Of a stretch of 64,000 bases of DNA, positions 1 to 64,000 are shown piece after piece. The notes under the pieces are model-generated. The model made no database searches, was not told where the DNA came from, and saw nothing but the letters and a program-made list of their open reading frames with translations. Position 1 is the first letter of the stretch. Each line of letters begins with the position of its first letter. The DNA is taken from assembly GCF_000425705.1 (NCBI RefSeq), contig NZ_AUDY01000008.1, positions 62,001 to 126,000 on the forward strand, in the 5' to 3' direction. The stretch is from Halobacillus kuroshimensis DSM 18393 (GTDB lineage: Bacteria; Bacillota; Bacilli; Bacillales; Halobacillaceae). The translations under genes and the position numbers were made by a program.

Positions 1-1272
1 GTCATCGTTTTCGAGAAGGAGGTTTCCTTCATTGAAATCACCCGGGAGATCCATGCCGATTTAATCAACCATCAGTATGAGCGGATTTCCAGCCTGGAGG
101 ATTATGCCCAGCGTCTGAATAAACGTCTGTTGTCCATTGATAACTATTTCGATATCCTGAAAAATCTGCAGCAGTATGTGAACTGCCAATTGATATATGT
201 CACGAAAGATCACACGGTGGTTACGGTGCCGCAGCTTAGAAATAAGGAGAGGGAGGAGGCGCTTGCTGAATTGAATGCCCCGCCCGCTCAGCGGAAACGG
301 TGGCTGCTGCAACAGCCTGTCCAAGTGCTGGAACGGGAATTTGCTGTCATTTATTTATTATGTGGAAGACGGGAGCTCGGGGAATTCGAATCTCTTCTTC
401 TCGACCGGACAGCAACCGCTCTCGCCCAGTACCTCCTCCGGGAATTGTATACGGAGGAAAAACGAAAGGCGAAGGAAACCGAATGGCTGATGGGGTGGCT
501 GGAAGGAGAGCATACCACAGAGGAAATCGAAAACCGTCTGCCCCGCTACAAAATCCAGCTGCCTTCATCAGGGGCTGCGGCTGTGACCATAAAAATGAAC
601 ATGGCCGACGAACGGCGCACCAATCCGGATGTTACGTATTTGAACATGCTTGTGCAGAATATTTTTGATCAGAATGGATTTTACGTTTTTCCAGTACAGC
701 GCCGTCAGCTGGTTACGTACATCCTCTTGAACCGAAAACAGGAGGAGGACTGGAAGAGGCGCATGAAGACGGGTGTGGACAGACTGAAAAAAATCAGCAT
801 GCTGAATGATTCGTCGGTGGCTTCTTTCCAAATCGCCGTCGGAAAATATATACGTCGTCTGGATCATATCAGTGAAAGTTACCAGACCGCATTGGAAACG
901 CTGACGCTGCAAAGTAATCTTCCACCTGAACAGCACAGATATTTTTATGATGATATGCACATGTACCGGCTCATCTCCCTTGTACATAAACACAGCAACC
1001 TCACCGGGCTGGTCAATGAATATTTAGAGCCGATTATACAGTATGACCAAAAACATAATACGAAGCTTCTGGAAACCTTACGGGTGTATCTTGCCTGTAA
1101 CGGTTCCAAGAAAGAAACGGCAGACAAGGTTTTTGTTGTCCGGCAGACACTTTATCACCGTCTCGAGAAGCTGGAAATGCTGCTTGGAGCGGACTTCATG
1201 GACTGTGAAAAACGACAGGTGATCGAGTTTGCGCTTGTCGCTCATGAATACCAGCAGGCCCTGCATGCCTGA
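1..1272 (+). CDS. PucR-family transcriptional regulator, 5' end outside the window
   Basis: The reading frame is open from the first base, so the N-terminal part of the protein lies upstream of the window; the first recognisable start inside is a TTG at 130, but homologous sequence begins before it (VIVFEKEVSFIEI is the end of a PucR N-terminal domain). The last 60 residues hold the PucR C-terminal helix-turn-helix (YLACNGSKKETADKVFVVRQTLYHRLEKLE). PucR proteins regulate purine, amino-acid or other catabolic genes in response to a metabolite. It closely resembles the regulator at 55434-56600, including the same HTH layout. It precedes the aminotransferase/alanine dehydrogenase pair by 137 bases on the same strand and probably controls it. 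The ligand cannot be read from sequence. Confidence 0.85.
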   Translation, partial: VIVFEKEVSFIEITREIHADLINHQYERISSLEDYAQRLNKRLLSIDNYFDILKNLQQYVNCQLIYVTKDHTVVTVPQLRNKEREEALAELNAPPAQRKRWLLQQPVQVLEREFAVIYLLCGRRELGEFESLLLDRTATALAQYLLRELYTEEKRKAKETEWLMGWLEGEHTTEEIENRLPRYKIQLPSSGAAAVTIKMNMADERRTNPDVTYLNMLVQNIFDQNGFYVFPVQRRQLVTYILLNRKQEEDWKRRMKTGVDRLKKISMLNDSSVASFQIAVGKYIRRLDHISESYQTALETLTLQSNLPPEQHRYFYDDMHMYRLISLVHKHSNLTGLVNEYLEPIIQYDQKHNTKLLETLRVYLACNGSKKETADKVFVVRQTLYHRLEKLEMLLGADFMDCEKRQVIEFALVAHEYQQALHA

Positions 1273-1299
1273 CCTCCATACAGCCGTGTTGTCATTATG

Positions 1300-1313
1300 T
1301 GTAAGCGTTCGGA
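1300..1313 (+). promoter_or_regulatory. Possible CcpA (cre) site upstream of the aminotransferase
   Basis: TGTAAGCGTTCGGA matches the core of the catabolite-responsive element consensus (TGWAANCGNTNWCA) except near its 3' end. It lies about 100 bases before the aminotransferase start, where a carbon-catabolite control site would be sensible for a catabolic gene. Consensus matching by eye only; weak support. Confidence 0.25.
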
Positions 1314-1323
1314 GGACGGTTTA

Positions 1324-1338
1324 ACACAATGTCTAATG
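1324..1338 (+). promoter_or_regulatory. Candidate PucR-type operator motif
   Basis: The stretch ACACAATGTCTAATG contains two words that recur in the other PucR-controlled intergenic region: ACACAATGT (inverted at 56628-56636) and ATGTCTAATG (direct at 56665-56674). Shared words next to two paralogous regulators suggest a common binding site. An 8-base inverted repeat, GGATAATT/AATTATCC, follows at 1358-1387 near the likely promoter. No binding data are available. Confidence 0.3.
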
Positions 1339-1408
1339 AAACCCGTTCTTTAATATTGGATAATTAAGATAATTCAAATAATTATCCAGGAATGGGGAGG
1401 TCTTTTCC

Positions 1409-2749
1409 ATGACAAAAGCGGATGTGCAGAATGATATGTTCGTAAAGGACGAAAAGTATGTATGGCACTCCATGAAGCCGTACAAACCCGAAAATACGAT
1501 GATCGCGAAAAGTGCGAAAGGCTCATGGATTACGGATGTGCAAGGCAATCGTTTTCTGGATGCGATGTCAGGCTTATGGTGTGTAAACATCGGATACGGC
1601 CGTGAGGAACTGGCGGAGGCCGCCTATAATCAAATTAAGGAATTGTCCTACATGCCGATGACCGAAAGCCACGAGCCTGCCGTAAATCTGGCTGAAAAGA
1701 TCAATGACATGCTCGGGGGAGACTATGTCGTCTTCTTTTCCAATAGTGGGTCCGAAGCGAATGAAATGGCGTTCAAAATGACACGGCAGTATCACCAGCA
1801 GAAGGGGGATCATTACCGATCCAAATTCATCTCCCGTTACCGCGCGTATCATGGGAATTCGACAAGCTCCCTCTCTGCTACAGGCCAGGCCCAGCGGAAG
1901 TATAAATATGAACCACTGGGATCAGGTTTTCTTCATGTAGCTCCGCCTGATGAATACCGCAATCAACATAGTGAAGCTGACCGCTGGGGAGCGGAGGATA
2001 TCGATAAGGTCATGACCTGGGAATATAACGAAACGATTGCCGGAGTGATTATGGAACCGATTATCACCGGGGGAGGCGTCATTGTTCCGCCGGAAAATTA
2101 TATGAAGGAAGTTAAGTCCATCTGCGAAAAACACGGAGCTTTAATGATTGTGGATGAAGTCATCTGTGGGTTTGGGCGGACAGGTCAGCCGTTCGGGTTT
2201 ATGAATTACGGGGTTCAGCCTGATATCGTGACGATGGCCAAGGGCATGACCAGTGCCTATCTGCCCTTGTCAGCGACCGCTGTGAAAAGAGAAATCTATG
2301 AAGCCTTCTGTGGAGAAGAGACTTACGATTTCTTCCGGCATATCAATACATTTGGAGGCAGCCCCGCTTCCTGCGCCGTTGCACTGAAAAATATTGAAAT
2401 TATGGAGAAGGAAAAGCTTTTCCAACGTTCCAGCCAGTTGGGAGATCTTGTGAAAAACGAATTGCATACGCGTCTGCAGGGGCATAAATATGTAGGAGAT
2501 GTCAGAGGTAAAGGGCTGCTGATTGGAATCGAGCTCGTCTCTGATAAAGAAACGAAAGAACCGCTGGCTGTGGAAAAAGTCAATGCCGTCATCCATCGGT
2601 GTAAGGAGAAAGGCATCATTATCGGAAAGAATGGGATGACGGTAGCCGGTTACAATAACATATTAACTCTGGCGCCGCCGTTATCGATTGAAGAGGAGGA
2701 TGTCACCTTCCTGATCCATACACTGGTCGAGGCTATCTACACCCTTTAG
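1409..2749 (+). CDS. Class III omega-aminotransferase (beta-alanine/taurine:pyruvate type)
   Basis: A 446-residue PLP-dependent fold-type I aminotransferase. The PLP lysine is about K278 in VTMAKGMTS, and GSEANE and the VDEVICGFGRTG signature are intact. The N-terminal WHSMKPYKPENTMI and SGLWCVNIGYG sequences are typical of the omega-amino acid:pyruvate subgroup (beta-alanine, taurine, GABA donors). Start ATG has GGGGAGG 8 bases upstream. The next gene, 22 bases downstream, is alanine dehydrogenase: together they would move an amino group to pyruvate and then release it as ammonia while regenerating pyruvate. The exact donor is inferred; beta-alanine fits the pantothenate-type operon at 56800-63055. 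Confidence 0.8.
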   Translation: MTKADVQNDMFVKDEKYVWHSMKPYKPENTMIAKSAKGSWITDVQGNRFLDAMSGLWCVNIGYGREELAEAAYNQIKELSYMPMTESHEPAVNLAEKINDMLGGDYVVFFSNSGSEANEMAFKMTRQYHQQKGDHYRSKFISRYRAYHGNSTSSLSATGQAQRKYKYEPLGSGFLHVAPPDEYRNQHSEADRWGAEDIDKVMTWEYNETIAGVIMEPIITGGGVIVPPENYMKEVKSICEKHGALMIVDEVICGFGRTGQPFGFMNYGVQPDIVTMAKGMTSAYLPLSATAVKREIYEAFCGEETYDFFRHINTFGGSPASCAVALKNIEIMEKEKLFQRSSQLGDLVKNELHTRLQGHKYVGDVRGKGLLIGIELVSDKETKEPLAVEKVNAVIHRCKEKGIIIGKNGMTVAGYNNILTLAPPLSIEEEDVTFLIHTLVEAIYTL

Positions 2750-2771
2750 ATAATGACAGGAGGTTTTCAGT

Positions 2772-3908
2772 GTGCGTATTGGAATCCCGAAGGAAATAAA
2801 GAATAATGAAAACCGGGTCGCTATGACACCGGCTGGGGCCGTTTACCTGATTCAGCAGGGCCATGAGGTGTTCGTGGAAACCAAAGCCGGGGATAGCTCC
2901 GGCTTTTCGGATGACGATTATAAGCAGGTCGGTGCGACGATTGTCGGGTCGGCTTCAGAAGCCTGGGGTCAGCAGATGGTTTTGAAAGTAAAAGAACCGC
3001 TGGCGGAGGAGTATGGGTTTTTTTATGAAGGGCTCATTCTTTTTACCTACCTGCACCTGGCTGCGGATGAAGAATTGACAAAAGCGCTGGCCGATAAGAA
3101 AGTGACGGCTATCGCCTATGAAACAGTGCAGAGCGATAACGGCTCCCTGCCGCTCTTGACGCCGATGAGTGAAGTGGCAGGGAGGATGGCAGCTCAAAAA
3201 GGCGCACAATTTTTAGAGCGCCCGCTCGGGGGGACCGGAATCCTTCTTGGCGGCGTACCCGGGGTGAAACGCGGAAAAGTGACCATTATCGGTGGCGGGG
3301 TCGTTGGAACAAATGCGGCTAAAATTGCCGTTGGTCTCGGAGCTGAAGTCACCATCATCGACTTAAGTCCTGAGCGTCTCCGGCAGCTGGATGATATTTT
3401 TGGATGGCAGATCAATACACTCGTTTCCAATCCGCTGAATATCAGCGAAGCTGTAAAGGAATCCGATCTTGTGATCGGTGCCGTGCTTATTCCGGGAGCA
3501 AAAGCGCCGAAGCTCGTTACTGAAGCAATGGTCAAAACGATGAAGAAAGGCAGCGTGCTCGTGGATGTAGCTGTCGATCAAGGCGGGATCGTCGAAACGG
3601 TGGATCATGTGACCACTCATGATGATCCCGTCTATATGAAACATGGCGTCGTCCATTATGCAGTAGGAAACATGCCGGGGGCTGTTCCTCAGACTTCTAC
3701 TGTCGCGCTTACAAATGTGACGATTCCGTATGCTTTGCAGATCGCTGGTAAAGGGTGGCGGAAAGCCTGTCTTGAAAGTTCTGCTCTACGTAAAGGTTTG
3801 AACGTTGTCAATGGACTTGTCACATATAAGCAGGTAGCCGAATCCCATCAAATGGATTATACGGACGTCCAGAAAGTCCTGGGTCGTAAGACGACGCTGC
3901 CTAAGTAA
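2772..3908 (+). CDS. ald: Alanine dehydrogenase
   Basis: NAD-dependent L-alanine dehydrogenase interconverting L-alanine with pyruvate, ammonia and NADH. The 378-residue length is normal for the family. Catalytic K74 (in LKVKEPL) and H95 (in FTYLHLAAD) are present, as is the Rossmann loop [15 protein letters not shown] near residue 175. The start is GTG with ACAGGAGG upstream. It is co-directional with the aminotransferase before it (22-base gap) and is followed by a terminator, so the two form a short operon. In spore-formers this enzyme also supports sporulation and growth on alanine, but here its position implies recycling of alanine from transamination. Confidence 0.95.
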
Positions 3909-3931
3909 GCACTAAAATCTTGTTTCCATCA

Positions 3932-3962
3932 GGTTGTCGGGAATGGTCTCGACAGCCTTTTT
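3932..3962 (+). terminator. Rho-independent terminator after ald
   Basis: GGTTGTCG (3932-3939) pairs with CGACAGCC (3950-3957), followed by five Ts. Confidence 0.8.
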
Positions 3963-4032
3963 GCTTTCTTCGGGCTTTTTGATTTTCAGCATCCAGGGTA
4001 TAGTAAGGGGAGAAAATCAAGGAGGTTTTTGT

Positions 4033-5022
4033 ATGAAAGCAGCATGGTTTGAAGCATTCGGTGCACCGGAAGAGGTGCTGCAGACAGGGGAGTATACTGC
4101 CCCTGAACCCGGACATGGAGAAGTATTGATACGAATGAAAACTTCAGGAGTGAATCCTTCTGATACAAAAAAACGCCAGGGATCTTTTCAAAATCTGCTG
4201 GATGGTGGACCAGTCATTCCTAACAGTGACGGGGCGGGTGTAATCGAAGCTGTCGGTCCCGGCGTCTCCCACGCGAGAATCGGGGAAAGAGTCTGGGTGT
4301 ATCAGGCCCAGTTTCAACGGCAGCATGGAACTGCAGCGGAATATTGTGCGGTAGAAAGCCGGAGAGCTGTAAAGCTGCCGGAAGAGGTCAGCTTTGAAAC
4401 AGGGGCCTGCCTCGGTATTCCGGTCATGACCGCCCACCGCAGCGTTTTTGCTGATGGACCGGTAGAAGGGGAAGTACTATTTATTACGGGTGGAGCCGGT
4501 CGTGTCGGTTACTATGCGATCCAATGGGCGAAGCTTGCCGGCGCGGTCGTCATTACGACGGCGAGTAATGAAGAATCCAGCCACTACTGCCGTGAAGCAG
4601 GAGCGGATTTTGTTGTCAATCATAAATCTGGTGATATGGTTGAACAGGTGCTGGACTTTACCGGAGGCCGGAAAGTGGACCGTGTCATTGATGTGGAATT
4701 TGGAGCGAACCTCGAGAGCGTGCTGGACATCATCCGAGTCGGAGGTGTGATTGCCACATATTCCTCAACGGTCGTCCCGGAGCCTGTTCTTCCATTCAAG
4801 CGTATGATGTTTATGAACTTAACGATTCGTATGATTATCGTTTATGACATGCCGGAAGAAGCGAAGCAGGAGGCCATCGATGATATTGATGAAGCACTGC
4901 GGTCTAATCTGCTTCTCCACCGCATCGATAAGATCTACCCATTGGAAGACATTGCAGAAGCCAATGCGCTCATTGACAGTGGAGAAGGTTACGGCTGTGT
5001 CATCGTCAATATAGAAGATTAA
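4033..5022 (+). CDS. Medium-chain NADPH:quinone oxidoreductase-like dehydrogenase
   Basis: A zinc-independent medium-chain dehydrogenase/reductase of the quinone oxidoreductase (QOR/crotonyl reductase) type, 329 residues from the ATG at 4033 (AAGGAGG lies 9 bases before it; the longer upstream frame lacks a ribosome binding site). It opens with MKAAWFEAFGAPE, and the NADPH-binding loop is GGAGRVGYYAIQWAKLAGA. No structural-zinc cysteine cluster is visible. It stands alone between a terminator and a small membrane gene. The substrate is unknown: quinones, enones or a detoxification role are all possible. Confidence 0.8.
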   Translation: MKAAWFEAFGAPEEVLQTGEYTAPEPGHGEVLIRMKTSGVNPSDTKKRQGSFQNLLDGGPVIPNSDGAGVIEAVGPGVSHARIGERVWVYQAQFQRQHGTAAEYCAVESRRAVKLPEEVSFETGACLGIPVMTAHRSVFADGPVEGEVLFITGGAGRVGYYAIQWAKLAGAVVITTASNEESSHYCREAGADFVVNHKSGDMVEQVLDFTGGRKVDRVIDVEFGANLESVLDIIRVGGVIATYSSTVVPEPVLPFKRMMFMNLTIRMIIVYDMPEEAKQEAIDDIDEALRSNLLLHRIDKIYPLEDIAEANALIDSGEGYGCVIVNIED

Positions 5023-5100
5023 CGGGTCATGTCTAGCGCTGTTTCTTCGTGAATAGGCTGATAGCAGGAAGGCTTATTTCACTTGAAGGAGACATGCACG

Positions 5101-5358
5101 ATGGAAATCATGATGGATTTCACCCCGTATATCGGTCTGGCCGTTGTTTTGTACGCTATCCGTCAGACCCGACGGGTGTCCAATCGATTTATTCCGATTA
5201 TTGCCGTCCTTCTCGGTATCGGTTTTTCGCTTTGGGAAAATGGTCTGAATCCTGACGCTGTCATTACAGGGCTGAAGTATGCACTGCTCGGCATTGGTAC
5301 AGTGGCTGGAATTAAATACTTTCTGGAAAAGAAAGAAAAGGACACGGCGCAGAAATAA
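5101..5358 (+). CDS. Small holin-like membrane protein
   Basis: An 85-residue protein starting at the ATG at 5101 (AAGGAG at 5086-5091). Two hydrophobic helices (about residues 5-20 and 28-65, the second broken by WENGLNPDA) are followed by a charged C-terminal tail (FLEKKEKDTAQK). This resembles the small phage-holin families found singly in many Bacillus genomes. There are no endolysin or other phage genes beside it, so it is probably a resident orphan rather than part of a prophage. Its own strong terminator follows at once. Function unproven. Confidence 0.5.
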   Translation: MEIMMDFTPYIGLAVVLYAIRQTRRVSNRFIPIIAVLLGIGFSLWENGLNPDAVITGLKYALLGIGTVAGIKYFLEKKEKDTAQK

Positions 5359-5363
5359 GAATG

Positions 5364-5400
5364 GAAGCAGACGCAGGAGCGAGCGCGTCTGCTTCTTTTT
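5364..5400 (+). terminator. Terminator of the holin-like gene
   Basis: Eleven-base arms GAAGCAGACGC (5364-5374) and GCGTCTGCTTC (5385-5395), then a T run. Confidence 0.9.
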
Positions 5401-5407
5401 ATGGCAT

Positions 5408-5433
5408 AAAAAAGACAGGCAGGAGAGCCTGTC
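5408..5433 (-). terminator. Terminator of the excalibur protein gene
   Basis: On the minus strand GACAGGC and GCCTGTC arms (5427-5433 and 5414-5420) are followed by a run of six Ts. The convergent genes each have their own terminator. Confidence 0.8.
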
Positions 5434-5461
5434 AGCATGAGGGGAGAAGGTGTCATTCATT

Positions 5462-5887
5462 TTATTGTTCCCTGCGGCGCACGACTAAAGCGGTTCCACC
5501 AAGTACAGAAAGAGTCATCCCCAACAACGCATATGTAGCGTACGGTGCTGAAGTGTCAGGCAGTTCGCCGCCTTCCTCTTCACTGGACATCGTTTCTTCT
5601 TCTTCGGCTGCATCCTCATCTCCGGAGGACATGTCATCGGAAGATTCCTCTGAACTGTCGGAGGAACTACTGTCTGGGTCCTCACAAGGAATACCGTCTC
5701 CATCTCTGTCTAAACGCTCTGGGTCATTTTCGGCGGAGTAGCCTTTTTCATCCCAATATTCTTTTGCTTCTTCTTCAGAAGCAAAATCAGGGCAGTCTTT
5801 ATCACCGTCATGATTATCGGCACTTACGGCTCCGAAACTACTGAAAATCAAACCAATGGCAAACAGACCTGCAAGCAGCTTTTTCAA
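5462..5887 (-). CDS. Secreted excalibur-domain protein with LPDTS wall-sorting signal
   Basis: A 141-residue exported protein. A signal peptide (MKKLLAGLFAIGLIFSSFGA, cut after VSA) leads into an excalibur calcium-binding domain with the DRDGDGIPCE motif and paired cysteines (residues about 30-70), then a very acidic Ser/Glu/Asp linker. The C-terminus has LPDTS, a hydrophobic helix and RRREQ, the layout of a sortase substrate; LPDTS rather than LPXTG suggests a class D-like sortase. The start is TTG with AAGGGG upstream. No sortase is in the window. Probably a cell-surface protein; role unknown. The nuclease at 27376-28104 carries a similar excalibur domain. Confidence 0.75.
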   Translation of the reverse strand: MKKLLAGLFAIGLIFSSFGAVSADNHDGDKDCPDFASEEEAKEYWDEKGYSAENDPERLDRDGDGIPCEDPDSSSSDSSEESSDDMSSGDEDAAEEEETMSSEEEGGELPDTSAPYATYALLGMTLSVLGGTALVVRRREQ

Positions 5888-6068
5888 TAGAAAAACCCCT
5901 TTTAGATAGATTCACCATCTCCCTTTAATATAATTCTCTCTATATAGAGGTAATTCCTCAAAAAAACCGAAGGTAAACCAAAAATTTACAATGATGTAGA
6001 ATAATTTTACAATTATGAAAAAATGAGGGGTGGGAATTAGATAAAGTTACCAGATATGAGTCCTTTGA

Positions 6069-6096
6069 TTGATTGAGGGGTATGATAAACTATACT
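6069..6096 (+). promoter_or_regulatory. SigA-type promoter of the bm3R1-like gene
   Basis: TTGATT (6069-6074), 16-base spacer and TATACT (6091-6096). Transcription would start just before the operator at 6109-6126. Confidence 0.5.
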
Positions 6097-6108
6097 AAGA
6101 TTTTAATA

Positions 6109-6126
6109 GGAATGAGGATTCATTCC
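6109..6126 (+). promoter_or_regulatory. BM3R1-type operator, upstream copy
   Basis: Inverted repeat GGAATGA-GGAT-TCATTCC just downstream of the promoter. It shares the half-site GGAATGA with the stronger palindrome at 6747-6768, implying autoregulation by the adjacent TetR protein. Confidence 0.75.
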
Positions 6127-6148
6127 TTGGTTAAGGAGAGAAACACCG

Positions 6149-6724
6149 ATGCCCACAAACAGAACGAAGAGAGAAGATATTTTAGACAGCGCCTTGAAAT
6201 TGTTTGCTGAACGCGGCTTCGATGCTACGACGATTCCGATGATTGCCGGGGATGCCCGTGTAGGCGCAGGAACGATTTACCGTTATTTTGAGAACAAGGA
6301 AGTTCTTGTGAATACGCTTTTCCAGCATTATGTCCAGGCATTCAAAGGGATGCTGGAGGAGGAATATCCTCAAGAAAGCTCGAGCAGGGAGCAGTTTCAT
6401 CATTTGTTTCAACGGATGGTCCAGTTCACAAATGAGCACGAACATGCGCTTTATTTTATTAAGACGCATAACGGGGCTTATTTCCTGAATGAGTCCAGCC
6501 GGAAACAGTTCAGCTGTCTTTGGAAGATTCTCAGGGATTTTCTGGACAAGGGAAAAGAGCGGGGAGAAATCCGCCAGCTGCCGTCGCTCGCCTTGATTGC
6601 TATTATTTTCGGTGGCTTTTTAGAACTTGAACAATTGATCAGATCCGAAGAGTTGGAAGCCAGCCGGGACTTACTTCATGGAGTTGAAGAAAGCTGCTGG
6701 GATGCTGTGCGTCATCATCATTGA
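6149..6724 (+). CDS. bm3R1: TetR-family repressor of the P450, BM3R1-like
   Basis: A 191-residue TetR-family regulator. The N-terminal HTH spans about residues 8-50 (ILDSALKLFAERGFDATTIPMIA...GAGTIYRYFENKEVLV) and the rest is the ligand-binding domain. In Bacillus megaterium the repressor BM3R1 precedes and controls the P450 BM3 gene and is released by fatty acids or barbiturates; here the gene order is the same and the known BM3R1 operator sequence is nearly preserved at 6747-6768. The ATG follows GGAGAGA. Function inferred from position plus operator conservation. Confidence 0.85.
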   Translation: MPTNRTKREDILDSALKLFAERGFDATTIPMIAGDARVGAGTIYRYFENKEVLVNTLFQHYVQAFKGMLEEEYPQESSSREQFHHLFQRMVQFTNEHEHALYFIKTHNGAYFLNESSRKQFSCLWKILRDFLDKGKERGEIRQLPSLALIAIIFGGFLELEQLIRSEELEASRDLLHGVEESCWDAVRHHH

Positions 6725-6746
6725 TGGGGCATTTCTTTTACACAAA

Positions 6747-6768
6747 ACGGAATGAATGTTCATTCCGT
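6747..6768 (+). promoter_or_regulatory. BM3R1-type operator in front of the P450
   Basis: Nine-base arms ACGGAATGA and TCATTCCGT around ATGT. The central 20 bases, CGGAATGAATGTTCATTCCG, differ from the published B. megaterium BM3R1 operator (recalled as having ACGT at the centre) by one base. It lies 24 bases before the P450 start. Confidence 0.9.
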
Positions 6769-6792
6769 AATTTTAACAAGAGGTGAATCATT

Positions 6793-9700
6793 GTGAATAA
6801 AACGAATACAATACCACGTCCGAAGGAATATGGGCCGCTTGGAAACCTGCCATTGCTGAATAAAGACAAACCCATCCAGTCGTTCATGAGTATGGCGGAG
6901 GAGTACGGGTCCATTTTTCAGTTTCAATTCCCCGGAAGAGTGAGCACTTTTATCTCCAGTGCGTCTTTAGCGGGTGAAATCCTCGACGAAAACCGGTTCG
7001 ACAAACATGTGGGTCCTGCGCTGCAAAAGGTGAGGGCTTTTGGCGGGGATGGATTGTTTACGAGTGGAACGGGAGAGCCCAACTGGAAAAAAGCGCATAA
7101 CATCCTGCTTCCGAGCTTCAGTCAGCAGGCCATGAAAGGTTATCACGATAAAATGGTCGACATCGCCGGTCAACTGGTACAGAAGTGGTCACGGCTCAAT
7201 GCAGGTGAATCTGTTCAGGTTCCTGATGATATGACGAGGCTGACTCTTGATACGATCGGCCTGTGCGGCTTCAACTTCCGCTTCAACAGCTTCTATAGAG
7301 AGGATATGCATCCGTTCGTTGAGAAAATGGTCCGTGCTCTCGATGAATCGATGAGTCAGTCCCAGCGTCTTGGCATTCAGGATAAGCTGATGGTCCGGTC
7401 TAAACGCCAGTATAAAGAAGATATTGATTATATGTTTGAGCTTGTGGACGGTTTAATTGCTGAGCGGAAAGAGGCAGGTGACCAGGGAGAAGATGATCTT
7501 CTATCCCATATGCTCAAAGGGGTGGATCCTGAAACAGGTGAAGGTCTTTCAGATGAAAACATCCGTTTTCAGATCATTACGTTCCTCATCGCCGGACACG
7601 AAACGACGAGCGGCCTTTTGTCGTTTGCTCTTTATTTCTTAATGAAGCATCCGGATAAGCGGAAAAAAGCACAGGCGGAAGTAGATGAAGTCCTGGGCGG
7701 TGACACCCCATCCTTTAAACAAGTGAAGCAGTTGAAATATGTAAGGATGGTGTTGAATGAAGCTCTTCGTCTCTGGCCCACCGCGCCCGCATTTTCTGTC
7801 TACGCCAAGGAAGATACGACGCTTGGCGGTCAATATGAAGTGGAAAAAGGGGATGCCTTCACTCTGTTGATCCCTGAACTGCACAGAGATAAAGCAGCAT
7901 GGGGAGAGGATGTGGAAGTCTTTCGACCGGAGCGTTTTGAAGATCCTTCATCCGTACCGTCCAACGCTTTCAAACCGTTCGGGAACGGCCAGAGAGCCTG
8001 TATTGGACAACAGTTTGCCCTTCATGAAGCCGTACTTGTTCTCGGCATGGTCCTTCAGCACTTTGATTTAGTGGATGACGAGGACTATGAGCTGGATGTG
8101 AAAGAAACGCTGACTTTGAAGCCTGAGGGGTTAACGATGAAAGTGAAGACGAGAAAGGAAGTATCGGTCTTCCAAAAACCGGCGGAAGAACCGGCAGCGT
8201 CCAGCATAGAAGAACCAGCGATTGCATCGGATGCTCACGGAACGCCTTTGTATGTACTGTATGGATCCAACCTTGGGACAGCAGAAGGAACGGCAAGGGA
8301 AATAGCGGAAAAAGGGTCATCTCTTGGGTTCAAAACCGTTACAGCTCCATTGGATGACTACGTGGGTGCCGTTCCGGAGGACGGGGCAGTATTGTTTGTC
8401 TCCGCTTCTTATAACGGCCACCCGCCTGATAATGCCCGTCAGTTCATGGAATGGATTCCAACACTTGAATCAGGGGAGTTGTCCGGTGTCACGTATGCGG
8501 TCTTCGGCTGTGGGGATCGAAACTGGGCGGCTACGTATCAGCGGATCCCTCAACGGATCGATGAAGAAATGAAAGCCAAAGGTGCAGGACGACTTCTTTC
8601 CCGCGGCGAAGGAGATGCCAGTGAAGATTTTGATGGTGATTTGGAAGCCTGGCAGGAAAACCTCTGGAATGAACTCACTTCCTTCTATGAATTGGAAGTG
8701 AAAGAAACGTCCGATCAGTCCAGTTCTATTGCTATGGACTATGTGAGCGGGACGAGTTATACGCCGATTGGTCAGTCTTACGGGGCATTTACGGCGGAAG
8801 TATTGGAGAACCGTGAGCTTCATCAGGCTGGGGCACGGAGTACAAGACACGTGGAACTTCTGCTGCCAGAAGGTACTGTGTATCAAGAAGGTGACCACAT
8901 CGGTGTTGTCCCAGAGAACCATGAAGTCCTCGTGGACAGAGTGGTGGACCGTTTTTCACTGAAAAAAGAAGCCTTTGTCGTTTTGAAGGAAGGGGCAGGA
9001 AAAGCGAAGCATCTGCCATCAGGGCAGCCTGTCCAGCTGGGGGAACTGTTATCCTCCTATGTTGAACTTCAGGAACCGGCTACGCGGGCGCAGCTTCGTG
9101 CCCTTGCCGTCAGTAATCCCTGTCCTCCCCATAAGCAGGAGCTGGAACGCCTGACAGAAGGCGAAGTTTACAAAAAGGAGATTCTTGCTAAACGACGGAC
9201 GATGCTCGAATTGCTGGAGGAATATGATTCCTGTCTGATGGAATTTGAGCAGTTCCTTGCACTGCTTCCACCGCTGCGTGTCCGTTACTATTCCATTTCA
9301 AGTTCGCCGGCTGCAGGAAAAGAGCGGGTGAGTATCACCGTCAGCGTCGTGAAGGGGAAAGCCTGGAGTGGTCAAGGAGAATACAAAGGCATTGCATCCA
9401 ATTACCTGGCGCACCTCGACGCAGGAGATAAAATCGCCTGCTTTATCCGGACGCCGGAGACGGACTTCCAGCCGCCGAAGGATCCACAGACACCGGTCAT
9501 TATGGTTGGACCAGGGACGGGGATTGCTCCATTCCGAGGATTCATCCAGCAGCGGACCCATCTTCGAAATGAAGGAGAAGACCTGGGAGAAGCTTATGTC
9601 TATTTCGGATGCCGTCATCCTCAGCAGGATTTCCTGTATGAAGAAGAGTTGAGGGAAGCAGAGGCAGAAGGGTTGATCACGTTGAACACCGCGTTTTCAA

Positions 9701-9954
9701 GGTGTGAAAATCAACCGAAAACGTATGTCCAGCACATCATGGATCAAGACAAAGACATTCTGGTCCCACTGTTGGAGCAGGGCGCCCATCTTTACATCTG
9801 CGGAGATGGAAGCCGGATGGCTCCTGAGGTTCTGGAAACGTTGAAGAGCAGTTATCAGGCAGTCAGAGGGGCAGATGATGAAGCAGCTGCAGCCTGGCTC
9901 GATCAATTGGAGAAAGAGGGCAGACTGGCTAAAGACGTATGGTCGGGAACTTGA
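6793..9954 (+). CDS. cyp102A: CYP102A self-sufficient cytochrome P450/NADPH-P450 reductase (P450 BM3 type)
   Basis: A 1053-residue natural fusion that hydroxylates fatty acids at subterminal positions using NADPH and oxygen. The heme domain (about 1-460) has the I-helix AGHETTSG (about 266-273), EALRLWP and the heme-ligand loop [10 protein letters not shown] with C403. The FMN domain starts near 485 ([12 protein letters not shown]). The FAD/NADPH reductase part has RYYSISSSP and [12 protein letters not shown]. Length and order match B. megaterium P450 BM3. The GTG start follows AGAGGTGA. It is expected to be repressed by the preceding TetR protein through the operator in the gap. No frameshift or missing ligand is seen. 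Confidence 0.97.
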
Positions 9955-9957
9955 AAA

Positions 9958-9994
9958 TAAAAAAAGGATGAGGCTGGAAAGCCTCATCCTTTTT
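9958..9994. terminator. Bidirectional terminator between the P450 and the RlmN-type gene
   Basis: AAAAAGGATGAGGC (9961-9974) pairs with GCCTCATCCTTTTT (9981-9994); A and T runs allow use from both sides. Confidence 0.9.
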
Positions 9995-11078
9995 AGTTTG
10001 TCTGCATCTGTTTCTTTTTACGTGCTTTTTCTTTTTCAATCTGCTTACTGCGGAGCTGACCGCAGGCGGCATCGATATCTGTTCCGTGTTCCGTACGAAC
10101 CCCGCATTTAATCCCGCGGTCCATCAATGTCTGATAGAACGTCAGAATAGCTTCCTTCTCACTTCGCTCGTAAGGGTGGTCGGCGACCGGGTTGTAAGGG
10201 ATCAAGTTGACATAGGACAAGTGACGCTTATCCTTCAGCAGAGCTGCAAGTTCTTCGGCTTCTTTTTTATGATCGTTCACATCACGAAGCAGAATATATT
10301 CGAACGTAATTCTACGGTTGGTTTTCTCCAGATAGTAGTCAATGGCCGGCATCAGCTTTTCAAGCGGATAGGCCCGGTTGATTTTCATAATCTGAGTCCG
10401 CAGCTCATTGTTCGGTGCATGAATGGATAAGGCAAGGTTGACTTGTATGCCTTCATCCGCAAACTCGTACATTTTTGGTGCGATTCCACTGGTGGATACC
10501 GTGATATGCCGGGCACCGATGGAAAGACCTTTTTTATCATTCACGACGTTCAGGAAATCCATCAGGTTGTCATAGTTATCAAACGGTTCTCCGATTCCCA
10601 TGACTACGATGTGGCTGACGCGCTCATCCTTGCCCTGCTTATCCAGATGATGCTGGACCTGCATGATCTGCTCCACGATCTCTCCGCTTGTCAGGTCACG
10701 GCTTTTACGAAGAATACCGCTGGCACAGAACGAACAGCCGATGTTACAGCCGACTTGTGTCGTTACACAGACGGATAGGCCGTAGTTGAACCGCATCAAT
10801 ACGGTTTCAATAACGTTTCCATCATCCAGTTTGAATAGGAATTTGATCGTACCGTCCTGAGACTCCTGTTTAATTTCCTCGGTCAATGTTTCTATCGTAA
10901 AATGCTCAGCCAGAAGGTCGATACAGGACTGATTGACGTTTTTCATCTGCGAGAATTCTGTTACACGCTTTTGGTACAGCCAGTCCCACACCTGCTTGGA
11001 ACGGAACTTCTTTTCCCCATGCTCCTCAAGCCAGCTGGTCAGCTGTTCAAACGTCAATCCGTAAATGGATTGTTTCAT
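9993..11078 (-). CDS. rlmN: RlmN-type radical SAM 23S rRNA methyltransferase
   Basis: A 361-residue radical-SAM enzyme expected to methylate C2 of A2503 in 23S rRNA (and possibly tRNA A37). The [4Fe-4S] motif CxxxCxxC is in [14 protein letters not shown]; the family motifs [22 protein letters not shown] and the C-terminal [13 protein letters not shown] with its catalytic cysteine are all present. GEPFDN and the overall sequence favour RlmN over the resistance enzyme Cfr. The gene stands alone, outside the rsmB-rlmN-prpC operon known in B. subtilis, so it could be a second RlmN homologue. ATG start preceded by AAAGAGGAG on the minus strand. Confidence 0.88.
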
Positions 11079-11294
11079 ATATACGCTCCTCTTTAAAAAA
11101 AATCACTATTTCTATCATAAGCGATTTTAACAGGAAGGACAACATCCAAGCCAATGTTATAATTTTGCAAAAATCCCGGCTTCTTCAGGTGTACACGCCA
11201 CAGCTTTTCTGCGGACGTTCATGAGCATCGGTTTATTTTCTTCCGATAGCCGAACGTTTGGAATGCAGGATGGGAAGAAAAGGACCGCTCTTGT

Positions 11295-11618
11295 TTATTC
11301 ATCTACGTCGATCAGGAGGGTGCGGTTTTTAAATCCGCCTCTTTCCCTGCTGCGGTGCTGACGGATATGTTCGACCTCTTCGATGGTCGCTCCATGTGAA
11401 TAGGTTAATTCATGAATGACCTCCATCATGTCCGCGAGTTTCGTGAGGGATTTACGGTTTTCTTTTGCGTGGGCATAGTCATCGACGACTTCGAGAAGCT
11501 TCTCTTTCAATGTTTCATTGTATTCTTGACCGGCCAGCTGCCTCGTTCGGATCGTTTTTCCTGAATCCTTCATTTCCTCCGGGGTATGATCGCGGACGAG
11601 TCTGTTTTTCTGTTCCAC
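11295..11618 (-). CDS. MazG/PRA-PH-like protein, possibly catalytically degenerate
   Basis: A 107-residue protein from a GTG at 11618, with AAAGGAG 10 bases upstream; the longer open frame extends past the ribosome binding site. It follows the small all-alpha NTP pyrophosphohydrolase family that begins NKLVRDKIPE and ends RGGF-R-FL (here NRLVRDHTPEEM and RGGFKNRTLLIDV). The metal-binding pattern is altered: the usual EExxEE is LLEVVDDY and the ExxD motif reads KLAD, so a lysine replaces an acidic ligand. It may have lost activity or changed substrate. It stands alone between rlmN and osmC. Confidence 0.6.
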   Translation of the reverse strand: MEQKNRLVRDHTPEEMKDSGKTIRTRQLAGQEYNETLKEKLLEVVDDYAHAKENRKSLTKLADMMEVIHELTYSHGATIEEVEHIRQHRSRERGGFKNRTLLIDVDE

Positions 11619-11880
11619 GTATTCCACTCTCCTTTCACCTATACCTGTCCATACCTTTTTTTCTGGACAGAGAAACAATCCTCGCTTCTTTTGATTACGA
11701 CAGTATGAGGTTGGAGGGGCAGGTTTTCTTCTATAAAAAAAGCATCGTGAGCGTGTGCCGCCCCTTTTTAGAAAAGCTGTGGTAAAGTAGGAGATGATTC
11801 TGAGGGAACCCCGTACTGTATAAGGGGAATCAGAAAGTGCATGATAAAACAAACCCTTCCTATCAAAGGAGATGAAGCTG

Positions 11881-12306
11881 ATGGAATTTAAAGTTCAATG
11901 GAATGGAGATATGGCGTTCTCAGGAGATACTCCTTCCGGCCACACGGTCGATATGGATGCTGGAGAGGACTCCGGCGGGAAGAACGGCGGTGCCAGACCG
12001 ACCGAATTATTAATGAACGCAGTCGCTGGCTGCACGGGTATTGATATCATTTCCATCTTAAAGAAAATGCGTCTTCCAATTGAAGATTTCCATATGGATG
12101 TCAGTGGTGACAGAGCCGATGAACACCCGCGTAAATTTACGAGCATGCACATCCATTATGATTTGAAAGGCGACCTTCCAGAGGAAAAAGTCGTCCGCGC
12201 GATTCAATTGTCCAAAGACAAATACTGTTCAGTTTCCCACTCCATTAGTGCGGAATTGACGGCAAGCTATTCAATTAACGGCGTCAAGGGTACGAAAGAA
12301 TTATAA
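11881..12306 (+). CDS. OsmC-family peroxiredoxin-like protein
   Basis: A 141-residue OsmC/YhfA-type protein. The two family cysteines are present in AVAGCTGIDI and DKYCSVSHS; in OsmC/Ohr proteins such cysteines reduce organic hydroperoxides, but the YhfA subgroup has no firm function. The ATG at 11881 is chosen because AAAGGAG lies 9 bases upstream, while the in-frame ATG at 11872 abuts the ribosome binding site. Monocistronic, with a terminator immediately after. Confidence 0.85.
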   Translation: MEFKVQWNGDMAFSGDTPSGHTVDMDAGEDSGGKNGGARPTELLMNAVAGCTGIDIISILKKMRLPIEDFHMDVSGDRADEHPRKFTSMHIHYDLKGDLPEEKVVRAIQLSKDKYCSVSHSISAELTASYSINGVKGTKEL

Positions 12307-12311
12307 AATAG

Positions 12312-12346
12312 AAAAACCTCTCAGGACAGCTGCCTGAGAGGTTTTT
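12312..12346. terminator. Bidirectional terminator between osmC-type and tetR-type genes
   Basis: ACCTCTCAGG (12316-12325) pairs with CCTGAGAGGT (12333-12342), flanked by A and T runs. Confidence 0.9.
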
Positions 12347-12940
12347 CTATGAGGACGCCCTCAGTAGACGAAGGACGGACTGATGACAGTGGGATTTATA
12401 ACTGGCGTGCTTGGCATCATCCTGACTCATCAGCCATTGGATAAGGGTTCCGTCAATCATACTGCGGATACTGATGGCGGACTGTTCGACATCCTCGACG
12501 TGAAAGACGCCTTCTTTCAGTCCCTGCGTGATGATTTCTCGTCCGATGGACCAGCAGTTTTCATAAAATTGCTGGTTGATCTGCCTGTAGCGTTCCTGGT
12601 GCTTCATTTGAGACAGATAATCGAGGTAGACGCTGTAAAACGTTTTATTTTCTTCAGGACTGACAAACACCTGATCTATATAAGCTTCGAGTTTTCCCAA
12701 GGCTGTTTCCTTTAATTCAATAGAAGCGGCCTCTTTTTCATAGATGCGTGTGGTAATCCACTCCAACAAGTGGGAAAAGACATCCACTTTATTTTTAAAG
12801 TAATAATTGGTGACGCCTTTACTCACTTCCGCATAATCCGCGATATCCTGAAGCGTAACAGAATCATAGCCTTTGGCAGCCACTGCTTCAAAAGCGGCCT
12901 TCAAAATCTGTTGTCGTCGCTGCTCTGCTTTCTTAGCCAT
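12347..12940 (-). CDS. TetR/AcrR-family transcriptional regulator
   Basis: A 197-residue regulator with an N-terminal TetR HTH (RRQQILKAAFEAVAAKGYDSVTLQDIADYAEVSKGVTNYYFKNK) and a C-terminal region resembling the BetI-like effector domain. The ATG at 12940 has AGGAGGT 6 bases upstream. It is transcribed away from the YhfP-type reductase at 13093, and the gap of about 150 bases contains a TGAC-N2-GTCA element over the reductase -35, so it probably represses that gene. The ligand is unknown. Confidence 0.85.
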   Translation of the reverse strand: MAKKAEQRRQQILKAAFEAVAAKGYDSVTLQDIADYAEVSKGVTNYYFKNKVDVFSHLLEWITTRIYEKEAASIELKETALGKLEAYIDQVFVSPEENKTFYSVYLDYLSQMKHQERYRQINQQFYENCWSIGREIITQGLKEGVFHVEDVEQSAISIRSMIDGTLIQWLMSQDDAKHASYKSHCHQSVLRLLRASS

Positions 12941-13022
12941 AAGCTTACCTCCTATACTAACCATCTATTATACAAGAAGAAGAGATGACATGAAAATATT
13001 TTTTCTGACCGGATAGAATAAT

Positions 13023-13052
13023 TTGACCAGTCAGTATAAAATGCCTTACGAT
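13023..13052 (+). promoter_or_regulatory. Promoter of the reductase with possible TetR operator
   Basis: TTGACC (13023-13028) and TACGAT (13047-13052) with an 18-base spacer. The -35 overlaps TGACCAGTCA (13024-13033), an imperfect palindrome suited to a TetR dimer. Confidence 0.4.
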
Positions 13053-13092
13053 AGAGTTGGATCTTATGAAAAGGTGAAAGGAGATGTTACAC

Positions 13093-14091
13093 ATGAGCGA
13101 AGCATTTAAGGCTTTTGTAGTGAATAAAACAGAAGATGATTTTACAGCGGACATTCAGTCTCTGACATTGAATGACCTGCCTGAAGGGGACGTCACCATT
13201 CAGGTGCATTACTCAAGCGTCAACTATAAGGACGGGCTGGCAAGTACTCCGAACGGGAAGATCGTCCAGTCTTATCCGTTTGTTCCCGGAATCGACCTGG
13301 CCGGGACGGTCGTATCATCTGCTGACTCCCGCTATGAGGAAGGTCAGAAAGTCATCGTAACCAGCTATGAACTTGGAGTGTCTCATTACGGTGGATACAG
13401 TGAATATGCGCGTGTTCCTGGAGACTGGATTATACCACTTCCGGAAAACCTGAGTCTGCAGGAAGCGATGATTTTCGGAACGGCTGGTTTTACAGCAGCT
13501 TTGTCCGTTCACAAGCTTGAAGAAGCAGGTGTCAAGCCTGACGACGGTTCTATCCTTGTATCTGGAGCGACCGGCGGTGTCGGAAGTATGGCTGTCGCTA
13601 TGCTGAAAAAGCGCGGTTATCATGTGACAGCAAGCACAGGAAAAGCATCCGAGCATGATTATTTGAAGCATCTCGGTGCAGAGGATATTATTCCACGGGA
13701 AGAGCTTTCCCCGGAAAAAGTACGGGCATTGAGCAAACAGCGCTGGGCCGGGGCCGTCGATCCTGTCGGCGGTAAGACGCTTGCGACCATCTTAAGTGAA
13801 ACAAAATACGGTGGTGCCGTTGCGGTGAGTGGTTTGACAGCGGGTACAAGCGTTCCGACGACCGTATTCCCGTTCATCCTGCGCAGTGTCAATCTTCTGG
13901 GTATCGATTCCGTCTACTGCCCGATCGAAACACGGAAAACCATCTGGAACCGGATCGCTGATGATCTGAAGCCGGAGGACCTTGATGAAATGAAGAATGA
14001 AATCACATTTGATCAGCTTCCTCAAACCCTTTCAGATATTCTGGAAGGAAAAACACGCGGACGTACGATTGTGAAGGTAACAGAAGAATAA
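13093..14091 (+). CDS. yhfP: YhdH/YhfP-family acrylyl-CoA reductase-like oxidoreductase
   Basis: A 332-residue medium-chain reductase of the YhdH/YhfP (acrylyl-CoA reductase) family, recognised by SSVNYKDGLA, PFVPGIDLAGTV and the NADPH loop VSGATGGVGSMAVAML. Family members reduce acrylyl-CoA or related enoyl substrates and lack the catalytic zinc. The ATG at 13093 is preferred because AAAGGAG is 9 bases before it; the ATG at 13084 directly touches that site. Likely controlled by the divergent TetR gene. Substrate not determined. Confidence 0.82.
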   Translation: MSEAFKAFVVNKTEDDFTADIQSLTLNDLPEGDVTIQVHYSSVNYKDGLASTPNGKIVQSYPFVPGIDLAGTVVSSADSRYEEGQKVIVTSYELGVSHYGGYSEYARVPGDWIIPLPENLSLQEAMIFGTAGFTAALSVHKLEEAGVKPDDGSILVSGATGGVGSMAVAMLKKRGYHVTASTGKASEHDYLKHLGAEDIIPREELSPEKVRALSKQRWAGAVDPVGGKTLATILSETKYGGAVAVSGLTAGTSVPTTVFPFILRSVNLLGIDSVYCPIETRKTIWNRIADDLKPEDLDEMKNEITFDQLPQTLSDILEGKTRGRTIVKVTEE

Positions 14092-14100
14092 ATGAAGGAG

Positions 14101-14128
14101 AGCCCGGTTTATGAACCGGGCTTTTTTA
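14101..14128 (+). terminator. Terminator after the yhfP-like gene
   Basis: AGCCCGGTT (14101-14109) pairs with AACCGGGCT (14114-14122), then a T run. Confidence 0.9.
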
Positions 14129-14468
14129 TCTGAAGGAAATGAAAGTATATAGTTCACTTCTTATTAAAAACTACGGGTCCGGGCGTAAAAGTGGCGGGTT
14201 TTGTAAGAAACGATGATAGTGGAATGGATGACAGGCGAACCTCAGTAGGATCTGCATACATGTATTGAGCGTCATTTCAGAAAAGGTGGAACCTTTGAAT
14301 CATAGGGGGAGAGCTGTGCGGCTTATGTAAACTTTCAGTTTGGAGAGACAACCCGGCATTCCTGGATTTGTCACGGGCCGGGACGGGTACAGGATTACAA
14401 GTAAACAGCTTACGGAGTGTGCATATCATCAGGATGACTAAGGGCAGACGAAAGGGAGAGAAGCTGTC
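14129..14468. other. Non-coding interval, nothing recognised
   Basis: About 340 bases without a convincing gene, RNA family or long inverted repeat. A purine-rich AAAGGGAGAG at 14451-14460 is the ribosome binding site of the next open frame. Confidence 0.5.
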
Positions 14469-14811
14469 ATGTCTGAACCCGGGTGGGGCGTTGACTATCG
14501 GGAAGCTGTAAAGAACGATCCGTATGAAAGGAGGAGGTCGTCTGCTTTTTCTTTTACTTTGTATTTATGCAGCGGTCATATGGATCAGTTTCGAAAAAAC
14601 AGTGAGAAAAGGGGAAAAGCGCAGGTGGATAGGGGCAGGGGTTGCTCTTCTATCCCTGCTTGTATTTCCTCTTGCTCCACTGTTTGCTGAAGCGCGTGCG
14701 TCGGAACATGGGCTCTCGACGGTGTTTATCGTATTCCTCGTCCATCTTGTTCCTGCTGTAGGGGGCACGGCACTCCTGACTGCCGGTTTTTTTACGTCCA
14801 ACGAAAGATGA
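14469..14811 (+). pseudogene. Small membrane protein gene, apparently frameshifted near 14530-14545
   Basis: The start ATG at 14469 has a good ribosome binding site (AAAGGGAGAG, 8-base gap) and encodes MSEPGWGVDYREAVKNDPYERRR, but then loses coding character in that frame, which stops at 14690. A second frame, open from 14524 to 14811, carries a convincing membrane protein (LLFLLLCIYAAVIWISF, GVALLSLLVFPLAPLF, VFIVFLVHLVPAVGGTALL; about 95 residues) yet has no ribosome binding site before its ATG. Joining the two at the AGGAGGAGGT run gives one protein. It may be a real frameshift, a programmed shift, a sequence error, or two coupled genes using the internal GGAGGAGGT. Function unknown. Confidence 0.5.
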
Positions 14812-14821
14812 GGGGAAATAT

Positions 14822-15277
14822 ATGCCTGAAATTATTCATCACCAATTTATTAAAACTCCGGTGCAGCAGGTTTTTGATGCGGCGCGAAGTGTGGAACTCC
14901 ATACAAAAAGCATGACGCAGACAAAAGAAAAAGCGGTCGGTGGTGTAACCGAAGGCTTGCTGGAGGAAGGAGACACCGTGACATGGGAAGGTGTTCATTT
15001 CGGTGTGCGGCAGCGCTTGACGGCACGAATTGTTTCCATGCAGGCGCCCCATCGGTTCGTGGATGTGATGGATAAAGGAGTTTTCCATTCCTTTACTCAT
15101 ACCCATGATTTCATTGAAAAAGCTGAGGGGACGCTGATGGTGGATACGTTTGTTTATCAATCGCCCCTTGGCATCTTGGGACGGCTCGCTGACCGGCTGT
15201 TTTTGGAGAAGTATATGACAAGGATGCTGAAAAATCGGGCAGTGGTTTTAAAAAATGAGCTTGAAAAAGACGGATGA
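14822..15277 (+). CDS. SRPBCC-family ligand-binding protein
   Basis: A 151-residue SRPBCC (START-like) protein of the kind often labelled cell division inhibitor or CoxG-like. Typical elements are the N-terminal beta strand EIIHHQFIKTPVQQVFDAA, the middle RIVSMQAPHRFVDVMDKGVFHSFTHTHDF and the C-terminal helix RMLKNRAVVLKNELE. Such proteins bind hydrophobic ligands; no enzyme residues can be named. It follows the small membrane protein gene by 10 bases with GAGGGGAA as ribosome binding site and probably shares its transcript. A terminator follows. Confidence 0.7.
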   Translation: MPEIIHHQFIKTPVQQVFDAARSVELHTKSMTQTKEKAVGGVTEGLLEEGDTVTWEGVHFGVRQRLTARIVSMQAPHRFVDVMDKGVFHSFTHTHDFIEKAEGTLMVDTFVYQSPLGILGRLADRLFLEKYMTRMLKNRAVVLKNELEKDG

Positions 15278-15298
15278 CATGAGGTCATCCGTCTTTTT
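15269..15298 (+). terminator. Terminator of the SRPBCC gene (first copy)
   Basis: GACGGATGA (15269-15277) pairs with TCATCCGTC (15285-15293), then five Ts. The same arms recur at 15711-15735. Confidence 0.85.
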
Positions 15299-15775
15299 CA
15301 GGCTGTAGAGAAAGAGAATATATGGTATCTGCTGCGCTTACCGAATGAAAGATTTACGGCCACGTTCCGCTTATCGGCGGGTGCTTGCCGCGGGCACGAC
15401 CTCAGCTAACTTGAGCAGGAAAACCACCTCCCCAAGTGGATCTTCGGCTCGTGCAGTTCCCGCAGGCGTCACCACCGAACACTCCTCGTGACCTAACCAA
15501 ATGAAGTTTGAAAAATAGTTCCCAGGGTGTCTGGGTGGAAGGGAGTCTCTTTTTGGTTCCGGAACAAGCGCAGTTCTTTATTCTCCTCGGGTAACGGTCG
15601 GCCGAAGCCGCGTAGAGTTTTCCTAAGAAGGCTTGGATTTTCGTCCGCAGAAAGTGAAGGTGCGGACTCCTGCAGATACTGGAAAAACAAAAGGGCTCTC
15701 TACCAGCTGAGACGGATGATACCATGTCATCCGTCTTTATTTTGAACAAAACCCCGGGTTGACAGCGGATTGTTG
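15299..15775. repeat. Non-coding block with repeat-like sequence between duplicated terminator hairpins
   Basis: No supported gene. The part at about 15385-15465 (GCTTGCCGCGGGCACGA ... GGCTCGTGC-AGT-TCCCGCAGGC) resembles the palindromic GC-rich intergenic repeats dispersed in many Bacillaceae genomes. Further hairpins are CCCAG/CTGGG near 15515 and GTCCGCA (15643-15649)/TGCGGAC (15661-15667). A second terminator-like hairpin with arms identical to that at 15269 lies at 15711-15735. The block is therefore bounded by near-identical hairpins, as after an insertion or duplication. Membership in a repeat family is from memory and needs a genome comparison. Confidence 0.5.
15711..15742 (+). terminator. 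Second copy of the terminator hairpin
   Basis: GACGGATGA (15711-15719) and TCATCCGTC (15727-15735) around a 7-base loop, then TTTATTTT; arms and loop length equal those of the hairpin at 15269. Confidence 0.65.
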
Positions 15776-17461
15776 TTAGTAGTTCCTCTTTTCCCATTCT
15801 TCGCTGGAAAAGGAGAGGGGAGTTCCATTCATTTCAGCCCCATGGATATACCATCCGCGGTTGTTGACGGAGGTATCCGTTTCGTAGGTGAACCGGACAT
15901 ATTTCGTTTCTGCCGGAATGGTAAGAGATTTTTCCTCCCATGCCTGGCTTCTGCCTGTAAGGGACAACACTTCTTCCCAGCTGCTGCCGTCTGTGGAGGT
16001 TTCTATTTTTCCGAAATCGAAACCGCTCTCGATCTGGTGCCATGTGGAGAACGAAAGGGTCCGGTCTTTATAGAGGTTGACTTCAGCGGTCATGGAACGG
16101 GATAACTGGTCACCATAGCCGGCGAACCACGTCTCCTTCTTCGATTTTGGTGCCGTTACCGGGATGGCATCAGCAACGGTACGGGCAAAGGCCCGGCGGG
16201 TAGGCGAGGTGGAAACAGTCTTCCTCGTCGGATGAACCCGGTTGGTGAGCAATATCGCAATGGTCTCGTTTTCTGGATTCACGACAATCGATGTTCCGGT
16301 ATATCCGGTGTGTCCATAGCTGGATGGGGAAGAAAGAGCATCCATAAACCATCCCTGCTGGAGCTCCCAGCCAAGGCCGTGATCATCTCCAGGAAACTGC
16401 GGGATCCGGTTTTCAGTCAACAGTTCGACTGTTTCAGGTTCAAGGATTCGTGTACTCCCGTACTTTCCATCTTTTAAGAACATGTGGGCAAAAACGGCTA
16501 AGTCTGATGCGGTTGAAAAAACGCCGGCATGGCCGGCAACGCCGTCCAGAGACCAGGCACTTTCATCATGGACGTCTCCCCACACCAGTCCACGGTTTGT
16601 CCAAGGCTGATATTCCGTTGCAGCGATACGATTCTTCAGCTGTTCCGGCGGGTTGTACATCGTGTCATCCATGCCAAGGGGGGCGGTAATTTCCTGTTGA
16701 ACGAAAGTATCCAATCTCATGCCGGAGAGCCGCTCCACGAGCGCGCCGAGGGTGATCATGTTGAGGTCGCTGTAGGTGTAGGTAGATCCCGGAGCATGTT
16801 CAAGCGGGTATTGAAACACGTGCTGCAGCCGGTCGTTACGGTCACCTTCCACCTGATAGAGAGGGATCCATGGCTTAAAGCCGGAAGTATGGGTCATGAG
16901 CTGTTCAATGGTTACGTCTTCTTTTCCATTCCCTGCAAATTCGGGGATGTGTTTGGCTACAGGGTCATCCAGTTTGAATTCACCCTGCTCGTAAAGCTTC
17001 ATCGCTGCTGTCGTCGTGAATATTTTGCTGATGGAGGCCAGGTCAAAAATAGTGTCTTTGGTCATGGTGATCGGGTGGGGTGTTTCTGTCCGGTCTGCAT
17101 CTTCATAGCGGACTGCATACCCGTAGGAGTTTTCTTTAACAATGTGTCCGCGCCTGGCAACGAAGGCGACAGCTCCGGGCATGACGTCATTTTCGACAGC
17201 GGTCTGCAAAATGTTATCCATATGCTTCAGTGGTTCTGTTCTCATTCCTGCACCTCGAATCGATCCTGGATGTAACACGGGAAGCGTTGGATAGGTACGG
17301 TCCCATGCGTGGTTATTGGGAGAGGATGTCCCCTGTTGGTACGGATTGACTTTCGACGGGATTTCAAGACTTGCCTTCGGTGAAGCTTCGACAACCCCTG
17401 AACATAACGTAACCCCAAGAGTCGTTGTGAGTATGATTGACAACGCTTTCTTCCTCATCAC
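15776..17461 (-). CDS. Secreted serine hydrolase, AmiE/YbbE-like, with extra C-terminal domain
   Basis: A 561-residue exported protein of the beta-lactamase/PBP4* superfamily. Signal peptide MMRKKALSIILTTTLGVTLCSGVVEA; catalytic S143-I-S-K146, then YSDLN and the HTG-type GHTGYTG motif. The catalytic part resembles B. subtilis YbbE (AmiE), an exo-N-acetylmuramyl-L-alanine amidase of peptidoglycan turnover. The last 110 residues (from about WFAGYGDQLSR) form an additional beta-rich domain with a tryptophan-rich sequence like domains attached to secreted proteases. The muropeptide partners NamZ and NagZ are not adjacent. It could also be a generic esterase or D-stereospecific peptidase. Confidence 0.78.
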   Translation of the reverse strand: MMRKKALSIILTTTLGVTLCSGVVEASPKASLEIPSKVNPYQQGTSSPNNHAWDRTYPTLPVLHPGSIRGAGMRTEPLKHMDNILQTAVENDVMPGAVAFVARRGHIVKENSYGYAVRYEDADRTETPHPITMTKDTIFDLASISKIFTTTAAMKLYEQGEFKLDDPVAKHIPEFAGNGKEDVTIEQLMTHTSGFKPWIPLYQVEGDRNDRLQHVFQYPLEHAPGSTYTYSDLNMITLGALVERLSGMRLDTFVQQEITAPLGMDDTMYNPPEQLKNRIAATEYQPWTNRGLVWGDVHDESAWSLDGVAGHAGVFSTASDLAVFAHMFLKDGKYGSTRILEPETVELLTENRIPQFPGDDHGLGWELQQGWFMDALSSPSSYGHTGYTGTSIVVNPENETIAILLTNRVHPTRKTVSTSPTRRAFARTVADAIPVTAPKSKKETWFAGYGDQLSRSMTAEVNLYKDRTLSFSTWHQIESGFDFGKIETSTDGSSWEEVLSLTGRSQAWEEKSLTIPAETKYVRFTYETDTSVNNRGWYIHGAEMNGTPLSFSSEEWEKRNY

Positions 17462-17681
17462 ATTCCTCCTTAATTTTCCATTCTTCTTTCATCTTAAAAG
17501 AAGTCCATATAGATGTCTATACCACTTTTGAACGGTCTATTGAAAATACTGGTAATTATCGGGAACCATGGGCCTCGTTTATGCAGCGGGCCTTTTTAAC
17601 CAATTATCAGAAAAATCGTCATTTTAGCAAAGTTGATAGAAGACCGTCGTGACAGTCTTTAGGAGATGTATATAGGACTAA

Positions 17682-17740
17682 TTGATAATGATAATAGTTA
17701 TCAATTATTATTGACATTGAAAATCATTATCAACTAAGAT
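17682..17740 (+). promoter_or_regulatory. Fur-controlled promoter of the siderophore operon
   Basis: Two Fur-box-like sequences: TTGATAATGATAATAGTTAT continuing to 17704, and TGAAAATCATTATCA (17718-17732). The second lies between a consensus -35, TTGACA (17711-17716), and -10, TAAGAT (17735-17740). Fur with iron would block the promoter, giving expression only under iron limitation. The position of the -10 rules out the ATG at 17739 as a start codon. Confidence 0.92.
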
Positions 17741-17780
17741 GGCATTGGATCAACAACAAGACGATAAAGGAGTTGGAAAC

Positions 17781-19145
17781 ATGAGTGTACATACGGAAGT
17801 TTCAAATCATCAGCTGCTGGAGCAGCAGGAGAAGAGAGAATCGAACGCCCGGTCCTATCCGCGACGCATTCCACTGGCGATCAAGGAAGCGGAAGGCATT
17901 CATATCACAGACGTGGAAGGGCGGAGATACATCGATTGCCTGGCCGGTGCGGGGACGCTTGCTCTCGGTCACAATCATCCTGTTGTGACTGCGGCGATGG
18001 AGAAAGTCCTTCATGACCGTCTGCCTTTACATACATTGGACATTACCACCGAAGTTAAAGAAAGCTTTGTCGATGAGCTGTTTATGAGTCTGCCGGAATC
18101 TTTCCGTGAAAGGGCGAAAGTGCAGTTCTGCGGTCCGACAGGAGGAGACGCGGTTGAAGCAGCGCTCAAGCTTGCTAAAACCGCGACAGGAAGGCAGAGT
18201 ATTTTAACCTTCCAGGGAGGATACCATGGCTCCACACACGGGACGATGTCCATCAGCGGCAACCTCGCTCCGAAGCAGCGGGTGCAGGGACTTGTTCCTG
18301 ATACCCATTTCCTTCCTTATCCCTATGATTACCGCTGTTCATTCGGCAAAGGTGGCGAAGAGGGAGCTGAGCTGAGTGCTGCCTATATCGAACAACTCCT
18401 GGATGACCCGGAAAGTGGAATCCTTCCCCCAGCTGCAATGATTTTTGAAACAGTTCAGGGGGAAGGAGGATCGATCCCGGCCCCGGTTGAATGGATCCAG
18501 GAGATGCGGAGGATTACGAAGGAACGGGGAATTCCGCTGATTATCGATGAAGTTCAAACAGGCATCGGCCGTACGGGAAAACTGTTCTCGTTTGAACATG
18601 CAGGGATTGTTCCGGATGCTTTCGTCCTGTCCAAAGCGATTGGAGGGAGCCTTCCTCTTTCTGTTCTCATCTATGACAGTGATTTGGATGCTTGGGAACC
18701 GGGCGCGCACATTGGAACCTTCCGGGGCAACCAAATGGCGATGGCGGCAGGGACCGCAACTTTGAAATATGTGAAAGATCATCGGATTCCAGATCATGCC
18801 GAGCAGATGGGAAGGATTTTGATGCAGGCTTTAAATGATATCCAAAAGGAATACCCTCAGCTGGGGGATGTCCGAGGCCGCGGGTTGATGATCGGAGCTG
18901 AAATCGTAGACCCAGCAGGTAAGGAATCTAAGCGGGGCAGCTTCCCGGGAGATGGCAGGCTTGCCAGTCGTATTCAAAAGGAATGTTTTGATCGAGGACT
19001 CATTTTAGAGGTAGGAGGGCGTCACGGCGCTGTCGTCCGTTTTCTGCCGCCGCTGATTATTACGAAAGAACAGGTGGAGGAAGTTACGGATATCTTCCGT
19101 AAAGCTGTTGAAGCAGCAGTGAAAGGATATGTCAATGAGGACTGA
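17781..19145 (+). CDS. rhbA: L-2,4-diaminobutyrate:2-oxoglutarate aminotransferase
   Basis: A 454-residue class III aminotransferase making L-2,4-diaminobutyrate from aspartate semialdehyde and glutamate. Evidence: SYPRRIPLAIKEAEG, the CGPTGGDAVEAALKLAK segment, VDEVQTGIGRTG-type IDEVQTGIGRTGK and PLP lysine K285 in LSKAIGG, as in RhbA/Dat/EctB relatives. The ATG at 17781 has AAAGGAG 8 bases before it and lies downstream of the -10 element. First gene of the Fur-regulated operon, overlapping the decarboxylase by 11 bases. EctB is a close relative, but the decarboxylase and siderophore genes that follow exclude ectoine synthesis. Confidence 0.92.
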   Translation: MSVHTEVSNHQLLEQQEKRESNARSYPRRIPLAIKEAEGIHITDVEGRRYIDCLAGAGTLALGHNHPVVTAAMEKVLHDRLPLHTLDITTEVKESFVDELFMSLPESFRERAKVQFCGPTGGDAVEAALKLAKTATGRQSILTFQGGYHGSTHGTMSISGNLAPKQRVQGLVPDTHFLPYPYDYRCSFGKGGEEGAELSAAYIEQLLDDPESGILPPAAMIFETVQGEGGSIPAPVEWIQEMRRITKERGIPLIIDEVQTGIGRTGKLFSFEHAGIVPDAFVLSKAIGGSLPLSVLIYDSDLDAWEPGAHIGTFRGNQMAMAAGTATLKYVKDHRIPDHAEQMGRILMQALNDIQKEYPQLGDVRGRGLMIGAEIVDPAGKESKRGSFPGDGRLASRIQKECFDRGLILEVGGRHGAVVRFLPPLIITKEQVEEVTDIFRKAVEAAVKGYVNED

Positions 19146-20655
19146 ATCGAGGAAACAGACTGATCTTTTTGAATCCTTTTTCCTTCACCAGGAGGAAGAG
19201 AGTCTCCAGGCATTTCAAAGTCAGGTGGAGGCGGTCATGCAAACATTCACGGAAACATTCAAGCAGGCGGATCATCCCTTCTCCGGCGCACAACCGGAGG
19301 AAATCCGCAGGCAGATCGAGGCCGTCATGGATATAACAGAAGAAGCCCGCCCTTTCCAGGATGTGCTGAAGGAAGCAGTTCAGCCTGTCATCCGCGACAG
19401 CCTTCATGTCTCCCATGAAAAAAGTATGGCGCACCTTCACTGTCCCCCGCTCCTTACGGGAATTGCCGGTGAACTGCTGATCGGAGCTTTGAATCAATCG
19501 ATGGACTCGTGGGACCAGAGCCCTGCCGCTACTTATGTGGAGGAGGCCATGATCCGGTATTGGACATCCAGGGCAGGCTACGGCAATCAGGCGGATGGCG
19601 TTTTTACCAGTGGAGGAACTCAATCCAATTATATGGGACTCCTGCTTGCGCGTGATGCTTTCTGCCAGAAAAATTGGAACCAGAACGTTCAGAAGCAGGG
19701 ACTGCCGGAAGGCTTCACAAAGCTGAGGGTCCTTTGTTCAGAGGAAGCTCACTTTTCTGTGAAAAAGGCCGCGGCACAGCTTGGTCTTGGAGAGAAAGCT
19801 GTCGTTTCCGTACCGGTCGACGAAGAGCACCGGATGGACTGTTCCGCTCTACGGCAGATTATAATGGAAATGGAAGAACAGGAACTGCTTCCTTTTGCCG
19901 TTTTTGCTACTTCCGGAACAACAGATTTTGGAAGCCTAGACCCATTAGAGGAACTGGCAGACATCTGCAGGGAAAATGACATCTGGTTTCACGTTGATGC
20001 CGCTTATGGAGGAGGGCTCCTTCTCAGCAGTCACCGTCATAAACTGGCCGGTCTGGAGCAGGCAGATTCCATGACCCTCGATTTTCATAAATGGCTATAC
20101 CAGCCAATCAGCAGCGGTGTATTTCTACTGAAGGATTCCGATCATTTTAAATGGATTGCCCATCATGCCGATTATTTGAACCCGGAACAGGATGAACAGG
20201 AAGGCGTTCTGAACCTCGTCAACAAGAGTGTCCAGACGACCCGGCGTTTTGATGCATTGAAAATTTTCCTGACGTTGAAAACGCTCGGCACAGATTTGAT
20301 TGGCAGTATGATCGACCAGACGATTGAGACAGCCCGGCTGGCGGCGCAGGAAATGACAAGGCGGTCTGCTTTTTATCCGGCAAATCCAGAACCACAGTTG
20401 TCGGCCGTCGTCTTTCAGTACAGACCGGATGATGGTGATGGGGACGTGGATCGCTTGAACCGGAGACTGCAGCAAGCGTTATTTCAGGACGGAAGAGCGG
20501 TGGTGGCGAAAACGAAGGTCCATGGAGAAACCCATCTTAAGCTTACAATTTTAAATCCGAGAACGTCGATCGATGATGTGAAGGACGTACTTGATCGTGT
20601 CGAACAAACAGCAGTACAGCAGAGGAAAGAAGGAGGCAGCCTTGATGAGAGCTGA
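19135..20655 (+). CDS. rhbB: L-2,4-diaminobutyrate decarboxylase
   Basis: A 506-residue group II PLP decarboxylase converting diaminobutyrate to 1,3-diaminopropane, the backbone of schizokinen-type siderophores. Motifs: FTSGGTQSNYMGLL, HVDAAYGGGLLLS and PLP lysine K319 in LDFHKWLYQP. The start at 19135 is 7 bases after AAAGGA; the ATG at 19129 is too close to that site. It overlaps the aminotransferase gene and runs 11 bases into the next gene. Family members can also act on glutamate or tyrosine; the context fixes the substrate. Confidence 0.92.
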   Translation: MRTESRKQTDLFESFFLHQEEESLQAFQSQVEAVMQTFTETFKQADHPFSGAQPEEIRRQIEAVMDITEEARPFQDVLKEAVQPVIRDSLHVSHEKSMAHLHCPPLLTGIAGELLIGALNQSMDSWDQSPAATYVEEAMIRYWTSRAGYGNQADGVFTSGGTQSNYMGLLLARDAFCQKNWNQNVQKQGLPEGFTKLRVLCSEEAHFSVKKAAAQLGLGEKAVVSVPVDEEHRMDCSALRQIIMEMEEQELLPFAVFATSGTTDFGSLDPLEELADICRENDIWFHVDAAYGGGLLLSSHRHKLAGLEQADSMTLDFHKWLYQPISSGVFLLKDSDHFKWIAHHADYLNPEQDEQEGVLNLVNKSVQTTRRFDALKIFLTLKTLGTDLIGSMIDQTIETARLAAQEMTRRSAFYPANPEPQLSAVVFQYRPDDGDGDVDRLNRRLQQALFQDGRAVVAKTKVHGETHLKLTILNPRTSIDDVKDVLDRVEQTAVQQRKEGGSLDES

Positions 20656-22411
20656 AGAAAGAGCCGAAAAGGCTTCGATGCAGAGTTTTCTTAATTGTTA
20701 TTTAAGAGAAACTCAGGAATTTGAACAAATCGATACAGAAGATCATCCATTCCGGGAGGAGGGGCAGACTGTGCTTCGTCTGCCTCTTGGCAGACAGAAC
20801 ATTCACCTATACGTAAACGTAGACTACTGGTCCTTGACAGGCAGACACCTTTTCCGGTTTCCCGCATATTACAAAACGGGTCGTTCGGGAGATTACCATA
20901 CCCTGGATTATGTGACGATGACGACGCTGATCGTAAAGGAATGGCTCATCGGCAACGGCCGTGAATGGTCTGAGGACGAACTGGTGCTGAGGGTTCTGCT
21001 CAGCTGCAAAAAAGTCAAAGGCTATATCAAAAAGCGTGAGGGTGATCAGGAACAGCTTTCTGATGAGTTCTTTACATTTATAGAAGCTGAACAGTCGCTC
21101 CTTTTTGGTCATCTTCTGCACCCTACTCCAAAAAGCAAGCAGGGCCTCACGGATCTTCAGGATGATCTCTATACACCCGAACTGAAAGGGCGCTTCCAGC
21201 TTCATTATTTCAGCGCGGATCCGTCCATAGTAGCGCAGGATTCCAGTCTTTCCAAACCGGCTGTCGAATGGATCAAGGAAGAGGCGGTCAAAGGAGATCG
21301 GTCCGATAGAATGACAAAAGAATGGGAGAAAGGGAGATATCTGCTGCCGCTTCATCCGCTGCAGGCGGAGAAGGTACTTCAGGAACCAGAGGTTCAGGAA
21401 CTTCTCACCAAAGGGCTGTTAACAGACCTCGGACCGGCAGGGGAGCCTTTTACGGCTACTTCTTCCTTCAGGACTCTTTACAATGAAACCTCCCGTTTTA
21501 TGTATAAGTTCTCGGTACCTGTGAAAATTACAAACTCTCTCCGCATCAATCAGCCGAAGGAGCTGGCGCGTGGCGTGGAAGTATCGAGACTGCTGGATAC
21601 AGAGCTTGGAAGGGAGATGAAGGAGAACCATCCTGATTTTCAAATCATTAAAGATCCGGCTTCTGTAAACGTGAGAACAAATCGAGAGGTGTCCGGTTTC
21701 GAAGTGGTCCTCAGGGAAAATCCGTTTTATAACGATGAGACCCAGGTTACGGCAGTCGCTGCCCTCGTTCAAGATCATGCTTATGGGAAAAAGGCGAGAC
21801 TGGCTTCCATCGTCCACAACCTGGCTGAAAAAGAAAAGCGGACCACCGAAGATGTGAGTCTCGATTGGTTTGACCGCTATTTATCCATCAGCCTGGATCC
21901 GATTCTCTGGCTGCTGTCCAACTATGGAATTGCGCTCGAAGCTCATCAGCAGAATTCAGTCGTACGCTTAAAAGAGGGGTATCCGGAAACGTTTTATTAC
22001 AGAGATAACCAGGGGTATTACTTCAGCCGTTCATCTGCCGAGAAACTATCGGCCCTTCTGCCATCCGTGAATGAGGAAAGTGACACGATCTGTGACGATG
22101 TGGTGGCTGAAGAACGGCTCCGCTACTACTTTTTCTTTAATCATCTTTTTGGAATCATCAACGGCTTCGGTGTAAACGGTCTGGTGGAGGAGGAAAAGCT
22201 CCTGGACCTGCTTCGTACCCGTTTGGCAGATTGGCTGCCGATGAATGTGGTTCACACACTTCTGGAGGAAGAGAAGCTTCCATGTAAGGCCAACTTGTTA
22301 ACGCGACTGTATGATATGGATGAACTTGTCGGTCCGATGGAGTCCCAGTCTGTATATACGAACGTGTATAACCCTCTGGCTGCGAAGGTGGGCGCACATC
22401 ATGAGGTTTGA
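20645..22411 (+). CDS. rhbC: NIS siderophore synthetase, IucA/RhbC-like
   Basis: A 588-residue NRPS-independent siderophore synthetase. It should use ATP to join citrate to N-hydroxy-N-acetyl-1,3-diaminopropane. Conserved blocks are HPLQAEKVL, TATSSFRTLYN, SVPVKITNSLRINQPKEL, GIALEAHQQNSVV and a C-terminal FKLT-like FFFNHLFGIINGFGVNG region. The ATG at 20645 has AGGAGG 8 bases upstream and overlaps the decarboxylase gene. It is one of two synthetases in the operon, as in rhizobactin/aerobactin clusters. Which citrate carboxyl it modifies cannot be read from sequence. Confidence 0.9.
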   Translation: MRAEERAEKASMQSFLNCYLRETQEFEQIDTEDHPFREEGQTVLRLPLGRQNIHLYVNVDYWSLTGRHLFRFPAYYKTGRSGDYHTLDYVTMTTLIVKEWLIGNGREWSEDELVLRVLLSCKKVKGYIKKREGDQEQLSDEFFTFIEAEQSLLFGHLLHPTPKSKQGLTDLQDDLYTPELKGRFQLHYFSADPSIVAQDSSLSKPAVEWIKEEAVKGDRSDRMTKEWEKGRYLLPLHPLQAEKVLQEPEVQELLTKGLLTDLGPAGEPFTATSSFRTLYNETSRFMYKFSVPVKITNSLRINQPKELARGVEVSRLLDTELGREMKENHPDFQIIKDPASVNVRTNREVSGFEVVLRENPFYNDETQVTAVAALVQDHAYGKKARLASIVHNLAEKEKRTTEDVSLDWFDRYLSISLDPILWLLSNYGIALEAHQQNSVVRLKEGYPETFYYRDNQGYYFSRSSAEKLSALLPSVNEESDTICDDVVAEERLRYYFFFNHLFGIINGFGVNGLVEEEKLLDLLRTRLADWLPMNVVHTLLEEEKLPCKANLLTRLYDMDELVGPMESQSVYTNVYNPLAAKVGAHHEV

Positions 22412-22979
22412 TTATGAAATCTATGATCCTGCCATCGCGCGGACGCTGGCATTCAGAGAGGCGCAGGAAGGGGACGGGCCGCTCGTACATAAGTGGATGA
22501 AGGAGGACCATGTCCATCCATACTGGCAGCTGAACCTCCCTTGGCCGGCCTTTCACACCCATTTTCAGAAGGCAGTGAATGATCCTCACCAAACGCTTTA
22601 TATCGGATGTATACACGGGATGGCTATGAGTTACTGGGAAGCTTACTGGGTGAGGGGGGATGTCATAGAAGACTTCTATCATCCGCATCCTTTCGATCAG
22701 GGCATTCACCTGCTGATTGGTGAGAAAGATTTTCTGGGCCGCGGGTACGCCCTGCCGTTATTAAAAGCCATGGTGCAGTTTCAATTCAGGCACGAGGATA
22801 CATCAAAGGTCGTGGCTGAGCCGGACATCCGCAATGAAAAGATGATTCACGTTTTTCAAGCGTGCGGTTTCAGGCCGGTGGGACCGATCACACTTCCTGA
22901 TAAAGAAGCACTTTTAATGTTTTGTGAGCGGGAAGAGTTCGAAAGGAGATGGAAAGATGAAGCATTCATCCGTATATGA
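22401..22979 (+). CDS. rhbD: GNAT acetyltransferase for the siderophore hydroxamate (RhbD/IucB-like)
   Basis: A 192-residue IucB/RhbD-type N-acetyltransferase that acetylates the hydroxylamine of N-hydroxy-diaminopropane with acetyl-CoA. It shows the family's HKWMKEDHVHPYWQLNLPWPAF segment, YWEAYWVRGDVI, DQGIHLLIGEKDFLGRGYA and the C-terminal EPDIRNEKMIHVFQACGF. It starts within the last 11 bases of the synthetase gene without a strong ribosome binding site, implying translational coupling, and overlaps the monooxygenase gene by 23 bases. Confidence 0.9.
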   Translation: MRFDYEIYDPAIARTLAFREAQEGDGPLVHKWMKEDHVHPYWQLNLPWPAFHTHFQKAVNDPHQTLYIGCIHGMAMSYWEAYWVRGDVIEDFYHPHPFDQGIHLLIGEKDFLGRGYALPLLKAMVQFQFRHEDTSKVVAEPDIRNEKMIHVFQACGFRPVGPITLPDKEALLMFCEREEFERRWKDEAFIRI

Positions 22980-24288
22980 TGTGATTGGAATAGGACTTGG
23001 GCCGTTCAACCTCGGGATGGCAGCGCTCCTTGATCCTGTCGAGGACGTCTCTGCGCTCTTTTTCGAAAAGGAAGAGGAATTCAACTGGCATCCGAACATG
23101 CTGATTGAAGGAACGACCCTCCAGGTCCCTTTCTTTGCTGACCTTGTCAGCATGGTGGATGTCCGAAGTGAGTACAGCTTCCTTCATTACCTGCAGGAGC
23201 ATCAGCGGCTCTACCATTTTTATTTTTTGGAAAAGTTCCATATTCCACGAAAAGAATACAATGCCTACTGCCGCTGGGTGAGCGGACGCCTTTCCTCCTG
23301 CCGCTTCGGCCGAACCGTAACCCGTGTAGAGGTGGTGGAAAAGGACGCCGGGTCTGTTTATGAAGTGGGGGTCCTTCGTGGATCGTCAGGGGTGGAAGAG
23401 GTGTATTACGCAGAGAATGTCGTCCTCGGAATTGGCACACAGCCCTACATACCACCTGCCTTTCAAGAGGCGCTCGGAGATACGGTTTTTCACACCTCTG
23501 AGTATTTAAAGAAAAACCTCCATCCTGACCAGTCGATTGCTGTTCTTGGATCCGGCCAGAGCTCTGCGGAAGTCTTCCTCGATCTTGCCCGCAGCCAGCA
23601 GGAAACCGGGGGACGTCTTCAGTGGTTCACAAGGTCGAATGGATTCTTTCCTATGGAATATTCAAAACTCGGCCTTGAATATTTTTCGCCGGATTACATC
23701 GATTTCTTCTATGAACTGCCGCAGGAAAAGAAGGATGCGCTCCTTAAGAATCAAGGGCTTTTGTATAAAGGGATCAGCGCGGAAACCATTGCGGATATTT
23801 ATGACCATTTATATGAACGGACCATTGAAGGAGCGTCCCCGGACATCCATCTCCAGGCCATGACGGAACTGACGTCCATCCAATGGGAAAACGGCCGGTG
23901 GGCACTGAATGGTGTTCATAGGGTCAAAGAAGACAAGGTGTCGGCAGAAGCGGATGTAGTCATTCTGGGAACGGGCTACCAGCCTGCGGTACCTCTATTT
24001 CTACAGCCGCTGACGGACAAGATTTTATGGGATGATCAAGGCCGTTTCCAAGTGGAGAAAACGTATGAACTGAAAACAAACCTGAATACGCGGGGGGATC
24101 TTTTTGTTCAGAATGGTGAACTTCACTCCCACGGGGTAGGGGCACCGGATCTGGGCCTTGGTGCACACCGGAATGCGGTCATTATCAACCGGCTTGCCGG
24201 CCGGGAGGTATACCCGGTACAGGCGGAAAATGTGTTTCAGACTTTTGGAGCATCCAGGCAGCCGGAACATTCAATCATAAAGAAATGA
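22957..24288 (+). CDS. rhbE: Diamine N-monooxygenase of siderophore synthesis (RhbE/IucD-like)
   Basis: A 443-residue flavin N-hydroxylating monooxygenase of the lysine/ornithine hydroxylase family, here expected to act on 1,3-diaminopropane. The FAD motif is IGIGLGPFNLG at the N-terminus, the NADPH motif VLGSGQSSAEVFLD near residue 195 and the ATGY-type VILGTGYQP near 335. AAAGGAG lies 8 bases before the ATG at 22957. The C-terminal VQNGELHSHGVGAPDLGLGAHRNA is typical of the family. All expected residues are present. Confidence 0.92.
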   Translation: MKHSSVYDVIGIGLGPFNLGMAALLDPVEDVSALFFEKEEEFNWHPNMLIEGTTLQVPFFADLVSMVDVRSEYSFLHYLQEHQRLYHFYFLEKFHIPRKEYNAYCRWVSGRLSSCRFGRTVTRVEVVEKDAGSVYEVGVLRGSSGVEEVYYAENVVLGIGTQPYIPPAFQEALGDTVFHTSEYLKKNLHPDQSIAVLGSGQSSAEVFLDLARSQQETGGRLQWFTRSNGFFPMEYSKLGLEYFSPDYIDFFYELPQEKKDALLKNQGLLYKGISAETIADIYDHLYERTIEGASPDIHLQAMTELTSIQWENGRWALNGVHRVKEDKVSAEADVVILGTGYQPAVPLFLQPLTDKILWDDQGRFQVEKTYELKTNLNTRGDLFVQNGELHSHGVGAPDLGLGAHRNAVIINRLAGREVYPVQAENVFQTFGASRQPEHSIIKK

Positions 24289-24297
24289 GGGATGAAC

Positions 24298-26115
24298 ATG
24301 TATAAACAAGCGGAAGTTTCCAAGCAATTCAACGAAGCGGACTGGAAAGAAGTCAATCGTAAGCTGATGGCGAAAATGCTGGCCGAATATATGTATGAAG
24401 ATATGATCCACCCAGAGGTGGCTTCGGAGAATGGGAAGAAAAAAACATTCGTCCTCCAGGCCCCGCACGGACGGGTGTATACATTTGAAGCGGTCAGCCG
24501 CCTGTTTGACAGCTGGGATGTGGCAGAAGCATCCATAACGGTCACACAGGACGGCGTAGTGAAAGAACCGTATGATGCGGTTCAGCTTCTCATTGATCTT
24601 AAAGATAGGATTGGCATGAAACCGGAAACGACGGGACACTTGATCAAAGAGCTTCAGGCAACCTTAACAGCAGACCTTTACTTGAAAAATCAAACAGACC
24701 GGACCTCCCGTGATTTGATCGACCTTGATTATGCAGAGCTGGAGGGCTGCATGACCGGACATCCGTGGATCACCTACAACAAAGGCCGGATCGGCTTCGG
24801 TTATGATGACTACTTGAAGTACGCGCCGGAACAGCAGGAAGAAATATGTCTTTCCTGGCTGGCCGTTCACCGTAGTCTCGCTGAATTCCAGGCTGTGGAA
24901 GGGCTCTCCTACAAGGAACTGTTGGAAAAAGAGCTCAGCCCTGAAGAGAGAGAACAGTTTGCAGACGTTGTGAGAGAAGAAGGAAAAGATCCTGACGACT
25001 ATTATTTCCTTCCTGTCCATGAATGGCAGTGGAAAAATAAGATTGTGCTGCATTTTCCGGGCGAATTGTCCCGAAAAACAATCATTCCGCTCGGTGATGG
25101 TCGGGATAAATATCTGCCGCAGCAGTCCATCCGTACGTTCGTCAACCGAAGTGTACAGGAGAAACACCATGTGAAGCTGCCAATGAGTATTTTGAACACC
25201 CTCGTCTACCGTGGTCTTCCCGCTGAACGGACAAGGATCGCTCCGAAAGTGACGGCGCTCATCAAGGGGATGTATGAGAAGGATGATTTTCTTAAACAGG
25301 AGTGCCGGGTGATTCTTCCTGGAGAGAACGCCAGCATCAATGTAGATCAGCCTCATTTCACATCCGTAGACCAAACACCGTATCAATACTTGGAAATGCT
25401 CGGGACGATCTGGCGGGAAAGTATTTATACATATATAGACGAAGGAGAGCAGCCCATCACTCTTGCCGCACTGCTTCATAAAGACTATGAGGGCACCCCT
25501 TACGTACAGGAACTGATGAAAGCGTCAGGCATGGAGCCGGAGGAATGGATGCGCCAATTTTATAAAGTGGTCATGGATCCGCTTCTGCATTTCCTGTACC
25601 AATACGGAACCGTATTCAGCCCCCATGGTCAGAACACGATTCTAGTATTGAAAGACTACAAGCCTCACCGCCTGGCAGTCAAAGATTTTGTTGATGATGT
25701 CAATGTGACGGATCAGCCGTTCGAAGAGCTGGAAGGTCTCTCTCAGGAAATGAAGGACGTACTCCGCAGTGAACCGCCTGAAGGGTTGACTCAATTTATT
25801 TTTACCGGGTTGTTTATCTGCCACCTGCGTTATTTCAGTGATGTACTGGAAACGTATGAGCTGTTGGATGAGGAAACATTCTGGGAACTGCTCGCAGAGG
25901 CGATCCACGATTATCAGCAGAGATTCCCTCAGTTGAAGGAAAGATTTGAGTTATTTGATTTCTTTAAGCCGACGATGACCAAGTTGTGTCTGAACCGGAA
26001 CCGGATGGTTGATTATGGATATGGAGATGGTGATGACCGACCTCATGCATCGGAGCATGGTCAAGTAACGAATGCGCTGGCCGCCTTCAAGAAAAAATTT
26101 GAACAGACAACTTGA
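24298..26115 (+). CDS. rhbF: NIS siderophore synthetase, IucC/RhbF-like
   Basis: A 605-residue second NIS synthetase, expected to add the second hydroxamate arm to the citrate half-product. It has MTGHPWITYNKGRIGFGYDDYLKYAPE, LPVHEWQWKNKI, SIRTFVN, VKLPMSILNTLVYR and FSPHGQNTILVL, all characteristic of IucC-type enzymes. Start at 24298 is preferred over 24292 because GAGG at 24287-24290 then has a 7-base gap. Length is normal. With rhbC it completes a bis-hydroxamate citrate siderophore. Confidence 0.92.
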   Translation: MYKQAEVSKQFNEADWKEVNRKLMAKMLAEYMYEDMIHPEVASENGKKKTFVLQAPHGRVYTFEAVSRLFDSWDVAEASITVTQDGVVKEPYDAVQLLIDLKDRIGMKPETTGHLIKELQATLTADLYLKNQTDRTSRDLIDLDYAELEGCMTGHPWITYNKGRIGFGYDDYLKYAPEQQEEICLSWLAVHRSLAEFQAVEGLSYKELLEKELSPEEREQFADVVREEGKDPDDYYFLPVHEWQWKNKIVLHFPGELSRKTIIPLGDGRDKYLPQQSIRTFVNRSVQEKHHVKLPMSILNTLVYRGLPAERTRIAPKVTALIKGMYEKDDFLKQECRVILPGENASINVDQPHFTSVDQTPYQYLEMLGTIWRESIYTYIDEGEQPITLAALLHKDYEGTPYVQELMKASGMEPEEWMRQFYKVVMDPLLHFLYQYGTVFSPHGQNTILVLKDYKPHRLAVKDFVDDVNVTDQPFEELEGLSQEMKDVLRSEPPEGLTQFIFTGLFICHLRYFSDVLETYELLDEETFWELLAEAIHDYQQRFPQLKERFELFDFFKPTMTKLCLNRNRMVDYGYGDGDDRPHASEHGQVTNALAAFKKKFEQTT

Positions 26116-26129
26116 CGAAAAGAGGGATC

Positions 26130-27338
26130 ATGGTGGAACTTGTCGTACAAAAATACGGGGGAACATCCCTGCAGACCGCTGAAAGGATGGCTCAGGCGGC
26201 AGATCGGATCATCAAGGAAACAAAGAAAGGGAGGCAGGTCGTTGTTGTTGTTTCTGCCATGGGCTCTACAACTGACGACTTGACGGCCTTGGCCGGACAG
26301 GTTACCACACGTCCTGCTGCAAGGGAACTGGATCTTCTCCTATCGACGGGGGAACAGGTGTCCTGTGCGTTGATGGCGATGGCGCTGCAGGCACGGGGAA
26401 TAGAGGCTGACGCGCTGACCGGGTCCCAGGCTGGTCTTGAAACCGATGCGACTTACGGATCGTCCATTGTGAAAAGCGTCGATCCCCTCCCTATCCGTCA
26501 AAGGCTGGAGGAAGGGAAGGTCGTCGTCGTCAGCGGTTTTCAAGGCTGTCCAGGCGGTCATGAGGTGACAACGCTCGGCCGTGGAGGATCGGATACGACG
26601 GCGGCGGTACTGGCAGCAGCCCTGAAAGCCGCCCGTTGTGAGATTTTCACTGATGTGGACGGGGTCTATACTGCAGATCCAGGTACAATCAAAGGAGCGC
26701 AGAAATATGAGGAGATGGATTTTGAAAGTCTTTCAGCACTCGCAGAACTCGGGGCGTCCGTTGTTCATCCGCGAGCTGCTGAAGCTGCAAAATCTGGTCA
26801 CATCCCTTTAGTTGTCCGTTCGAGCTTCACGGAACAGGAAGGGACGACCGTGCTTCCTGCCAACGCACGCACCTATGCCTTTCCGGTTATTGGAGTGACT
26901 TATGAAACCGGGTTATCCCACCTCTCCATCCATGGAAGTATGGATATGAAGAAACTGGAGGAAGAGTGGAAGGAAACGTTGAACCCTTGGAAGGCCACTC
27001 AACATACGGGCGGATGCCAATACCGCGTCATCATCCGTGATGAAGACGTATATGATACGATGTCTTTTCTTACCCGATTCCGTGGTAAACTGGCGTACCG
27101 GGTGTCTGAGCATACCACAGGAAGAGCATTGGTGCACGTGGTTTTCAAATCCGGGGAAGAAAAACAAAATGCGGAGGCGTTCCTTCAACAGCTTCCGCTT
27201 CCGCCTGGCGTTATCGTACAGAGTCACCCGCATGTCTGGAGCATCGATGTTGCTGAGAATCACGGAGTGGATGTCTGCCAGGTGCTTCACGACTATTGTA
27301 TGAAAAGAGAGACAGATCCCGTATCAGCCGCTAATTAA
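26130..27338 (+). CDS. Aspartokinase dedicated to siderophore precursor supply
   Basis: A 402-residue aspartokinase, last gene of the siderophore operon. The catalytic domain is intact (VQKYGGTSL at the N-terminus, SGFQGC, TLGRGGSDTTA, TDVDGVYTADP, HPRAAEAAK). The C-terminal third, where ACT domains bind lysine or threonine, is divergent (the usual VTGIA-DxxVAKI pattern reads VIGVTYETGLSHLSIHG and the following strands are poorly conserved). I infer an enzyme with altered or no feedback inhibition that supplies aspartyl phosphate for diaminobutyrate. ATG at 26130 (AGAGGG upstream) or GTG at 26133 may be the start. No semialdehyde dehydrogenase is adjacent. Confidence 0.85.
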   Translation: MVELVVQKYGGTSLQTAERMAQAADRIIKETKKGRQVVVVVSAMGSTTDDLTALAGQVTTRPAARELDLLLSTGEQVSCALMAMALQARGIEADALTGSQAGLETDATYGSSIVKSVDPLPIRQRLEEGKVVVVSGFQGCPGGHEVTTLGRGGSDTTAAVLAAALKAARCEIFTDVDGVYTADPGTIKGAQKYEEMDFESLSALAELGASVVHPRAAEAAKSGHIPLVVRSSFTEQEGTTVLPANARTYAFPVIGVTYETGLSHLSIHGSMDMKKLEEEWKETLNPWKATQHTGGCQYRVIIRDEDVYDTMSFLTRFRGKLAYRVSEHTTGRALVHVVFKSGEEKQNAEAFLQQLPLPPGVIVQSHPHVWSIDVAENHGVDVCQVLHDYCMKRETDPVSAAN

Positions 27339-27342
27339 AAAT

Positions 27343-27377
27343 CCCTGATCTCAGCAATGAGATCAGGGGTTTTTTTT
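27343..27377. terminator. Terminator ending the siderophore operon
   Basis: CCCTGATCTCA (27343-27353) pairs with TGAGATCAGGG (27358-27368), then a long T run. A-rich sequence before it also gives Ts on the minus strand, so it may serve the convergent nuclease gene. Confidence 0.92.
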
Positions 27378-28104
27378 AGGATAAGCTTTCACAGACGAGC
27401 CCATCCTGATCCGAACCATCCAGCCGGTGCGGATCGTCTCCGGGGCCGCCGGCGTCTTCATAAAAAGCCTGAGCTTCTTCTTGAGTATCAAAATCAGAAC
27501 AGTCCTTGTCAAAGCCTTCGAAGGTGTCTTTCGTATTGTTTGATGAACGTTTTTCTGCTTGTTCCACTTCAAAACCTTCAGCGAATCCGTCCTCGGTCAC
27601 ATAACCTGGAAGACTCCATATCCCTTTTTCACCGTCGGAAGCTTCCTGTTCCGCTTCCTTCAAATCTCCCGCGTGTGTATAGGGAGGGTCATAGACGTAG
27701 GCATAGCGGGCAAGGCCTTTTTCCAATAGAAGCTCGTTGAAAGATGTATCACTGATCCATATGTAGGCAAGCAGCCGGCCGTATTTGTCGCGTTCCGGTC
27801 CGTCAAACTCCAACTGTACTTCTTTCCCGGTTAATGTATCCTTTGCAAATTGACTTGCCTCCTGCCCGAAAGGCTGCACAGGTTTGTCCGGGTGGACGGT
27901 CTCCGGTGTATCCACCAGCAGCAGGCGGACGGTTTCTTCAGCGCCGTTCCACTCCACGCGTATGGTGTCGCCATCAACAACACGGGTCACGACGGCAGTT
28001 TCAAGATCTCCTGAAGCCGACTGCTCCAGCTGGCAGCCGGTGATGAGAATGGAAGAAAGAAGGAGAAGGATCACAGGTTTGATCCATGAATGTGTATCAG
28101 GCAT
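27376..28104 (-). CDS. Thermonuclease-family lipoprotein with C-terminal excalibur domain
   Basis: A 242-residue exported nuclease. A lipoprotein signal with lipobox LITGC precedes a staphylococcal nuclease domain (DGDTIRVEWNG, VRLLLVDTPE with the catalytic Arg/Asp, ERDKYGRLLAYIW with catalytic Glu and Arg), about residues 40-175. The C-terminal 45 residues are an excalibur domain (DKDCSDF ... DGSDQDGLVCE). It would degrade extracellular DNA or RNA with calcium while anchored to the membrane. The ATG at 28104 has AAAGGAG 8 bases upstream. Standing alone; its excalibur domain echoes the protein at 5462-5887. Confidence 0.88.
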   Translation of the reverse strand: MPDTHSWIKPVILLLLSSILITGCQLEQSASGDLETAVVTRVVDGDTIRVEWNGAEETVRLLLVDTPETVHPDKPVQPFGQEASQFAKDTLTGKEVQLEFDGPERDKYGRLLAYIWISDTSFNELLLEKGLARYAYVYDPPYTHAGDLKEAEQEASDGEKGIWSLPGYVTEDGFAEGFEVEQAEKRSSNNTKDTFEGFDKDCSDFDTQEEAQAFYEDAGGPGDDPHRLDGSDQDGLVCESLS

Positions 28105-28285
28105 CTGGTGTACTCCTTTCCCTGTCATACGACGATCTTTATTCTACGTTTCTTTGTCCGCTTCTTCAATGGACGGGAAGACCTGGTTTTGACCGAACGT
28201 TTCATTTATAGAAACTTTTTTTCTTTTTTTGAAGAGGTATGATGAAGGGGGATACTATAGACACGTGCGAAAGCGAGGAATGATG

Positions 28286-29035
28286 ATGAAACAGTATGAA
28301 GCGGCAACGTTGAAAAAAGGATTGCGCATTCTTGATGCCCTGACAGAGAAGGATATGACACTGACGGACGTCATGCACCACTTTTCCTTCAAAAAATCCA
28401 CAGCTTTCCGTCTCTTGTACACGCTTGAATCTATGGGATATATAAAAAAGACCGGCCATGTGTATCGTTCTTCTCACAAAACCGGTGCGGGACTGGACCA
28501 GTATGAACCTATGTTCAACTGGCTGTCTGTCCCTCCGCTGATTGAAATGAGTGAAGAAGTAGAGGAGACGGCCTATGTCGGCGTGTTGTTTAAGACAGAT
28601 GTGGTTACAGCCCAGGTCGTCGACGGCCCTCATTCCATCCGGGCGCATTCCCGTGTGGGCGACCGGTCTCCTGTCCATTTGAGCGCCCTCGGAAAAGTGA
28701 TGCTTGCTTTTCTGGGGGAAGAGCAGCAAAGCCGTGTATTGGAGGAGTTGAAATTGACACCTAATACGGATCGGACGTTTGTGGATTCCCATCTTTTCAA
28801 GGAGCATTTAAAAGTTATCCGGAGCCAGGGCTATGCGGTTGACGATGAAGAAACAGAAAAAGGTCTCCGCTGTATAGCTGCTCCTGTCGTACTTCAGGGA
28901 AAAGTCATTGCGGCTATTGCGGTTTCCGGACCGGCAGAGCGGCTTCACCGGAAGCGTGATAAAAGCGTTGGAAAGGCATTGACTGCCTGCAGCACCCTCC
29001 TCGCACAATTGTTTGAAACAGCAAAATCTTCATAA
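28286..29035 (+). CDS. IclR-family transcriptional regulator
   Basis: A 249-residue IclR-type regulator: N-terminal winged HTH (KKGLRILDALTEKDMTLTDVMHHFSFKKSTAFRLLYTLESMGYIKK) and C-terminal effector domain with HLSALGKVMLAFL and the typical GYAVDDEETEKGLRCIAAPV. Three tandem ATGs at 28280-28288 precede the gene; the third fits best to the CGAGGA site. IclR proteins usually control adjacent catabolic or transport genes, here the MFS transporter 15 bases downstream. Ligand unknown. Confidence 0.88.
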   Translation: MKQYEAATLKKGLRILDALTEKDMTLTDVMHHFSFKKSTAFRLLYTLESMGYIKKTGHVYRSSHKTGAGLDQYEPMFNWLSVPPLIEMSEEVEETAYVGVLFKTDVVTAQVVDGPHSIRAHSRVGDRSPVHLSALGKVMLAFLGEEQQSRVLEELKLTPNTDRTFVDSHLFKEHLKVIRSQGYAVDDEETEKGLRCIAAPVVLQGKVIAAIAVSGPAERLHRKRDKSVGKALTACSTLLAQLFETAKSS

Positions 29036-29050
29036 AGGGAGAAAAGGTGT

Positions 29051-30235
29051 ATGAAGGAAATATCAACAAAAGTTTATATCGCACTGACTGCCCTTGCTGT
29101 CAGCGCGTTTGCTATCGGAACCACCGAATTCGTTATCGTCGGGCTCCTGCCGACGGTGGCCTCAGATCTAGGCATCACGGTAACAAAAGCAGGAACGCTT
29201 ATCTCTGGTTATGCAGTGGCCATTGCCATCGGAACCCCTGTTGTAACAGCAGTAACAAGTAGAATACCAAAAAAATTCTTTCTGCTTTTATTATTGATGG
29301 TGTTTTCAGCTGGAAATGCCGCTGCAGCTATCGCCCAAACGTATGAATTACTCCTGGCGGCTCGTGTGGTAACAGCTGTGGCTCATGGAGTGTTCTTTGC
29401 GGTTGCTGCCACCGTTGCCGCTGATTTAGTACCGGAGCATAAACGGGGAAGTGCCATTTCCATTATGTTTACAGGTTTAACGGTTGCGACGATCGCCGGC
29501 GTCCCTATGGGTACGTACATTGGTCAGAACGCAGGGTGGAGGGTCACCTTCATTGTGGTGGCGGTTCTTGGCCTCCTTGGCCTTGTCACCACATTCTTTG
29601 CCGTGGATCGGATAGCAAAGTCAACCACGGGTCCCAAAGTGGGCGACATTATCGTTCTCGTTAAGCATCCGAAAATCGTTTCGTCCTTGATGATGACGGC
29701 TCTTGGTTTTGGAGGGACCTTTACCATTTTTACGTATATGACCCCCATTCTTGAAGAAGTGAGTGGTCATCCTTCTGACTGGATTTCCCTTTTACTGCTT
29801 ATTTACGGAGTGGCTGTAGCGATCGGGAATATTCTTGGAGGGAAATGGGCAGATGGCCATCCGGTCAAGGCACTCCGGTACATCTTCGGAGTACAGGCCG
29901 TCGTACTGCTTCTGCAGATGCTCCTTCTTCCAAACAGGATTCTGAGTATAGTATCAATCGTCCTGCTTGGGTTGTTTGCCTTTATGATGTCACCGGGCGT
30001 CCAGTCCTATATTGTAACGCTCGCTGAAAAACTGGCCCCCTCTGCAAAAGACCTGGCGTCCGCCTTTAATATCGCTGCTTTTAATGTGGGGATAGCCGCC
30101 GGATCTGCTCTCGGGGGAATGGCCGTGAACAGGTTCACGCCTCTTGACGCGGCATGGATGGGAGCCCTCATGGCCGCTGCTGCCTGTGTTTTGGCGGTTT
30201 GGAATACGAAGAGTGACCGAAAACAATTTATTTAA
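29051..30235 (+). CDS. MFS efflux transporter, AraJ/YdhP-like
   Basis: A 394-residue major facilitator protein with 12 predicted membrane helices. It belongs to the DHA1 drug/sugar efflux group (AFAIGTTEFVIVGLLPTVASDLGI at the N-terminus, the family signature of AraJ, YdhP and purine/nucleoside exporters), with motif A near SRIPKKF and GKWADGHPVK. It follows the IclR regulator by 15 bases and precedes the UPF0303 gene by 15 bases, forming a three-gene cassette. Substrate not predictable. Confidence 0.85.
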   Translation: MKEISTKVYIALTALAVSAFAIGTTEFVIVGLLPTVASDLGITVTKAGTLISGYAVAIAIGTPVVTAVTSRIPKKFFLLLLLMVFSAGNAAAAIAQTYELLLAARVVTAVAHGVFFAVAATVAADLVPEHKRGSAISIMFTGLTVATIAGVPMGTYIGQNAGWRVTFIVVAVLGLLGLVTTFFAVDRIAKSTTGPKVGDIIVLVKHPKIVSSLMMTALGFGGTFTIFTYMTPILEEVSGHPSDWISLLLLIYGVAVAIGNILGGKWADGHPVKALRYIFGVQAVVLLLQMLLLPNRILSIVSIVLLGLFAFMMSPGVQSYIVTLAEKLAPSAKDLASAFNIAAFNVGIAAGSALGGMAVNRFTPLDAAWMGALMAAAACVLAVWNTKSDRKQFI

Positions 30236-30250
30236 TGGAGTTGATTTATC

Positions 30251-30703
30251 ATGAAACAACAGTTGGAACAGCTGGAACAAAGGCTGACATTTAAACAATT
30301 CACGAATGATGATGCCCTGAAGCTAGGGTTGACCCTTGTGGATTATGCTAAAGAAACAGGGGTATCCATTGCGGTGCACGTGGAGAGAAACCGGGTGCCG
30401 CTGTTTACCCATCTCATGGAAGGTACGTCAGAAGAAAATGTCTCCTGGCTTTACCGGAAGAAATCGGTCGTGGACCATTATCATCACAGCACCCAGTTTA
30501 TTGCAGCAAGGTTTGAGGAGAATGGAACGTCTCACTCGGAAAGCTCTCTCCTTGACCCTGCCCGGTATCAGGCTGTCGGCGGTTCCTTTCCAGTCCGTAT
30601 CCCACATGTGGGAGTGATCGGGTCGGTGACAGTGGCAGGACTTACTCCACAGCTTGACCACGAATATGTAATCGAAGGTGTGGAACGCTTCCTGGCAGAA
30701 TAG
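30251..30703 (+). CDS. UPF0303 (HbpS/GlcG-like fold) protein
   Basis: A 150-residue protein of the UPF0303 family, related to the DUF336/HbpS/GlcG fold. It shows DALKLGLTLVDYAKETG, SVVDHYHHST and the GGSFPVRIPHVGVIGSVTVAGL block that defines the family. Biochemical function is unsettled. Its place after an IclR regulator and an MFS transporter suggests a catabolic or detoxification accessory role. A bidirectional terminator follows. Confidence 0.82.
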   Translation: MKQQLEQLEQRLTFKQFTNDDALKLGLTLVDYAKETGVSIAVHVERNRVPLFTHLMEGTSEENVSWLYRKKSVVDHYHHSTQFIAARFEENGTSHSESSLLDPARYQAVGGSFPVRIPHVGVIGSVTVAGLTPQLDHEYVIEGVERFLAE

Positions 30704-30710
30704 GAACAGA

Positions 30711-30748
30711 AAGGAGAGAGCCGTATGAGACCGGCTCTCTCCTTTTAT
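30711..30748. terminator. Bidirectional terminator between UPF0303 and potassium channel genes
   Basis: AAGGAGAGAGCCG (30711-30723) pairs with CGGCTCTCTCCTT (30732-30744), then TTATTT. Confidence 0.85.
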
Positions 30749-31464
30749 TTGGGCTGCCTTGTATGCTCCTCGTTCATTTCTTTAAGAAGAAATACGATTC
30801 GCTCCCGTTCCTTGGGGGAAAGCTCATCATAGCGGTCCAGCTCAGATTGTACATACCGGATTGTCGGATTTCCTTCTTTCGGCTTTTTTACAAAATAGGT
30901 CGTAATGGAACCTGTAAGCATCCCGATCAGCCCGATCCCTATGACCATCAGAAAAATGGCGACGAGCCTTCCGGAAAGCGTGGAAGGGGCAATGTCTCCG
31001 TAGCCGACTGTGGTGACCGTCACGATCGACCACCACAATCCGTCTGCATAAGAGTAAATATTTTCCTCGGCATGCCGGATAATGACCGACGAGGCAAACA
31101 GCATGACGGACGAGAACAGGAGAACACGGTCCAGTCCGTTAGTCCTGAGAATTTTAAGCAGATGGGGGAAGTGACGCCGGACAATGAGCAGCATTCGCAG
31201 AAGACGGAACAGCCTGGCCGCACGGGCAAGCTGAAAAATGCTCTCTAAAGGAATGGCGGCAATGACTTCAAGCGGATGCTTTTTTATGTATTGAAGTTTG
31301 TCCTTTGAACGGAGGATCCGGATGGTAACGTCGACGAAAAACAGCAGCCAGACAAACCGGTCCAGGAAGATGGCAGCTGGATGATCCGACCATAAATACA
31401 TGACGGATAATAGTGCAAGTGTGAGTAAAACGGTTTCGTAGATGACGGCCCATTTTTTTACCAT
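30745..31464 (-). CDS. Voltage-gated-type potassium channel
   Basis: A 239-residue membrane protein with the full potassium selectivity filter TVGYGD after a pore helix (GLWWSIVTVT). Four hydrophobic segments precede it; the fourth is arginine-rich (RAARLFRLLRMLLIVRRH), like an S4 sensor, so the layout is S1-S6. After the last helix (VAIFLMVIGIGLIGMLTG) comes a short charged cytoplasmic tail without a TrkA/RCK domain. ATG start with GGAGG upstream on the minus strand. It likely mediates potassium flux in osmotic or membrane-potential control. Confidence 0.88.
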   Translation of the reverse strand: MVKKWAVIYETVLLTLALLSVMYLWSDHPAAIFLDRFVWLLFFVDVTIRILRSKDKLQYIKKHPLEVIAAIPLESIFQLARAARLFRLLRMLLIVRRHFPHLLKILRTNGLDRVLLFSSVMLFASSVIIRHAEENIYSYADGLWWSIVTVTTVGYGDIAPSTLSGRLVAIFLMVIGIGLIGMLTGSITTYFVKKPKEGNPTIRYVQSELDRYDELSPKERERIVFLLKEMNEEHTRQPK

Positions 31465-31586
31465 CAGTAAAATTCCTCCCTGAATGTGTGTGCGTCCTCT
31501 TATCTATTATAAATCGCTCTGCGGAGTTGACAACCTGCCTGTTTCTTCGAGAAACTGGGACTATATGAAAAGAAGGAGAGATACAT

Positions 31587-31826
31587 ATGGCATTTGTCAT
31601 TACACAGCCCTGTGAAGGCGAAAAGGCAGGAGAATGTGTCACTGTCTGCCCGGTCGACTGTATTGAACAGGGGAAGGATCAGTACTATATCAATCCCGAT
31701 ATCTGTATCGACTGCGGAGCCTGCGTGTCGGTGTGCCCGGTGGATGCGATCGTTGAAGAGTATGAGATGAGGCCGGAGGAAGAGCCATATCTTGCAAAGG
31801 CCGAAGCCTTCTTCGGGGTCGAATGA
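31587..31826 (+). CDS. Seven-iron ferredoxin
   Basis: A 79-residue ferredoxin. Cysteines at 9, 17 and 50 match the [3Fe-4S] ligands of Azotobacter-type FdI, and 21, 40, 43 and 46 match its [4Fe-4S] ligands; C25 corresponds to the free cysteine near the cluster. The motif order CVTVCPVDCI and CIDCGACVSVCPV is standard. AAGGAGAG precedes the ATG. Monocistronic. Electron partner unknown; Bacillus relatives are abundant housekeeping ferredoxins. Confidence 0.92.
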   Translation: MAFVITQPCEGEKAGECVTVCPVDCIEQGKDQYYINPDICIDCGACVSVCPVDAIVEEYEMRPEEEPYLAKAEAFFGVE

Positions 31827-31930
31827 CGCAGGGAAGCTGGTAAAATAAGTATTGTTAATAAGCAGGAAAACCGGGTAAACAAAGAGAAGTAATGATATAA
31901 TCTTTTAATCTTTGTACAGGAGTTGATTGG

Positions 31931-32110
31931 ATGCTGATGTCGGCTTATCCGCCCGAAAAATCATTCGAGGACAGGTATGCTTTAATTGACCACCTGAGAA
32001 ATCTCGGCTACACCGAAGACCTGCTTGGTAAGAAAACGGTGGAGATGACGCTGCCGGAACTGCAGCAGATCTACATCAATCTGGAGTATCAAAGAGAAGA
32101 GCGTGCGTAG
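31931..32110 (+). CDS. Small protein resembling Fur-regulated basic protein (FbpA-like)
   Basis: A 59-residue protein from the ATG at 31931 with CAGGAG 10 bases upstream. Its core ALIDHLRNLGYTEDLLGKKT-VEMTLPELQQIY follows the LIxxLxxLGxY...TLxELExxY pattern of small FbpA-type proteins of Bacillus. It has no membrane segment. No Fur box is evident just upstream, so the regulatory link is not supported here. Moderate confidence that it is translated, low confidence in the family. Confidence 0.55.
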   Translation: MLMSAYPPEKSFEDRYALIDHLRNLGYTEDLLGKKTVEMTLPELQQIYINLEYQREERA

Positions 32111-32172
32111 AAAAAGCTGAAGGAACGGCGTATGTTCTGTCGTGGACTTTTAGGTTCTAAGTTATATTGAAA

Positions 32173-32203
32173 TAGAAAAACCGGAGCGGGGAGCTCCGGT
32201 TTC
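32173..32203 (-). terminator. Terminator on the minus strand, likely for the YjcZ-type gene
   Basis: ACCGGAGC (32180-32187) pairs with GCTCCGGT (32193-32200); on the minus strand it is followed by five Ts. Confidence 0.65.
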
Positions 32204-32304
32204 AGGGGAGACATATACAGGTAGAGTTTGTTTCATGCCTCGACGTTCATTATAACCTTTTCTATATTGAAAAAACAAATATCCACTGTCAACCAGTGAT
32301 GAAT

Positions 32305-32340
32305 GAACCAGAAGGTGGTGAATACCTCTGGTTCTTTTTT
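32305..32340 (+). terminator. Terminator on the plus strand
   Basis: GAACCAGA (32305-32312) pairs with TCTGGTTC (32327-32334), then six Ts; probably ends the transcript of the small gene at 31931. Confidence 0.7.
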
Positions 32341-32377
32341 GTAGATTGGAGAACAGACGTCCGTCCCCCATCATCGA

Positions 32378-32503
32378 TTAGTAGTAAAACGATGCACCTA
32401 CGATAATCAACAGGATGAACAATACGACGATCAGGACAAATGAACTTCCATAGCCACAACCACCGTAGCCGCCGTAACCGTAGCCACCATAACCACAGCC
32501 CAT
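32378..32503 (-). CDS. YjcZ-family small spore protein
   Basis: A 41-residue protein with a glycine/tyrosine/cysteine-rich N-terminal half ([15 protein letters not shown]) and one membrane helix ([22 protein letters not shown]). This is the exact layout of the YjcZ/SscA family of small sporulation proteins of Bacillaceae, some of which are needed for spore coat assembly and germination. AAGGTGGTG lies before the ATG. A CATAGTTTG element upstream on the same strand is similar to SigK -10 sequences, but no good -35 is seen. Confidence 0.85.
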
Positions 32504-33148
32504 GCTTTTCACCACCTTTTTTTCTGCTATATCACAAACTATGTAGAAAAGGGGGAGGAGGGCAGGGCGTATGCCCGGGCCAGCCGGGTTAAAGGCTTCC
32601 TGCCCTTCCGATGGTCAGATTCATAATCGCAGACAGACGAAATGAAAAGTGAAAAATATCCATACAAACCAAGCAGAAGAAGGTTGGAAACCGTCAGAAG
32701 GAACGGGTCCACCTTTTTTCTTTTTTGTGAAGAAAAATCAGAGCGATCCGACAATAAGTGATTAGGAAAAGAAACGCGGGGGCTGTCCCACCGGCGGTCC
32801 CGTATTAGGAATTGGATGATCATTCCTGATCCGGGACCGCAAGTCAACTCACCGGTGAGAACCGGAAGATCGATAGAATCCATCATAATAATACAGGAAA
32901 AAGGGCTCGGCAATTACAAGTGATCGAAAACGGTTTTGATCGACATGAGTATAGTTGTGCCGCTCCTTTTTTGACAATGAGAAAGAAGGGTTCTCTCTAA
33001 TTGAACGTTTATTCATTCCAGGAATTCATCTCCCGGCAAAATGACATACATCCATCGTTTACTTTTCTTTTTTCTCTTTTAAAGCCCGTCATGGAGATAA
33101 AAAAGAAAAAAAGAAAGTCTTTCCAAACGGAAAAAGTCAACCGTCCCA
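32504..33148. other. Long non-coding interval
   Basis: About 650 bases with no convincing gene. The only open frame (32539-32913, minus) has no ribosome binding site and non-protein-like composition. It contains the strong inverted repeat listed at 32794-32840 and several A/T-rich, frequently homopolymeric stretches near 33070-33120. Confidence 0.5.
32794..32840. repeat. Strong unexplained inverted repeat
   Basis: GCGGTCCCG (32794-32802) pairs perfectly with CGGGACCGC (32832-32840), and the adjoining TATTAGGAAT/ATTCCTGATC extend the stem to about 19 pairs with one mismatch and one wobble, around a 9-base loop. No T run follows, so it is not a simple terminator. Confidence 0.75.
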
Positions 33149-33152
33149 ACGG

Positions 33153-33166
33153 TGTAAGCGCTTCAC
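33153..33166 (+). promoter_or_regulatory. Probable CcpA (cre) site of the ilv-leu promoter
   Basis: TGTAAGCGCTTCAC contains the palindromic cre core TGTAAGCGCTT. Its centre is about 90 bases before the predicted transcription start; in B. subtilis a cre centred near -82 activates the ilvB operon through CcpA. Similar spacing supports activation here. Confidence 0.5.
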
Positions 33167-33213
33167 GAATTCATTGAATAATTGGAGTGTTCAGAAAATT
33201 TACTGAAAAGCTG

Positions 33214-33242
33214 TTGACCTTCTGTGAAAATCCGTTTAGAGT
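33214..33242 (+). promoter_or_regulatory. SigA promoter of ilvE and the ilv-leu operon
   Basis: TTGACC (33214-33219), 17-base spacer and TAGAGT (33237-33242). Transcription should start near 33249, leaving a leader of about 165 bases before ilvE. Confidence 0.55.
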
Positions 33243-33308
33243 AGTCCTCAATCAACCACATCGATTACACCCAATCGTCCGGTTGGTTCATGTGGAAGCC
33301 CTGAACTT

Positions 33309-33361
33309 GGACCCTGTATAAGTGGAATACTCACCTTCTATAGAGGGTCCATATTTTCTTT
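33309..33361 (+). promoter_or_regulatory. Terminator-like hairpin in the ilvE leader (possible attenuator)
   Basis: GGACCCT (33309-33315) pairs with AGGGTCC (33344-33350), with further pairing inward (TATA..AAG with CTT..TATA), followed by ATATTTTCTTT. It lies between the promoter and ilvE, so transcripts must pass it. An alternative pairing AATCAACC/GGTTGGTT exists upstream (about 33250-33288). No T-box sequence is present in this leader. Confidence 0.45.
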
Positions 33362-33414
33362 ATCATTCTTTAACTATTTTACACATTAAATAATAAAAGA
33401 AAGGAGTGCTGAGG

Positions 33415-34317
33415 ATGAGCAGCCAATGGATTTATATGAGCGGCGAGTACGTGAAGAAAGAAGAGGCCGTCGTTTCTGTCTATGATCATGGTTTCTTATA
33501 TGGAGATGGGGTGTTCGAAGGCATTCGCGTTTATGAAGGCAACATTTTCAAGCTCGATGAGCATTTAAACCGCCTTTATGATTCAGCGAAATCGATCATG
33601 CTCCAAATTCCATATGAAAAGGAGGAGCTTGAGGAAATTATCGCAGAGACGGTCCGCCGCAACCAGCTGGAAACGGCATATATCCGGGTTGTCGTTTCAA
33701 GAGGATCAGGCAATCTTGGTCTGGACCCATCCAGCTGTGCAAATCCGCGCCTGGTTGTCATTGCTGAAGCACTCGCTTTATTTCCAAAAGAACTTTACGA
33801 GCGGGGAGTCCGGCTTGCATCTGTCTCCAGCAGAAGAAACCGGCCGGATGTCCTTCCACCGCAGGTGAAATCTTTAAACTACTTAAATAACATTCTTGTA
33901 AAAATGGAAGCCAATCAGGCGGGCGTGGATGAAGCGCTCATGCTGAATGACCAGGGGTATGTAACGGAAGGTTCCGCCGACAACATTTTTATTGTTAAGA
34001 ACGGGACCATCTTTACACCACCAACCTATCTAGGTGCCCTTGAAGGAATTACAAGAAACGCCATCATGGATCTCGCAGAAGCGAAAGGCTATACCGTCAA
34101 GGAACAGCCATTTACACGGCACGATGTGTATGTTGCAGATGAAGTTTTCCTCACTGGAACCGCTGCAGAAGTCATCGCCGTCGTTGAAGTTGATCAGAGG
34201 CAGGTAGGAAATGGGAAACCGGGTGTTGTGACCAACCATCTCTTGTCTGAGTTCAGACAGGTAACAACAACAGATGGTTACAAGGTATACGGCAAGGATC
34301 AGGCGCACGTAAGCTGA
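33415..34317 (+). CDS. ilvE: Branched-chain amino acid aminotransferase
   Basis: A 300-residue fold-type IV PLP aminotransferase that performs the last step of Ile, Val and Leu synthesis and the first step of their breakdown. Features: YDHGFLYGDGVFEGIRVYEG, PLP lysine K152 in VKSLNYLNNI, and the TEGSADNIFIV and FLTGTAAEV phosphate-binding segments. The ATG at 33415 follows AAGGAG by 8 bases. It leads the ilv-leu cluster but is separated from ilvB by a T-box leader, so it can be expressed without the downstream genes. It could also aminate 2-oxoisovalerate from the predicted pantothenate route. Confidence 0.95.
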   Translation: MSSQWIYMSGEYVKKEEAVVSVYDHGFLYGDGVFEGIRVYEGNIFKLDEHLNRLYDSAKSIMLQIPYEKEELEEIIAETVRRNQLETAYIRVVVSRGSGNLGLDPSSCANPRLVVIAEALALFPKELYERGVRLASVSSRRNRPDVLPPQVKSLNYLNNILVKMEANQAGVDEALMLNDQGYVTEGSADNIFIVKNGTIFTPPTYLGALEGITRNAIMDLAEAKGYTVKEQPFTRHDVYVADEVFLTGTAAEVIAVVEVDQRQVGNGKPGVVTNHLLSEFRQVTTTDGYKVYGKDQAHVS

Positions 34318-34384
34318 TTAGACGCATTTTGACAACTGAATCAACGTAAAACAATGAGAGGAAAAAGGGATAAGGCCTTGTATT

Positions 34385-34662
34385 CACAGAGAGCCGGGGT
34401 TGCTGGAAGCCCGGAAATACATCTTATTCTGACATCATCCTTGAGTGTCCCCGCTGAACGGTATGCTTAGTAGGCCGGACCAGGTGTATCACTGCACCTG
34501 TTATCAAAAGGAGTTATGACGACTCCATGAGGTGAAGCTTTTGAGAGCTTCATGAACGAGGGTGGTACCGTGGAAGTAAAGAGAGACCTTTTCACCCCTC
34601 ACGTTCCTGCATCATTCTGGTGGTGCATGAGAACTTGAGGAGGAGAAGGTCTCTTTTTTATT
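34385..34662 (+). promoter_or_regulatory. T-box riboswitch, probable isoleucine specifier
   Basis: The leader between ilvE and ilvB holds the conserved T-box sequence AGGGTGGTACCG (34559-34570), the stem I elements AGAGAGCC..GGTTGCTGGAAGCC (about 34388-34413), and the specifier region GACATCATCCTTGAGT (34431-34446), in which ATC (34434-34436, isoleucine) sits in the codon position by comparison with other T-boxes. The terminator stem is GAGACCTT (34583-34590)/AAGGTCTC (34646-34653) plus six Ts. Uncharged tRNA would stabilise the antiterminator and allow ilvB onward to be transcribed. A -35-like TTGACA at 34329 has no clear -10. Confidence 0.92.
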
Positions 34663-34732
34663 CGACAAAGAGCAGGTGGAACAGCGGAAAATCCGCTTTA
34701 TTCTTCACAATTACTGCAGGAGGGATGAAAAA

Positions 34733-36448
34733 ATGAAAGCACAGGCAAGTGCGGAACAAAAGACCGCAGTGAAAACAGGGGCCGATTTACTTGTAGAAGC
34801 ATTGATTGGCCAGAGTGTTGATACGTTGTTCGGTTATCCAGGAGGAGCTGTGCTGCCGATCTACGATGCCATTTACCGGGCGGAAGGCAGCTTTGACCAC
34901 GTGCTTCCAAGGCATGAACAAGGAGCCATCCATGCAGCTGAAGGCTATGCCCGTGTTTCCGGCCGTGCTGGAGTTGTTATCGGCACATCAGGACCAGGGG
35001 CAACGAACCTTGTGACCGGTATTGCCGATGCCATGATGGATTCGATCCCACTCGTGATCTTCACCGGACAGGTGGCGAAAGGGGTCATTGGTACAGATGC
35101 ATTCCAGGAATCGGACATCATGGGAATCACTACACCCATCACGAAGCATAACTATCAAGTTCAGAATATTGAAGATCTTCCGAGAATTGTGAATGAAGCT
35201 TTCCACATTGCCACGACCGGACGACCGGGCCCTGTCGTCGTGGATATTCCGAAAGACATCAGTTCAACCGTCTTTGAAAAAGACCTCAACAAGGAGTTTC
35301 ATCTTCCAGGATATCAGCCGACGACGAAACCGAATCCTATGCAGATCAATAAGCTGCATGAGGCCCTTCTTGCAGCTAAAAAGCCTGTCGTTCTGGCCGG
35401 ATCCGGCGTTATCCATGCCAAGGCTTCTGAAGAACTGAGGACGTTTGTAAGAAATTACGAGCTTCCGGTCACCTCTACTCTTCTGGGTCTGGGAAGTTAC
35501 CCCGGAAGTGACCGTCTCTCCCTTGGCATGGCCGGGATGCACGGGACCTATGCAGCAAATATGGCCCTGTACGAATGCGATCTGCTCATCAACTTCGGCT
35601 CGCGGTTTGATGACAGATTGACAGGCAATTTGAAGCATTTTGCACCACATGCCAAAGTGGCGCATATCGATATCGACCCTGCAGAAATCGGAAAAAACGT
35701 GGAAACCCATATCCCAATCGTATCAGATGCGAAAGCGGCTCTTACATCATTGAATGAAAAAGCCGTCCAGAACCTGGATCACCAGGACTGGATGATGAAA
35801 GCAGAAAAGAACAAACAGGATTTCCCTTTGTGGCATGACCAGCCGGATGCAGATATCGTCCCCCAGTGGCTTCTCCAGAAAGTCTATGAATATACGAAAG
35901 GGGAAGCAGTTGTAACGACAGATGTCGGCCAGCATCAAATGTGGGCGGCCCAGTATTACCAGTTTGATCAGCCGAACCGCTGGGTCACTTCAGGAGGTCT
36001 TGGGACGATGGGGTACGGTTTTCCAGCTGCGATTGGTGCTCAGCTGGCAGATCGGAAATCCACCTGTGTGGCGGTCGTCGGCGATGGCGGTTTCCAAATG
36101 ACGCTGCAGGAACTGTCCGTTCTCCAGGAGCGGCGGCTTCCAGTCAAAGTTCTTATCGTCAACAATCAGGCGCTCGGAATGGTAAGGCAGTGGCAGGAGA
36201 AGTTTTACAGCGGACGCTACTCCGAGTCGATCATGGATGTCCAGCCTGATTTTGTGAAGCTGGCGGAGAGCTACCAAGTACCTGGATATAAAATTGAAAC
36301 CCAGGGACAGCTGGAGGATGTACTTCCTGAAATTCTGAGCAATGATCAGCCGGCCCTTATCGACTGCCGGGTTCTACAGAAAGAGAACGTCTATCCAATG
36401 ATTGCACCAGGAAAAGGAATCCACGAGATGATTGGGGTGAAACGATGA
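34733..36448 (+). CDS. ilvB: Acetolactate synthase, catalytic (large) subunit
   Basis: A 571-residue thiamine-diphosphate enzyme condensing pyruvate with pyruvate or 2-oxobutyrate, first common step of branched-chain amino acid synthesis. Features: [31 protein letters not shown] with the catalytic glutamate in [15 protein letters not shown], and the ThDP/Mg motif [34 protein letters not shown]. Start at 34733 (AGGAGGG, 8-base gap) rather than the longer frame. Its stop overlaps ilvN by 4 bases. Controlled by the upstream T-box. Confidence 0.97.
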
Positions 36449-36966
36449 AACGCATCGTGACAGCAACGGTTCATAACCGGAGCGGTGTCCTGAACCGGGT
36501 CACCGGTCTCCTCGCTAAACGACAGTTCAATATTGAAAGCATATCTGTCGGCCGCACAGAAACCGAAGGAGTATCCAAAATGACCTTCGTCGTCGAGGTG
36601 GAGGATGAGAGGAAGCTGGAGCAGCTGACGAAACAGCTGAACAAACAAATCGATGTCCTGAAGGTTTCGGACATCACGGACAAAGCCATCGTAGCAAGAG
36701 AACTGGCGATGGTGAAGGTCATCAGCAACCCTCAGATCCGCAATGAAATCCAAAGCATTATTGAGCCATTCCGGGCGTCGATCATTGATGTGAGCAAGGA
36801 AAGTGTCACGGTTCAGGTGACTGGTAAATCCGACAAGGTTGATGCTCTCATCGATCTGCTCCGCCCTTATGGAATAAAAGAATCAGCAAGAACCGGGCTG
36901 ACCGCCTTTACGCGCGGCCACCAGCCCCAGGTAGCAGAATTCAAATCTTACTCCCTATTAAAATGA
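36445..36966 (+). CDS. ilvN: Acetolactate synthase, regulatory (small) subunit
   Basis: A 173-residue ACT-domain subunit (N-terminal [29 protein letters not shown] is the valine-binding ACT motif) with a C-terminal domain ending FTRGHQP. It activates IlvB and gives valine feedback inhibition. It overlaps ilvB by ATGA, implying translational coupling, and precedes ilvC by 18 bases. Confidence 0.96.
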
Positions 36967-36981
36967 TGAAAGGATGGATGA

Positions 36982-39550
<2,569 letters not shown>

Positions 39551-39565
39551 CAAAGGGGGATGTAC

Positions 39566-40672
39566 ATGGAGAAACATATAGTTTTACTGCCGGGCGACGG
39601 CATCGGTCCGGAAGTAACGAAAGCAGCCAGACAGGTGCTGCAGGCGGTCGCCGACCGTTACCAGCATACCTTTAAATTTGAAAGTCATGACATTGGCGGA
39701 GCAGCCATCGACCAGCACGGGACACCGCTCCCGGATGATACGGTCCAGGCGGCTAAAAAAGCCGACGCCATTTTCCTTGGAGCTGTCGGGGGTCCGAAAT
39801 GGGATCAGCTGCCCGGTCACATGAGGCCGGAAAAAGGGCTGCTGGGTATCCGCAAGCAGCTTGGATTGTTTGCCAATCTCCGTCCTGTCCAGGCATTTCA
39901 ACAGCTGCTCCATGCTTCCCCTTTGAAAAAGGAAGTCGTTGAAAACAGTGATCTGTTGATAGTCCGGGAGCTGACCGGGGGTTTATATTTCGGACAGCCG
40001 AGTGAGCGTCGCAATAACGGACAGGAAGTCGTGGATACGCTGGCTTATGAGCGCCATGAAATTGAAAGAATCGTCGATCAGGCGTTTCAAAGCGCCCGTG
40101 TCAGAAGAAAACACCTGACATCGGTAGATAAAGCCAATGTCCTGGAATCCAGCCGGATGTGGCGGGAAATCGTTGAAGAGAAAAAGGCGGATTATCCGGA
40201 CGTGACTGTCGAGCATATGCTCGTGGATGCCGCGGCGATGAAGCTTGTAACGAATCCATCGTATTTTGATGTGATAGTTACGGAAAACATGTTCGGCGAT
40301 ATTTTGAGCGACGAAGCCTCTGTCTTAACCGGTTCTCTAGGCATGCTTCCATCAGCAAGCCTGAACGAACAGAGTGTCGGCCTTTACGAACCTGTCCACG
40401 GTTCGGCTCCGGACATTGCCGGACAGAATAAAGCCAATCCAATTGCAAGTATTCTCTCCACTGCCATGATGCTGAAGCACTCCTTCGGTATGGAAGAGGA
40501 AGCCGAACAAGTGCAAACAGCAGTGACCGGCGTACTGCAGGAAGGGTACCACACCGCAGACATCGATTTGAAAAACGGTGTAAAGGTCAGCGGAAGTGAA
40601 CTGGCAGCTAAAATCGTTGACCAGATCAGTACGAGTGATGCAACAGAAAACATTATGCGCTGCTATGTATGA
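39566..40672 (+). CDS. leuB: 3-Isopropylmalate dehydrogenase
   Basis: A 368-residue beta-decarboxylating dehydrogenase ([37 protein letters not shown] [39 protein letters not shown]). Third step of leucine synthesis. AAGGGGGA precedes two close ATGs; 39566 gives the better gap. It is the classical paralogue of the D-malate-type enzyme at 59784, which lacks the LeuB-specific [10 protein letters not shown] segment. Confidence 0.96.
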
Positions 40673-40707
40673 GCGGTACAACAGAGAAAAGAAGGGAGCG
40701 GAACGGA

Positions 40708-42120
40708 ATGAGTCAACCAAAAACCATTGTTGAAAAAATTTGGGATCAGCATGTCGTCCACGAAGAAGAAGGGAAGCCGAATCTTCTCTACATCGACCTG
40801 CATCTGGTTCATGAAGTGACCTCTCCCCAGGCGTTTGAAGGGCTCCGCATGAGCGGAAGGAAAGTGAGGCGGCCGGATCGTACGTTTGCTACGATGGATC
40901 ACAACGTGCCGACCATCCACCGCAATGTCATCAAGGATGAAGTTTCCAAGAAACAGATGGAAACACTCGAGACAAATTGTAAGGAATTTGGAGTGCGGCT
41001 GGCGGATATCAACCACCCGGACCAGGGCATTGTCCATGTCATCGGTCCGGAGCTTGGGTTAACCCAGCCGGGAAAAACAATCGTCTGTGGAGATAGTCAT
41101 ACCTCTACACACGGGGCTTTTGGCGCCCTCGCATTTGGAATCGGCACGAGTGAAGTGGAGCACGTGCTGGCCACTCAATCTCTCTGGCAGGCCAAGCCGA
41201 AAACCCTTCAGGTTCATGTGGAGGGAGTTTTGGGCACAGGAGTGACAGCCAAGGACTTGATTCTGGCGATCATCGGTCGATATGGCGTCCGTTTCGGTAC
41301 CGGCCATGTCATTGAATACACGGGCGAAGCGGTCCGTAATCTGACGATGGAAGAACGAATGACGGTCTGTAACATGTCAATTGAAGCGGGCGCACGTGCC
41401 GGTTTGATTTCACCGGATGAGACCACAGTCGAGTATCTCCGCGGGAAGCGTTACGTACCTGAGGGAGAAGATTTTGAAGAAGTCAAGGAGCAGTGGCTGT
41501 CACTGGCATCGGATGAAGGGGCAGAATACGACCAGACCCTTACCATCCATGCTGATGAAATTGAGCCCCAGGTTACATGGGGGACCAACCCTTCTCAGTG
41601 TGTTCCTGTCGGCGGCCGTGTCCCCGATCCGGAGCAGGTGGAGGATGACCGTGACGGCATTGAGCGGGCAATCGATTATATGGGCCTTGAGGCGAATCAG
41701 GCAATCGAATCCATACCTGTTGAACACGTGTTTATCGGATCTTGTACAAACTCCCGTTTGAGCGATCTTCGCCGGGCGGCTGAAATCGTCCGTGGCGGCC
41801 GTGTCCACGAAGGGGTCAGGGCTCTTGTTGTCCCTGGCTCCAAATCAGTAAAGGATGCAGCAGAAGCCGAAGGCCTGGACACCATATTCCTCACTGCCGG
41901 ATTTGAATGGCGCGATGCCGGCTGCAGCATGTGTCTGGCGATGAACGATGATATCGTTCCACCGGGTGAGCGGTGTGCGTCAACATCGAACCGTAACTTT
42001 GAAGGCCGTCAGGGGAACGGGGCGCGTACCCATCTTGTCAGCCCGGAAATGGCAGCGGCAGCAGCTCTTGAAGGCCGTTTTGTAGACGTCAGAAAATATG
42101 CCAGTACGGTAGGAGGGTGA
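40708..42120 (+). CDS. leuC: 3-Isopropylmalate dehydratase, large subunit
   Basis: A 470-residue aconitase-family subunit. Cluster cysteines lie in [14 protein letters not shown] and [43 protein letters not shown] is the catalytic signature. GAAGGGAGCGG precedes the ATG at 40708. Four bases separate it from leuD. Confidence 0.97.
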
Positions 42121-42124
42121 ACAG

Positions 42125-42730
42125 ATGGAACCACTAAAACAGCACAAAGGTCTGGTCTACCCATTGAATCGATCGAATGTCGATACCGATCAGATCATTC
42201 CAAAACAGTTTTTAAAACGGATTGAGCGTCAGGGATTTGGTCAGTTCCTCTTCTACAACTGGCGGTTTGATGATGACGGCTCTCCACGCGGGGACTTCTC
42301 CCTGAACAGTCCGAAGTATGATGGAGCCTCGGTTTTAGCAGGGGGAGAGAACTTCGGATGCGGGTCCTCCAGGGAACATGCCCCATGGGCGATCCAGGAT
42401 TATGGTTTCCGTGTCGTCATAGCTCCGAGTTTTGCTGATATCTTTTATAACAACTGCTTCAAAAACGGGATTCTTCCCATTCAACTGCCGAAGCCTGTTG
42501 TTGATCAGCTGATGGAAAAGGCGGAAGCGGAGGCTTATGAAGTGGCCGTGGATCTTGAGGCACAGACGATTGATGGCGGCGGTTTCGAAGTGGCATTCGA
42601 TATCCAGCCCTATCACAAAGAAATGCTTTTGAATGGCTGGGATGAAATTGCCGTTACGCTGACGTACGAAGACAAGATCGACCAATTTGAAGAAAAACAA
42701 AAAGGAGTGAAGACGTTGGGGATTTCTTAA
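42125..42730 (+). CDS. leuD: 3-Isopropylmalate dehydratase, small subunit
   Basis: A 201-residue swivel-domain subunit with NVDTDQIIPKQFLKR, GENFGCGSSREHAPWAIQDYGF and APSFADIFYNNCFKNGILPI. Works with LeuC to isomerise isopropylmalate. Length is normal. Its last codons contain AAAGGAG, the only Shine-Dalgarno-like sequence before ilvA. Confidence 0.97.
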   Translation: MEPLKQHKGLVYPLNRSNVDTDQIIPKQFLKRIERQGFGQFLFYNWRFDDDGSPRGDFSLNSPKYDGASVLAGGENFGCGSSREHAPWAIQDYGFRVVIAPSFADIFYNNCFKNGILPIQLPKPVVDQLMEKAEAEAYEVAVDLEAQTIDGGGFEVAFDIQPYHKEMLLNGWDEIAVTLTYEDKIDQFEEKQKGVKTLGIS

Positions 42731-42744
42731 CGCTGGCTAAAGTA

Positions 42745-43704
42745 ATGGATGCACAGGAACAGCTGCAGGAGGTTGTACACCGCACGCCGCTGCAGACGTC
42801 AAAAACCTTTGATGAACGGACAGGGCATCACGTCTATTTGAAGATGGAAAATCAACAGAAAACCGGTGCGTTTAAAGTCAGGGGAGCTTCCTATAAAGTT
42901 GCCTGCCTAACGGAAGAGGAAGCCGCCTGTGGAGTCATTGCCGCATCCGCAGGCAACCACGCCCAGGGGGTGGCGGTTGCTGCAGCGAAGCGGGGAATTA
43001 CGGCAAAAATCTTCATGCCGGAAGGAACACCACAGGCGAAGGTGGAAGCAACGGAAGGCTACGGGGCATCCGTCGTCCTTACCGGGGAATCCTTTCAAGA
43101 AGCTTATCAGGCAGCGCGGGTCGAACAGGAACGGTCCGGCGCGACTTTCCTTCATCCCTTTGATGATTATGAAGTCATGGCCGGTCAGGCTACGGTGGCT
43201 GTGGAAATGCTTCAGCAGCAGCCGGATCTTGAACGCCTTTTCGTACCAATCGGAGGAGGCGGGCTGATCAGCGGCGTCGCTTTTGCTGCGAAACAGCTGA
43301 AACCGGACATTACGGTGATCGGTGTTCAATCAGCTAAAGCACCATCCACCTATAATGCGCTTTATAAGAAAGGACCGGAAAAACTGACGTCTGTTTCCAC
43401 AATCGCAGACGGCATTGCCGTGAAAGAGCATGGAAGGTTAACGTATACGTGTATCCAGAAATACGTGGACCAGGTCATCACCGTGGAAGAACATGAAATC
43501 GCGCAGGCGATGCTTTTGCTGCTTGAACGGGAGAAAACCCTTGTAGAGGGGGCTGGTGCCACAGCGCTTGCCGGCCTTCTCCAAACATGCCACACATTTG
43601 AACAGCAGCAGTGCGGCGTTGTTTTGAGCGGCGGGAACATGGATCTCTCCCGGCTGCCACTGGTCCGAAAGCTGGCCAACCCAAAAAAGGTTGTCATCGC
43701 ATAA
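42745..43704 (+). CDS. ilvA: Threonine ammonia-lyase, short form without regulatory domain
   Basis: A 319-residue PLP enzyme deaminating threonine to 2-oxobutyrate for isoleucine synthesis. PLP lysine K44 in TGAFKVRGA, SAGNHAQGVA, and the glycine loop IGGGGLISGVA are present. It ends right after the catalytic domain (VVLSGGNMDLSRL), so the C-terminal ACT-like regulatory domain of biosynthetic IlvA (over 400 residues) is missing, as in TdcB-type enzymes. The ATG lacks a nearby ribosome binding site; the AAAGGAG in leuD is 38 bases away. Last gene of the operon, so biosynthetic use is likely. Confidence 0.9.
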   Translation: MDAQEQLQEVVHRTPLQTSKTFDERTGHHVYLKMENQQKTGAFKVRGASYKVACLTEEEAACGVIAASAGNHAQGVAVAAAKRGITAKIFMPEGTPQAKVEATEGYGASVVLTGESFQEAYQAARVEQERSGATFLHPFDDYEVMAGQATVAVEMLQQQPDLERLFVPIGGGGLISGVAFAAKQLKPDITVIGVQSAKAPSTYNALYKKGPEKLTSVSTIADGIAVKEHGRLTYTCIQKYVDQVITVEEHEIAQAMLLLLEREKTLVEGAGATALAGLLQTCHTFEQQQCGVVLSGGNMDLSRLPLVRKLANPKKVVIA

Positions 43705-43716
43705 GGTGACAGGATT

Positions 43717-43756
43717 AAACCAGAAGAAAACCGGCAGCGGTTTCTTCTGGTTTTTG
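43717..43756 (+). terminator. Terminator of the ilv-leu operon
   Basis: AAACCAGAAGAAA (43717-43729) pairs with TTTCTTCTGGTTT (43741-43753), then Ts. Confidence 0.92.
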
Positions 43757-43849
43757 TAGGTTGAATAAAGAAGCAAAGGCGGATGGTTCGTCTGAGAGGG
43801 GAGGGGATGGTACAATACTCGTGAATCTATTACATAAGAGGTGAAAATG

Positions 43850-45013
43850 ATGAATCAATTTTTACAATATAACCCGACTCGTCTGTACTTCGGCAAAGGC
43901 CAGATCGAGCAGATGGGCAAGGAAATCACTACAGGGTCGAAAGTGCTTGTCGTATATGGCGGCGGAAGCATTAAGCGGAACGGTGTGTACGATGAAGCTG
44001 TCGGCATGCTGAAATCTCTTGATTCCGACATTTATGAACTTTCCGGTGTGGAGCCCAACCCACGCTTAACGACGGTACAAAAAGGTGTGGAGATCTGTAA
44101 GCAGGAAGGGATTGATTTCCTACTGGCTGTCGGCGGAGGGAGTGTGATTGACTGTACAAAAGCAATCGCAGCTGGTGCACAGTACGATGGAGATGCCTGG
44201 GATCTCATTACCGGCAGCGCTCCTGTCGAAAAGGCGCTTCCGTTTGGTACCGTCCTTACGCTGGCCGCAACTGGTTCGGAGATGAATGCGGTATCTGTCA
44301 TCACAAACTGGGAGACAAGAGATAAACTTGGCTGGGGATCGTCGCACGTATTCCCGACGTTCTCGATTCTGGATCCTTCCTATACATTTTCTGTACCGGA
44401 ACACCAGACAGTGTACGGCATTGTCGATAGTATGTCTCACGCGTTGGAGCACTATTTCCACCGCACTCCGAATACACCAATGATCGACGGGTTTATCGAA
44501 TCGCTGCTTCGCACAGCTGTTGAATATGGACCTAAACTGATGGAAAACCAACAGTCCTATGAGTACCGCGAAACAATGATGTATATAAGTACGACAGCTT
44601 TCAATGGTACGCTGTCCAATGGAACCGATGGAGGCGACTGGGCGACACACCGCATCGAACATGCGCTCTCAGCAGTATATGATATTCCCCATGGCGGCGG
44701 TCTGGCCATCTTGTTCCCAAACTGGCTCGAGCACGTGCTCCAAGAAGATCCAAGCCGCGTGAAGCAGCTGGCCGTCAACGTCTTCGGTATCGACCCTGAA
44801 GGAAAAGGTGATACCCAGCTGGCTGAAGAAGGGGCGGGAGCCTTAAGGGAGTTCTGGAACTCCCTCGGCGCTCCATCCACTTTAAAAGATTACGATATTG
44901 ACGATCAAGACTTTGATTCCATCGTTGAGAAAACATTCATCAAGCCGGGGGTCGGCACGTATAAAGAACTGGACAAGGAAAGTGTCCGGGATATCCTGCG
45001 CCGTTCCCTGTAA
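43850..45013 (+). CDS. Iron-containing alcohol dehydrogenase (butanol dehydrogenase type)
   Basis: A 387-residue group III alcohol dehydrogenase like YugJ/YugK or BdhA. The NAD(P) motif [30 protein letters not shown] and the metal-binding histidines ([28 protein letters not shown]) are present. It would interconvert C2-C4 aldehydes and alcohols with NADPH. AGAGGTGA precedes ATGs at 43847 and 43850; the second is preferred. Stands alone with its own terminator. Confidence 0.88.
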
Positions 45014-45020
45014 AGTGAAA

Positions 45021-45059
45021 AGACCTGAGAGGATTGTAGTCCTCCCAGGTCTTTTTTTT
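45021..45059 (+). terminator. Terminator after the iron alcohol dehydrogenase gene
   Basis: AGACCTG (45021-45027) pairs with CAGGTCT (45046-45052), with inner AGGA/TCCT pairing, then a run of Ts. Confidence 0.85.
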
Positions 45060-45243
45060 AATAGAAAAATGAATTTTTGTAAGTATTTACCTCTTATTCA
45101 TAGATTAGTTAGAAAATTTACATGGGGGTTACATTTCAATTAAATCTATGTATTTTGTCTGGGTATTCAATGATTTCAAGATATAATTGTAAGCAATTGC
45201 AGAAAAATGTCGAAATTAATCAAATGAACAAGGAGACATTCGA

Positions 45244-46380
45244 TTGAAAAAGCTTACAATTATATTGACACTTATCCTTCTAGCTGCCAATTTCTCTATT
45301 ACCCCCGTGTATGGGGAGACTAAACCTGATTCTCCTGATATTCTTAGTGAATCAGCAATTGTAATGGAAGCAAACACCGGGAAGGTCATTTATGAGAAGG
45401 ACGCCGACCGTGAGATGTACCCCGCTAGTCTGACTAAAATCGCCACAGCGATTTATGCGTTGGAAAACGGAGACCCGGAAGATCAGGTGACGGTTAGTGA
45501 AGAAGCGAGGAATACAGGCGGATCGAGTGTTTTCCTAATGGAAGGGGAGCAGGTTTCTCTGAAAAAGCTTGTCCAGGGACTGCTGATCAACTCAGGGAAT
45601 GATGCCGGGACGGCTATAGCTGAGCATATGAGCGGCAGTGTAGACAGCTTTTCTGAAGATTTGAGTGTCTTCCTACAAGAAAAAGTCGGAACGGAGAAGA
45701 CCCATTTTACCAATCCGCACGGTCTCTATGATGGTCAGCATACGACAACAGCAAGAGATCTCGCTTTAATCACCCAGTACGCGATGCAGAATGAAACCTT
45801 TATGGAAATCTTTGGAACCAAAACCATGGACTGGACGGGAGAATCATGGGAAACCACGTTATATACCCATCATAAATTGTTCCGTGAAAACCCGTACGAA
45901 GGCATCACAGGCGGTAAAACCGGTTTTGTTCCACAGGCCGGCTTTACGCTGGCAACGACAGCATCCCGTGAAGACACAGATTTCATCGCCATCACAATGA
46001 AGACACCGTATCAAGATCAAGTGTACACCGATACGGAAAAACTCCTGGACTACGGATTTGAAAATTATGAAACATCCTTCGTCCCAAAAGAGGATCTCCT
46101 TGGAGACAAAAAGGACGAATATATTCTACCGGGAGAGATTCCCTATACCTCTTTGAAAGGGGAAGGGGTGGAAGCTTCGGTAGATGACAACGGGAAAGTG
46201 ACGATCAGCAGTGAAGAAGGCACGCCGTTGACATACTATCAGTTGGAAGAGAAGACGGATTACGTAACGAACGTTCCGGAAACCACTGATGCACAAAAAA
46301 AGCAGGACACCTGGACGGATTATCTGAACTATTTGATCATACCTCCAAAGTTCTGGGCGTTGGAAGTCCTTCATTTCTAA
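45244..46380 (+). CDS. dacF: D-alanyl-D-alanine carboxypeptidase, DacF-like
   Basis: A 378-residue penicillin-binding protein 5-family carboxypeptidase that trims peptidoglycan stem peptides. Signal peptide at 1-24, then catalytic S62-L-T-K65, S117-G-N119 and K225-T-G227. The C-terminal beta domain ends with a hydrophobic/amphipathic stretch (YLNYLIIPPKFWALEVLHF), which may anchor it to the membrane. The TTG start has AAGGAG 8 bases upstream. Other family members (DacA, DacB) are possible; the operon marker spoIIA is absent, so the symbol is tentative. Confidence 0.82.
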   Translation: MKKLTIILTLILLAANFSITPVYGETKPDSPDILSESAIVMEANTGKVIYEKDADREMYPASLTKIATAIYALENGDPEDQVTVSEEARNTGGSSVFLMEGEQVSLKKLVQGLLINSGNDAGTAIAEHMSGSVDSFSEDLSVFLQEKVGTEKTHFTNPHGLYDGQHTTTARDLALITQYAMQNETFMEIFGTKTMDWTGESWETTLYTHHKLFRENPYEGITGGKTGFVPQAGFTLATTASREDTDFIAITMKTPYQDQVYTDTEKLLDYGFENYETSFVPKEDLLGDKKDEYILPGEIPYTSLKGEGVEASVDDNGKVTISSEEGTPLTYYQLEEKTDYVTNVPETTDAQKKQDTWTDYLNYLIIPPKFWALEVLHF

Positions 46381-46419
46381 GGCTGATGAATACGAAGGAT
46401 ATCCTTTTTCAGAGGATCT

Positions 46420-46466
46420 TAAAAGAAGGGTGGCAGGATTATTCCTGCCACCCTTCTTTTTATTTT
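46420..46466. terminator. Bidirectional terminator between dacF-like and spo0M genes
   Basis: AAAAGAAGGGTGGCAGG (46421-46437) pairs with CCTGCCACCCTTCTTTT (46444-46460), flanked by As and Ts. Confidence 0.95.
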
Positions 46467-47224
46467 TTATAACGGTCAATCGTTTCTTGAAGACGTCGGG
46501 CAACGGTCTGAGGGTGCCCCGTCAGCTCCTCTTTTGTAAGCGTCAGCGACGCACGGCTTTCATCCATTTCAAGCGCTTCAGCGAATAATCCGCCAAGTCC
46601 CCGGGCACGGCGGTCTACTTCAAGCATGACTTCGACATGGGTTTCATTAAGGAAGAAAATAGTCTCCAGTTCATCTAGGTAGGAGCGGTAGTTTCCGCCA
46701 GGTGCGAATTCGAATTCCTGTACATACCCGTGCCGTTTGGAATATTCCATCTCGACCTTTCTTAATCGGAAGCCGAGCTGGTTTTCCAGCGCCTCCAGAA
46801 TGGTTTGAATGTATGGATGGGGAGCAATGGTGACCGGATCACGGTCTTCTGGATCAAGGGCTCTCGGAATATCAAGTCCGGTTTCAAACCATATCGGAAG
46901 ACGTCGTCCAAGAGAAGCCGGAACGTGGAAGGGGATTTGGATGGAAAAAGGAATTTCCTTTGTCTCTCCCTCTTGAACCGTGATTGGTCCGGATAGTGCG
47001 TATTTCTGCAGGGACACTTCTTCTTTCACTTTACGGTCATCCACCTCGCGGACAGCTTCAGTCATTAAAAAGATATGAATGGCGTCAATCGACTGTTCCA
47101 CGTCTCCCCCTTGGATAACGACCTTACCGTGAACGTCTTCACCCGGGATGAATTGATCCTTTTCCAGCTGGGTATCCACCTTGGCGGCTCCGACACCGAC
47201 ACTAGCTAATAATTTTTTGAACAT
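46460..47224 (-). CDS. spo0M: Sporulation control protein Spo0M
   Basis: A 254-residue arrestin-like protein of the SpoOM family (MFKKLLASVGVGAAKVDTQLEKDQFIPGEDVHGKV at the N-terminus, IPFSIQIPFHVPASLGRRLPIWFETGLDI in the middle, EFEFAPGG near the C-terminus). In B. subtilis it is a SigH/SigW-linked protein affecting sporulation timing and septation. Length is normal. AGGAGGAGAT precedes the ATG on the minus strand. Confidence 0.93.
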   Translation of the reverse strand: MFKKLLASVGVGAAKVDTQLEKDQFIPGEDVHGKVVIQGGDVEQSIDAIHIFLMTEAVREVDDRKVKEEVSLQKYALSGPITVQEGETKEIPFSIQIPFHVPASLGRRLPIWFETGLDIPRALDPEDRDPVTIAPHPYIQTILEALENQLGFRLRKVEMEYSKRHGYVQEFEFAPGGNYRSYLDELETIFFLNETHVEVMLEVDRRARGLGGLFAEALEMDESRASLTLTKEELTGHPQTVARRLQETIDRYKK

Positions 47225-47497
47225 ACGATCTCCTCCTTTTTTATTGTATACGGATGAAAAGAAGAATTGGGTTCAAAAAAATTTGTTCAGCTTCTTCATG
47301 GGTATAAAGGCTCTATTGCAAGGAAGGTTCAGGGTGTTGGTTTAGGATAAAAGTTTCAGATGAGTGCTGGAAGGGAATGAAGTTCTTTCAGAGGCTGTTA
47401 TTCTTTACCAAGGTAAAATATTTTGTTCAAAAAAGTGAAAATTTTCTATATTTGGTCGATATTAGAGAATAAGGACCAGGTAGAAAGGAAGAGGCTA

Positions 47498-49051
47498 GTG
47501 TTACATAAAAAAAATCGAACGATGTTGTTGTTTTCAGCGGTGGGATTGGCTTTGATGTTTTTGATTCATCTCATTCACAGAAATAGGATGCACCATTGGT
47601 CAGCTGCGGATTTCAGTGCCTACACGCCGTATCTGTACATGTACATGGTGGTGCCGTTGCTGCTGTTTATATTATCTTCCGTATTCTATTACAAAAATAA
47701 GACCCATCAGGCGCTGCCGTGGATACACGCGCTTCTTTTTACGTTTATCAGTATCGGCATGATCACGAACGGGGAAGGGATGGTCGTTTACCATTTTTCC
47801 ATCTTTTTAGTTGTTGCTCTTGCCGCCTTTTATGACCGGGTGGCGCTGCTTGGCTTGATGACGATTGTTTTTGGTTTGTTTCACTTCGGTGCTATGTTTA
47901 CAGGTACCGAATTTTTCTATGGAACGTCAGATTATACGTGGTTTATGTTCGCGCTGCATGGGGTTTATCTCCTGCTGACAAGTGCAGGGACTACCTATCA
48001 GATTGTCTTGAAAAACCGGCACGTCCAGGAATTGAAGGCCCTGTCGGATGAAAAACAGGAAGAAACCAAGCGGTTGATGGAACAGCTTCAAACCGTGGGT
48101 GCTGCCCTCAAGGATACGGTCCAGCTGTTAAACCGTTCTTCCCAGAGCTCGAGCCATTCTTTTCAAGAGTTGGAAGATTTAATAGAACGACGTCATGAGA
48201 ACACGGATCTTCAGGTCAAAGAAGCGGTGAAGAATGCTGACGACCTTTCGCATATGCATGAGGCCGTGGAAAGCATGAATCAAAACCTTCATGGGGTCCT
48301 GGACCAGGCGGCACAGACGGCCCGGGTTACCCAGGTAGGGGAAGATTCGCTGCATCAGATTCTGGATCAGTTGAATCAAACTGAATCAAGCATCCAGCAA
48401 ACGAATGAAACCGTCCAGCTGTTAAGCACGTCGTCGGAAAGTATTTCACAGGTTACGAAAGACATCGCATCCATTACAGAAAATACAAGGATGCTTGCTT
48501 TGAATGCTTCCATTGAAGCGGCTCGGGCAGGAGAACATGGCAAGGGATTCAGTGTGGTAGCGGCCGAGGTACAACGGTTGTCTCAACAGTCGGAAGCTTC
48601 GACAAGGAAAATCTTTGAGATCGTGGAAACCATCCAGCATTACGTTCATCAGGCTGATCAGCGTTCAAGTGAAGGAATGGAACGTATGACTGCGAGCCAG
48701 AAGCATTTAGACGAGATGGAGACGAACTTCAAGGATATTCTCAAGCAGTCACAGCACGTAAAGGGTGAAGCAAAGGAAATCCAAGCGTTTGGCGAAAACC
48801 TGACAATAACAGCAGATGGGTTATCCCGTTCGTTTGAACAGCTTTTATCTTTTATAAAAGAGGGGAAAGTCCAGAACGATCATATTCGAGATGTGTCAAA
48901 AGGACAGCTGAAAACAATCCAAACGATGGGAGAAGAAGTTCAACAGCTGACAGATATGATCTTGGACATCCAGCAGATTACCGAAGAGATGGATGCCAGC
49001 CATTTGGAAGATTACAAAAGGCCTCTGCCTGCGTTGAAAGATGTCAGTTGA
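47498..49051 (+). CDS. Membrane methyl-accepting chemotaxis protein
   Basis: A 517-residue chemoreceptor. Six hydrophobic helices occupy about residues 7-175 with only short outside loops, so there is no large extracellular sensor domain. A cytoplasmic coiled-coil then leads to the signalling hairpin tip [34 protein letters not shown], followed by the returning coil. The GTG at 47498 is preferred because AAAGGAAGAGG precedes it; the longer TTG-initiated frame has no ribosome binding site. The 6-TM N-terminus suggests sensing of membrane state or a hydrophobic signal. Confidence 0.85.
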
Positions 49052-49060
49052 ACAGTTTAA

Positions 49061-49094
49061 AAAACCCGGCACATATGGCTGCCGGGTTTTTTCG
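49061..49094. terminator. Bidirectional terminator between the chemoreceptor and germination genes
   Basis: AACCCGGCA (49063-49071) pairs with TGCCGGGTT (49080-49088); A run before and T run after. Confidence 0.92.
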
Positions 49095-49131
49095 TCGTTC
49101 ATCATGTGTGGGGAGGTGGTGAACATGCCTG

Positions 49132-50232
49132 TCAAAGGGTATTTTTCTGTGCTCTATTTTTGATCTGTAAGCCTCCCCAGAGAAAGAGGGGAAGCAGAAA
49201 GCCATGGGTGACTGCATAAGGCAGCCATGTGTCAGCGACAAAGTTTTCATAGTAAGCCATGTCCGGATAGGCGACCAAAGACAGGACAATCATTCCCATG
49301 CCCAGTGGAAGGAGGAGGATCCGATGATTGTCGATGTTAAGGAATTGGGCAATACCAACGGAAGAGGCATAATAGAGGACCGTCAGTTTGAAAAAGATCG
49401 TAATCATCCAAATAATGGCGATGATGATTTCCAGCCCTTCCATAAAGCCTGCGATGTTTATCTTCTCAGCTACATTATAGGTTGGATAGGCATTCAGTGA
49501 GGTTAAGTCACTTCCGAGTACTAAAAGACTCAGAATCGTTATGAGAAACAGAAATCCACCACCAATCATGCTGCCGATGAACCATCCGTGAGCTGTTTTG
49601 GGACTTTCTTTGACATAAGGAATCACCATCAGGAGCGCGACCATTTCAAGGTAAGGCGTGCCGATCATCACCGTTGATCCATCGATAATCTCCTTACTGG
49701 TACTGTCGAAAAAAGGACGGAGATGATCCATATTCATTTGAGGGGTGATCGAAAATATGAGAAACAAAAAAAGCAGTATCATCCACGGCATAAAGATTTC
49801 AGCAGATCGTCCGATGCTTTCTACTCCGAGATAGCAGCCCACAATGACGACGAGTAAAAAGAACAGATGAATAAATGTCAGGGGAGTTTCCGGTATAATC
49901 TGGGTCGTCATGAAATCACCGATGTTCCTTAGGACGAGAGCGGATAAAATATAAAGGAAAGCAAGATAAAAGAAACTGAATAATCGACCAAGCCATGCAC
50001 CGAACACGAAGGTGCAGGCCTGGACAAAAGACTTCCCCTTCAGGCTTTTCCAAACCAAAATGTAGAACAGGACAAGAGAGGCCCCAACCAGGATGGAAAG
50101 CAGGACAGAAACCCATGCGTCATGCTTCGCAGCTGACGCAATAGGGGAAGGCACAATCAAAATGGAGCTGCCAATGGTGAAGAAAATGACAATAAACATA
50201 AACTGTCTTGGGCTGATGGCTGGCTGATTCAA
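49132..50232 (-). CDS. Spore germination receptor B subunit (GerAB/GerKB-type)
   Basis: A 366-residue membrane protein of the amino acid-polyamine-organocation superfamily, with ten predicted helices (ISPRQFMFIVIFFTIGSSILIVPS at the N-terminus is the GerAB signature). It is the nutrient-binding channel subunit of the spore inner-membrane receptor. The start is TTG with AAAGGAGGT 8 bases upstream. Last gene of the operon A-C-D-B transcribed on the minus strand. Confidence 0.9.
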   Translation of the reverse strand: MNQPAISPRQFMFIVIFFTIGSSILIVPSPIASAAKHDAWVSVLLSILVGASLVLFYILVWKSLKGKSFVQACTFVFGAWLGRLFSFFYLAFLYILSALVLRNIGDFMTTQIIPETPLTFIHLFFLLVVIVGCYLGVESIGRSAEIFMPWMILLFLFLIFSITPQMNMDHLRPFFDSTSKEIIDGSTVMIGTPYLEMVALLMVIPYVKESPKTAHGWFIGSMIGGGFLFLITILSLLVLGSDLTSLNAYPTYNVAEKINIAGFMEGLEIIIAIIWMITIFFKLTVLYYASSVGIAQFLNIDNHRILLLPLGMGMIVLSLVAYPDMAYYENFVADTWLPYAVTHGFLLPLFLWGGLQIKNRAQKNTL

Positions 50233-50247
50233 TACGTTCGACCTCCT

Positions 50248-50472
50248 TTAAAAGTCAAACCAGGAAAAAATCCATGCATAAAAAGCTTTAACATAATCAA
50301 GTGGGTTGGGAACATTCATCCCCCTGGCTTCCCATATACTCATGGTCACAGCTGTTAGCAAAGCGATTATGAAGCACGCGATTTCTTTCTTGTTCTGTTT
50401 TTTCCAAAGTCCTGGGAATTGGAGTGAAAAAATGACGGAGGCGGCGAAAATGATCCCGATGATTGGCCACAT
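50248..50472 (-). CDS. Small germination receptor D-type subunit
   Basis: A 74-residue protein with two membrane helices (WPIIGIIFAASVIFSLQF and IACFIIALLTAVTMSIW) joined by a basic loop. Two-helix proteins of this size are encoded inside or beside gerA-type operons in many Bacillus species and modulate germination (D subunits). It begins 4 bases after the C-subunit stop, with AAAGGAT upstream of the ATG at 50472. The longer open frame upstream overlaps the C gene and is not supported. Confidence 0.75.
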   Translation of the reverse strand: MWPIIGIIFAASVIFSLQFPGLWKKQNKKEIACFIIALLTAVTMSIWEARGMNVPNPLDYVKAFYAWIFSWFDF

Positions 50473-50476
50473 AAGC

Positions 50477-51673
50477 TTATCCTTTCTTATCGATCTGTCG
50501 CGATGAATTTCCTCTTGAGCGAACCTCTGCTTTGACATCCACTTGCACACGGACATCTTTGAATACTTCGTCCCATTCGCTTTCTAAGGTTTTCCAATCA
50601 TTTTTTTCATACCGGTGAACCGCCTGACCAAATCCGAAGATATCACTTTCAAAATCACTCTGTGCAGCAACAATCGCTGATTGGACGATGGTTTCGATTT
50701 CTTCTTCCAGTGCTAGATTGATCTGATCAATGCCTTCGGGCTCCCCAATACTGATATCACAGTTCATTTCACCGATGTTCCCCTCCGCTTCAATCAATAC
50801 GGAAATGCTCGGAGTATCTCCATCCATCTCTGCTGAAATGGACGATGTTGAACGGAGGAGTTCCACGCTCGATGTTTCACCATTCTCACAAGGGTGGGTC
50901 ACGATGGTACTGCTCACTTCCCCTGTTATAAAGTTGAATCCTAAGCTTTGTTTTTCTGTTAACCAGCCGGCAAGTCTGTCTTCCTTGAAGACGGCTGTTT
51001 CGTCCAGTTCCAGTGTTGTCGGTGCATCCGCTTGTTCAACGTTGGACATCCGGTTACCTACATCCTCCTCCCCGTTTAATAGAAGACCTCCGAGAACAGC
51101 TTCCTCACCGGGGCTCCGTATCTTGGAAATCAAGGTATCAATGTGTACGCCTGTCGTGACCCCCCAATGGCTCTCCGCGTTCTCAATCGAATTCATCACT
51201 TTGTTTGCAGGGATTTTTTCATAAGGCGTAAGAACACTTAGGATGTTCTCCACCGAGGCATTTTTGGCAACAGTTATATAATAGGATGGGCGAAATTCAT
51301 GGTCTCTGTATAAAAAATCGAGGGCAGGCATGATCCCGTCTTCTGCCAGTGACTCACCGATGACGACAAGTCTCATTTGAGATAAGTATATTTTCCTTGG
51401 TGTTTTAATCGAAAGCTTTCTAAAAGCTTCAAACAGCGTCTCTCCTGTAATGGTATAGGTGGAGACAGGGGGCCGGGTGGTCGGAGCCTCCGTAGCGACT
51501 TCGGACGGGTTGATGACCTGGACGGTGATCAAATATTCTCCCTGATCATTTTTGTCAATCCCGGTAGCAACCGCAATCCCCAGCTCATCCAGCTCTCTGC
51601 TGTTCCAGCAGCCGGTCAGCATGGCTAGACAGATCATCGCTGATACAACAGCTCTCATCGTTGGAATGTTCAT
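50477..51673 (-). CDS. Spore germination receptor C subunit lipoprotein (GerAC/GerKC-type)
   Basis: A 398-residue lipoprotein: signal peptide with lipobox LTGC (MLTGCWNSRELDELGIAVATGIDK is the family N-terminus), then three-domain GerAC fold. It would be attached to the outer face of the spore inner membrane as part of the nutrient receptor. The ATG overlaps the A-subunit stop by 4 bases, and the gene is followed by the small D-type gene. No missing domain apparent. Confidence 0.92.
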   Translation of the reverse strand: MNIPTMRAVVSAMICLAMLTGCWNSRELDELGIAVATGIDKNDQGEYLITVQVINPSEVATEAPTTRPPVSTYTITGETLFEAFRKLSIKTPRKIYLSQMRLVVIGESLAEDGIMPALDFLYRDHEFRPSYYITVAKNASVENILSVLTPYEKIPANKVMNSIENAESHWGVTTGVHIDTLISKIRSPGEEAVLGGLLLNGEEDVGNRMSNVEQADAPTTLELDETAVFKEDRLAGWLTEKQSLGFNFITGEVSSTIVTHPCENGETSSVELLRSTSSISAEMDGDTPSISVLIEAEGNIGEMNCDISIGEPEGIDQINLALEEEIETIVQSAIVAAQSDFESDIFGFGQAVHRYEKNDWKTLESEWDEVFKDVRVQVDVKAEVRSRGNSSRQIDKKG

Positions 51674-53211
51674 GACTGCTTCTCCTTCGTTCCGCCGTGT
51701 TTAGAACCTTTATAGTCTTTCGTCAATGCAGCGGATTTCGTGAACAGCTTCCAATGAGGCAAACGAAGAAGCACATCTTTTTGGTCCTTCGGAATCATTG
51801 GAGCAAGCGGGGACATGTAAGGAACCCCGAACGACTGCAAACTGCAGAGGTGAAGAACCATGGCGATTAATCCAAGAATGATTCCGTATAAGCCGAATGT
51901 CGCTGCCAGAGTCATAAAAACAAAACGCAGCATTCGTATTGGGATCGCAATATTGTAGGAAGGGAACACAAAGCTGCTGATCGCTGTAATGGCTACGACA
52001 ATAACCATGGCGGGAGACACGAGCCCGGCCTGTACAGCGGATTGTCCCAATACGAGAGCCCCTACAATGGATACCGCTGAACCTACGGGCTTAGGCAGCC
52101 GTACCCCGGCTTCCCGCAAAATCTCAAAGGTCAATTCCATAATGAGCGCTTCAAAGAATGCAGGAAAGGGAACGCCATCGCGCTGGGCTGCTAAGCTGAC
52201 CAGCAGCGTAGGCGGAATCATTTCCTGGTGGAACGTAATGAATGCGATATACAGGGATGGTGTGAATAAAGCAATGGTGAAACAGACGAGCCGCAGCAAC
52301 CGAAGGAGGGAGCCGATATCCGCTCGTTGATAATAATCTTCACTGGATTGAAAGAAATGGATAAATAAAGCAGGGACCAAAAGGACATCCGGTGTCCCAT
52401 CGATGACAATTGCAATCCGGCCTTTCGCTATGCCCTCAGCAATGGCGTCTGGTCTTTCTGAGTAATAGATTGTTGGAAAGGGAGAGTACTGGGCATCCTG
52501 AATATATTCTTCGATGTAGCCACTTTCGAAAATGCTGTCGACGTCGATTTGATCCAGACGCTGGTGCACTTCCTTTACCACCTGTTCTTCGGCCAGCCCT
52601 TCGATATAAACCACAGCAATGTCCGTTTGTGAAAGTCTGCCGATGGTTTTCCCATCCATCCGGAGCTTTGGATTTTTAATCTTTCTTCTTAACAGAGCCG
52701 TATTGGTACGGAGGGTCTCATTAAAAGACTCTTTAGGTCCGCGGATGACCCCTTCAGAGGTTGTCTCCTGGACACCCCGGTCCTGCCATCCTCTCGTATT
52801 TGCCATGAGGGCTCTGTTTTCATTTTCAAGAAGAAGGATGGTTTCTCCACTCAACAGGGAAGAAAATAATGGACGGAAGTCATCCGTCTCCAATAACTCA
52901 CCTACAGGAAGGGAAACCGTTTTGATCCGGTCGTACAACAGGTCGGAACTGGATGCTTTTACAGGCATATCAAGCATGAGGGAGCTCATGATATAATCAT
53001 GGATCGTATCTTTATCCACAAGACCGTCTATGAAGAGAAAGGCGCATGCTGTCTCATTAATCATCACCCATCGCACAGCCAGGTCCGAGCTGAACCCCAA
53101 CTGCTCCTGGATATGAGCCACATTTTCACGAAGAGAGAAAAAGAGAGGGTGGGGCTGTTCTTTTGGAGTTGTTAAAGGGGACCGGCTGTTTTCTGAATAA
53201 TTCTCCATCAA
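51670..53211 (-). CDS. Spore germination receptor A subunit (GerAA/GerKA-type)
   Basis: A 513-residue GerA-family protein. A large N-terminal cytoplasmic domain (residues 1-about 240) is followed by membrane helices with the conserved EGIAKGRIAIVIDGTPDVLLVPALF and SPAMVIVVAITAISSFVFPSYNIAIPIRMLRF segments. It forms the oligomeric ion-channel part of the receptor. ATG with AGAGGACTTG upstream. First gene of the operon; a SigG-like promoter lies 30-60 bases upstream. Confidence 0.92.
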   Translation of the reverse strand: MMENYSENSRSPLTTPKEQPHPLFFSLRENVAHIQEQLGFSSDLAVRWVMINETACAFLFIDGLVDKDTIHDYIMSSLMLDMPVKASSSDLLYDRIKTVSLPVGELLETDDFRPLFSSLLSGETILLLENENRALMANTRGWQDRGVQETTSEGVIRGPKESFNETLRTNTALLRRKIKNPKLRMDGKTIGRLSQTDIAVVYIEGLAEEQVVKEVHQRLDQIDVDSIFESGYIEEYIQDAQYSPFPTIYYSERPDAIAEGIAKGRIAIVIDGTPDVLLVPALFIHFFQSSEDYYQRADIGSLLRLLRLVCFTIALFTPSLYIAFITFHQEMIPPTLLVSLAAQRDGVPFPAFFEALIMELTFEILREAGVRLPKPVGSAVSIVGALVLGQSAVQAGLVSPAMVIVVAITAISSFVFPSYNIAIPIRMLRFVFMTLAATFGLYGIILGLIAMVLHLCSLQSFGVPYMSPLAPMIPKDQKDVLLRLPHWKLFTKSAALTKDYKGSKHGGTKEKQS

Positions 53212-53241
53212 GTCCTCTCCTTTTCTGTCCTATTTTATAAA

Positions 53242-53270
53242 TAGCATGCGCAGGGTCAGAGAGATTATGA
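53242..53270 (-). promoter_or_regulatory. SigG-like promoter of the germination operon
   Basis: Read on the minus strand: TCATAA (53270-53265), 16-base spacer, CATGCTA (53248-53242). The -10 matches the forespore consensus CATNNTA, and the -35 resembles GHATR. Expression in the developing spore is what is known for gerA-type operons. Confidence 0.5.
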
Positions 53271-53419
53271 TTTTTTCCTTTATGTAATCTCAGGCGGGGC
53301 TGTGTGATACATAGGGGGACCCGGTAAATTTTTAATGGAAGAAGGAATAGAGAGGATTTGTACACGAAGACGTGGAAATAGGGTTAGAATAGAAACAATA
53401 GATCAAGGAGGGGAAATGC

Positions 53420-53845
53420 ATGGGGTATGAATTGAAAACAAAGCAGAATGACCGCAGTGTCATAGAGTTTATTGAAGAGGTGGAATCAGAAAAGAAGAAA
53501 GAAGATGCCTACCGTCTCCTCGATATCTTTACAGAAACCAGTGGATATGAGGCGAAAATGTGGGGAGCAAGCATCATCGGTTTTGGATCCTATCATTACA
53601 AGTACCCTACCGGCCATGAAGGAGATGCTCCACTCGTCGGTTTTTCTCCCCGAAAAGCCCGGCACAGTCTTTACTTCGCAACAGGGGATGATAAAAGAGC
53701 CGAACTTCTGGAGCAGCTGGGGAAGCATAAATCGGGGAAAGCCTGTGTCTATGTCAATAAGCTGGAGGATATTGATACGGATGTTCTGCAGGAGCTGATC
53801 AGACAGTCGATCACTTTCCTGAAACAAACATACCCGGACCAATAA
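53420..53845 (+). CDS. DUF1801 family protein
   Basis: A 141-residue DUF1801/YdhG-like protein: KMWGASIIGFGSYHYKYPTGHEGDAPLVGFSPRK is the family core, with a C-terminal helix ELIRQSITFLKQTYP. The fold is related to iron-chaperone frataxin-like proteins, but activity is not established. AAGGAGGGGAA precedes the ATG. Monocistronic, with a strong terminator. Confidence 0.8.
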   Translation: MGYELKTKQNDRSVIEFIEEVESEKKKEDAYRLLDIFTETSGYEAKMWGASIIGFGSYHYKYPTGHEGDAPLVGFSPRKARHSLYFATGDDKRAELLEQLGKHKSGKACVYVNKLEDIDTDVLQELIRQSITFLKQTYPDQ

Positions 53846-53884
53846 AAGAATGCCTCTCCCATGCAAAGGGAGAGGCATTCTTTT
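53844..53884. terminator. Bidirectional terminator after the DUF1801 gene
   Basis: AAAAGAATGCCTCTCCC (53844-53860) pairs with GGGAGAGGCATTCTTTT (53868-53884). Confidence 0.95.
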
Positions 53885-54005
53885 ATCGCTGCTTATGGTT
53901 GAACAGTTCCATGAACGCGTGATACATTTCCGTTCCTTGAACCGTAAATAATGACAGGGCTGTTAAAGAAAACAGGCCGATCATAATCATTCTGAACCAA
54001 AACAT
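53883..54005 (-). CDS. Very small membrane protein, unknown
   Basis: A 40-residue open frame from the ATG at 54005 with AAAGGGGG 7 bases upstream. One membrane helix (MIMIGLFSLTALSLFTV) is followed by a short hydrophilic tail (FMELFNHKQR). The good ribosome binding site and the terminator immediately after support translation. No family recognised. Confidence 0.5.
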   Translation of the reverse strand: MFWFRMIMIGLFSLTALSLFTVQGTEMYHAFMELFNHKQR

Positions 54006-54040
54006 TGGTGGTCCCCCTTTCCTTTTTTGATATGGGTTCA

Positions 54041-54349
54041 TCAAAAAGGAAAGGGTGATAAGTAATTGGATTGGTAAAAGATCGTCGTCAGCCATGTGGG
54101 TCTGCCCGTATTCCACGAAGCATCCATAAGGGAAAGCGGGGCGATCCGGTGATCCGTCCAGGCAGAGCCGGTGAAAAAGATTCCATCCACAGCCGATGGC
54201 TCTTCTTCAAACGAAGGCTCCTCCTCCGTCACCGTGGGGCTTTCCTGAAGATCTGCTTTTACAGGGATGTGGGACAGATCCGGATGGGAAAGCATAAGGC
54301 CCAGGCCCACCATCCATATCAGCATGAACAACGGCTGTAACTTCTTCAA
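54041..54349 (-). CDS. Short membrane-anchored or exported protein, unknown
   Basis: A 102-residue protein. The TTG start has GGAGGG 6 bases upstream. The N-terminus (MKKLQPLFMLIWMVGLGLML) is a signal peptide or anchor; the middle is very acidic (TVTEEEPSFEEEPSA) and the C-terminal half is aromatic-rich. No domain recognised. It precedes the 40-residue membrane gene and may share its transcript. Confidence 0.5.
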   Translation of the reverse strand: MKKLQPLFMLIWMVGLGLMLSHPDLSHIPVKADLQESPTVTEEEPSFEEEPSAVDGIFFTGSAWTDHRIAPLSLMDASWNTGRPTWLTTIFYQSNYLSPFPF

Positions 54350-54421
54350 AAAAGCCCTCCTTTCCGCTTCAGGATAATCCTATTATACAAAAGACGCTTT
54401 TATGTGCAACCGATTTGTTTG

Positions 54422-54835
54422 TTAAGAAAGCTGATCGAGGCTTTCATTCATATCTTCCGCTTCATTTCGGTAATGGAAATAAAAACCGGTCCAGATCACC
54501 GCATAAATGACGAGGAACACAGCCGTGAAAATCAGGAAGCTTCCTAAGGTCAGGGTCAGCCATCCGGCATAAATCGCCAGCGGGTAATAGCCGAGAGTTA
54601 CCGTTAAAAAATGAAGAAGGGTCTGCTGGATAAGGTGGAATGACTGGATTTCGAAGTATAACGGGCTGACAGCAAACAACCAGCCCGCCGCCATGGCCGC
54701 CATGGAATTTTTAACGAAGGCACCGCTGTCCAGGACAAGCGTGTCTCCGAAAAAGATCAGCGCGTAAACAATGACGGTGGATAAGAAGGCTCCGAAGAAA
54801 ATGCCCCCTGCACTTCTGATTAGAAATGTCTTCAT
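54422..54835 (-). CDS. DUF3021 membrane protein, partner of a LytTR regulator
   Basis: A 137-residue protein with four membrane helices (GGIFFGAFLSTVIVYALIFF; SMAAMAAGWLFAVSPLYFEI; LLHFLTVTLGYYPLAIYAGW; FLIFTAVFLVIYAVIWTGFYFHY), typical of DUF3021. It overlaps the LytTR gene by 4 bases. In Firmicutes such pairs form membrane-bound regulatory modules in which the membrane protein restrains the DNA-binding protein. The signal is unknown. Confidence 0.8.
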   Translation of the reverse strand: MKTFLIRSAGGIFFGAFLSTVIVYALIFFGDTLVLDSGAFVKNSMAAMAAGWLFAVSPLYFEIQSFHLIQQTLLHFLTVTLGYYPLAIYAGWLTLTLGSFLIFTAVFLVIYAVIWTGFYFHYRNEAEDMNESLDQLS

Positions 54836-55290
54836 CTGCTGTCCCTCCTGTTCATATTCAGCATCTCTTTGATATTTCCCACGTAGTGTCTGGATGCATA
54901 TTCTTTTTCTCCTGATTTGAAATACACGCAGAGGGTGCCGTTAAATGAAGGCTCAAACCGGCTCATTTCATATAGGTTGGCGAGGACGGACTTGGATATT
55001 CTGACAAACCGCTGGGAAGGAAGGGAGCGCTCCAATTCGTAAAGTTTGTCCTTAACCTTGAACGAGGCGTCTCTGGTATAGGCAAACACAGCCTCATCCT
55101 CGGATCGGAAAAACTGGATATGCTCCGGCTTTAGAATATGCTGGCTTTCACCGTTTTTTCCGACAACAAAATCCTGTTTTCTTTCATGAAGGAAATCGAG
55201 GATTTCCTTCACTGTATCATCGACTTGACTGCAGTGGATTGTAATGCTTGTTTCCGGATGGTTTTCATCCACGTCAATACTCACTTTCAT
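54832..55290 (-). CDS. LytTR-domain DNA-binding regulator
   Basis: A 152-residue protein without a receiver domain. The C-terminal 95 residues are a LytTR DNA-binding domain (HILKPEHIQFFRSEDEAVFAYT..FKVKDKLYELERSLPSQRFVRISKSVLANL). The N-terminal part has no clear sensor. ATG with GGAGGGAG upstream. It is coupled with the DUF3021 gene. Its direct targets may include this operon, but no repeat pair was identified in front. Confidence 0.85.
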   Translation of the reverse strand: MKVSIDVDENHPETSITIHCSQVDDTVKEILDFLHERKQDFVVGKNGESQHILKPEHIQFFRSEDEAVFAYTRDASFKVKDKLYELERSLPSQRFVRISKSVLANLYEMSRFEPSFNGTLCVYFKSGEKEYASRHYVGNIKEMLNMNRRDSR

Positions 55291-55419
55291 GGCTCACTGC
55301 TCCCTCCTGCCGCTTTGGAACTAATTTTAGTATAAGCGTGGTTTGGCTATTCTGTAATCATCATACCGGCGAACCGCTGTTTTGGAAAGGTGAGGGGGGG
55401 ATAAGAAAAAGTGACCTGC

Positions 55420-55446
55420 AAAAAGGCCCGCTGTCAGGAGCGGACC
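55420..55446 (-). terminator. Terminator of the PucR-type regulator gene
   Basis: On the minus strand GGTCCGCT (55446-55439) pairs with AGCGGGCC (55432-55425), then TTTTTG. It overlaps the stop codon. Confidence 0.7.
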
Positions 55447-56600
55447 GGGCTTTGTATGTACTGCCAGCCGAGTAAAGCCATTTCCAGGGCTACCCGCTGT
55501 TCGGAGCGGAGAAAGTGAGGTCCCAGGATTTCCTCCAGTTTCTGTATCCGGTGATAGAGGGTCTGCCGCACAATGAACAGGCGCTCCGCCGTATCTTTTT
55601 TAGAACCATAGCTTTCCAGATATGCCCGGAGGGTCTCCAGCAGTTCGGTGTCATGAGATTCATCATAGGAAAGAACATCTCCGAGAGTGTCCTGAATGAA
55701 AGATTCAAGGCGTCCCTGCTTATCATCTTCCACGATCAGCCGCCACGGATGGAGTTTTTCATAAAACGGAATTTCAAGCTGAAAAGCGGCTTGGATATGG
55801 GCGGCTTCCTGTGTGCACCGCATGGACCTGGGGATTTCTGATAGGTTTGTAAACAATGGTCCATAGCTGATGGTATGATACATACTGCGTACTTTTTCCT
55901 TCATCACCTGCAAGGATCTGAACAGTCGTTCTGGAACGTCTTGTTTCCGTTCATCCAGAAGGAGAAGGACGAGTTCGTCCCGATGCTGAAGCGGGAGTGG
56001 ATGAAAGCCTTCCTTTTGAAAAAAGGATTGGAAAATGTCCCGCTGATAGGGGATGCTGTCATCGTATCCCGTCAACAAGCAGGGGATCCCCCGTGCCTCA
56101 TTTTTTCCGATGGTCTTCTGGAGGTAGGGCAGCACCTCTTTATCCGTCATTGTGCCCTCCAGCCACCGGCTCACCCAGTTTTCCTGACGGGGCATGAGGC
56201 GGGAGGACTGTAGAATCAGCTGGTTGATATCCTTGGATATATCGATGAACCGGACTTCCTTGTCAAAGACGACGACGGGAAGGTCATGGTCATCCGCCAG
56301 CTGCAGGAGTGAAGGGGGAAGCTGGTTGATATAATCGCCGAGTTCTATGCAGAGACAGGTGACTTTTTTTTCGATAAGCTGTTCAAGGAAGGAACGGGCA
56401 TGCTGCAATTCCTTTCCCCATCCGATCCCTGTCGTCATGACACATTCGCTGCCGTGAAGCAGGTGTTTCACTTTCGTCAATTCAAGGATGTGCGCCCAGG
56501 AAACAGTCTTCTCCAGACCACCGCGGCCGGCCAGAATGGAAGCATGCTGGAACTGGGGGCGCATCAGCATGTCGTGTACCGTAAACATCATAGGGGACAT
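55434..56600 (-). CDS. PucR-family regulator of the predicted pantothenate catabolic operon
   Basis: A 388-residue PucR-type regulator: N-terminal PucR domain (FTVHDMLMRPQFQHASILAGRGGLEKTVSWAHILE ... LPVVVFDKEVRFIDISKDINQLIL, residues about 5-140), a central region, and a C-terminal HTH (YLESYGSKKDTAERLFIVRQTLYHRIQKLEEIL). It is divergent from the operon starting at 56800 and shares that 200-base gap, so it very likely controls it. It is a close paralogue of the regulator at 1-1272. An AGGAGG lies 11 bases before the ATG. Confidence 0.88.
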   Translation of the reverse strand: MSPMMFTVHDMLMRPQFQHASILAGRGGLEKTVSWAHILELTKVKHLLHGSECVMTTGIGWGKELQHARSFLEQLIEKKVTCLCIELGDYINQLPPSLLQLADDHDLPVVVFDKEVRFIDISKDINQLILQSSRLMPRQENWVSRWLEGTMTDKEVLPYLQKTIGKNEARGIPCLLTGYDDSIPYQRDIFQSFFQKEGFHPLPLQHRDELVLLLLDERKQDVPERLFRSLQVMKEKVRSMYHTISYGPLFTNLSEIPRSMRCTQEAAHIQAAFQLEIPFYEKLHPWRLIVEDDKQGRLESFIQDTLGDVLSYDESHDTELLETLRAYLESYGSKKDTAERLFIVRQTLYHRIQKLEEILGPHFLRSEQRVALEMALLGWQYIQSPVRS

Positions 56601-56627
56601 AGAAAAATCAACCTCCTGTATGTTTTT

Positions 56628-56674
56628 ACATTGTGTACATGGGTTGATGCTGAAAGTGGTCCTGATGTCTAATG
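56628..56674. promoter_or_regulatory. Candidate PucR-type operator region
   Basis: ACATTGTGT (56628-56636; inverse of ACACAATGT) and ATGTCTAATG (56665-56674) both also occur upstream of the aminotransferase at 1324-1338. They lie in the divergent promoter region between the regulator and the symporter operon. Confidence 0.35.
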
Positions 56675-56799
56675 TGCATCTCAGCGGTCCATGCTAAGGT
56701 TATTAATAATCTCTCAATTCAAATATATCTGAAAATTGTCGATGGGGAAAGGTTTCTTTAGTGAAACAGGATGTCGGTATTAGATAAAGGAGGATCTAT

Positions 56800-57081
56800 A
56801 TGAAAGAGAAAAAACCCTTCGAGGATGACCCGCGGTACCGGGTGGCCGACAGGGAAGCGCTGATCGGCGTCGGCCTTGTCATCCTTAACTTCCTCATGTG
56901 GTTCGGCTCGGCGTACGGGCTCGGATCAAAACCGGTTTCGGAATACAATTATATTTTCGGGCTGCCGGACTGGTTCTTTTACAGTTGTGTGGTAACGACC
57001 GTTGTCATCATTCTTCTCGTAATTCTTGCTGTGAAGTATTTTTATAAGGAAGTCCCGCTGGATGAGGAGGATGAATCATGA
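56800..57081 (+). CDS. YhdT-family small subunit associated with PanF
   Basis: A 93-residue protein with two membrane helices (EALIGVGLVILNFLMWFGSAYGLGSKPVSEYNYIFGLPDWFFYSCVV is the YhdT/DUF997 core). In E. coli yhdT lies directly before panF; here too it precedes panF and overlaps it by 4 bases. AAAGGAGG precedes the ATG. Probably assists the symporter. First gene of the operon 56800-63055. Confidence 0.88.
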   Translation: MKEKKPFEDDPRYRVADREALIGVGLVILNFLMWFGSAYGLGSKPVSEYNYIFGLPDWFFYSCVVTTVVIILLVILAVKYFYKEVPLDEEDES

Positions 57082-58544
57082 ACTGGGCAGTTGTTGTCCC
57101 CCTTTTAGTTTTTCTCGTTATTATTTTCTGTATCGGCTTTTATGCATCGAACCATTTGAAAACTACATCCAATTTCCTGCAGGAGTATTTCCTTGGCAGC
57201 CGGCAGCTGGGTGGGTTTATCCTTGCCATGACGATGATTGCTACATACGGCAGCGCGAGCAGCTTTATTGGCGGACCCGGTGTCGCTTATACGATGGGTC
57301 TCGGCTGGGTGCTCCTTTCCATGACACAGCTTGCTACAGGATATTTCGTTTTATCGGTACTTGGAAAGAAATTCGCTATTATGGCAAGGAAAATCAAAGC
57401 CGTAACGCTGATCGATTTTCTGAAAGAACGCTATCAAAATAAATGGGTCGTCATTTTGTCAGCGCTCAGTATTATCCTGTTTCTGTTTTCGGCTATGGCG
57501 GCCCAGTGGGTGGGCGGCGCCCGGCTGATCGAGTCATTAACGGGTCTTTCCTACACAGCGGCGTTATTCATTTTTGCTGTTTCTGTACTCGTCTACGTCA
57601 TTATCGGCGGCTTCCGCGCGGTAGCGATTACCGATACCGTCCAGGGCGTCGTCATGTTCTTCGGGACGCTCATCATTTTGATCGGGACCATCATTGCAGG
57701 CGGTGGAATCGGACCGATCATGTCGGATCTGGCAGCGGAAAATCCGAATTTGATTTCCCCGTATGGCGCGGATCAGTCACTCACACCGCTTTATGTGTCT
57801 TCCTTCTGGATTTTAGTCGGTGTCGGTGTCGTTGGTCTGCCGCAGGTGGCGGTGCGCGCAATGTCATATAAAAGTTCGAAAGGAATGCACCGCGCTTTGT
57901 TGATTGGTACGGTTGTTGTCGGGTTCATTATGCTCGGCATGCATTTGACGGGTGTCTTTGCCCGCTCTGTCCTTCCAGGTATAGAAGTCGGAGACACGGT
58001 CATGCCGAGAATCGCGATGGAAGTGCTGCCGGCCTGGCTCGCCGGAATTGTACTTGCTGCCCCGATGGCAGCGATTATGTCGACGGTGGACTCGCTGCTT
58101 TTGCTGGTCAGCTCTGCTGTCGTTAAGGATGTGTATTTGAATTATGTGAAGCCCGAGGCGGACGACCGGACGATCAAAAAAATCAGTATCGGTGTCACGA
58201 CGGTTATCGGTCTGCTCGTCTTTGCTATGGCGGTCAATCCGCCCGAGCTGCTGATCTGGTTGAATTTATTCTCCTTCGGCGGTTTGGAGGCGGCCTTTAT
58301 CTGGCCGGTGATTATGGGCCTGTATTGGAAAAAAGGCAATGCAGGCGGAGCAATGGCCTCGATCATCACCGGGGTCGGAAGCTATGTTGTATTCCATTCA
58401 TTCATGCCGAATGCTTTCGGAATGCATACGGTCGTTATGCCGGTGCTGTTGTCGTTCGCTGCGTACGTTCTTGTCAGTCTCATCACGATGAAACATCATG
58501 CCAAGGTTCAGGATGAAGTCATTACCAAACTATGGAGTGCATAG
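57078..58544 (+). CDS. panF: Sodium:pantothenate symporter
   Basis: A 488-residue solute:sodium symporter with about 13 membrane helices. The sequence is close to E. coli PanF across its length: NEYFLGSR-type QEYFLGSRQLGGFILAMTMIATYGSASSFIGGPGVAY, GLGWVLLSMTQL, GVVGLPQVAVRAMSYKSSKGMHR, LAAPMAAIMSTVDS and IWLNLFSFGGLEAAFIWP. It would import pantothenate with sodium. Coupled to the YhdT gene and followed at 13 bases by an amidohydrolase gene, so uptake here is likely linked to breakdown rather than only to coenzyme A synthesis. Specificity cannot be proven from sequence. Confidence 0.88.
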   Translation: MNWAVVVPLLVFLVIIFCIGFYASNHLKTTSNFLQEYFLGSRQLGGFILAMTMIATYGSASSFIGGPGVAYTMGLGWVLLSMTQLATGYFVLSVLGKKFAIMARKIKAVTLIDFLKERYQNKWVVILSALSIILFLFSAMAAQWVGGARLIESLTGLSYTAALFIFAVSVLVYVIIGGFRAVAITDTVQGVVMFFGTLIILIGTIIAGGGIGPIMSDLAAENPNLISPYGADQSLTPLYVSSFWILVGVGVVGLPQVAVRAMSYKSSKGMHRALLIGTVVVGFIMLGMHLTGVFARSVLPGIEVGDTVMPRIAMEVLPAWLAGIVLAAPMAAIMSTVDSLLLLVSSAVVKDVYLNYVKPEADDRTIKKISIGVTTVIGLLVFAMAVNPPELLIWLNLFSFGGLEAAFIWPVIMGLYWKKGNAGGAMASIITGVGSYVVFHSFMPNAFGMHTVVMPVLLSFAAYVLVSLITMKHHAKVQDEVITKLWSA

Positions 58545-58557
58545 AGGAGTGGATGGA

Positions 58558-59787
58558 ATGATCTTGATTGATGAAAAAGCACGTGTAGAGAGGGATACAA
58601 AAGAAGTGGTCGATCTGACGCAGGCGCTCGTCCGGATTCCAAGTGTCTACCGGCCTGGAGTGAAGGATGGAAATGAAGAAAAAACCGCCCATTATGCGGC
58701 CGCTTACTTGGAAGAGATGGGGATGGACGTCCATGTGGAGGAAGTCGAACCGGGCCGGCCGAATGTCATTGGAATTTATGATACCAAAAGGCCTGGGAAG
58801 ACCTTGTTGTTTGAAGGTCATACCGATGTGGTGACAGAAGGAGATCCGGCCCGTTGGACGTATGATCCATTCGGAGCTGAGATTGTCGAAGGACGGATGT
58901 ACGGCAGGGGCACGAATGATACGAAAGGAAATCTTGCCTGTGCCATTACAGCGGTCCATTCCTTGATCAAGGATGAAGAGGAGCTGAATGGGAAAATCAT
59001 TCTGTGCATTCCTTGTGATGAAGAAGGGATGATGATCGGCATTAAACATTTTATCCAGCAGGGATGGGCGCGTGATGTAGATGGAGCTGTCATATGTGAA
59101 CCGGAGGAAAACCAGCTCTGTACCGCTCAAAAAGGGGCGATGAGGATCCAGATTGATGCCTACGGCCGTCAGGCGCATGGGGCAATGCCCCTTTCCGGGC
59201 TGAATCCGAATACGAGGATGGCGAAGATCATCACGGCTTTGGATGAACTGGAGCAGAGGGAAAAAGAGAAGACCGGGAAGCATGAGCTGCTTGGGTGGCC
59301 GAGCATCACACCGACAATTCTGCAGGCCCCTGTATCCGGTGAACCCCAGATCAATGTAGTGCCGGAACAGTGCCGGACAACGTTGGATATCCGTACAGTT
59401 CCAGGCCAGGATCACGAAGCTTTAAAACGGGACATCCAACAGATCCTGGATAGGACGATGGAAGGGGATGCGGGGTTCGATGCGGAAATGATCGTTCTGG
59501 AGGAGCGCCCCTGGACGAAAACGGACCGGGAGAACCCAGTGGTAACGGCGGTGGCGGAAGCCTATAAAAAAGTGACGGGCAAAGCGCCGGTATATAACGG
59601 TGTCCCCGGAGCCACAGACGGAACATTTCTTCACCTTGCCGGCATCCCCATTTTGACGACGGGTGGAGGAGACCGGGAAGTCCCCCATCAGGTGGATGAA
59701 TACATCGACATCTGTGATCTTGTGGAAACGACCCAGTTATACAGGCAGACAGCACTCGAATTTCTTCAGGAGCCGAAAGAGTCATGA
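58558..59787 (+). CDS. M20-family amidohydrolase, proposed pantothenase
   Basis: A 409-residue ArgE/DapE-type zinc amidohydrolase. Metal and catalytic residues: H88-x-D90 in FEGHTDVV, D121 in GRGTNDTKGN, E155/E156 in CDEEG, E181 in CEPEEN, and the C-terminal histidine in REVPHQVDEY. The ATG at 58558 has GAGGAG 8 bases before it. General family reaction: hydrolysis of an N-acyl amino acid. In this operon the natural candidate is pantothenate (an amide of pantoate and beta-alanine), giving pantothenase (EC 3.5.1.22) activity; this is inference. Acetylornithine or diaminopimelate roles are unlikely because no arginine or lysine genes are near. Overlaps the next gene by 4 bases. Confidence 0.8.
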   Translation: MILIDEKARVERDTKEVVDLTQALVRIPSVYRPGVKDGNEEKTAHYAAAYLEEMGMDVHVEEVEPGRPNVIGIYDTKRPGKTLLFEGHTDVVTEGDPARWTYDPFGAEIVEGRMYGRGTNDTKGNLACAITAVHSLIKDEEELNGKIILCIPCDEEGMMIGIKHFIQQGWARDVDGAVICEPEENQLCTAQKGAMRIQIDAYGRQAHGAMPLSGLNPNTRMAKIITALDELEQREKEKTGKHELLGWPSITPTILQAPVSGEPQINVVPEQCRTTLDIRTVPGQDHEALKRDIQQILDRTMEGDAGFDAEMIVLEERPWTKTDRENPVVTAVAEAYKKVTGKAPVYNGVPGATDGTFLHLAGIPILTTGGGDREVPHQVDEYIDICDLVETTQLYRQTALEFLQEPKES

Positions 59788-60842
59788 AGCTCGCGGTCAT
59801 GGCAGGTGACGGCATCGGCCCCGAGGTAATGAACGAAGCGCTTAAAGTGTTGAACACCCTCTCTTCTCTGGATTCAACACTTCAGCTCGAGATGGAAGAG
59901 CTGCCCTGGAGCAGTGCGTATTACATGGAAACCGGCAGGATGATGCCTGCGGACGCTCTCAGTTATCTGCAGCATTTCGATGCCATCCTATTCGGAGCGA
60001 TCGGAGATGCCCGGGTGCCTGATGAAGTGACCATCTGGGATTTAATCATGCCAATCCGGAAGGAGTTTCAGCAGTATGTGAACGTACGGCCTGTAAAACA
60101 GCTGAAGGGCGTCGCCTCCCCGCTGGACACGAAAGCCCCGATTGATTTCGTCGTCTTTCGTGAAAATGCAGAAGGGGAATATTCCCATATGGGCGGGAGG
60201 ATGTATGGACAAACCAGTCAGGAGATGGCGGTGCAGACGACGGTCATGACGAAGGCAGGCATCCGCCGACTGAGCAGGTATGGTTTTGATTATGCGAGAA
60301 AGCATGGTAAAAAGACCGTCACAAGTGCTACAAAATCCAATGCGATCATTCATACGATGAAGCTTTGGGATGATGTGGTCCGGGAAGTTGGGCAGGAGTA
60401 TCCTGAGATTCGTCTTTCTCCTGTCTATATCGATGCACTGGCCGCCTACTTTATCAACCGGCCGGAATCGTTCGAGGTGGTCATTGCCTCGAACTTATTC
60501 GGAGATATACTCACAGACCTCGGGGCCGGGATTGTGGGGGGTCTCGGCTTATCCCCTTCTGCGAATTTAAACCCGGAGGGACAGTTTCCATCCATGTTTG
60601 AGCCCATACACGGATCGGCTCCGGATATATCAGGCAAAGGCATCGCCAATCCTGTAGCACAGATCTGGTCTGCGGCATTGATGTTGGAGCATAATGGACG
60701 GCCTGATCTGAGTGATTTGGTCATGAACGGTATGGAAGCTGTTCTTGCTGAACAGGAGATCCGCACCCCTGATCTTGGTGGGAAATCCAGCACAGCCGAT
60801 ATGGGCGATGCTATTATCCGTGCCATCCATGCCCAAACGTAA
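59784..60842 (+). CDS. D-malate/tartrate-type decarboxylating dehydrogenase, proposed 3,3-dimethylmalate dehydrogenase
   Basis: A 352-residue NAD-dependent beta-decarboxylating dehydrogenase of the DmlA/tartrate dehydrogenase branch: [30 protein letters not shown] (E-rich branch motif instead of the Leu[11 protein letters not shown]), SATKSNAI, IASNLFGDILTDLGAGIVGGLGLSPSANL and FEPIHGSAPDISGKG. Branch members oxidise and decarboxylate D-malate, tartrate or substituted malates. (R)-3,3-dimethylmalate is a 3-substituted D-malate, so the step to 2-oxoisovalerate (EC 1.1.1.84) fits well. Start ATG overlaps the amidohydrolase stop. Tartrate or D-malate use is the alternative. Confidence 0.82.
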   Translation: MKLAVMAGDGIGPEVMNEALKVLNTLSSLDSTLQLEMEELPWSSAYYMETGRMMPADALSYLQHFDAILFGAIGDARVPDEVTIWDLIMPIRKEFQQYVNVRPVKQLKGVASPLDTKAPIDFVVFRENAEGEYSHMGGRMYGQTSQEMAVQTTVMTKAGIRRLSRYGFDYARKHGKKTVTSATKSNAIIHTMKLWDDVVREVGQEYPEIRLSPVYIDALAAYFINRPESFEVVIASNLFGDILTDLGAGIVGGLGLSPSANLNPEGQFPSMFEPIHGSAPDISGKGIANPVAQIWSAALMLEHNGRPDLSDLVMNGMEAVLAEQEIRTPDLGGKSSTADMGDAIIRAIHAQT

Positions 60843-60857
60843 AGGAGGAATCAGAAA

Positions 60858-61598
60858 GTGAGAGTCAAAGGCAGACATATCATTGTTACAGGGGCTTCTG
60901 GAGGAATGGGACAGGCGGTCATTTCCAGACTGTTGGAAGAAGGAGCCTCCGTAACGGCGGTAGACCGGGTCCGCATGCCGGACATAGACCAGCGAATGTA
61001 TCCATTTGTGGAAGCGGATTTGACGAAGGAAGAAGATGTGGAACGTGTTGTGAAGACTTCCATTGAACAGAATGGACAAATCTACGGCGTCGTCAACGCT
61101 GCTGGTATGGCCCAGGCTGCAGCCCCTCTTGAAGAAGTGACAACAGATTTCTGGGATATGGTCATGAATGTCAATGCAAAAGCGGCCTTTCTCATGTGCC
61201 GGGCAGCTGTTCCTTATATGAAAAAAGAGCAGTGCGGGGTTATTGTGAATATCGCCTCCATTGCAGTTGAACGGGTGAGGCCGGGCCTCAGTGCGTACAT
61301 TGCTTCCAAAGGAGCTGTGACTGCTTTTTCGAAAGCGCTTGCGATAGAACTGGCTCCTGACAGCATCCGTGTCAACGTCATTCACCCCGGTCCGTCTGAT
61401 ACCGGCATGCTTGGGGAATTTGTCCGGCCCGGAGAGAATATGGATGATACAAAGAGGGAGGTGTTTCAGAGGTCTGTGCCACTGGGACGGTTGATTGACC
61501 CTGATGATATTGCCCATGCCGTCGTATACCTCGTTTCTGATGAAGCACGTATGACGACCGGCAGTGTTTTTTCCATTGATGGCGGCCGCGGATTATAA
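60858..61598 (+). CDS. Short-chain dehydrogenase, proposed pantoate 4-dehydrogenase
   Basis: A 246-residue classical SDR: NAD motif T11-G-A-S-G-G-M-G18, NNAG-type NAAG, catalytic Y147-xxx-K151 in SAYIASKGA and a family-typical GSVFSIDGGRGL end. GTG start with AAAGGAGG 9 bases upstream. In the proposed route it oxidises the C4 alcohol of pantoate to 4-dehydropantoate (EC 1.1.1.106). SDR sequence alone does not reveal the substrate. Lies 15 bases after the decarboxylating dehydrogenase and 8 before the aldehyde dehydrogenase. Confidence 0.82.
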   Translation: MRVKGRHIIVTGASGGMGQAVISRLLEEGASVTAVDRVRMPDIDQRMYPFVEADLTKEEDVERVVKTSIEQNGQIYGVVNAAGMAQAAAPLEEVTTDFWDMVMNVNAKAAFLMCRAAVPYMKKEQCGVIVNIASIAVERVRPGLSAYIASKGAVTAFSKALAIELAPDSIRVNVIHPGPSDTGMLGEFVRPGENMDDTKREVFQRSVPLGRLIDPDDIAHAVVYLVSDEARMTTGSVFSIDGGRGL

Positions 61599-61606
61599 AG
61601 GGGGAA

Positions 61607-63055
61607 ATGAATGTGCGCATACTTAAGAATTTAATTAATGGTGTCTGGTCAGAACCTTCTGCCGGTGCACGGATGGATATACATAATCCTTCGACTGGAG
61701 AAGTGATCGCCGATGCTCCCGCAAGCAGCAAAGAGGATATAGACCTGGCCGTATCGGCAGCAAGACACGCTTTTAGTGCAGGAGACTGGCCGTTGGTGAA
61801 GCCCTATGAACGTGGACAGATGCTTCTGAGGGTGGCTGAGATGATCAGGGAGAATAAAGAGTCTCTCGCCCTTCTTGAGATGCTTGATACGGGAAAGCCG
61901 ATTTCACAGGGAAGGGCGGATGTGGAGGCAGCGGCCCGTTATTTCGAATTTTATGGGGGAGCCGCCGATAAAATCCACGGGGAAACCATTCCGATTGAAC
62001 CGGGGGTGCTCGACTATACCCTTCGGGAACCTGTGGGCGTCACGGCTCACATCATTCCTTGGAACTATCCGCTTCAAGTAGCCTCGAGAAGCTGCGCAGC
62101 CGCTTTAGCTACAGGCAATACGGTCGTCATGAAACCGGCGGAACAGACGCCTCTGACTGCCGTGGAGCTGGGGATGATTCTCCAGCAGGCAGGGGTCCCT
62201 GATGGAGTCGTCAATCTCGTCCTTGGAGAAGGACATACCGCAGGAGCTCGCCTGGCTGGTCACCCTGATGTGAACCATATAACGTTCACAGGATCTGTGC
62301 CGACCGGGACGGAGGTTATGAAAGCCGCTGCTGAAAACATCGTCCCTGTCACTCTGGAGCTTGGGGGGAAATCACCGAACATCGTATTTCCCGATGCATC
62401 GCAGGATGAAGCGGTCGAATGGGTGGTCAAATCGATCATTCAAAATGCCGGCCAGACATGCTCCGCAGGTTCCCGCCTGCTCGTTCATGCGGACTGCAAA
62501 GCTTCGTTCGTAGAGAAGGTGATTCATCGAATGAACCATTTGAGCATGGGTCCTGGAGAAAGCGACCCGGATATCGGTCCGATTTTATCGGAGCAGCAGT
62601 GCCGGCGGATCGAGACCTTTATGAAGAAGGTGGAGGCAGATGGTGGGAAGTTTCTGCTTGGTGGAACACGTGCCTACGTTTCAAATGCACCTGGAGGCTG
62701 TTATTTCAAGCCGACGATTATCGACGGGCTGAGGCCTGAAAGTGAGATAGCCCGAGAGGAAGTCTTCGGTCCTGTCCTCTCTGTGTTCGCCTTTGAAACC
62801 GATGAGGAAGCGGCTCATCTTGCCAACAGCACCGAGTATGGACTTGTCACAGGTATTTGGACGAAGGACGTGTCACGTGCCCATAAGCTGGCGGAAAAAG
62901 TGAAGGCTGGACAGATCTTCATTAACAATTACGGTGCCGGCGGAGGGATACAGATGCCCTTTGGCGGTTACGGCAAGAGTGGGTTTGGCAGAGAGAAGGG
63001 GCTTGAAGCTTTAAGAAACTATACACAACTGAAAAACATCGCCTTGAAAATGTAA
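61607..63055 (+). CDS. Aldehyde dehydrogenase, proposed 4-dehydropantoate dehydrogenase
   Basis: A 482-residue NAD(P)-dependent aldehyde dehydrogenase. Motifs: IIPWNYPLQVASRSCAAALA, the catalytic glutamate in LELGGKSPNIVF, nucleophile C285 in NAGQTCSAGSRL, and EEVFGPVLSVF. It resembles the betaine-aldehyde dehydrogenase group. In the proposed route it oxidises 4-dehydropantoate to (R)-3,3-dimethylmalate (EC 1.2.1.33). GGGGG precedes the ATG. Last large gene of the operon. If the route is wrong, a role on another aldehyde, such as malonate semialdehyde, is possible. Confidence 0.85.
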   Translation: MNVRILKNLINGVWSEPSAGARMDIHNPSTGEVIADAPASSKEDIDLAVSAARHAFSAGDWPLVKPYERGQMLLRVAEMIRENKESLALLEMLDTGKPISQGRADVEAAARYFEFYGGAADKIHGETIPIEPGVLDYTLREPVGVTAHIIPWNYPLQVASRSCAAALATGNTVVMKPAEQTPLTAVELGMILQQAGVPDGVVNLVLGEGHTAGARLAGHPDVNHITFTGSVPTGTEVMKAAAENIVPVTLELGGKSPNIVFPDASQDEAVEWVVKSIIQNAGQTCSAGSRLLVHADCKASFVEKVIHRMNHLSMGPGESDPDIGPILSEQQCRRIETFMKKVEADGGKFLLGGTRAYVSNAPGGCYFKPTIIDGLRPESEIAREEVFGPVLSVFAFETDEEAAHLANSTEYGLVTGIWTKDVSRAHKLAEKVKAGQIFINNYGAGGGIQMPFGGYGKSGFGREKGLEALRNYTQLKNIALKM

Positions 63056-63118
63056 TGTCTCTGTATACGCCGGCTTTCACGCACGCATGCTAACAGAAAT
63101 GCAGAGGAGGCGTGCCGC

Positions 63119-63262
63119 ATGAAGGATGCACCTTATCATTACGATGGAAGTGTTCAATCAAAGGAAAAATATGAGCAGCCGGAGGAAGTTGTGATTCCAA
63201 AGGACATCAGTCGTCATCTGTCTGGTAATCCATATGTGAATCAAGAGGACGACTCGTTGTAA
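63119..63262 (+). CDS. Small hydrophilic protein, unknown
   Basis: A 47-residue open frame (MKDAPYHYDGSVQSKEKYEQ ... SGNPYVNQEDDSL) starting at an ATG with GAGGAGG 8 bases upstream and followed by a terminator. It is acidic, has no membrane segment, and I recognise no family. It lies 63 bases after the aldehyde dehydrogenase with no terminator between, so it may be the last gene of that transcript. Confidence 0.55.
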   Translation: MKDAPYHYDGSVQSKEKYEQPEEVVIPKDISRHLSGNPYVNQEDDSL

Positions 63263-63287
63263 GAAGAAACCACATAAGATTGGACCC

Positions 63288-63326
63288 AGCCTGTAGAAAA
63301 CTTCTGTTTTCCTACAGGCTGTTTTC
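63288..63326 (+). terminator. Terminator after the 47-residue gene
   Basis: AGCCTGTAG (63288-63296) pairs with CTACAGGCT (63312-63320), with inner AAAAC/GTTTT pairing, then GTTTTC. Confidence 0.75.
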
Positions 63327-63445
63327 ATGCCTTCAGGTGATCATTCCGCTCCTTTTTCCATAATTTATTGCTTTCCTGTTGTAGTAAGTTTCCTTCTTTG
63401 CTGCACACTAATGAGCATCAGAGAATGGAAAGGAACGATGAACCG

Positions 63446-64000
63446 TGGCTGAAGTGCTGTATATCACCGCCCACCCTCATGATGAAACTGCTTCTTACAG
63501 CATGAGTGTCGGCAAAGCATTTATTGAGCAGTATAAAACCGCAAACCCAGAGGATACGGTTACGCCGATTGATTTGTATAAGGAGTCCATTCCTCACATC
63601 GATGCGGATATTTTCAGTGGCTGGGGGAAACTGCAGTCCGGAGGTGAACTCACCCCGGACGAGGAAAGAAAAGTATCCCGGCTGAAGGAATTAAGTGATC
63701 AGTTTACGAGCGCTGATAAATATGTCTTTGTAACACCTATGTGGAATTTCTTTTTTCCACCGGTTATGAAAGCCTATATTGATTCCGTTGCGGTGGCAGG
63801 GAAAGCTTTTCAATATACGGAGGAGGGTCCTGTTGGTCTGCTGACGGATAAGAAAGCCTTCCATATCCAGGCGTGCGGCGGCATTTATTCTGAAGGACCG
63901 GCCGCAGGAATGGAGATGGGGCATCGGTACCTCAAGACCGTCATGCAGTTTTTCGGTATTCCCTCGATTGAAGGGTTGTTCGTTGAAGGGCATGCGGCTA
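63446..64000 (+). CDS. azoR: FMN-dependent NADH-azoreductase, 3' end outside the window
   Basis: The frame from the GTG at 63446 (GGAAAGGA about 10 bases upstream) runs off the window after 185 codons. It begins [30 protein letters not shown] and contains [49 protein letters not shown], the FMN-binding and active-site segments of AzoR-type quinone/azo reductases. Such enzymes detoxify quinones and related electrophiles. Full-length relatives are slightly above 200 residues, so about 25 residues are missing. Confidence 0.9.

Follow-up and report, generated by a model that had tools for sequence, protein, structure and literature searches.

A compact operon in a Halobacillus-like genome very likely serves the catabolism of pantothenate

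Six closely packed genes in the window, the 64,000-nucleotide stretch analyzed here, raise the question of why a vitamin transporter should share an operon with an amidohydrolase and three dehydrogenases. The original prediction read them, together with a divergent regulator, as a system for the catabolism of pantothenate (vitamin B5). All seven genes are intact open reading frames (ORFs), and profile scores upheld the predicted families. A PucR-type transcriptional regulator lies on the minus strand (55434-56600; PF07905, 109 bits; PF13556, 67 bits; HTH_30). On the plus strand follow YhdT (DUF997), a small membrane protein and partner of PanF (56800-57081; PF06196, 108.3 bits), the Na+/pantothenate symporter PanF (57078-58544; TIGR02119 equivalog, 736.6 bits against a cut-off of 328.05), an M20 metallo-amidohydrolase, the proposed pantothenase (58558-59787; PF01546, 116.1 bits; PF07687, 70.7 bits), a TTC/D-malate-type decarboxylating dehydrogenase (IDH), the proposed (R)-3,3-dimethylmalate dehydrogenase (59784-60842; PF00180; TIGR02089), an SDR, the proposed pantoate 4-dehydrogenase (60858-61598; PF13561, adh_short), and an aldehyde dehydrogenase (ALDH), the proposed 4-dehydropantoate dehydrogenase (61607-63055; PF00171, Aldedh).

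The spacing agrees with the predicted maximum of 16 bases when M20 starts at ATG 58558: YhdT and PanF overlap by 4 bases, 13 bases separate PanF from M20, M20 and IDH again overlap by 4, and the last two gaps measure 15 (IDH/SDR) and 8 bases (SDR/ALDH). The longest M20 ORF begins at 58498. Family alignments start at residue 8-30 of it in 14 of 17 matches; of the remaining three, one starts at 52 and two at 1, namely the window protein itself and a nearly identical protein. The motif AGAGGAG at 58543-58549 precedes ATG 58558, which is likely the start. Twenty 20-kb control stretches, taken at hand-chosen round-number positions from 10 M20-bearing genomes of a single bacterial family, contained no match to any of the seven proteins at the same thresholds, and the gene order is thus not due to chance. 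Promoter and terminator scans gave matches at chance level only. The compact gene set is a real operon in a Halobacillus-like genome.

The operon holds a product of suitable class for each of the four steps of a pantothenate pathway, as well as for uptake. Pantothenate catabolism is very likely its function, and we consider it highly probable that uptake and catabolism of this vitamin together form its full and best explanation. From the enzyme classes we infer each substrate and the order of the steps. PanF, with YhdT, would import pantothenate coupled to Na+, and the M20 metalloenzyme would hydrolyze its amide, giving pantoate and beta-alanine. Next, the SDR would oxidize C4 of pantoate to the aldehyde, ALDH would convert this to (R)-3,3-dimethylmalate, and IDH would decarboxylate the latter oxidatively to 2-oxoisovalerate and CO2, with 2-oxoisovalerate feeding branched-chain amino-acid metabolism. 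The beta-alanine could pass to a class-III aminotransferase encoded far from the operon (1409-2749, plus strand) and to the MMSDH of the pyrimidine cluster. This aminotransferase, possibly acting on beta-alanine, is 56% identical to one that adjoins YhdT-PanF-M20 in a related locus (L024). It follows genes for pyrimidine catabolism whose last member lies directly ahead of the window.

The first step depends on the M20 enzyme. Its residues H88, D90, D121, E155, E156, E181 and H377 are kept at 97% or more across 81 aligned copies, window included, and its catalytic and metal-ligand residues align with the DapE motifs. The AF2 model (pLDDT 93.6) has a DapE-like fold. Fold, metal-ligand motifs and reaction type are thus common to the ArgE/DapE-type M20 deacylases (closest structures 7uoi and 5vo3), whereas identity to these structures is 25-27% and the genomic context differs. 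Of 56 NCBIfam matches, 25 were listed; none of these reached an equivalog cut-off (NF006399, 208.1 against 381; TIGR01892, 192.3 against 297.7), and in this listing the general subfamily TIGR01910 was the sole model whose cut-off was passed. Among 120 matches listed from 7998 candidates scored, a number that is no measure of abundance, relatives carry public names such as ‘succinyl-diaminopimelate desuccinylase’. These DapE-type names are likely wrong, and the window M20 is likely a pantothenase.

Support for pantothenate as the substrate came from the genes found beside M20 relatives in other genomes, a phylogenetically clustered set of the best 80 of 163 loci. YhdT-PanF is present in 33 of the 80, YhdT accompanying PanF in 33/33. 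A further 27/80 carry an ECF transporter (EcfT and EcfS), an unrelated type, and none has both. EcfT and EcfS were counted by tblastn, because ORF-based calls missed some of them, apparently hidden by antisense ORFs; ECF ATPases and peptide-type ABC ATPases, merged by clustering, were separated by family searches. Two S components from the 27 loci were tested, and at E≤0.001 their only PDB relatives were 4rfs and 6zg3. Both are ECF-PanT structures, for which three residues, R, N and W, have been named in pantothenate binding (PMC7755397). The R and N are kept in 22/22 aligned S components, and W is replaced by F in all 22.

The loci also differ in what would follow pantoate. IDH, SDR and ALDH occur together in 42/80, always on the strand of M20 and in 22 cases in the window's order; the IDH and SDR pair is absent from the other 38 within the stretch examined. 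Homologues of PanB (ketopantoate hydroxymethyltransferase) and/or PanE (ketopantoate reductase) stand beside M20 in 10/80 loci, from Clostridia-like bacteria, unplaced Firmicutes and spirochaetes, and in no locus do they coexist with the oxidative module. This mutual exclusion suggests that pantoate can reach 2-oxoisovalerate by two routes. Also consistent with pantothenate as substrate, 11/80 loci contain a class-III aminotransferase, putatively specific for beta-alanine, and/or MMSDH. PanF, ECF or PanB/PanE genes are found in 68/80 loci, and 76/80 when IDH and SDR are counted; the four without any are L029, L055, L095 and L097.

A different amide could nevertheless be the substrate. M20 might be an amidohydrolase of N-carbamoyl-beta-alanine or another N-acyl-beta-alanine, and the operon would then serve another beta-amino acid conjugate. 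A beta-alanine leaving group would be common to both substrates, and outer M20s about 44% identical to the window enzyme have pyrimidine genes or MMSDH as neighbors: that of Deinococcus aetherius (44% identity) near preA and dihydropyrimidinase genes, that of Thermus beside MMSDH. The wider M20 family thus has other substrates. However, an 85-row tree built by a rapid method, in which the outgroups and L099 drew long-branch warnings, places all three outer M20s apart from the clade formed by 80 rows (the window and 79 loci), and those 68 loci link the subfamily itself to PanF, ECF-PanT-like or PanB/PanE genes. The host also keeps its pyrimidine cluster (L108: MMSDH, CN_hydrolase, GltA-like, PreA, dihydropyrimidinase and NCS1 permease) as a separate locus with its own CN_hydrolase, on which ground the N-carbamoyl-beta-alanine reading was rejected for the window's subfamily. 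We regard this explanation as improbable.

Co-inheritance ties the M20 enzyme to the dehydrogenases. Among 44 family genomes, M20 is present in 17, all 17 having high-scoring IDH and SDR and one genome having these without M20 (Fisher p 2.6e-11, not corrected for kinship). In that one genome (G039), they follow a TRAP transporter of the pantoate/erythronate class. PanF occurs in 41 of the 44, of which 24 lack M20; PanF alone therefore proves little, and it was rejected as proof by itself. The pattern also bears on a salvage role, in which cleavage of pantothenate would provide the beta-alanine for CoA. Such breakdown and resynthesis has been reported in prototrophs, E. coli and other bacteria (PMC10393543), but here the same operon has three co-inherited dehydrogenases that would consume the pantoate. 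Moreover, panB and panC are present elsewhere in the host genome, and vitamin supply to an auxotroph without those genes therefore does not explain the operon. Salvage instead of catabolism appears slightly less probable still.

Catalytic residues are intact in all three dehydrogenases. At 97% or more, R92, R102, R126, Y133, K184, D217, D241 and D245 are kept in IDH (44 aligned copies), S134, Y147 and K151 in the SDR (47) and N153, E251 and C285 in ALDH (36), window included in each. IDH has family and conserved catalytic residues in common with tartrate dehydrogenase/decarboxylase (3flk) and D-malate-type dehydrogenases, which oxidize and decarboxylate an (R)-malate-like acid. It lies marginally over the TIGR02089 tartrate dehydrogenase cut-off (474.0 against 470.4), so its NCBIfam name would be tartrate dehydrogenase, and under that of the related PRK08194 model (474.2 against 501). 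The operon could then be one for tartrate or another hydroxy acid, with PanF an accidental neighbor, and some of the nearest binding proteins to the TRAP protein in genome G039 are D-erythronate binders. Yet M20, IDH and SDR co-occur in the 17 genomes and stay together through rearrangements, tartrate use offers no role for an amidohydrolase, and the PanB/PanE and ECF-PanT-like links would be left unexplained. Neither a tartrate-specific gene nor a link to N-acyl amino acids, the other substrate class raised by the original prediction, was recognized among annotated neighbor families of the M20 loci. The high-scoring IDH class (≥462 bits, 18 genomes) is separated from the remaining tartrate/D-malate-type members of these 44 genomes (≤394 bits) and is co-inherited with M20; searching plasmids with IDH and SDR returned numerous remote matches. 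Tartrate was rejected as the main reading on neighbors and co-inheritance, and this is the least probable of the alternatives.

PucR is likely the operon's regulator. It stands divergently at the same place in two other loci (L021 and L022), with PucR matches anywhere in 17/80 M20 loci. The PucR-YhdT intergenic region contains a near-palindrome, TTCAAATATATCTGAA (56718-56733), a candidate operator in a conserved block common to the window and L021 and differing by one mismatch in L022. At up to one mismatch there is no second site in the genome; at up to two, the window expectation is 0.13 and the motif is present in 13/100 shuffles. PucR probably governs expression of the operon, perhaps through this palindrome.

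On balance, we lean towards a wider reading in which the M20 subfamily heads a modular, cross-phylum catabolism of vitamin B5 and CoA fragments, with an S58 step and two interchangeable exits from pantoate. An S58 hydrolase, whose relatives include nylon hydrolases and the pantetheinyl hydrolase ThnT, occurs in 38/80 M20 loci and not in the window; it would open pantetheine to pantothenate, which M20 would then cut. Pantoate could leave by the oxidative IDH-SDR-ALDH route or, in anaerobes, by biosynthesis reversed, PanE acting before PanB. The C1 unit would in that case depart as formate via FolD/FTHFS, gaining ATP, and a ferredoxin oxidoreductase would oxidize 2-oxoisovalerate, a kinase being present in some cases. 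The PanB/PanE loci thus suggest an anaerobic route with both enzymes in reverse; no such vitamin fermentation was found in the literature searched. The operon also predicts which bacteria consume and which supply vitamin B5, and points to likely misannotations as DapE and tartrate dehydrogenase.

Pantothenate degradation is reportedly known from enzyme work of the 1960s (papers of 1966) on Pseudomonas. That route comprises pantothenase (EC 3.5.1.22), pantoate 4-dehydrogenase (1.1.1.106), 4-dehydropantoate dehydrogenase (1.2.1.33) and dimethylmalate dehydrogenase (1.1.1.84), and its steps match the operon in number and type. Pantothenase of P. fluorescens acts through an acyl-enzyme, so M20, a metalloenzyme, may replace it without being its homologue. 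In agreement with the original prediction that genes for this route are not generally assigned, no gene sequences or assignments for these enzymes were found in the literature searched, and the protein identity of P. fluorescens pantothenase was unknown as of 2023 (PMC10393543); for an activity dating from the 1960s, the operon offers a testable candidate gene per step. Uptake has known counterparts as well: B. subtilis has PanU, an ECF S component specific to pantothenate uptake (PMC11487621). ECF-PanT, PanU and PanF import the same vitamin that the operon would take up; unlike in those systems, the transporter genes here are tied to genes for its degradation.

The reading of this operon as a pantothenate catabolism cluster, originally reasoned from its enzyme classes and PanF, is borne out by gene context in other genomes, and at the level of sequence the pathway assignment is strongly supported. 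The predicted gene set, a PucR regulator on the minus strand followed by YhdT, PanF, M20 (the proposed pantothenase), a TTC-type Iso_dh dehydrogenase (IDH), an SDR and an aldehyde dehydrogenase (ALDH), was recovered at 55434-63055 by the ORF list and family searches, and the ORF list also agrees with the tight spacing proposed. M20 probably starts at 58558 rather than 58498. All catalytic residues looked for in the operon enzymes are conserved in alignment, the residue roles in IDH, SDR and ALDH being those we presume, and the M20 motifs match up with DapE. An AlphaFold2 model of M20 (pLDDT 93.6) places 7uoi first in structure comparison, and the modelled fold is DapE-like. The genome (G000) measures 3.85 Mb, the window being G000:C1:62001-126000; the nearest named relative among the best 80 of 163 loci is that of Halobacillus litoralis (L021; M20 91% identical). 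Downstream, an apparently separate FMN-dependent NADH-azoreductase-like gene (63445-63999) is cut by the window end.

Scanning genome contigs for M20 yielded 163 confirmed relatives, and gene presence in the best 80 (L021-L100) was scored by tblastn at fixed thresholds of our choosing, with 10 kb of flank requested per locus and several loci shorter. Among these best 80 of 163, PanF occurs in 33, each with YhdT, and the ECF components EcfT and EcfS in 27, with no locus combining PanF and EcfT+EcfS. A peptide-type ABC transporter is found in nine loci lacking both, and 11 of the 80 gave none of the three. IDH, SDR and ALDH occur together in 42, always on the M20 strand (M20-IDH-SDR-ALDH in 22, other orders in 20). 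Ketopantoate hydroxymethyltransferase (PanB) and/or ketopantoate reductase (PanE) are present in 10, both genes in nine, and none of the 10 carries this oxidative set; a class-III aminotransferase and/or MMSDH is present in 11. PanF, ECF, PanB/PanE and IDH+SDR were all absent from four (L029, L055, L095, L097). As controls, 28 query proteins were searched against 20 stretches of 20 kb, at positions we selected in 10 M20-bearing family genomes; two matches resulted, one ALDHb and one FTHFS, and no operon protein was found there. In an M20 tree built by a quick method, gene context switches repeatedly inside a single family, M20 being retained through swaps of the transporter and of the downstream module. 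Separately, a record titled Pseudomonas sp. ISL-84 (L027) has the layout of Cytobacillus loci, and its aminotransferase shares 96% identity with the L024 protein; the record is possibly misnamed or contaminated.

Across the 44 genomes of the bacterial family, M20 (E<=1e-60) is present in 17, and IDH and SDR accompany it in all 17. IDH at 462 bits or more occurs in 18 of the 44 (23 for any IDH at E<=1e-60), SDR (E<=1e-50) in 18 and PanF in 41. Order-wide, the distribution of M20 (E<=1e-120) is patchy, covering 22 of 397 evenly sampled genomes and 13 of 135 genera. Two same-genus stretches without M20 (L105, L106) carry a bare YhdT-PanF pair, beside which neither PucR nor cassette genes gave a match. 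Because the window PanF is 88-89% identical to theirs, the cassette may have been built up around a PanF already native to the genus. The PucR/YhdT gap contains TTCAAATATATCTGAA (56718-56733), which occurs nowhere else in the genome when up to one mismatch is allowed. L021 shares it and L022 differs from it at a single position. Since the rest of the 128 loci gave no further exact match, it is at best particular to this PucR lineage.

The PanB/PanE loci suggest another route from pantoate. In Sinanaerobacter (L084), PanB and PanE homologues (TIGR00222, 341.5 bits; TIGR00745, 278.8 bits) lie directly 5' of M20, and the locus also carries YhdT-PanF, an OPT transporter, an S58 hydrolase, FTHFS, cyclodeaminase, FolD, a formate channel and three 2-oxoacid:ferredoxin oxidoreductase subunits. 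Here the biosynthetic reactions would run in reverse, from pantoate through ketopantoate to 2-oxoisovalerate and a C1 unit. L083, L085, L089 and L092 likewise have PanB-PanE-M20. Some of the five loci add FTHFS, FolD, a formate channel and ferredoxin oxidoreductase subunits, and the five are candidate fermentative pantothenate loci. Among 11 genomes checked (those of L083, L084, L085, L086, L089, L092, L094, L095, L096, L098 and L100), several of which are metagenome bins that may be incomplete, eight gave no panC match, and seven of these eight have panB; the L084, L085 and L089 genomes have both.

One family genome (G039) lacks M20 and carries IDH-SDR-ALDH downstream of a GntR regulator, an FAD-linked oxidase and a TRAP transporter (L104). 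The TRAP binding protein best matches 4pdd and 4nq8 in the PDB, the latter presumably modelled with pantoate. Uptake of pantoate itself through this transporter is plausible, and pantoate uptake and use at this locus would be possible. TRAP substrates include pantoate/D-erythronate (PMC5812351). According to PMC11668362, structures related to the protein described there contain pantoate or erythronate, most such ligands having co-purified.

Just 5' of the window, a reductive pyrimidine catabolism cluster (L108; C1:46001-62000) encodes MMSDH, CN_hydrolase, a GltA-like protein, PreA, dihydropyrimidinase and an NCS1 permease. On its 3' side lies a class-III aminotransferase (window 1409-2749), 56% identical to that of L024, which adjoins YhdT-PanF-M20. 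The genome therefore has candidates for beta-alanine use and, separately, N-carbamoyl-beta-alanine cleavage. On plasmids of Deinococcus and Thermus, outer M20s (about 44% identical) have pyrimidine genes or an MMSDH gene nearby; that of Deinococcus aetherius (L102:8013-9161), at 44% identity and with genes for dihydropyrimidine dehydrogenase and dihydropyrimidinase close by, is a possible N-carbamoyl-beta-alanine hydrolase. An unannotated Nonomuraea record has an M20 (42%) with an S58 match nearby. The pantothenase may have descended from beta-alanine-releasing relatives.

S58 is present in 38 of the best 80 of 163 loci by tblastn: 25 with ECF, seven with peptide-type transporters and six with PanB/PanE, one of the six having PanF too. 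None of S58, PanB, PanE and the ECF S and T components has a match in the window. Among PDB entries, the S58 of L041 (8978-9949), near M20, best matches a nylon (polyhexamethylene adipamide) hydrolase (E 1.9e-72), with ThnT (E 1.4e-52), a pantetheinyl hydrolase (PMC3964991, PMC6097109), in second place. The S58 near M20 is a candidate bacterial pantetheine hydrolase; its conversion of pantetheine to pantothenate, supplying M20, is only a lead. OPT genes lie near S58 in L084 and L089, and yeast Opt1, an oligopeptide transporter, takes up pantetheine mixed disulfides (PMC12406275).

The open-licence literature searched gave no gene assignment for this route and no growth on pantothenate, though reports may exist elsewhere; the protein identity of the P. 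fluorescens pantothenase is described as unknown in PMC10393543. The transporters, like the PanB/PanE loci, point to pantothenate as the probable substrate. PanF scores far over the equivalog cut-off in a profile search, and pantothenate uptake in B. subtilis also proceeds via an ECF system (PMC11487621). The two ECF S components examined (L041, L049) have as sole PDB matches, both weak (E 7e-10 and 2e-5 to 2e-4), 4rfs and 6zg3, which are both ECF-PanT (PMC7755397). Three PanT residues are named as important for pantothenate binding (PMC7755397); R and N are kept in 22/22 aligned S components, and the third, W, is F in all 22.
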